Shown: positions 1 to 23,810 of the stretch, piece after piece
How positions within the stretch are numbered: the stretch's first letter is position 1
Layout: every line of letters starts with the position of its first letter
DNA from: a virus
Strand: one strand, 5' to 3'
Length of the DNA stretch: 23,810 nucleotides
Virus record (IMG/VR): IMGVR_UViG_3300032053_000523
Span: 1-23,810 of that record
Notes under the pieces: generated by a model
Databases searched by the model: none
What the model was told of the DNA's origin: nothing
Seen by the model: the letters and a program-made list of their open reading frames with translations, nothing else
Position numbers and translations under genes: made by a program

Positions 1-942
1 CATCGTCAGGTTGCCCGCCCACGCCAAGATTTGAACCTCCGCGTCCTGGTTGACCGAGTACCGGCGATTCGGGCTCAACGACGTCATGTTCCTCGCCGAG
101 TGCGGGCGCAGGAAGATGTACTTCGTGTTGAGGAAGAAGCCAGTCTTGGCCGGGCAGAAGCCGCCGATGCCGCCGTCCAACACGACGTCTGCGTCCATGT
201 ACTTCAGACTGGGGAAGCCGAGCTTGCCGGTTTCCGCCTGCGTGAAGCGCTGGAGAGCTTGGAGGCTGGCGACGTAGAAGGCCCAGAAGAAGTTGTCGAA
301 CACGATCAGGTCGGGACGGTCCGAACCACGAACTAGCTTGACCCACATCGAGTTACACGCTTCCTGGATGTTCACCGGGGACATCGCTGCCGGGGTAGCC
401 AGCGAGGCCGACGAGAACAGTTGGCTTTGCCAGAATGCCCACGCGGCGCGGTCAATACCGCCATACGTACCAGTGGTAGGCGCCGTCGGCACCGCAGCGT
501 TCAGGCCGGTCAGCTCCTTACCGCCGGAACCAGTACCGTCCGAGTACACGCCGCCCGCCAGCAGGTTGGCCATCGTGGATTCCGCCACACTGACGCGACC
601 TTCCAACAGGTCGATCATCTGCTCGCGACCAGCGTTCTGCAGCTGTTCGAGGCCGGACATGACGATTGGGCAGGCGAGCTGCTTGATCGCGTATTCCGCT
701 GAGCTGATGACGTCTTGCGCCGCGACCGGGAGCAGGTCGTAGCCACTGTACCACCCGCCGTTGCCGTTCTGGGCAAAGGACAGTTCTTGCATGATCGTGT
801 TACCACCGGCAAATGACTTCACGTTTCCGCGCTGACTCAGCTTGGCGCTGAGTGCGTTGTTCTTCGTGACGTTATCCGCGATGGCCCGCGACCGATTCTG
901 AATCGTCGTACTGACGATATCAGACAGGTTTGGGAAGGCCAT
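1..942 (-). CDS. Major capsid protein (3' end beyond the window)
   Basis: Forms the icosahedral shell of the phage head. The minus-strand frame opens with ATG at 942, has an AGGAG seven bases upstream, and stays open for 314 codons to the left edge, so the C-terminus is missing. The N-terminus (MAFPNLSDIV) and the segments ADNVTKNNALSAKL, FAGGNTIMQELSF, YSGYDLLPV and SGLEQLQNAGREQMIDLLE match the pattern I know from a capsid family of podo- and siphoviruses, in which a repeated 'xxNxxSxKLxxxGxVKxFxGGxTI' start precedes the HK97-like fold. It lies directly downstream of the scaffold gene, the usual order. The HK97 fold is family knowledge, not something I can show here. The identification rests on recalled similarity plus position after the terminase, portal and scaffold genes. 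Confidence 0.85.
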   Translation of the reverse strand, partial: MAFPNLSDIVSTTIQNRSRAIADNVTKNNALSAKLSQRGNVKSFAGGNTIMQELSFAQNGNGGWYSGYDLLPVAAQDVISSAEYAIKQLACPIVMSGLEQLQNAGREQMIDLLEGRVSVAESTMANLLAGGVYSDGTGSGGKELTGLNAAVPTAPTTGTYGGIDRAAWAFWQSQLFSSASLATPAAMSPVNIQEACNSMWVKLVRGSDRPDLIVFDNFFWAFYVASLQALQRFTQAETGKLGFPSLKYMDADVVLDGGIGGFCPAKTGFFLNTKYIFLRPHSARNMTSLSPNRRYSVNQDAEVQILAWAGNLTM

Positions 943-960
943 TTAGTTCTCCTGAAGAGG

Positions 961-2001
961 TTAAAGAGGTGAGGATTCGTCGAAAGCTGCTTCGAGCTCA
1001 GCACGTAGGCTCCGCTCACCGGCTCCCTTGGCAGCGGCCCCAGGTACACTGGGCGCCCCATGGACGGCAGAAGATGCTCTACGCGCGGCGTTCGCGCGGT
1101 TGGTTTTAACCGCCGCGCGGCTTTGCGCCTCTCTCGTCAGGAGGATTTTGCGAGTGTCCGGATTAGACCAGACGGCGGCTGCGTAAGCGTCGTCAAGCGT
1201 TTTCGCTCGACCGAGCTCAATCAGGTCTGCCATCATGTCCCGGACATCGTCAATAAACTCATGTTTGGGATCAGCTGCGAACGCGACGATGGCCCTTTCA
1301 GCCTCCATCGCATTTTGATGCTCAACTCCCGCGGACTGCTGTTGTATTACAACGTGCGCCCGAGCAGCGAGTTGTCTAGCTTGTAGAACTTCAGGTGGAT
1401 AGGATAGACGCTGGGTCAATACTGCGTCCAGAGTCTTCAGATCCACTCCGTATGATTGTACGATATTTGCAACGACTTCTGCACGTTCCTGAGGCGACCC
1501 AGAGGCCAGCGACTTCACAGAAGTGAAGATGTCGTTCACGAAAGCTTCAGGAGGCATGCCGTTCGCGCTCAAAGCCTCCCTAAATGGCTCGATATGCGCC
1601 TGTACGGTATCGGCCATGCGAATCTTGGGGCCAACGCTACCGATCAGGCGCATCGAATCGCCCTCACGCCGCAGGACTTCTTCCTGAACCTCGCGGGGCA
1701 GCGCGTTCCACTTCTCACGTACAGCGGGTTTCCACTGAGCCGGCGCCTTCAGGTCGGTCGTGACCGCGGCTGCGGGAGGCACGACTGGCTCAGTAGGCGC
1801 GGGGAGTGCCGAAGGCTCCGCAGCCTTCGGAGGCCCAGTGGAAATGGGGGCAGGCTCCAGCGGAGGCGTTTCCTTGGGCTCGCTGGATGCCGGTATAACT
1901 ACATGTTCGGGATCGTGCTCTTCAACAGCATCTTCAATAGTGTCGCGAAGGCTTGGGGCCTCGTCTACTGTTTCGTCAACAATTGCATCGTCTAGGGGCA
2001 T
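961..2001 (-). CDS. Putative capsid scaffolding protein
   Basis: Probably guides procapsid assembly and is then removed. The protein has 346 residues. The first ~85 are acidic, then Pro/Ala-rich and low-complexity. A middle part contains APAQWKPAVREKWNALPREV, followed by long charged helices, and the C-terminus is basic then acidic. The WKP..R.KW..LP..VQ..(V/I)LRRE pattern is common in phage proteins encoded between portal and capsid genes that are annotated as scaffolds. It sits just upstream of the capsid gene with 18 bases between them. The start is odd: no good Shine-Dalgarno sequence precedes ATG 2001 (AAAGG is about 14 bases away), an in-frame stop lies about 25 bases upstream, and a TATAAT box ends only seven bases before the ATG, so the message may be leaderless. 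Function is inferred from position and composition. Confidence 0.7.
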   Translation of the reverse strand: MPLDDAIVDETVDEAPSLRDTIEDAVEEHDPEHVVIPASSEPKETPPLEPAPISTGPPKAAEPSALPAPTEPVVPPAAAVTTDLKAPAQWKPAVREKWNALPREVQEEVLRREGDSMRLIGSVGPKIRMADTVQAHIEPFREALSANGMPPEAFVNDIFTSVKSLASGSPQERAEVVANIVQSYGVDLKTLDAVLTQRLSYPPEVLQARQLAARAHVVIQQQSAGVEHQNAMEAERAIVAFAADPKHEFIDDVRDMMADLIELGRAKTLDDAYAAAVWSNPDTRKILLTREAQSRAAVKTNRANAARRASSAVHGAPSVPGAAAKGAGERSLRAELEAAFDESSPL

Positions 2002-2007
2002 ATCGGG

Positions 2008-2036
2008 ATTATAGACCTTTAAAAGTTAGCAGTCTA
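2008..2036 (-). promoter_or_regulatory. Candidate sigma70-like promoter before the scaffold gene
   Basis: On the minus strand, TAGACT (2036-2031) is followed after 17 bases by TATAAT (2013-2008). Transcription would start near 2001, which is the first base of the scaffold ATG. The same TAGACT-N17-TATAAT pair occurs on the plus strand at 12113-12141. It could boost scaffold and capsid expression over the rest of the operon. It is a consensus match only. Confidence 0.4.
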
Positions 2037-2049
2037 GCGGAATCGTCTG

Positions 2050-2382
2050 TTACTTGGTACGTCTTTCTAATGCGGCTATAGCTCTTGCTATATCCCCCCT
2101 CTTCACGGCGCCAGCTCCAGGTTTTCCCTGATAGTAATCAGCCCGTTTCTGGGCCGCTTGAGCCCACTCGCCCTTGAAGTCGTCCATAGTGGTTAGACCG
2201 TGCGCTTTCATGTAGGCGCGATGTTTGGATCGAGTGTCGATGGGGGTGCCGTCGGTCGCCCTCATACCGTCATAGTGAGTCTCACCTATGACGGGCACGC
2301 TACGCCCCGGTTGCTCGTAGTCTGGGCTGACCTCTACGAGGCAGTCATCTGCGGGACTCCAAATAAATCGTCTACGGGTCAT
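2050..2382 (-). CDS. Small phage protein between portal and scaffold genes
   Basis: The product has 110 residues and is basic, with no membrane segment. It contains GTPIDTRSKHRAYMKAHGLTT, followed by an alpha-helical C-terminus. A short protein with an 'xSRxxHRxxLKAHGxxE'-like segment is often found directly after the portal gene in podovirus-type genomes, and I recognise only that pattern, not a function. Its start codon overlaps the portal stop (ATGA at 2382-2379) and it has a GGAG ribosome binding site inside the portal gene, so it is translated together with the portal. A role in head assembly or head completion is a positional guess. Confidence 0.6.
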   Translation of the reverse strand: MTRRRFIWSPADDCLVEVSPDYEQPGRSVPVIGETHYDGMRATDGTPIDTRSKHRAYMKAHGLTTMDDFKGEWAQAAQKRADYYQGKPGAGAVKRGDIARAIAALERRTK

Positions 2383-4574
2383 TTCGGCTCCTTGGCGGGC
2401 TTTCCACCCCGCTCAAACGCGGTTGCCATTTGCATATCGGCTTGATGCTTCTGAGCCGAATGTTCCATTTCCTGGGCGAACTCTTGTCGCTTCACCTGAG
2501 ACTGAATAGTTGCCTCGTTTTGAGTCTGGGCAAGCTTCTGTTGGCCCAGATTCTGATCGACTGCCGCCCTCTGCTGGGCCACCTGCTGATCCACTGCCGC
2601 CTTCTGCTGCGTCTGGTGCAATTTGAGGGCGCCTTCCTGCTGCTTAAGTTGGAGCTTTTGCTGACCTTCAGCCTGCCCAAATTGAAGTTTCTGTTGAGAT
2701 AGCTTAGCATCCGATTCACCCTTCATTTCCATAAGTTTGAGCTGACCTTGTACCTTCTGTTCTTCGGGACTTGGTTGAGGTTGCTGGGGTTCAGCCAGCT
2801 TCTTCTGTAGCGCCGAGAACGTCCGATCAAGTTCACCTTCAAACTTCTTGCCGACTTTGAAGCCGGCCAGGGAGAACTGGAGCAATTGCATAAGGAATGG
2901 CCCCATAATGGGGTCACTATTCATAGTGGGGAGGATTTCCTTCAGGAAGTTAGTGATTGTACCCATGTACTCCATGCGGTCTTGCTTTTCCGCCTGGAAG
3001 TCTATATCGCTGAGGCTATCCGACTCTACCCTACAACGAAGGATAAATTCAGGTTGCTTGATTAACTGCTTCGCCTGTTCGATAATCTGCGGATCTTCAT
3101 TCATGAAATCACATTGCGCCAACTTACAAATTTCAGCAATGTCGAAATGCTTACGCATAATCTGCGCCTGAATATCGAACACCGACGAGCAGTACTGTAC
3201 TACATTCTTCTGCCGTTGTTGAATACGCATCGACGCATACGCTGTCTTGATCTTTTGGGCGCCCAGCGTTTCGCTTGCCTTAGTTGCGCCGCGAATGATA
3301 TCCGACATACCAGTGATTTCGTAAATCTGATTCTTAACGTCCTCGCGGTTCTTGGTAAGTTGGTCAATGGTGAGAACGACCATGTCGAGGGGTATCCAAT
3401 CAATGACCCCCTTGATCCCGCCTTTCTCCGCGAAAGCTGCCCACTGATCCACTGGGACCAGTTGGTTTTCAGCTGCGTTGGATAGGAGAGCTTGCACCTG
3501 CGAGCTCGCCTTGTCGTAAACGCCGGCCAGTCTGCAGGCGCGAACCAGTATGGAAATGCGGGTGTTGATGTCGTTGAGTTCTCGGTACTGATCCTTAGCG
3601 TAGTGGTAGTCGGGAATGGGGACGTATTGCCCATTTGAGACAGTAGATACGAGTGGAACTGGGCAAGGGAAGAAGTCGTCAAGTTCAAGGAAATCGTCCT
3701 TCTCACCTAGTAGTTTGTCAAGACCCTTGCTGAACCAAATCACCTTCTCGGAGGGCTTGTCCCAAATCTCGTACACGACCGCCTGCTGCATGATCATGTT
3801 CTTGACCTCTACCGAGTTGTCAGTTCGGTTAGCCTTGTAGTCCAGTGGCACTTCCTTACCAACCTTGCCGAAGCGTTTGACAAGTTGGTCTCGCGTCAGA
3901 TACGTCTTACGCGCGATCCACCGCAGCTCCTCGTATGAGCGACACGGGGACCAGAGCAAGTCCTCCCAGTACACGTATTCGTCCAGGATTTGCTCACTTA
4001 CCACTTCGTCGTACTCTAGCGTCTCAGCGAGAGACTGGGCCTCGGGTTCAACCTCCTCTTGCCCCGCAATATTCAGACCCGCGGTGGGGTCGAGTTCCGC
4101 CACTTTCTGAGGGCCATGGTGCTTTATGTCAGCGTCGTAGGTGTGCCACGAAATACCGACTCCAGGGACTAGCATATCCTGTACTACGCCCTTTAGCAAC
4201 TCGGCGGTGTGGAAATTACGATTGTTGTGACTAGAAAGGGCACGTTCTATGATCTCGCACGCGACTCGACCCATATCGTCCGTTGGGTCCTTGAATTCGC
4301 GATCCACAGTCGGCTGAGGAACCTGATTAATGAGCGAAGTCTGGAGAATGTTGACGTTCGCCGGAAATAGGTTGTACTTACGCTCAAAAGAGGCGTCAGT
4401 CAGGGAGCTATCGGCCTCTGCGGCACGAAACATCTTAACGATCTTGCGGCTTTTCTCTTGGAACCTTCTCAGTTCCTTCTCCGCAGCCGTAATTTCACCG
4501 CTCCAACGCTGATAACTGCCTCCGGTACCTTTCTCAGCCTCAGACAAGCTCTCAATTTTGGTAAAATCACTCAT
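2379..4574 (-). CDS. Portal protein (head-tail connector)
   Basis: Forms the dodecameric ring at the capsid vertex through which DNA enters and leaves. The protein has 731 residues, in the size range of P22/podovirus-type portals and larger than typical HK97-type ones. Recognisable parts are an N-terminal helical region (residues ~1-60), a segment DLLWSPCRSYEELRWIA followed by RKTYLTRDQLVKRFG (~205-235) that is typical of this family, and ITGMSDIIRGATKASETLGAQ (~425-445), which matches the conserved '(I)TGxSDIxRGxxxxxETxxAQ' portal signature. The last ~120 residues are an extremely Gln-rich heptad-like helix, compatible with a barrel extension. Upstream is GAGGAG at a good distance from ATG 4574. 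It overlaps the terminase gene by eight bases. Confidence 0.92.
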   Translation of the reverse strand: MSDFTKIESLSEAEKGTGGSYQRWSGEITAAEKELRRFQEKSRKIVKMFRAAEADSSLTDASFERKYNLFPANVNILQTSLINQVPQPTVDREFKDPTDDMGRVACEIIERALSSHNNRNFHTAELLKGVVQDMLVPGVGISWHTYDADIKHHGPQKVAELDPTAGLNIAGQEEVEPEAQSLAETLEYDEVVSEQILDEYVYWEDLLWSPCRSYEELRWIARKTYLTRDQLVKRFGKVGKEVPLDYKANRTDNSVEVKNMIMQQAVVYEIWDKPSEKVIWFSKGLDKLLGEKDDFLELDDFFPCPVPLVSTVSNGQYVPIPDYHYAKDQYRELNDINTRISILVRACRLAGVYDKASSQVQALLSNAAENQLVPVDQWAAFAEKGGIKGVIDWIPLDMVVLTIDQLTKNREDVKNQIYEITGMSDIIRGATKASETLGAQKIKTAYASMRIQQRQKNVVQYCSSVFDIQAQIMRKHFDIAEICKLAQCDFMNEDPQIIEQAKQLIKQPEFILRCRVESDSLSDIDFQAEKQDRMEYMGTITNFLKEILPTMNSDPIMGPFLMQLLQFSLAGFKVGKKFEGELDRTFSALQKKLAEPQQPQPSPEEQKVQGQLKLMEMKGESDAKLSQQKLQFGQAEGQQKLQLKQQEGALKLHQTQQKAAVDQQVAQQRAAVDQNLGQQKLAQTQNEATIQSQVKRQEFAQEMEHSAQKHQADMQMATAFERGGKPAKEPK

Positions 4575-5898
4575 AATTGCTCCTCAACGCTGGATTTGTA
4601 AGACGATTAGTGAACAAATCTTCCAGCGTGAAGGAATAATTCGCTCCTTCAGCCCCCTTGATATGGTCAGGGAGTATCAATTTGCTTTTGGCCGGCTGCA
4701 AATTGGTGAAGACCACGCCTAGATATCTGAAGGCGTCAGCAATGTGGGAAGACCAATCATGTACGGGTCGATCCCGGTAACAACCTAACTTGTCGTCCCA
4801 TTCTCTGCGGTACGACTTCATTGCTTCGATTGCCCCGCTTGCGAGCGGTCGGTTCCAATAAACAAACGGCAAGAGCTTACGTCCTGCCGAGATTCCGTCA
4901 CGTAACTTATGATCAGGCACGATTCGCGGACGATACCCACGACGAATCGTCTGCTCAACGATTGACCGTCCAGTTTGTAGATTCTTGGCCTTTGCATCAT
5001 GGGGGAGATAGACATCACGTACGTCGCGTGATTCCATTTCATCCAAATAAACGTCCCACTCTTGCTCGTTATTACTGTAGACTTCGTGGATGAGGATTCC
5101 TGAAGGGGCGTGCTGAAAGAAGATGAGAACAGTGTCGTCGGTGTATCCAAGGTCGGTGACAACGTCGAGGGGGAGGTTGGGATCGAGGTCAAATTCTTTA
5201 ATGCGACCTTCCTTCTCAGCGGACTCCATTTCAGCGCCATAAATCGCCCCTTTGAGCGCAGCGTCGAACGAGCACTCATATTCCTGCATGTAGTCCGACT
5301 CGTCCATCATTGAACGAATCAGAGCCAGCTCCTCTGCGGGAAGGATTCCTGATTCCGAAGCCTTCAACATCATCGTGAAGGCTTTGGGATCAGCTAGTGA
5401 CTTCCTGTACGAGTCGTAAAAGTGGTTCTTGCCCCTTGGAGTGCCCATTTTAACCAACCATCCCTGACGATCCGATAGGCAGGGCATGATGACCTGAGAC
5501 ACCATACTTGGTCGCATAAGAGGATATTCATCAAGGATAGCTCCGTCCAAGTAGATGCCACGAAGCGCGTCGGCATTCTCAGACCCAAGTAGATATATCT
5601 TGGCTTCATTCTTGAGGGTAACGCGGAGTTCTGACTCATGAGTCTGCTCAATTAGCGGCGCTGCGTACTCTTTGGTATATTCCCACGCAATCCGCTTGGC
5701 CATCTGATACGTGGGGGCAATATACGCCAGCTGTGGCCGCTTGAGTTGACATTCCAGCGCCCCAATGATGAGATCGTTGACGGCTGCGACGGTTTTGCCG
5801 GCCCGCCGATGACATACCATGTCCGAAAACCGTGCCTTTCGGTTGTGAAATGGTAGAAACGCGGCACGGGGCTCATATTTGAGCTCAATCTTGGCCAT
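4567..5898 (-). CDS. Terminase large subunit
   Basis: ATP-driven motor and nuclease that cuts concatemeric DNA and pumps it through the portal. The N-terminal ATPase has a Walker A variant HRRAGKT with Lys35, a Walker B ILDEY with Asp123-Glu124 and the coupling motif MGTPRGKNHFY. The C-terminal RNase H-like nuclease shows VVTDLGYTDDT (first Asp near 243), LPHDAKAKN near 305 and a final DWSSHIADAFRY containing the last acidic residue. The 443-residue length is normal. The ATG forms TAATG with the stop of the upstream gene, suggesting translational coupling, since there is no strong ribosome binding site. Neighbours are portal (downstream) and a probable small subunit two genes upstream. If the DNA is hypermodified, this enzyme must cut modified DNA, or cut where modification is absent. 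Confidence 0.95.
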   Translation of the reverse strand: MAKIELKYEPRAAFLPFHNRKARFSDMVCHRRAGKTVAAVNDLIIGALECQLKRPQLAYIAPTYQMAKRIAWEYTKEYAAPLIEQTHESELRVTLKNEAKIYLLGSENADALRGIYLDGAILDEYPLMRPSMVSQVIMPCLSDRQGWLVKMGTPRGKNHFYDSYRKSLADPKAFTMMLKASESGILPAEELALIRSMMDESDYMQEYECSFDAALKGAIYGAEMESAEKEGRIKEFDLDPNLPLDVVTDLGYTDDTVLIFFQHAPSGILIHEVYSNNEQEWDVYLDEMESRDVRDVYLPHDAKAKNLQTGRSIVEQTIRRGYRPRIVPDHKLRDGISAGRKLLPFVYWNRPLASGAIEAMKSYRREWDDKLGCYRDRPVHDWSSHIADAFRYLGVVFTNLQPAKSKLILPDHIKGAEGANYSFTLEDLFTNRLTNPALRSNYE

Positions 5899-6920
5899 TA
5901 CTTGGAGCCGGGTAGCCGGTCGTAGGGTATCATGTCCTCGTGAGCAAGGACCATCGCAGCTTGACGATGGTCATAAGACGGTGGGACTTGCTCTCTATAC
6001 GCCGGTCCACGCCTGAAACGTTCCTCAGTACCCCAAGCGGAACCCTCGCCCATGTTCTTACGGTAAATCCTGTATGCCTTCTCGTCAATATCTTTGGGTA
6101 TTACGCGGCCAGAAGAGCGCAATTGCTCCACTAGAGCGTTTTTAATCTGTTTATAACCCGCCCCAGGGTCAAATCCCTGTATATCAGCTACTGCGTGGTC
6201 AAATTCATGAAGTACAGGAGTCGTCAGAGATGCGTGTGACGGCCCCTCCGCATAAATCTCCTTGCTTCCAGGGTAAAAAGTGGCGCTAGACTTCGTCAAT
6301 GAAGGATCAATACGCAGAGTGGCGACGTAATCCTTCACTTCAGGGTAATTCGCATATAATTCGGGGTGGTGGTAAACCTGCCCAATTGGTCCATGATAAT
6401 CTTGTATCTCAGGTCGTATCTTATCCTGAGTAAAGGTTCGGTTCCCCATCTCATCATGGGGTTTTACGCGAGCCAGGGAATCGTCTATCTCCCACTTCAT
6501 AGGTTGGTGATTCTCCGGCCCACGCTCGACCTTGAGATCTCTCCAGACCTCGTGAGGTGTATAATTCGCCGATAACGCAGCCTCTCCTGCGGCCATGTCG
6601 GCAAGTGGGGCATTCTTGGCGAGGTCTCCAGCCATGATCTTCTGGACGGGGGCAGAATTACGCAGGCCTTTGACCAAGGCACCGAATGGGAGCATAGAGG
6701 CCGCACTGAGGGCTAGGCCGGTCTTGTCGCCCTCATCCCAACTGCGCTTCATGTCCCGAAGGGCCATGGCCTGGCCCACGCCGGGGATGAATCCCGCAGC
6801 AGTCTGAACGGCCATATCGCCCAGACTCTCATCCGGCTGGGCTTTTAGGGACGTATACTGGTCGTACTTCCTGCGAAGTAAGTCAGGTATGCCGACCAGG
6901 TCGTCTCTGATATCAGCCAC
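5898..6920 (-). CDS. Zincin-like (HExxH) phage protein
   Basis: Possible metallopeptidase carried in, or injected with, the virion. I place the start at GTG 6920 because GGAGG (6931-6927) lies six bases upstream; the frame also opens at TTG 6938, without that support. The resulting 340-residue protein has an N-terminal stretch rich in Gly/Ala hydrophobic helices (residues ~35-90, with AAGFIPGVGQAMAL and ALSAASMLPFGALV). A C-terminal domain holds VLHEFDHAVADIQGF, in which HEFDH (residues 238-242) fits the HExxH zinc motif. A Glu in NMGEG about 50 residues later could be the third ligand. The same LHExxHAxxxxEGF plus GExxA layout is known in 'large polyvalent protein' domains of phages. Peptidase activity is inference. 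The position between small and large terminase genes is unusual for such a domain. Confidence 0.6.
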   Translation of the reverse strand: MADIRDDLVGIPDLLRRKYDQYTSLKAQPDESLGDMAVQTAAGFIPGVGQAMALRDMKRSWDEGDKTGLALSAASMLPFGALVKGLRNSAPVQKIMAGDLAKNAPLADMAAGEAALSANYTPHEVWRDLKVERGPENHQPMKWEIDDSLARVKPHDEMGNRTFTQDKIRPEIQDYHGPIGQVYHHPELYANYPEVKDYVATLRIDPSLTKSSATFYPGSKEIYAEGPSHASLTTPVLHEFDHAVADIQGFDPGAGYKQIKNALVEQLRSSGRVIPKDIDEKAYRIYRKNMGEGSAWGTEERFRRGPAYREQVPPSYDHRQAAMVLAHEDMIPYDRLPGSK

Positions 6921-7296
6921 GACTGGCCTCCACGTCAATAATCTGCATTGGAGCGTTACCTGATGTGTCTCGGGCGTTCAGCCAACTCAGTTCGATCTTG
7001 ATAGCTCCACCGTCCAACCCAGTAACCTGAGCCGGTATGAGTTTCGAGTAGAGTTGGTAGAACTTGTCGGGGTTTTGATGAGCCCAATTGGCGAGTCGGG
7101 GGACACCGCCGATGAGCTCAAAGGCGTATTGGAACTGAAGCCGCACGTTGCGGGTTCGTGTGTATAATGGCAGTTTGGGAGCGTTCGCAAGGGCATTCAG
7201 GTTCTCCTCAACTTCCTGCATAGACGGCGTAATGGGGCCGTCATCGATCTCAGGATTCAACGATTGCAGTGCTGCTACTTGTGTCTCGGCAGTCAC
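6913..7296 (-). CDS. Probable terminase small subunit
   Basis: Product of 127 residues starting at GTG 7296, which overlaps the previous stop (GTGA). The core contains RLQFQYAFELIGGVPRLANW and then AHQNPDKFYQLYSKLIPAQV. A helical segment of the form 'ELIGGxxxLxxWAxxNxxxFYxLYxxLxP' is common in short phage proteins encoded upstream of the large terminase, some annotated as small terminase subunits. There is no obvious helix-turn-helix that I can define with confidence. If correct, it would recognise the packaging start and stimulate the large subunit. It overlaps the following gene by eight bases. An alternative is a conserved head-operon protein of unknown role. Confidence 0.5.
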   Translation of the reverse strand: MTAETQVAALQSLNPEIDDGPITPSMQEVEENLNALANAPKLPLYTRTRNVRLQFQYAFELIGGVPRLANWAHQNPDKFYQLYSKLIPAQVTGLDGGAIKIELSWLNARDTSGNAPMQIIDVEASRG

Positions 7297-7457
7297 TTAG
7301 TCTTTGTCCTCAGGGCTTGGGCCAGCGCCTTCTTCTTCTGATCGGCGGCGTTGAACTCCTTACCAACACTCTGCGGTATGTCGACCTTGGCGGCAAATTG
7401 AGGGTTGTGAGCCACTGCGGCCATTAATCGGGCTTGAGCCGGAGATGTGCTTGGCAT
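7293..7457 (-). CDS. Short conserved phage protein of the head operon
   Basis: Product of 54 residues: MPSTSPAQARLMAAVAHNPQ, then a middle part with DIPQSVGKEFNAADQ and a basic tail (KKK, RTKTK). Very short proteins of the form 'MPSxSxAQxRxMAAxAHxPxFAxxxGIPxxVxxEFxxAD' occur in many phages close to terminase genes; I know no established function. The start codon at 7457 is preceded by CTAACC and no strong Shine-Dalgarno sequence. Its stop overlaps the GTG of the next gene. The 5' end, including the start codon and the first 11 codons, is duplicated immediately upstream (see the tandem repeat at 7424-7507). Confidence 0.65.
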   Translation of the reverse strand: MPSTSPAQARLMAAVAHNPQFAAKVDIPQSVGKEFNAADQKKKALAQALRTKTK

Positions 7458-7507
7458 GGTTAGTCGTTTAATCGGGCTTGAGCCGGAGATGTGCTTGGCA
7501 TGGTTAG
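7424..7507. repeat. 40-bp tandem direct duplication (period 44)
   Basis: Positions 7424-7463 and 7468-7507 are identical over 40 bases, separated by TCGT. The repeat covers the start of the 54-residue gene at 7457. The upstream copy encodes a 13-residue remnant, MPSTSPAQARLND, that ends in TAA just before the intact start. It looks like a recent partial gene duplication; an assembly artefact is also possible. Confidence 0.9.
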
Positions 7508-7716
7508 GTGTTACCTGAGTTAGGCGGGTTGCCGTTGGTGAAGAATGTACTCGGGCCTACACTGCCTTCACCGGGGGCGAATCTGGTCACATTCCCTATG
7601 CTACGAGCGGCAATGTAGGCTGCATATCTGTCATTTGTGATCGTGGCATATGCTTCACTCTGAGCTTGGGACGACTCCCAGAGCTGAACTCCTAGTGGTG
7701 CAGTGGGGTCGCTCAT
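7504..7716 (-). CDS. Small hypothetical protein, first gene of the head operon
   Basis: An open frame of 70 residues (MSDPTAPLGVQLWES...) with a helical N-terminal half and a Gly/Pro/Asn-rich tail that ends GNPPNSGNT. I do not recognise a family. It is the first frame after the divergent region, and its stop lies next to the duplicated 40-bp segment. No clear ribosome binding site precedes ATG 7716. It could be a minor head protein or a chance frame; the absence of any better frame here and its direction favour a real gene. Confidence 0.45.
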   Translation of the reverse strand: MSDPTAPLGVQLWESSQAQSEAYATITNDRYAAYIAARSIGNVTRFAPGEGSVGPSTFFTNGNPPNSGNT

Positions 7717-7756
7717 ATGTGCTGGCGGGGGCGAATGGGGTAGGTGGGTAGTCTAT

Positions 7757-7785
7757 ACTCTACTCCTATTTTATGATTCAGTCTA
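7757..7785 (-). promoter_or_regulatory. Weak candidate promoter for the head operon
   Basis: TAGACT (7785-7780), 17-base spacer, TAGAGT (7762-7757) on the minus strand, 41 bases before the first minus-strand gene. The -35 hexamer matches those at 2036 and 12113; the -10 box is poor. A TATAAT at 7816-7811 is an alternative -10 box without a recognisable -35 box. Confidence 0.3.
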
Positions 7786-7877
7786 GGGATTTCTACTGGA
7801 AAATTCGGGCATTATATGAGACTCTGACGCATGATTCCTGATGCTTGGAACCCCGGTAAACCTCAGTTCTTACTGCT

Positions 7878-7918
7878 ACAGCTTCCAAATCGTATGCTTA
7901 CAGTCTCCAAATCGTGTG
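7878..7918 (+). repeat. Two 19-bp direct repeats, period 22
   Basis: ACAGCTTCCAAATCGTATG (7878-7896) and ACAGTCTCCAAATCGTGTG (7900-7918) agree at 16 of 19 positions. The 22-bp period is about two helical turns. The second copy covers the end of the -35 box and the spacer of the promoter at 7897-7925, which is what an operator pair would look like. Confidence 0.7.
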
Positions 7919-7925
7919 GTATAAT
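7897..7925 (+). promoter_or_regulatory. Rightward sigma70-like promoter
   Basis: CTTACA (7897-7902), 17-base spacer, perfect TATAAT (7920-7925). It would transcribe rightward through the palindrome-rich region to the genes from 8609. Its spacer is filled by one of two direct repeats, so it is probably regulated. Confidence 0.55.
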
Positions 7926-7988
7926 CGGAGGGCGGCCCATACTCTCACCGACCCCACCCCACGACCGCATACACCCTGTGGCGAGCGA

Positions 7989-8055
7989 CGCTCGCTACGC
8001 TCGCCGGAAAAGGCGGAAAGTGCGCTAGCGAGTCGCTCGCTACGCTCGCCGGAAA
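7989..8055 (+). repeat. 22-bp direct repeats, period 45
   Basis: The 22 bases at 7989-8010 (beginning CGCTCGCTACGCTCG and ending CCGGAAA) recur exactly at 8034-8055. The repeats lie next to GCGAGCGACGCTCGC (7981-7995), an inverted repeat with seven-base arms. They mark the left border of the TG/CA-depleted zone. Confidence 0.85.
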
Positions 8056-8072
8056 GTGCGAGGAAAGGGCGG

Positions 8073-8094
8073 GCGAAGTAAGTGCTTACTTCGC
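8073..8094. repeat. Palindromic site 1 (AGTAAG-TG-CTTACT)
   Basis: The core AGTAAGTGCTTACT is at 8077-8090. Here the arms extend to ten bases, GCGAAGTAAG and CTTACTTCGC, around the central TG. One of four sites of the form AGTAAG-YR-CTTACT. Confidence 0.85.
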
Positions 8095-8100
8095 TCGTGG

Positions 8101-8159
8101 TTAGTAAGTACTTACTCCTATACCCGACTAACGGGGAGGGGTATAGAACGAACGTTCGG
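8101..8159 (+). repeat. Regulatory module copy A
   Basis: Contains TTAGTAAG-TA-CTTACT (perfect 14-bp palindrome at 8103-8116), CTATACCCGACTAAC (8118-8132), then GGGTATAG (8139-8146), which pairs with CTATACCC (8118-8125), and GAACGAACGTTC (8146-8157). Copy B at 8370-8430 repeats the order and spacing: TTAGTAAG to TATAGAACG is 41 bases in both. Confidence 0.8.
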
Positions 8160-8165
8160 CACCTC

Positions 8166-8302
8166 GACTAAGGGACTAGGGGACCTAAGGGACCGATTCC
8201 TTATCCGGCTCCTAAAGGGGTATATTTTAGTTGCCTAGGGGTATACCTTAATTCTCGGAGCCTATAGGCTCTTTAATCCCTTAGTCCCTTAGTCCCTTAG
8301 TC
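8166..8302. repeat. 26-bp imperfect inverted repeat with tandem CCCTTAGT units
   Basis: The arm at 8166-8192 (GACTAAGGGACTAGGGGACC..., 27 bases) pairs with 8277-8302 with one bulge and one mismatch, enclosing about 84 bases. The right arm is three tandem copies of CCCTTAGT (8278-8301). The loop holds the perfect palindrome GAGCCTATAGGCTC (8258-8271). A shorter TTAGTCCCTTAGTCC copy is at 8432-8446. Confidence 0.8.
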
Positions 8303-8344
8303 CCCGGGCGTAGCTCCTAAGTTACTCCCTCCCGTTATCCCTTA

Positions 8345-8358
8345 AGTAAGCACTTACT
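8345..8358. repeat. Palindromic site 3 (AGTAAG-CA-CTTACT)
   Basis: Third AGTAAG-YR-CTTACT site. Its right half is also the left arm of an 11-bp stem, CTTACTAACTT (8353-8363) with AAGTTAGTAAG (8367-8377) around a three-base loop. That right arm runs into site 4, so alternative foldings are possible. Confidence 0.85.
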
Positions 8359-8369
8359 AACTTGCTAAG

Positions 8370-8430
8370 TTAGTAAGCGCTTACTTCTATACCCGACTAA
8401 CTTACTCGACTATAGAACGTTCGTTCTCGG
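8370..8430 (+). repeat. Regulatory module copy B
   Basis: Contains AGTAAGCGCTTACT (8372-8385, perfect palindrome), CTATACCCGACTAAC and GAACGTTCGTTC (8415-8426), which is the GAACGAACGTTC element in inverted orientation. The first 32 bases match copy A except at three positions. Confidence 0.8.
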
Positions 8431-8461
8431 GTTAGTCCCTTAGTCCGAGCGGCCTAAAATC

Positions 8462-8489
8462 GAACGAACGTTCGACGAACGAACGTTCG
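8462..8489 (+). repeat. Tandem GAACGAACGTTCG elements
   Basis: Two exact copies of GAACGAACGTTCG at 8462-8474 and 8477-8489, period 15. Each contains the palindrome CGAACGTTCG. With 8146-8158 and the inverted copy at 8415-8426 this makes four. Confidence 0.85.
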
Positions 8490-8608
8490 GTGCCGACTTT
8501 CCGACGAACGGTATAGGCTATCTACTCGACTCGGAGTAGACTATCTATATCGACCTCCGATGCCGGGAAATCCCTCCCGTAGCGCCTAGGTCGAGCGAAA
8601 GGAAAAAA

Positions 8609-8989
8609 ATGTTACTACGATTCCCTAATCCCGTACCGGGAGCGCGCGAGTCTTTCCGACTTACGAAAGACGCGGAAAAGTGCTACCCGAAAGGAAAGCG
8701 GGCGTACCCGATAACCGCCCTCGTAAACGGAACCCCGACCGAAATAATGGTTACTAGCTCCGCTTCTTGGAGCGCGGAATCGACTACCGGGGCTAACGGG
8801 TGGATTAAGATCGACGGGAAAGTTTTTTGGTTCCTTTTCGACCCCGGGTTTATCCCGCTCGACGGGCTAGACTTCCTACTCGAAACCGGCCCCGGCCTCC
8901 CGAACCCTAAGAGGGAGCCGAAAGACCCCGTTAAGGAAGCCGCTAGAACCGCCGCGTGTTCCGTTACGCTACGGGCGAGAGCCGCCTAA
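8609..8989 (+). CDS. Hypothetical protein with a CA-free, TG-minimal gene
   Basis: Product of 126 residues of unknown function, first gene of the rightward arm. AAAGGA lies five bases before ATG 8609. No signal peptide or membrane helix is evident. It is a paralogue of the protein at 11445: shared segments include PIT.....G.P.E..VTSS, NGW, W.LF, DG..F and NP.R.PK.P..EA.R.AA. The coding sequence contains no CA dinucleotide, and its only seven TGs are in two ATG, three TGG and two Cys codons, where TG is unavoidable. The protein accordingly has no His or Gln. Codon use is otherwise rich in TCG, CGA, CCG and ACG. A terminator-like hairpin follows 18 bases after the stop. Confidence 0.85.
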   Translation: MLLRFPNPVPGARESFRLTKDAEKCYPKGKRAYPITALVNGTPTEIMVTSSASWSAESTTGANGWIKIDGKVFWFLFDPGFIPLDGLDFLLETGPGLPNPKREPKDPVKEAARTAACSVTLRARAA

Positions 8990-9006
8990 GCCTAGGGCGA
9001 AACCGC

Positions 9007-9033
9007 ACCCTAGCCCGAAAGGGCTAGGGTTTT
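9007..9033 (+). terminator. Terminator-like hairpin after the 8609 gene
   Basis: ACCCTAGCCC (9007-9016), GAAA loop, GGGCTAGGGT (9021-9030), then TTTT overlapping the stem end. A perfect ten-base stem with a stable GNRA loop; the T-run is short, so termination may be partial and allow read-through into the next genes. Confidence 0.7.
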
Positions 9034-9099
9034 CGCACGTCTATAGGAATCGCACCTTAACCGGCCCGATCCGACCTAACTCCAATTAAAGGCTAACCC

Positions 9100-9441
9100 A
9101 TGAATACGAATCAAGAAGATCTGAACCCCAAGAACGAAAACCCCAAGAACGAGAGCATCGCGACCCGTCAGTGGAATATCGCCTCCGCCACGAAGCCGCA
9201 TAACCCCAACGAGTTTATGGAGAACGTTCGCTCTATGTTCAAGAGCTACGGGTTTACGGTGAACGCTATCGCCATCGTCCCCGGTCCCGGGTGTCGCAAC
9301 TACGGTCTTGAGCTATCCGGCCCCCACGACGAGCAACAAAGGATCATCGAGCAACTAACCTTCGCGATGCAGCCGGGAAAGTACTCCGAGATCCATAACG
9401 ACCCCGCCTTGGTATTCGGCGAGTTCACCTACGAGGAATAG
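9100..9441 (+). CDS. Small hypothetical protein
   Basis: Product of 113 residues, not recognised. The start is Asn/Glu/Lys-rich with a short repeat (NPKNENPKNE), followed by a compact part with GFTVNAIAIVPGPGC, RNYGLELSG and alternating beta and alpha propensity; the end is acidic (FTYEE). No membrane segment. AAAGG lies eight bases before ATG 9100. Dinucleotide use returns to normal here, so the TG/CA avoidance ends before this gene. It begins a run of small genes separated by hairpin-bearing spacers, probably transcribed early. Confidence 0.75.
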   Translation: MNTNQEDLNPKNENPKNESIATRQWNIASATKPHNPNEFMENVRSMFKSYGFTVNAIAIVPGPGCRNYGLELSGPHDEQQRIIEQLTFAMQPGKYSEIHNDPALVFGEFTYEE

Positions 9442-9461
9442 CCTCAACCTCGAGGATGTCG

Positions 9462-9498
9462 CGGTAAGGTCGCAAGACCTTACCGGGGAATCCTCCCC
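9462..9498 (+). promoter_or_regulatory. Hairpin module before the 9513 gene
   Basis: CGGTAAGGTC (9462-9471), GCAA tetraloop, GACCTTACCG (9476-9485), then GGGGA-ATCC-TCCCC (9485-9498). The two stems share one base. No T-run follows, so this is not a standard terminator; TTAGGAG and the start codon follow immediately. Confidence 0.75.
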
Positions 9499-9512
9499 AC
9501 TTAGGAGAATAC

Positions 9513-9815
9513 ATGAATACGAGAGGCATAGAAGTAGGGACGCCGATCATGTGGATACAAAGTGATAATACGCTCACGTTCGGTACGGTGACGAGAATGG
9601 GGCTACAAGCTGGTATCGGCGTTTTGTGGACCGACGGTCGTCACAAGCCGGAGGATTGCATATACGACGCTTTCTGCTTCCCAGCTAAGTACCAAGCAGA
9701 ACTCCAGCAAATCCTAGACGAGCGGGCGAAGCTCAAGAAAGCGTATGATGACTCGGCTAAGTTGCTATACGAGTTCTCCAATAAAGTCGTGAAGGACGCG
9801 CTACGCACCGATTAG
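9513..9815 (+). CDS. Small hypothetical protein
   Basis: Product of 100 residues, not recognised. The N-terminal ~55 residues have short beta-strand-like pieces (GTPIMWIQ, LTFGTVTRMG, GIGVLWTDGR), reminiscent of a small SH3-like or beta-barrel fold. The rest is a long charged helix (AELQQILDERAKLKKAYDDS) suited to a coiled coil. TTAGGAG precedes ATG 9513 at a good distance and directly follows the hairpin module. Function unknown. Confidence 0.75.
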   Translation: MNTRGIEVGTPIMWIQSDNTLTFGTVTRMGLQAGIGVLWTDGRHKPEDCIYDAFCFPAKYQAELQQILDERAKLKKAYDDSAKLLYEFSNKVVKDALRTD

Positions 9816-9858
9816 CAGCGAAAGCAGCTAGACGGTCCCGACTAGACGAGCTATACTA

Positions 9859-9890
9859 GAGACTAGTCCCTAATTCAAGGGGCTAGTCTC
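9859..9890 (+). promoter_or_regulatory. Hairpin before the 9912 gene
   Basis: GAGACTAGTCCC (9859-9870) pairs with GGGGCTAGTCTC (9879-9890) over 12 positions with one G-U pair and an eight-base loop. The GGGGA/TCCCC second stem seen at the other three sites is missing. No T-run follows. Confidence 0.7.
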
Positions 9891-9911
9891 GCCCAACTTA
9901 GGAGTATCTAT

Positions 9912-10160
9912 ATGAACACCAAGGCTAATACCAAGTACTATCTTCAGGAAGGCTATACGCCTACCAACGTAGTCGCTTACAAGTCCGGCGAAAATTGGTT
10001 CGGCCCCGTTCTCACGCTTACGAAACGCATCTTTCTCGACGAGAAGCTCCACGAATACAAGATAAACGGGGAGAGGGTCAAGAACGAGCTTCTCAGCGAG
10101 TACGAAGCTAACTCTTGGCTCGCGGCTCGGGCCAAGGTACCCGACTACGCAACTTGGTAG
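9912..10160 (+). CDS. Small hypothetical protein
   Basis: Product of 82 residues, soluble, not recognised. It contains YYLQEGYTPTNVVAYKSG and a helical C-terminal half that ends in Trp. TTAGGAG lies seven to nine bases before ATG 9912. It is flanked on both sides by spacer hairpins. Probably one of the small accessory proteins common in early regions of phages; no specific function can be assigned. Confidence 0.75.
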   Translation: MNTKANTKYYLQEGYTPTNVVAYKSGENWFGPVLTLTKRIFLDEKLHEYKINGERVKNELLSEYEANSWLAARAKVPDYATW

Positions 10161-10164
10161 GCGT

Positions 10165-10204
10165 CCCGGTAAGCCTCTCAGGAGGCTTACCGGGGAATCT
10201 CCCC
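10165..10204 (+). promoter_or_regulatory. Hairpin module before the 10227 gene
   Basis: CCCGGTAAGCCTC (10165-10177) pairs with GAGGCTTACCGGG (10182-10194) as a perfect 13-bp stem with loop TCAG. GGGGA-ATC-TCCCC (10192-10204) follows and overlaps its base by three bases, so the two stems compete. No T-run. Confidence 0.75.
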
Positions 10205-10226
10205 CACAAAGAACTAGGAGCTAGCC

Positions 10227-10700
10227 ATGGAAGTCACCGAAAGAAAGTGCCCTACTTACAAGGAAAGGCGGGAGCGTCTCATCGAGAACGTAGTCTCAGG
10301 ATACTCCGAGCCATTTTCTCGTGCCCTAGCGGAGGTTATGATGCTCCCGCCCGAGTACGACCTGGACCCCGACTATGCTGAAGGACTAGCTACGGCGTTG
10401 GCCTACTCTAGGCTCATGCGGGGAAGGCACAACAATAGCGCCGCCTCGATGTTCCATAGTATCCAACTCGAGACTCTCCAGAAATGGAAGGACGCCATTG
10501 ACGCCGAGCGTAAGCGCAGGATAGACGTTATTCGCAAGTATAACCCCGCCTTCAAGTTTACTACTGAGCCGTATAGCGATGAGCATATCGGTAAGGCGGC
10601 GGCTCAAGTCCTCGAGGTTGAGGAGATTAAACAACGAGCGGACGAGGCCTATTACCAGGCTATCTACGAGTTCAGGAAGTCCCTCGGTACCAACTTCTAA
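10227..10700 (+). CDS. Hypothetical helical protein
   Basis: Product of 157 residues, mostly alpha-helical and charged, not recognised. Its features are an N-terminal KCPTYKERRERLIENVVSGY, a central LEVEEIKQRADEAYYQAIYE-type helix near the C-terminus and RKYNPAFKF in between. TAGGAG lies six bases before ATG 10227. It has a single Cys and no membrane segment. A minus-strand frame of 204 codons overlaps its end (10386-11000) but lacks a ribosome binding site and opposes the operon. Confidence 0.75.
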   Translation: MEVTERKCPTYKERRERLIENVVSGYSEPFSRALAEVMMLPPEYDLDPDYAEGLATALAYSRLMRGRHNNSAASMFHSIQLETLQKWKDAIDAERKRRIDVIRKYNPAFKFTTEPYSDEHIGKAAAQVLEVEEIKQRADEAYYQAIYEFRKSLGTNF

Positions 10701-10716
10701 CCCGAGAAGCTCACGT

Positions 10717-10762
10717 ACTAGGCCCGGAAATGGACCCGGGCCTAGTGCGGGGAATCCTCCCC
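10717..10762 (+). promoter_or_regulatory. Hairpin module before the 10786 gene
   Basis: ACTAGGCCCGG (10717-10727) pairs with CCGGGCCTAGT (10736-10746) with an eight-base loop, followed by GGGGA-ATCC-TCCCC (10749-10762). The stem sequence differs fully from the other modules, but the second element is the same. No T-run; AAGGAG and a GTG start follow. Confidence 0.75.
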
Positions 10763-10785
10763 CAATAAAGTACCAAGGAGCTGAC

Positions 10786-11139
10786 GTGAATACCAATAAG
10801 GAAGCGATCTTCATACCTCTCAAGAGGGAAGAGCTGTTAACTTTTATGGCAAGAGATTTAGCCATAACCCCGCAAGAATTAGAACCCGATCTTGGCGAAT
10901 GCTTGGATCGGTTGTTGCAGACCTTCAACGATCTCCGTGTATACCCGATTGTCTGCCATAATATGGATGACGTATCGGACGCTGAGAGGCTATATCTCAA
11001 CGAAGGCCCGTACTCTCGCCATTATGACGGAGACTATACCATCGAGTTCCGCGAGAAGCAACGTCATTATCGTGCGGCTATTCGTTTCAGGTTACACGCT
11101 GCTCCTGACTTGGTAATCACGGCGGCGGATTCGGTATGA
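10786..11139 (+). CDS. Small hypothetical protein (GTG start)
   Basis: Product of 117 residues, not recognised. The GTG at 10786 is chosen because AAGGAG (10775-10780) lies five bases upstream and after the hairpin module; the frame itself is open further upstream inside the preceding gene. The protein begins VNTNKEAIFIPLKREELL, has FMARDLAITPQELEPDLGEC, and a C-terminal half that looks beta-rich (YTIEFREKQRHYRAAIRFRL). Its stop overlaps the next start (ATGA). Function unknown. Confidence 0.75.
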   Translation: MNTNKEAIFIPLKREELLTFMARDLAITPQELEPDLGECLDRLLQTFNDLRVYPIVCHNMDDVSDAERLYLNEGPYSRHYDGDYTIEFREKQRHYRAAIRFRLHAAPDLVITAADSV

Positions 11140-11312
11140 ACACTAAACTAAGCAGTTATGAAATAGTGATCTACTGGATAGTCTCCGCGACTCTAATCCT
11201 GATACTAAAGACTATGTTGTTCTCCAGCATTCTAGCATTCCAGTTGATGGCCATCGTAGTAATTGGAGTTTGGCTGATGATTGGGGTAGGCTTGTTGTTA
11301 AAGAAACACTAA
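11136..11312 (+). CDS. Small two-helix membrane protein
   Basis: Product of 58 residues: MNTKLSSYEIVIYWIVSATL, then a second hydrophobic block (LAFQLMAIVVIGVWLM) and a C-terminal KKH. Two membrane helices of roughly 18-20 residues (about 9-28 and 32-52) are predicted by eye, joined by a short segment with Lys. ATG overlaps the previous stop. Size and topology fit phage inner-membrane proteins, such as small holins or superinfection-exclusion proteins, but no endolysin is nearby to support a lysis role. Function open. Confidence 0.65.
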   Translation: MNTKLSSYEIVIYWIVSATLILILKTMLFSSILAFQLMAIVVIGVWLMIGVGLLLKKH

Positions 11313-11343
11313 CCCTGCCTCATACGATTCCATCCTAAATGCC

Positions 11344-11372
11344 TTTACTTCTCTCTACGGCAAGCGTATGAT
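11344..11372 (+). promoter_or_regulatory. Promoter for the 11445 gene
   Basis: TTTACT (11344-11349), 17-base spacer, TATGAT (11367-11372). ATACGATTCC at 11322-11331 begins 45 bases before the -10 box, exactly as at the promoter at 12113-12141. The -35 hexamer matches the one at 14421. Confidence 0.55.
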
Positions 11373-11375
11373 AGG

Positions 11376-11416
11376 TTATCGGCTAGGGGCAGAACCCTGA
11401 AATACCCTGCCGATAA
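11376..11416 (+). promoter_or_regulatory. Structured 5' leader of the 11445 message
   Basis: TTATCGGC (11376-11383) pairs with GCCGATAA (11409-11416). The loop contains AGGG and ACCCT-type segments that can pair inside it. It starts almost at the predicted transcription start, so the message would begin with this hairpin, which often stabilises mRNA. Confidence 0.5.
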
Positions 11417-11444
11417 TCTCAACCTCCTAGTGAAAGGAACTATC

Positions 11445-12035
11445 ATGGGTAAGAAGGACAAGAAGTTCGATGCGCCGCAAGGCGAAACGCAAACCTTGAC
11501 CGAGGCCGATGTCGGAACGATTCACGTTGGCCCCGAATCTACCGACGGTGCCCCGCCCGAACTGGCCGATAAGGTCAAGGCCGCTCCGGTGAGGCCGACG
11601 TATCACCTGGTTCTCAGCACTCCCGACTTGACGGGTCGCGTGGCGTACCGTTTCGGTAAGGACAAGGCGATGCCCAAGAAGGCGCCGCGTATCCCGATCA
11701 CGCTCGACGGCGTGCCGGGCGAGATGGCCGTAACGTCCTCGGGTGGTTATTCGGAACTGGTTGGCTACAACGGCTGGTTGTACAACAAGGACGGCGACTC
11801 GGGCTGGATCCTGTTCTCGGACGGCGCGAACCCCAGCGATCCCGCGCAATTCCCGGACGGTATTCAATTTACGACGACCGAAGGTCTGGGCCCCGTGAAT
11901 CCGCTTCGCCTGCCGAAGAACCCCGAAGGTGAGGCTAACCGCCGCGCGGCTGCTGCAGCCTCCGCTCTGAAGCGTAAGGCTGAAAAGGAAGCGGCAGTTG
12001 TCGAACAAGCCGCTGCCGAACAAGTCACGGCCTAA
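11445..12035 (+). CDS. Hypothetical protein, paralogue of the 8609 product
   Basis: Product of 196 residues, unknown function. I use ATG 11445 because AAAGGA lies six bases upstream; a GTG in frame at 11430 overlaps that site. The N-terminus is Lys-rich (MGKKDKKFDAPQ), the central ~100 residues form the domain shared with the 8609 protein (RIPITLDGVPGEMAVTSSGG, NGW, SGWILFSDG, PLRLPKNPEGEAN), and the C-terminus is a long Ala/Lys/Glu helix. The gene has its own promoter, leader hairpin and strong terminator, so it is a single-gene unit that is probably highly expressed. Codon use favours C- and G-ending codons with abundant CA and TG, in sharp contrast to its paralogue. Confidence 0.85.
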   Translation: MGKKDKKFDAPQGETQTLTEADVGTIHVGPESTDGAPPELADKVKAAPVRPTYHLVLSTPDLTGRVAYRFGKDKAMPKKAPRIPITLDGVPGEMAVTSSGGYSELVGYNGWLYNKDGDSGWILFSDGANPSDPAQFPDGIQFTTTEGLGPVNPLRLPKNPEGEANRRAAAAASALKRKAEKEAAVVEQAAAEQVTA

Positions 12036-12055
12036 CGATCCTGTCGTAGTACCTT

Positions 12056-12087
12056 GGGCCAGGAGGGGATTCTCCTGGCCCCTTTTT
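12056..12087 (+). terminator. Rho-independent terminator
   Basis: GGGCCAGGAG (12056-12065), loop GGGATT, CTCCTGGCCC (12072-12081), then C and TTTTT (12083-12087). A perfect ten-base GC-rich stem with a T-run, 20 bases after the stop of the 11445 gene. Confidence 0.88.
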
Positions 12088-12112
12088 CGCATACGATTCC
12101 AGCGAGAAGGAT

Positions 12113-12141
12113 TAGACTGAACCCTCGAAACGGCGTATAAT
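12113..12141 (+). promoter_or_regulatory. Promoter for the replication operon
   Basis: TAGACT (12113-12118), 17-base spacer, TATAAT (12136-12141), placed between the terminator and the primase-helicase gene. ATACGATTCC lies at 12091-12100, 45 bases before the -10 box. Confidence 0.6.
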
Positions 12142-12203
12142 AGAAGTCAGTCGAGCGGGAGGAAGGTGGCCGCCCTCCTCCAGTTCACCGGAATAAAGTG
12201 ACG

Positions 12204-12251
12204 ATGCTTCTCAGGACTCTCCCGGTTGAGCGCCTGAGGACTCTGATCTAA
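12204..12251 (+). CDS. Possible leader peptide before the primase-helicase gene
   Basis: The ~140-base leader holds a 15-codon frame, MLLRTLPVERLRTLI. It overlaps a hairpin CTCAGG (12210-12215) with CCTGAG (12233-12238) and carries the repeated word AGGACTCT. The ribosome binding site is weak. It may be a regulatory upstream ORF, or chance. Confidence 0.2.
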   Translation: MLLRTLPVERLRTLI

Positions 12252-12289
12252 ATCCCGCCCGATTCCCTCCACCTAACCGGGGCAAGCCG

Positions 12290-14407
12290 ATGGGCTTCGT
12301 TGTAGCCTCCGACTCAATCTCAGACGATTGGGCGTACTTCAATAAGCGTACCTCTGAGATGGGACTAGATGCCAAAGGCGTCGACGCTCATGGGATACAA
12401 CTGACGCTTCATGCCAAACTCTACGACTTTGGTATTCGATCCGGTCTTACTCAGAATCGCAATGCGATCATCTTCCCCTACTTAGATGAGCATGGGCGCA
12501 AGCTAGATATGTATCAGGCTCGCATGATAGGCGAGCCTCCATATGAGATTGCCCCACCTAGGGGTATAACTCCTGAGCATTACCGGAAATTGCTCAAGGC
12601 TCAGTGGCCTAAGTACCTCGGCAGTAAAAAGCAGTTCGATCTGTATTTTCCCATATTTCATACTCCATGGGCAGAGTTTGAAACTCTGTTCATTACGGAG
12701 GGCATCCCCAAAGCCATTCGAGCATGTCAAGCCGGTATACCCTGCGCGTCTATCCAGGGTAAGGACATGTTTGTAATTAAGCAATCGAACAACTTTGTAG
12801 CTGGGTTAGAGAAGGCTCTAAGTACGTGGTCTAATCTCAAACAAGTCATCTACGTAGCTGATTCGGATGCGGATAAAAGTGAGGATATACGCAACGCGGC
12901 TATCAGGTTATGCGGCCTGATTAATGGGCGCAAACAGTCTAGGGATTTCGCCAAGTTTGTCATCCTCCCCGATATACCCAATTACGACAAGACAGGACTT
13001 GACGACTTTCTCAATATCGTTGGTCACGAAGAATTCTTTGAAAAGCTAGGCTCTTGGATACGTACATATGAAGGTGGTCGATACTTCGAATTGATGGATA
13101 AGCTCAATGAAAAGCTTTACCTGGTATCAGGCACGACTAACTTTATATCAAGAAATTCTAGGCAAGTGATCAACGCAGGATCGGCCATGGCCCTTGTCTC
13201 CCCCGACTTACTCAATATAGGTACGCTGACTATACCGTATTCGGGCAGGACTATCAAGAATGGGGCGGCAACGCTGTCCAATACATTCGTGGGAGATCCC
13301 AATCGTAATCTAGTTGATGGAGTTGACTTCTGGCCCGGCATGGAGGAAATCCTACCTGGTAATCGGTACAATATATGGATAGATCATTCTCCAGAAGAGA
13401 ATGATGGCGATATTGCCCCGTTCCTTGACCTCGTTAAGCTGACCATACCTAATGATATAGAACGGGAGCTGCTTCTCAAAGTTGTAGCTCATCGTTGTCA
13501 CCGCCCTCAAGACAAAGCGCCGCTCATGGTATTCCTATATGGCGGGGAGGGTACGGGCAAATCAACCATCGCTATAGCTCTGGCGAATGCGATCACTTCT
13601 AATCCTGATTACTTCCACATAGGCGGCTTGAATCTCGGCTACTCTCATGAGGACCGACATGTCTTTAAGGAAGTAGTGGTCATGGAGGAGCCGACCAGGT
13701 CGGGAATGACTAACTCCGATATGGAATCTATGTTCAAGCTCTTAGGGGACAATGAAACGATCAGCGTAAATCCCAAGGGTATTCAGGGCTTCGCAATTAA
13801 GAATCGCATTTTCCTCTGGATTAATACCAACGAGCACTACCTGCCTGTATCAGGAGCGGCTCGGCGGTGGTTAATGATTAAATCTGATACCGAGCAGCAC
13901 TTGGAAGAGGCCAAGGCCGTACGCATTTGGATGGAGCAAACGCCCAATTTCGGGGGACGGATCAGGAATTATATCAAGACTAAGTATCCTGTAATAGATG
14001 TAGCCGAGCTTCAGAAAGAGGCGTCCCTGCTAGAGTCTAAGCTAGAAATTGTAGAGCAAAACCGTGCTCCGATGCTAGCTGAATACGATGAATTCTTGAA
14101 CAACCTACCTCCAGATTTGATGGAACTTGGGGCTATCCCTACGCGAATCATGATGAACCTCCTACCTTACAGAGATAAGGATGCGGGCGAGAGGCAGACA
14201 CTGACTCGTATACTAAGCCGGGAATATCCCTTGTTCAAAATTGATAGCAGTGCTAATAGTGCAATCAATATACCGAATGGTCCAGGTCGATTCACTACGA
14301 CGACCTTCAGAAGTACGTTGCGTAATAAGCACAAAGCTCTAACTAAAGACGAGGCCAAGGAACTGTTTCACAAATGGGATACGCACCCCGAGAAGGGCAA
14401 ATTTTAG
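12290..14407 (+). CDS. TOPRIM primase / SF3 helicase fusion
   Basis: Primes and unwinds DNA for phage replication. The protein has 705 residues. An N-terminal part (~1-115) holds an FPYLDEHGRKLDMYQARMIG segment typical of the region before TOPRIM in phage/plasmid primases. A TOPRIM-like domain follows: FITEG with Glu near 135 and YVADSDADKS near 188-197. The helicase part has Walker A GGEGTGKST (~418-426), Walker B EVVVMEEP (~463-470), a sensor-1 segment IFLWINTNEH (~505-514) and an arginine-finger-like AARRW. This fits the D5/P4-type superfamily 3 helicases rather than the DnaB-type helicase of T7 gp4. The ribosome binding site is weak (CGGGGC). It is the first gene after the promoter at 12113. 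A zinc-binding primase domain is not visible. Confidence 0.88.
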   Translation: MGFVVASDSISDDWAYFNKRTSEMGLDAKGVDAHGIQLTLHAKLYDFGIRSGLTQNRNAIIFPYLDEHGRKLDMYQARMIGEPPYEIAPPRGITPEHYRKLLKAQWPKYLGSKKQFDLYFPIFHTPWAEFETLFITEGIPKAIRACQAGIPCASIQGKDMFVIKQSNNFVAGLEKALSTWSNLKQVIYVADSDADKSEDIRNAAIRLCGLINGRKQSRDFAKFVILPDIPNYDKTGLDDFLNIVGHEEFFEKLGSWIRTYEGGRYFELMDKLNEKLYLVSGTTNFISRNSRQVINAGSAMALVSPDLLNIGTLTIPYSGRTIKNGAATLSNTFVGDPNRNLVDGVDFWPGMEEILPGNRYNIWIDHSPEENDGDIAPFLDLVKLTIPNDIERELLLKVVAHRCHRPQDKAPLMVFLYGGEGTGKSTIAIALANAITSNPDYFHIGGLNLGYSHEDRHVFKEVVVMEEPTRSGMTNSDMESMFKLLGDNETISVNPKGIQGFAIKNRIFLWINTNEHYLPVSGAARRWLMIKSDTEQHLEEAKAVRIWMEQTPNFGGRIRNYIKTKYPVIDVAELQKEASLLESKLEIVEQNRAPMLAEYDEFLNNLPPDLMELGAIPTRIMMNLLPYRDKDAGERQTLTRILSREYPLFKIDSSANSAINIPNGPGRFTTTTFRSTLRNKHKALTKDEAKELFHKWDTHPEKGKF

Positions 14408-14420
14408 CATCGAAATCATA

Positions 14421-14449
14421 TTTACTTCCAAGAAATATAGGAGTATACT
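14421..14449 (+). promoter_or_regulatory. Promoter for the 14503 operon
   Basis: TTTACT (14421-14426), 17-base spacer, TATACT (14444-14449), in an AT-rich stretch directly after the primase-helicase stop. The downstream ribosome binding region CTAGTGAAAGG matches that of the 11445 gene. The ATACGATTCC element is absent. Confidence 0.6.
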
Positions 14450-14502
14450 TAATACAGTAGACGGGCCGCGCGTATCAGCGGCGTACTAGTGAAAGGTAAA
14501 TT

Positions 14503-15033
14503 ATGGAACCTGAAAGCCAAGGCTACGTTAACCAAGACGGGCCGGAATACACCCCCGAGCGCGAGGCAGAGCTGCCGAAGCTCGACCTCATCGATGAGGC
14601 CATCATGGAGGCTGAGGCGGTGATGAAGCGTACCGTTGCCAAGCTCAACTCTACGCGCCCGTACCTGCGCGTGTGTGAAGAGGGTAAGGCCAAGTTTGGC
14701 GGTACCTTCAGACTCGCGTCGTGGGGCAATTACGTCAAGTTTATCTGGACGGTCGACGTCAAGGACTTCCGCGAAACTGCTCCGATCATCGAGTGGCTTC
14801 AGGACGACTGCTACCTTACGTGCGACTCGACCGTGGATCAACCCACGTGGGGTTCTGGACAGCGGGAATACAACTTCTCCCCGTTCCTCCAGCTCGAGGC
14901 TGACCTCGCTACCGACGCTACCTGTAAGCGCGTCGTCGTGGGCTACGAGCCGGTGGCGCCCCGTCCGATCTACAAGTTCGAGTGCCCCGACGAAGTCCAA
15001 CCCGACTATCACGAAGGAGCCGGCGATGTCTGA
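14503..15033 (+). CDS. Hypothetical protein
   Basis: Product of 176 residues, acidic, not recognised. It has an acidic N-terminus (MEPESQGYVNQDGPEYTPER), a helix (LPKLDLIDEAIMEAEAVMKR) and a beta-rich middle (LRVCEEGKAKFGGTFRLASW, YVKFIWTVDVKDF). Four Cys are scattered without a clear zinc motif. AAAGG precedes ATG 14503. It is the first gene behind the promoter at 14421 and lies beside replication genes, so a role in DNA metabolism is possible but unsupported. Confidence 0.8.
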   Translation: MEPESQGYVNQDGPEYTPEREAELPKLDLIDEAIMEAEAVMKRTVAKLNSTRPYLRVCEEGKAKFGGTFRLASWGNYVKFIWTVDVKDFRETAPIIEWLQDDCYLTCDSTVDQPTWGSGQREYNFSPFLQLEADLATDATCKRVVVGYEPVAPRPIYKFECPDEVQPDYHEGAGDV

Positions 15034-15199
15034 GAACGAGACTCGCAAGCTCCTGCGTGAGTACTACGATCTTCAGAAGGATCTGGACTCCATTAAGGCT
15101 CAGCGAAAGGTTATCAAAGCCGTGCTGAGATCAATTCACGGGCCAGAAGTGAATATTGGCTATCTGGCCCACCTCTACAAGGTAGACGTAAATGTATAA
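15026..15199 (+). CDS. Small helical protein
   Basis: Product of 57 residues (MSENETRKLLREYYDLQKDL...), almost entirely a charged helix up to residue ~40, able to form a coiled coil. GAAGGAG lies seven bases before ATG 15026. It overlaps the stop of the previous gene by eight bases and the start of the next by eight bases, so the three genes are translationally coupled. Function unknown. Confidence 0.7.
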   Translation: MSENETRKLLREYYDLQKDLDSIKAQRKVIKAVLRSIHGPEVNIGYLAHLYKVDVNV

Positions 15200-15608
15200 C
15201 GAAAATGCCCCGCCAGAAGTGGCGATTTCCTCCCACCTCCCCGACCTGATCAATTCGTATATCAGCGTTCGGGCCCAGCGGCTGATCCTCGACAAGGAGG
15301 CGGCCAGAATCAAGGAGCTGGAAGATGAGCTCCACACTACCATCGTTACCAAGTTCCGCGAGGGTGATATCACCGCACAGGGCGCGAGCAATGGCCTGGT
15401 CAAGATGACTACGCTCATCGAGCCGAAGGTACAGCCCGAGGACTGGCCTATCGTATGGGAGTATATCCGCGAGACAGGCGACTTCTCGCTGCTCCACAAA
15501 CGCATTACCGCCACGGCGGTGCAAGAACGCTGGGAGGCTGGAGAAGAAGTCCCCGGTGTTGGTCGGATGACTAAATACAAGTTGTCCGTTTCGGGTGTCA
15601 AGTCATAA
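15192..15608 (+). CDS. Conserved phage protein of the replication region
   Basis: Product of 138 residues. It has a long helix with RLILDKEAARIKELEDELHT, then VKMTTLIEPKVQPEDWPIVW, and the conserved-looking end GDFSLLHKRITATAVQERWE and EVPGVGRMTKYKLSV. The pattern '(D/E)FSLLQRRxxxxAxxExxxxGxxVPGVxxxTxxxLSxR' occurs in small phage proteins encoded next to ssDNA-binding-type proteins; I know no experimentally defined role. It overlaps the upstream gene by eight bases. The following gene's ribosome binding site overlaps its stop. Confidence 0.75.
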   Translation: MYNENAPPEVAISSHLPDLINSYISVRAQRLILDKEAARIKELEDELHTTIVTKFREGDITAQGASNGLVKMTTLIEPKVQPEDWPIVWEYIRETGDFSLLHKRITATAVQERWEAGEEVPGVGRMTKYKLSVSGVKS

Positions 15609-15618
15609 GGAGCAGGTA

Positions 15619-16386
15619 ATGGTTGAGAAAGTCGTAATCAAGACGAATCCGTCTGGGCCGCCGGAAGTCGTGGTCAAGCCCGGTACGGAGGTGGTCGACT
15701 ACAAGGCCGAACTGGCGAAGATGACCGTTGCCGTCGCGGAGGCTGAGAAGCCTGCGGGTAACTGGATCAGCTTCAAGGGCGGGATCATGTCCGTCGGCGG
15801 GAACCCCATCAAGGGGAACAAGATGCCGGTCGTGATCCTCCACTCGGTGTTCGAGAATCAGCTGTACGCTGACCGCTACGACCCGAACAACCAGCAGCCG
15901 CCGATCTGCTACGCTTTCGGGGAGACTGACGACGAGCTCAAACCCCACCCCGAGAGCGCCAAGCCCCAGTCGGAGAACTGCCACGAGTGCCCGAAGAACC
16001 AGTGGAACAGCGACCCCGGCGGTGGGAAGGGTAAGGCGTGTAAGAACGTCCGCAGGTTGGGGATGATCTCGGCCAGCGACTTGCACCAAGTCGACAAGGC
16101 TCCGGTCGCCATCGCTAAGATGCCGGTCACGAGCGTGAAGAACTGGTCGACCTTCGCCAGCCAGATCGCGAACGTGCTGAAGCTTCCCCCCATCGCGGTC
16201 ATCGCGGAGATGTCGGTCGAGCCGGATGCGAAGACACAGTTCCAAGTGAACTTCGCCCTCCTGGATAAGATCGAAGACCCCGCAGTGCTTACCGCGCTGT
16301 TGGCGAAGCGGAGGGAGACCACGCCGATGATGTACGCGCCTTACGACAAGCCCGTCGACAAGGTGGCCGAAGTCAGGAAGTTCTAA
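15619..16386 (+). CDS. Putative ssDNA-binding-type replication protein
   Basis: Product of 255 residues. ATG 15619 is chosen because AAGGAG (15608-15613) lies five bases upstream; an in-frame GTG 24 bases earlier has no such support. The segments AGNWISFKGGIMSVGG, MPVVILHSVFENQLYADRYD and CHECPKNQWNS...GKGKACKNVRRLG recall a family common in phage replication modules, often suspected to bind ssDNA through an OB-like fold. The Cys pattern CxxCPxNxW followed by GKGKxCxN could bind zinc. ssDNA binding is inferred from this recall and from the position just before the DNA polymerase. The gene has markedly GC-ending codons, consistent with high expression. Confidence 0.55.
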   Translation: MVEKVVIKTNPSGPPEVVVKPGTEVVDYKAELAKMTVAVAEAEKPAGNWISFKGGIMSVGGNPIKGNKMPVVILHSVFENQLYADRYDPNNQQPPICYAFGETDDELKPHPESAKPQSENCHECPKNQWNSDPGGGKGKACKNVRRLGMISASDLHQVDKAPVAIAKMPVTSVKNWSTFASQIANVLKLPPIAVIAEMSVEPDAKTQFQVNFALLDKIEDPAVLTALLAKRRETTPMMYAPYDKPVDKVAEVRKF

Positions 16387-16395
16387 GTGTAGCAC

Positions 16396-16426
16396 CCAGC
16401 CCTTGGGCAGCGACTCGGAGGGCTGG
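16396..16426 (+). promoter_or_regulatory. Hairpin in the spacer before the DNA polymerase gene
   Basis: CCAGCCCT (16396-16403) pairs with AGGGCTGG (16419-16426) around a 15-base loop. No T-run follows, so an ordinary terminator is unlikely; a processing or attenuation element is possible. Confidence 0.4.
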
Positions 16427-16431
16427 CTATT

Positions 16432-16632
16432 ATGCTGAGACAATGTAAAATTTGCGGTAGGAACGGCTCGTGTTGGAATAACGAGTTACAAATGAACGTA
16501 CATAGGAATCCTTTATGTTGCCCGTCTGCATCGACTTTGAAACAGAAGCAATTGCCAATTGGCCAGACTATCCACCTAAGCCGGTCGGAGTCTCCATTTG
16601 GTACCCCCAAGCCGAGTCCCCAACCTACCTAG
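16432..16632 (+). CDS. Doubtful small Cys-rich frame overlapping the polymerase start
   Basis: An open frame of 66 codons begins MLRQCKICGRNGSCWNNE and contains five further-spaced Cys in its first 31 residues (CxxC, C, CC), which looks like a small zinc-binding protein. GGAGG (16417-16421) lies ten bases upstream. Against it, the last ~118 bases overlap the DNA polymerase gene in another frame and the C-terminal third looks like random Ser/Pro-rich sequence. It may be a short peptide or an artefact. Confidence 0.3.
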   Translation: MLRQCKICGRNGSCWNNELQMNVHRNPLCCPSASTLKQKQLPIGQTIHLSRSESPFGTPKPSPQPT

Positions 16633-18323
16633 CATGGGGACATCCGAGTGAAAATAACACTACGTTCGAGGCAGCACGGCAAGAGTTGGCTACAATTTGG
16701 GCTCAGAAACCTGAAATTCTCTGCCACCATGCCCGTTTCGACACGGAAGTCGCTCGTGTTCACATGGGTCTCCCATACCCCAAAGACCCTCTTAGGGTAC
16801 ACGACACCCTTTTCCTCAATTACTTGTACGACGTCCACGCCCCGAGCCTAAGCCTCAAGCCTAGTGCCGAGCGCATCCTCCAGATTCCCCCGGACGAAAA
16901 AGATGAACTTGATTCTTGGCTTACTAGTCATAGCTACAAGCCTGGCCGGGATATTTGCCGTGCTCCTGGTGGCCTTGTGGGGCGATATGCCAACGGCGAC
17001 ACGTTCCGCACTCGTAAGCTGTACGAGGCGCTTATGGATCATACCAATAAGTCTGGTATGCTTCCTGCTTATCGCCGTGAGCAGCGTCTTGCACCTATTC
17101 TGAGCCAATCCGAGGCCGATGGCATTCGGGTAGACAAGGATAAGCTTGAAAAGGATTTGGTCCAGGCTGAAGCTACGATGATTACAGTTACCGAGCGGTT
17201 ACTGAAGATCATCGGGCCTTGTAACCCCGACTCTAGCGCGGAACTGGCTAAAGCGTTGCTTAAATCGGGTCGGGCTCACGAGTCGGACTTTCTTCTCACG
17301 CCGACCGGCAAACTCTCGACGGCCAAGGCTAGTATGGACCAAGCCGTCAAAGACCCCGAACTCAGGGAACTACTCCAATATCGGGGGCACCTTAAGACGC
17401 TGCTTACTACCTTTATGCGTCCGTGGGTTCAATTCGCAGCGTATGACGGAACGCTTCATCCTTCGTGGAATCAAGTTAAAGGTGACGAATATGGTACCAG
17501 AACTGGACGACTTTCAAGCAGCAATCCGAACTTCCAGAACATCCCTACAGAACTCAAAGGCGGCGCCCCGGCAGGTTTGCCCCCGTTGCCTTTCTTACGT
17601 CAGTATGTACTCCCCGATGAGGGTCATGTGCTCGTCTCAAGCGACTTTAATGGACAAGAAATGCGCATTGCTTCCCACTTTGCCGAAGGACGCGCAGCGG
17701 AGATTTACCGCAATGACCCTGGAGCAGATTTCCACGAAGTCGTCAACGAGATCATCAAGAGAGACACAGGTATGGACATCGGGAGAAAGATGGTCAAAAA
17801 TACCGGATTCTCCCTCATCTACGGCTCGGGCATCAACTCTCTCGCTCAGCTTCTGGGGGTGGATCGTAATACTGCTGCAAGTATTCGCAAGCATTACTTT
17901 GCTGCTCTACCTGGCTTCCAAGAGCTTATGGACGACGTAAGTCACCGGGGTCGGATTGGCTCCCCCGTCAAGACGTGGGGTGGTAGGCTCATCTATGCCG
18001 AGCCGCCCAAGATCGTGAAGGGCCAACAATGGGACTTCTCATATAAGCTGCTGAACTATCTAATTCAAGGCTCGGCGGCTGATCAGACTAAGGAGGCCAT
18101 TAATGAAGTGGGCTATAAGACGAATCATCGTCGGTTCCTGGCTACGGTCCACGATGAGAACGTATACAGCGTGGACCCGAACCATTTGGAAGCGGAAGTT
18201 GCCGTTATCCGAGCTTCAATGGAGACCCAGGCAGGATGGGATGTACCATTCCGAGCCGAAGTCAAAGTCGGGCCTAATTGGCACGAAGGAGTGAAATATG
18301 AAATGGAGAATGGTAATAACTAA
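16515..18323 (+). CDS. DNA polymerase, family A, with 3'-5' exonuclease
   Basis: Replicates the phage genome. The protein has 602 residues, in the range of phage T7-type and similar PolA enzymes without the 5' nuclease domain. Exonuclease motifs are DFETE (residues 7-11), CHHARFDTEVA (~72-82, exo II) and YANGDTFRTRKLYE (exo III). Polymerase motif A is SSDFNGQEMRIASHF, where the usual DYSQIELR reads DFNGQEMR; motif B is GRKMVKNTGFSLIYGSG; motif C is ATVHDEN with the catalytic HDE. The catalytic acidic residues are all present. AGGAA lies seven bases before ATG 16515. It must copy a template with hypermodified thymines if that pathway is active. Confidence 0.95.
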   Translation: MLPVCIDFETEAIANWPDYPPKPVGVSIWYPQAESPTYLAWGHPSENNTTFEAARQELATIWAQKPEILCHHARFDTEVARVHMGLPYPKDPLRVHDTLFLNYLYDVHAPSLSLKPSAERILQIPPDEKDELDSWLTSHSYKPGRDICRAPGGLVGRYANGDTFRTRKLYEALMDHTNKSGMLPAYRREQRLAPILSQSEADGIRVDKDKLEKDLVQAEATMITVTERLLKIIGPCNPDSSAELAKALLKSGRAHESDFLLTPTGKLSTAKASMDQAVKDPELRELLQYRGHLKTLLTTFMRPWVQFAAYDGTLHPSWNQVKGDEYGTRTGRLSSSNPNFQNIPTELKGGAPAGLPPLPFLRQYVLPDEGHVLVSSDFNGQEMRIASHFAEGRAAEIYRNDPGADFHEVVNEIIKRDTGMDIGRKMVKNTGFSLIYGSGINSLAQLLGVDRNTAASIRKHYFAALPGFQELMDDVSHRGRIGSPVKTWGGRLIYAEPPKIVKGQQWDFSYKLLNYLIQGSAADQTKEAINEVGYKTNHRRFLATVHDENVYSVDPNHLEAEVAVIRASMETQAGWDVPFRAEVKVGPNWHEGVKYEMENGNN

Positions 18324-18399
18324 CCTCATATTCTACGGGTCGGCGGCGCTCGCCGGTTACGGTTTTTACAAGTTTATAGAACTGTTAATCGGGGCGTAG
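18298..18399 (+). CDS. 33-residue membrane micropeptide
   Basis: MKWRMVITNLIFYGSAALAG followed by YGFYKFIELLIGA: a basic start and one or two short hydrophobic segments. AAGGAG (18286-18291) lies six bases before ATG 18298, and the frame overlaps the end of the polymerase gene by 26 bases. The good ribosome binding site and coherent membrane-like composition favour a real gene. Function unknown. Confidence 0.5.
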   Translation: MKWRMVITNLIFYGSAALAGYGFYKFIELLIGA

Positions 18400-18465
18400 A
18401 CAGCTCGTAAGGGCGCTCCGGCGCTCCCCGGTACTAGTCCGAAATCATAACTGTAGGAGCACTGT

Positions 18466-19338
18466 ATGATTAGTAAATTCAAGCCAATGCTGGCGGATAA
18501 TGCGGATTTCGACCGCATACGCTACCCCGTAATGGCCAGTCCTAAGCTGGACGGCGTTCGGGCCACCTTCCAGAACGGGAGTTTAGTCACTCGTTCACTG
18601 AAGCCTCTCCCCAATCGGGCGGTGAACGAAGTGTTCAAGCACGACGCTGATTTCGATGGGGAACTCATAGTCGGGGATGCCTTCAGTAAGACGGTGTTCC
18701 GCGATACGATGAAGGTCGTTATGGCCCACGACGCAGATATCACCGGCCTTCGCCTACACGTATTCGACATCGTGAACCTGGGCGACTTCCGCGACAGGTT
18801 CCGTATCGCCTGCGACTACGCGGACTACAAGAGGATCATCCCTGTCCCCCACACGCTGATCGAGAATGAGAAAGAGCTTCTGAGGTTAGAGGATCACATG
18901 CTTCACGTGGGTTACGAGGGACTGATGATCCGCGACCCGAAAGGCCAGTACAAGTATGGTCGCTCGACAGTCAACGAGGGAGCGCTGCTGAAGGTCAAGA
19001 GGCGGCTCCAATCTGAGGCTACCGTCATCGGTTTCGAGGAACAGATGCACAACGCGAACGAGGCAAAACTGGATAATCTCGGGAACACCGAGAGGTCGAG
19101 CCATCAGGCCAACATGATCCCTATGGGGGTGCTCGGCGCTCTAGTAGTGAAAGACGTCAAGACTGGCGTATCCTTCAATGTAGGAACGGGCTTCACGGCT
19201 GAAGATCGGGCAGGTATCTGGAAGCAACGAGATTCCCTGCTTTACAAGATGATCACCTACGAATACCTGCCGATCGGAGTGAAAGATAAACCGCGTCATC
19301 CTGTATTCCTAGGCTGGCGTATGGAGCAAGACCTATGA
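18466..19338 (+). CDS. ATP-dependent DNA ligase
   Basis: Seals nicks in phage DNA during replication and repair. The protein has 290 residues, a minimal ligase of about the chlorella-virus to T7 size. Motif I is SPKLDGVR with the adenylated Lys27. DFDGELIVGD (motif III region) and HVFDIVN follow, then EGLMIRDP (motif IV) and EGALLKVKRR (motif V). TAGGAG lies six bases before ATG 18466. The stop overlaps the start of the nuclease gene (ATGA). It sits between DNA polymerase and nuclease genes, as in other phage replication modules. Confidence 0.93.
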   Translation: MISKFKPMLADNADFDRIRYPVMASPKLDGVRATFQNGSLVTRSLKPLPNRAVNEVFKHDADFDGELIVGDAFSKTVFRDTMKVVMAHDADITGLRLHVFDIVNLGDFRDRFRIACDYADYKRIIPVPHTLIENEKELLRLEDHMLHVGYEGLMIRDPKGQYKYGRSTVNEGALLKVKRRLQSEATVIGFEEQMHNANEAKLDNLGNTERSSHQANMIPMGVLGALVVKDVKTGVSFNVGTGFTAEDRAGIWKQRDSLLYKMITYEYLPIGVKDKPRHPVFLGWRMEQDL

Positions 19339-19991
19339 GACCTTGGAGCTATTCCCGCCTCAGTACCTACGAGGATTGTCCCAAGCAGTACCAGTACTCC
19401 TACGTGGAGAACCTACCTGGGTTCAGACCTCCCAGTCCTGCTTCAGAACGGGGGACAAAGATTCACGAGCAGGGCGAGCACTACCTGCTCGGGAAGATCA
19501 AGATATACCCGCCAGAGTTCCAGAAGGTCAGCGGCCACCTGATGATGTTGAAGGCTAAGGCGGCCATACCCGAACTCAAGATGGCGGTAAACGAGAAGTG
19601 GGAGGCGGTAGACTACAAGGCTCCTGACGCCTATTTCCGTGGGATCATCGACGTTCACTACGAAACTGAAGACGGGGCGGTCGTCTGTATCGAGGACTTC
19701 AAGACCGGTCAAGTGTACGACTCCCACCCGAAGCAGATGGAAACCTACGTTGCTATCTGCGCGGCTCACTATCCCAACGCTAAGACGTTCCTGACTCGAC
19801 TAATCTATATTGATCAGGGAGTCGTGACTCCGGCGAAGGCCACGAATGTTGAGCGGCTGAAGCCGATCCGCATGTTGATGGATGGCCGAATCAAGAATGC
19901 CGAGGAAGATACCATCTTCCCCGTCCGGCCAGGTAATAGTTGTAAATGGTGCGACTACTCCAAGAGGTATGGTGGGCCGTGTCAGAACTGA
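19335..19991 (+). CDS. Cas4/RecB-like PD-(D/E)XK exonuclease with Fe-S cysteines
   Basis: Probable ssDNA or 5'-3' exonuclease for recombination and end processing. The protein has 218 residues. It begins SYSRLSTYEDCPKQY, the typical RecB/Cas4 start. His44 in GTKIHEQG, Asp106 in RGIIDVH, Glu120/Asp121-x-Lys123 in IEDFKTG and Gln134-x-x-x-Tyr138 fit the RecB-type active site. Cys15 together with Cys203, Cys206 and Cys216 (CKWCDY...GPC) match the four-cysteine cluster that binds 4Fe-4S in Cas4 and AddB. There are no CRISPR genes nearby, so a role in phage recombination is more likely than adaptation. The start overlaps the ligase stop. Confidence 0.9.
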   Translation: MRPWSYSRLSTYEDCPKQYQYSYVENLPGFRPPSPASERGTKIHEQGEHYLLGKIKIYPPEFQKVSGHLMMLKAKAAIPELKMAVNEKWEAVDYKAPDAYFRGIIDVHYETEDGAVVCIEDFKTGQVYDSHPKQMETYVAICAAHYPNAKTFLTRLIYIDQGVVTPAKATNVERLKPIRMLMDGRIKNAEEDTIFPVRPGNSCKWCDYSKRYGGPCQN

Positions 19992-20287
19992 AACTTGAAA
20001 AGGAGATTGAGTTAGATGTATCAGATTACGCCAAGCATCAGAAAGACTGCTTGGTACTCAAACTCAATGTCTGGGGTAGGATTGGTTGGCCCGACCGACT
20101 CTATCTTCACTTTAAGGGCAAGGTACTGTTCATAGAGTTCAAACAACCTGGTGAAAAGCCTAAGAGATTACAGGAGTTTATACATGAAAAGTTACGACGA
20201 TATGGATTTAGAATTGAAGTGGTCGACAACGTCCGCGACGGGAGGGCAATTATCGACGACTTTACCTCAGACAATTCGCACGTTTGA
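19979..20287 (+). CDS. VRR-NUC domain nuclease
   Basis: Probable structure-specific nuclease. The frame is open from ATG 19946, but that start lies deep in the previous gene without a ribosome binding site; GTG 19979, with AGAGG about 11 bases upstream, is my preferred but uncertain start, giving 102 residues. GWPDRLYLHFKGKVLFIEFK holds the nuclease signature (G-x-PD then E-x-K). KPKRLQEFIHEKLRRYGFRI, ending VEVVDNVRDG, is the typical VRR-NUC C-terminal half. Stand-alone VRR-NUC proteins are common in phage replication modules. Its last 104 bases overlap the next gene, much more than usual here. Confidence 0.85.
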   Translation: MSELKLEKEIELDVSDYAKHQKDCLVLKLNVWGRIGWPDRLYLHFKGKVLFIEFKQPGEKPKRLQEFIHEKLRRYGFRIEVVDNVRDGRAIIDDFTSDNSHV

Positions 20288-21050
20288 GGAGTTTGCCAAG
20301 GTAGATGTATATACGGGGGACATTGATCCCGTGTATTGGGCCATCTACCGTGCCCGTGAAACTATGAGTCATGGCTGGGCTACGCGATTCAGTGTGGCCA
20401 TGCTAGCCTACTACCATACGGGTACGGCAGCCAAAGCCGCCGATCTAGAGGGTATCCACTTCTGGGACTACTTGGAGAGTATCTTCGAAGGTACAGTTAC
20501 TCCGAGGGCGGCTGAGCGACGGCACTTCCGTGGGGAGGGTGGTCGCAAGACGCTCGCGTCCATGAGACAGTCTAGCCCGAACCCGGACAGATTTTACGAT
20601 AACATACCTCGCAACTACCGGGGCATCATGCGGTACTGTGAGTCCAAGTTCTACGGATTCGGCCCATACTTCCAGCTGAAGATCGCTGACTATATGGACA
20701 GATGCCTAGGTATACCCCTAGACGACATGATAGGACTGAGTACTAACCTACCCACCCTACCGGCGAAGGCTGCGGTGCTTCTATATGTAAATCACTCTGC
20801 CCCCGACGCTTTCAATAAGGCATGTGAGCGAGTCTACGTGCTGAACCTTCTCGCCCCGCCACTTTTCGACCGCCCCGTTGGACCAGCCGAGGTCGAGACC
20901 ATCCTATGTGACTGGAAACGGGCCAAGTATGGCACCCATTGGGTGGGAGATGACGTACTCGACAAGCGTACTTCTCTAGGTACCCATCCAATGGCCGATT
21001 TGATGCCCCCGACGTTCGACAAGGGTACGTTCAAGTTGGACCTGCTATGA
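20184..21050 (+). CDS. Amino acid:DNA transferase-like thymine hypermodification protein
   Basis: Predicted to join an amino-acid or amine group to an activated 5-hydroxymethyl-dU in phage DNA. The protein has 288 residues from ATG 20184, which has AGGAG (20172-20176) seven bases upstream; an ATG 33 bases earlier lacks this. Segments DIDPVYWAIYRARE, GWATRFSVAMLAYYHTGTAA, AERRHFRGEGG, SPNPDRFYDNIP and FGPYFQLKIADYMDRCLG match the family first predicted as 'alpha-glutamyl/putrescinyl-thymine pyrophosphorylase clade 2' and later linked to amino acid:DNA transfer (recalled, not searched). Which group is transferred cannot be told. The kinase and the partner family at 22456 and 23404 support the assignment. 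Its start lies inside the VRR-NUC gene. Confidence 0.82.
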   Translation: MKSYDDMDLELKWSTTSATGGQLSTTLPQTIRTFEEFAKVDVYTGDIDPVYWAIYRARETMSHGWATRFSVAMLAYYHTGTAAKAADLEGIHFWDYLESIFEGTVTPRAAERRHFRGEGGRKTLASMRQSSPNPDRFYDNIPRNYRGIMRYCESKFYGFGPYFQLKIADYMDRCLGIPLDDMIGLSTNLPTLPAKAAVLLYVNHSAPDAFNKACERVYVLNLLAPPLFDRPVGPAEVETILCDWKRAKYGTHWVGDDVLDKRTSLGTHPMADLMPPTFDKGTFKLDLL

Positions 21051-22459
21051 GTGAAGAATGGGTCCCCAAGAAGTACCAGGTTGAATCCATCAAATGGGGG
21101 ATGGAGCACGCCAATTGCGGCTTGCTCCTAGACCCAGGGATGGGGAAGACAAGCGCAACTCTGACCCTAGGAGACCTCCTCATTCAGAGGAATGCCATCG
21201 GTCGCATCCTGATCATCGTCCCCATACGGCCTATGTATAAGGTCTGGCCGGACGAGATCAGGAAGTGGAACCATACGAAGCATCTTAGCTACACCATTCT
21301 CCACGGTGACGACAAGGACGCGAAGCTCAATGAGGTTTCTAACATCTACCTACTCAATCCGGAGGGGCTGAAATGGTTCATTGCAGCTGGTGGTATGGAA
21401 AAGCTCTCTCCAGATATGCTGGTCGTGGACGAATCGACGAAATTCAAGGACTATTCGACAGCACGCTTCAAGCTCTTAAAGCCACACTTGCCGCGTTTCA
21501 AGAGGAGACTGATCCTGACTGGCGAACCAGTACCGAATGGGTACATGGACCTGTTCGGGCAAAGTTACATTGTCGATCAGGGCAATGCGCTTGGGAGATT
21601 TATCACCCACTATCGGGCTCAGTTCTTCTATCAATCAGGGTTTGGCGGGTACAATTACACCCTGAGACAAGGGGCGGACAAGGAGATACAGGAGAAATTG
21701 CGGGGCACGATGATGCGATTGGCGGCGGAGGATCATCTGGAGATGCCGGACCTCATAACTGACGACATCATGATCGAGCTTGATCCGAAGTCCCGTCAGA
21801 TTTACAAGCAATTCGAGGATGACTTTCTAGCAGAGGTGGGCGATGATACTATCATGTCGGTTAATGCGGCCGCGGTTGGTAATAAGTGCCGACAAGTCGC
21901 TAACGGGGGTGTTTACGACGAGACGCATTTCGCTCACCCTATACACGACCTCAAAACGGCAGCGCTGGTCGATCTTGTTGAACAGCTCCAAGGCAACCCT
22001 CTCCTCGTTGGCTATGAATTCCAGCACGATCTTGAGAGGATCAAGAGAGTTTTCCCCAACGCCCCATGTCTCACGGGTATGTCGGGGAAAAGGCTGGATG
22101 TTGTCGTGGACGGTTTTAACGCTGGAACAATACCGGTCCTCCTGGGCCACCCTGCTTCGGCGGGGCACGGACTAAACCTACAGGGTAGCTGTTACCATAT
22201 GTGCTGGTACGGCCTACCTTGGGACTACGACCTCTACAAGCAAATGATCGCTCGGGTCTGGAGACAGGGTCAGAAGTCCAATCGCGTATTCGTCCATCGT
22301 ATCCTGGCCGACAGGACGCTGGATTCTACGGTGTCAAGAACGCTCCTTCAGAAAGAGCGGACGGCAGACGCCTTCTCTAACGCTATCAAAGCCTACAAAA
22401 CTGAAGTAGTACGCGACCAATCCCGCGAAGCAGCGGCTATCAAGGAGATTATTAAGTGA
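21047..22459 (+). CDS. SNF2-type superfamily 2 helicase/translocase
   Basis: ATP-dependent DNA translocase, probably for recombination, repair or access to modified DNA. The protein has 470 residues. The core starts at once: YQVESIKWGM (Q-motif like), DPGMGKTSATL with Walker A Lys34, LVVDESTKF (motif II, ~127) and LTGEPVPNGYMDLFGQ (motif III). The second half has HPASAGHGLNLQG (motif V-like) and ARVWRQGQKSNRVFVHRI (motif VI, the SNF2 signature). No accessory domains are present. ATG overlaps the stop of the upstream modification gene and its own stop overlaps the kinase GTG, so it is embedded in the hypermodification cluster. Confidence 0.93.
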   Translation: MSEEWVPKKYQVESIKWGMEHANCGLLLDPGMGKTSATLTLGDLLIQRNAIGRILIIVPIRPMYKVWPDEIRKWNHTKHLSYTILHGDDKDAKLNEVSNIYLLNPEGLKWFIAAGGMEKLSPDMLVVDESTKFKDYSTARFKLLKPHLPRFKRRLILTGEPVPNGYMDLFGQSYIVDQGNALGRFITHYRAQFFYQSGFGGYNYTLRQGADKEIQEKLRGTMMRLAAEDHLEMPDLITDDIMIELDPKSRQIYKQFEDDFLAEVGDDTIMSVNAAAVGNKCRQVANGGVYDETHFAHPIHDLKTAALVDLVEQLQGNPLLVGYEFQHDLERIKRVFPNAPCLTGMSGKRLDVVVDGFNAGTIPVLLGHPASAGHGLNLQGSCYHMCWYGLPWDYDLYKQMIARVWRQGQKSNRVFVHRILADRTLDSTVSRTLLQKERTADAFSNAIKAYKTEVVRDQSREAAAIKEIIK

Positions 22460-23028
22460 TTATCAAGATACACGGTACTAGTGGGAGCGGTAAGACTACC
22501 ATCATTCGGGAGCTCATGAAGATGAGTGATCCCGTCCCGGCAGAGTGCGTCGACCTCAAGGAGGGTAAGGTTGAAGCTATGATCCTACACCTCCCCGGCG
22601 TTATGAAGCCGGTCGTTGCCCTTGGACCCTACGGTAAGGCTCACTGCGGAGGATTAGATGCGATCTCTGGTACTGATGTCCACGCTGCTCTACTCCATCG
22701 TTATGTCACCTGGGGTCATGTCATATACGAAGGCCTGCTTGGAAGCGAGTGCTATGGCGCGATGGGGATTGCGTCCGAGCGATATCATGGTGACCACCTG
22801 TTCGCCTTCCTTGATACTCCCATCGAAATCTGTATCGACCGGGTCAAGCAGAGGCGTCTTGATGCAGGGAATACCAAGCCCCTGAACGAGGCCAATACGC
22901 GGGGCAGAGTGGCTAAGATTAATCGCCTGAAGTACCGGCTGAACAATGAGTTCGACCGATGGGTGTTCGACCTAGATCACCTCCGAGCCACCCAGCAGAT
23001 TTACGAACTACTGAGGAACGCGACATGA
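22456..23028 (+). CDS. P-loop kinase of the thymine hypermodification cluster
   Basis: Predicted phosphotransferase acting on a 5-hydroxymethyl pyrimidine in nucleotide or DNA form. The protein has 190 residues from GTG 22456, with AAGGAG eight bases upstream and a GTGA overlap with the helicase stop. Walker A is IHGTSGSGKTT (Lys13); HVIYEGLLGS is a Walker B-like segment near residue 95; FLDTPIEICIDRVKQRR (~116-132) resembles the LID and Arg-finger part of nucleoside/nucleotide kinases; the end DLDHLRATQQIYELL is also kinase-like. Similar short P-loop kinases accompany thymine-hypermodification genes in phages. The substrate is inferred from that context. Confidence 0.78.
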   Translation: MIIKIHGTSGSGKTTIIRELMKMSDPVPAECVDLKEGKVEAMILHLPGVMKPVVALGPYGKAHCGGLDAISGTDVHAALLHRYVTWGHVIYEGLLGSECYGAMGIASERYHGDHLFAFLDTPIEICIDRVKQRRLDAGNTKPLNEANTRGRVAKINRLKYRLNNEFDRWVFDLDHLRATQQIYELLRNAT

Positions 23029-23411
23029 ACGAGCATGAATCTTGGTGCGTAACTCGGCGTTATCCGGTTATGTCCAAATGTGACTGCGACGCCGCGCACA
23101 TCAACGACGCACCGCCGATACAGACGGTGACGAACAATGCGCTAACGGTAGTCCACAAACAAGCCGAGGATCGCGATCTGTGGTTCATTCCCGAAACGAT
23201 CACAGAAGATTATTTGCAGCGCGCATTACGCAAACTTCACGCCGCAGTTGAGGGCGACGCCGCGAGCGTGCCGAGGGAGTGTTGCTGCAAGGTGCTTCGC
23301 AAGCAACTGACGACCAATTCGGGAACGTGGCATATCTGCGAGCAATGCAGCAATGGCTACTTCCTACCATACGCCGCGCCCGCCGTGGCGCAGGAGAAAC
23401 GAAATGAATGA
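23025..23411 (+). CDS. Small Cys-rich protein inside the hypermodification cluster
   Basis: Product of 128 residues, not recognised. GAGGAA lies six bases before ATG 23025, which overlaps the kinase stop (ATGA). It has two Cys-rich parts: WCVTRRYPVMSKCDCDAAH near the start, and ECCCKVLRKQLTTNSGTWHI followed by CEQCSNGY near 90-115, the latter resembling a zinc ribbon with a His. Its location between two modification genes suggests a partner or DNA-binding role, but that is inference only. A longer frame upstream is not supported. Confidence 0.65.
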   Translation: MNEHESWCVTRRYPVMSKCDCDAAHINDAPPIQTVTNNALTVVHKQAEDRDLWFIPETITEDYLQRALRKLHAAVEGDAASVPRECCCKVLRKQLTTNSGTWHICEQCSNGYFLPYAAPAVAQEKRNE

Positions 23412-23810
23412 GACAGTACTAAGTAACATGGCTCACTGGATTAACGAGCGGACTCGCATCCTCAAGCTGAAGGACGCTGCCGCCCCCAAGCCGTGGACTA
23501 CCGACCCCATCCTTCAATCGTACAAGTTCTGTAACGTGCGACGGGAGGATGATAGAGTCACGCGGTGGTTCGCAGCTAATTGGCGTCACGAGAAGTACTG
23601 GGATGACCGTAACTTCGTCGCCGCCATCATGCTCGGTCGGACTGTAAACTGGCCTCCGACACTGGAGCGTTTAGGCTTCCCCCACGTATGGGATAAGTCC
23701 AAGTTCATCCATATTCTCGACGGTCTTATGGCTAATGGGGGTAAGGTCTGGACGGGGGCGTATATGATCACGGCGGGGCCGACAGGTGTACGGAAGTCTG
23801 AGTGGGTATG
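23404..23810 (+). CDS. 5-hydroxymethyl-dU DNA kinase/pyrophosphorylase-like protein (3' end beyond the window)
   Basis: Predicted to phosphorylate or pyrophosphorylate 5-hydroxymethyl-dU in DNA as the activating step of thymine hypermodification. CAGGAG lies eight bases before ATG 23404, and the start overlaps the previous stop. 135 codons are present, open to the right edge. The segment TTDPILQSYKFCNVRREDDR followed by VTRWF is the hallmark start of the family first called 'alpha-glutamyl/putrescinyl-thymine pyrophosphorylase clade 1' and later tied to 5-hmdU DNA kinase activity (from memory). WTGAYMITAGPTGVRKSE further on is also family-like. The catalytic C-terminal part is not in the window. 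Confidence 0.85.
   Translation, partial: MNETVLSNMAHWINERTRILKLKDAAAPKPWTTDPILQSYKFCNVRREDDRVTRWFAANWRHEKYWDDRNFVAAIMLGRTVNWPPTLERLGFPHVWDKSKFIHILDGLMANGGKVWTGAYMITAGPTGVRKSEWV

Follow-up and report, generated by a model that had tools for sequence, protein, structure and literature searches.

Why should a gene of 126 codons avoid every TG and CA that its codons and their junctions allow it to avoid? The locus that raises this question lies in a 23,810-nt stretch of viral DNA (positions 1 to 23,810 of IMG/VR record IMGVR_UViG_3300032053_000523; hereafter the window), the features of which are collected in Table 1. A recount bore out what an earlier note on this DNA had reported: the reading frame at 8609-8989, hereafter the zone gene, encodes no His or Gln and contains no CA, and its seven TG are exactly those imposed by two Met, three Trp and two Cys codons. 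When the protein was kept fixed and codons were drawn from the table of the remaining phage genes, the absence of avoidable CA had a probability of 1.4e-9, that of avoidable TG 6e-9 and that of both 1.2e-18, and none of 5000 synonymous reshuffles was as low in CA or TG (15.9 and 22.0 expected, respectively). Because zero CA and seven TG are thus not reproduced under the phage's own codon table (P about 1e-18), chance and codon bias are rejected as explanations; the absence of His and Gln by itself has a probability of 1.5e-4. A paralogue in the same window provides an internal control. The zone protein matches no Pfam or PHROG family, and its AlphaFold model (pLDDT 92.9) has no significant fold match in PDB or BFVD.

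The depletion extends beyond the frame to which the earlier note had confined it: the claim stands for the gene itself, but its limits were too narrow, as about 600 bp of non-coding DNA 5' of the gene are depleted as well. Its bounds are about 7,990 and 9,006, the latter adjoining a terminator hairpin. Across this island, TG and CA number 17 per 1,001 bp (observed/expected 0.14), compared with an observed/expected ratio of 0.93 in the remaining contig, that is, no genome-wide depletion. The longest stretch of the contig without CA, 655 nt at 8351-9006, has a chance expectation (E) of about 1e-13. TC and GA, the other context reported for the kinase discussed below, are not depleted, and the GC content of the island (0.54) is close to the contig mean, TA and CG being elevated where TG and CA vanish. 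The island is located between the leftward terminase module and the rightward replication/modification module. An assembly artefact is rejected because the same zone is present in an independently assembled contig (L002) that is 98.5% identical to the window; the two differ at 67 positions over 4,765 bp, only one of which falls within 7600-8899, and over the final 900 bp they agree in their numbers of TG and CA. Of the four palindromes in the island's non-coding leader, two (8077-8092 and 8345-8360) hold at their centre two of the few TG/CA of that leader; in the remaining pair, TA and CG occupy this place. Further along the contig (9100-10700), coding-strand TG is scarce in small rightward genes and in the DNA separating them, with CA near normal; the stretch at 9912-10160 contains 4 TG against 14.3 expected.

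Table 1. Coordinates of the features of the window discussed in the text.
Feature	Position	Strand	Remarks
Terminase large subunit	4567..5898	-	leftward module
Conserved gene on the terminase side of the island	6913..7296	-	small-terminase position (by position only)
Best sigma70-like promoter, CTTACA-17-TATAAT	7897..7925	+	TG before second hexamer; upstream edge of the island; putative role
TG/CA-free island (non-coding leader and gene, ending at terminator)	7972..9006	.	17 TG/CA in 7995-8995
Four GTAAGYRCTTAC-form palindromes, non-coding island	8077-8092, 8103-8118, 8345-8360, 8372-8387	.	
Repeated palindromic elements GAACGAACGTTCG / CGAACGAACGTTCG	8143..8489	.	
CCGACGAACGGT element, just 5' of zone gene in relatives	8501..8512	+	exact match in relatives
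Shine-Dalgarno-like AAAGGA	8598..8603	+	read from sequence
Zone gene	8609..8989	+	126 aa; small beta-rich protein
Terminator hairpin, GAAA loop, TTTT	9007..9034	+	10-bp stem, -26.4 kcal/mol, z -3.9; island limit
Zone-gene paralogue (internal control)	11445..12035	+	TG 31 (expected 30, ordinary); CA 22 (expected 32, near-ordinary)
Amino acid:DNA transferase (ADDT)	20151..21050	+	PF18724, E 2.8e-6, 27.7 bits (cut-off 26.2)
5-hmdU DNA kinase (HMUDK)	22456..23028	+	PF18748, E 1.6e-6, 28.2 bits (cut-off 27)

A terminase search for relatives yielded 51 loci, and the relatives were searched for windows poor in TG/CA and for the longest stretches lacking CA or TG. The same island was found 5' of the terminase genes in ten related IMG/VR contigs (G001, G004, G005, G008, G009, G010, G012, L030, L042 and, in a weaker form, G003). 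An unbiased scan pointed to one place per genome, with runs of 821 nt in G001, 680 nt in G005, 532 nt in G004 and 1451 nt in G012 (E 4e-30), and likewise to one place in G008, G009, G010 and L042. In seven zones, the observed/expected ratio was 0.01-0.14 for TG/CA and 1.01-1.33 for TC/GA. There were no islands among 111 more distant terminase loci, and no relatives were recovered with the primase as query. The frame described in the earlier note is accordingly one part of a larger unit, a gene with its flank, which is common to related phages and, as discussed below, tied to a thymine-hypermodification pathway. In one further phage (G007), a zone-type gene (L095:5203-5646) lacks His and Gln, yet has 11 CA, and is accompanied by two copies of the upstream element; the constraint has possibly been relaxed there.

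The zone genes of the relatives contain 0-2 CA, compared with 10-24 expected, and 0-1 His and Gln codons, compared with 8-15 in paralogues outside the zone in the same genomes, the TG and CA counts of which are roughly ordinary. Together with the depletion of non-coding DNA, this upholds the proposal of the earlier note that a pressure at the level of DNA, acting across codon junctions, has shaped both synonymous choice and amino acid content. The zone genes belong to several sequence families without clear mutual kinship, and it is therefore the locus that is constrained rather than one protein; since, in addition, non-coding parts are purged, the depletion is not a protein effect. Selection continues to act on it: pairwise comparisons of G008, G009, G010 and L042 show 29-91 nucleotide differences and not a single new TG or CA, although about 33% of random substitutions would be expected to create one. 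Assuming random substitutions, the probability of this outcome is roughly 1e-5 for 29 differences and below 1e-14 for 88.

This record favours selection over a local mutational bias. Removal of TG and CA by mutation, either through CpA to TpA deamination as in RIP or through a mutagenic modified thymine, fits the rise of TA and CG in the zone; however, GC is unchanged, the remaining genome is untouched, the boundaries match terminators, and both amino acids and functional start codons have been replaced, so that this explanation, already disfavoured, appears extremely improbable. The island shares the loss of CA and TG with RIP-like depletion in fungal repeats, but differs from it in showing no GC loss, not being associated with repeats, retaining coding function and residing in a phage.

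The clade with the island is one that carries genes for thymine modification. The window encodes an HMUDK and an ADDT, both with scores that barely exceed the Pfam cut-offs (Table 1), and the ADDT has relatives in phages M6 and phiW-14. The dUMP hydroxymethylase (thymidylate-synthase-like) is not on the truncated window contig and is present in G003, G004, G005, G008, G010, G011, G013 and G020. HMUDK was detected in every large close relative (G003, G004, G005, G008, G010, G011 and G013), accompanied by the thymidylate-synthase-like gene, and in one of the 20 distant records. Among records of at least 23 kb, it is present in six of the seven with a zone and absent from 13 of the 16 without (Fisher P = 0.005, uncorrected for the kinship of the records, and with most of the zone-negative ones examined only around the terminase). 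G011 carries HMUDK and no island; from G013 and G020 the relevant stretch is missing. The window kinase also matches phrog_800, labelled 'terminase small subunit', a name likewise given to M6 gp54 (L005:41685-42248) and several other kinase records, which is probably a misannotation.

M6, ViI and phiW-14 are thymidine-hypermodifying phages with HMUDK and ADDT homologues like those of the window phage, and their hypermodified thymine apparently precedes G or C (PMC6449724, PMC7653180). The TG and TC targets are indicated by resistant restriction sites and by kinase-treated SP8 DNA, on which enzymes with TG or TC in their sites are blocked (PMC6449724, PMC7653180). If the kinase of the window phage is TG-specific, a stretch free of TG and CA would therefore be unmodifiable on either strand. 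Such modification has consequences for transcription: phosphorylation of 5-hmdU templates by 5-HMUDK reduces transcription by Escherichia coli RNA polymerase to 37% of that on the unmodified template (PMC6457204), and T7 RNA polymerase is inhibited by bulky or charged modifications on the template strand but copes better with those on the non-template strand (PMC11550810).

The anatomy of the island in the relatives is that of a transcription unit, namely a gene followed by a strong hairpin. A sigma70-like promoter precedes the gene in G001 and G005 and can be read by eye in the sequences of L030 and G004; in most phages the gene is oriented toward the replication/modification module. In G005, coding-strand CA is absent between 29849, which lies 5' of the promoter, and 30529, one base past the T-run of the terminator, and in G004 the CA-free run begins within the promoter spacer and stops at the terminator region. 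TG is normal in both genes (39 against 30 expected in G005, 26 in G004); as a CA on the coding strand is a TG on the template strand, these two phages have been purged on the template strand only. Both strands are purged in G000, G001, G008-G010, G012 and L042; the zone gene of G008, for example, contains one TG (its ATG) and one CA, and encodes a protein with a single His, the structural model of which was left out owing to its low confidence (pLDDT 40).

The coincidence of the CA-free run with roughly the transcribed unit, and the consistent absence of CA from the coding strand, would also be expected if UG and CA were avoided in the transcript as an escape from an endoribonuclease. Selection on the RNA is nevertheless very improbable, given that G004 and G005 have normal UG counts, that upstream DNA is purged on both strands in G001 and G012, and that the island is found in a clade with genes for the modification of thymine in DNA.

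The extent of the constraint is most apparent in G001, where the zone gene begins with ATT; an ordinary paralogue, to which it is 48% identical, starts with ATG. An in-frame stop lies four codons upstream, with GAG AGA TCT alone between the two and GGAG in front, so that no ATG, GTG or TTG start is possible; the rare codon is apparently explained by the fact that each of the three usual ones includes TG. The infC gene of E. coli likewise starts with the rare AUU, and the ATT of G001 differs in apparently being forced by the TG in these codons. After this gene, a second short TG-free open frame without a usual start codon lies between two hairpins (L072:15060-15208).

The promoters show a similar pattern. 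An exact CCGACGAACGGT occurs 5' of the zone gene in G000, G001, G003, G004, G005, G007 and L030 and at none of the 111 distant terminase loci; it was rejected as an element specific to these phages, as it is found together with TTGAC in promoters of other phages without HMUDK matches. Of 44 similarly built promoters from other phages, 33 have TTGAC; in the zone phages, few as they are, it is replaced by the TG-free forms TTTACT (L030, G004, G005) and TTAACC (G001). No clear promoter directly follows the element at 8501 in the window phage. TG-free runs near CCGACGAACGGT-type promoters in L275, L289 and L295 were set aside as repetitive coding sequence. On one 55-kb phage contig (IMGVR_UViG_3300022305_000867; L276, L278, L284, L286 and L290), about ten promoters follow the pattern CGACGAACGGT-TTNAC-TATAAT, which suggests a promoter class common to several phages.

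That the island invariably lies 5' of the terminase genes, where two modules meet, and contains palindromes and repeats raises the alternative that it is a site for DNA-protein recognition, either a replication origin or a terminase pac/cos site, at which binding or cutting requires DNA free of bulky thymines. M6-like phages offer a partial parallel. No gene-length TG/CA-free island was found in the cultured hypermodified phages examined, M6, YuA, CN2, Ab18, Epa5, Bhz59, MK-13 and phiW-14; the first five show mild dips only and the last three none. The dips, at 3251-3650 and 29401-29850 in M6 (L005) and at 401-850 in YuA, are non-coding, with observed/expected ratios of about 0.5-0.6; of the two dip regions in M6-like phages, one lies 5' of the terminase genes, as a recognition site would predict, and in YuA one contains an annotated promoter. 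Kinship of the window phage with this group (Mesyanzhinovviridae) was not apparent from the portal protein, which matches Mx8/Mx9, BUCT555 and others at 25-35% and none in the M6 group. Recognition sites are usually far below 500-1,450 bp, however, and would have no need for whole genes, altered start codons or a gene-length strand asymmetry that stops at terminators, which makes this alternative unlikely.

We consider it likely that the island is a transcription unit kept free of hypermodifiable thymines, which allows RNA polymerase to read the fully modified virion DNA, and that its gene is probably immediate-early. According to this model, the 5-hmdU DNA kinase would phosphorylate 5-hydroxymethyl-dU in the TG context, and the transferase would subsequently attach a bulky group; the resulting bulky thymines would hinder RNA polymerase, which is the proposed reason for the purge of one unit. 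Located where the terminase and replication/modification modules diverge, and purged of TG on both strands, or in some relatives on the template strand alone, the unit would stay unmodified and readable. Its gene would most likely be transcribed before any other once the fully modified genome has entered the cell, its small protein presumably starting the remaining phage programme. The same anatomy would serve a unit devoted to late transcription, with the gene still being expressed once post-replicative modification covers all progeny DNA, and the paralogues with ordinary TG in the same genomes could then act in the other phase. In most phages, though, the gene faces the replication/modification module and has a sigma70-like promoter, and a late role is decidedly unlikely. 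Protection of the template strand does not explain the zone-type genes of L044 and L015, which are depleted in coding-strand TG instead, or the window genes at about 9,100-10,700, and in the several phages with both strands purged the depletion goes beyond what a model based on the template alone requires.

Selection against a short DNA word is familiar from restriction-site avoidance in phage genomes; here, by contrast, the word is a dinucleotide that is avoided within a single transcription unit only, and the pressure appears to come from the modification pathway of the phage itself. We found no earlier report of such islands in the open-access literature, to which the search was limited. 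The probable picture is one of self-exemption, whereby TG-modifying phages keep one unit free of TG and transcribable at the price of the ATG start and of almost every His or Gln codon. To give up a start codon and two amino acids is an unusually strong constraint of DNA on protein. If the proposed explanation is true, islands of this kind would bear on how the first genes of a phage are read from DNA full of bulky bases: they would flag, from sequence alone, the gene that needs to be read first, would reveal the target dinucleotide of the kinase and the relevant strand, and would provide a test system.
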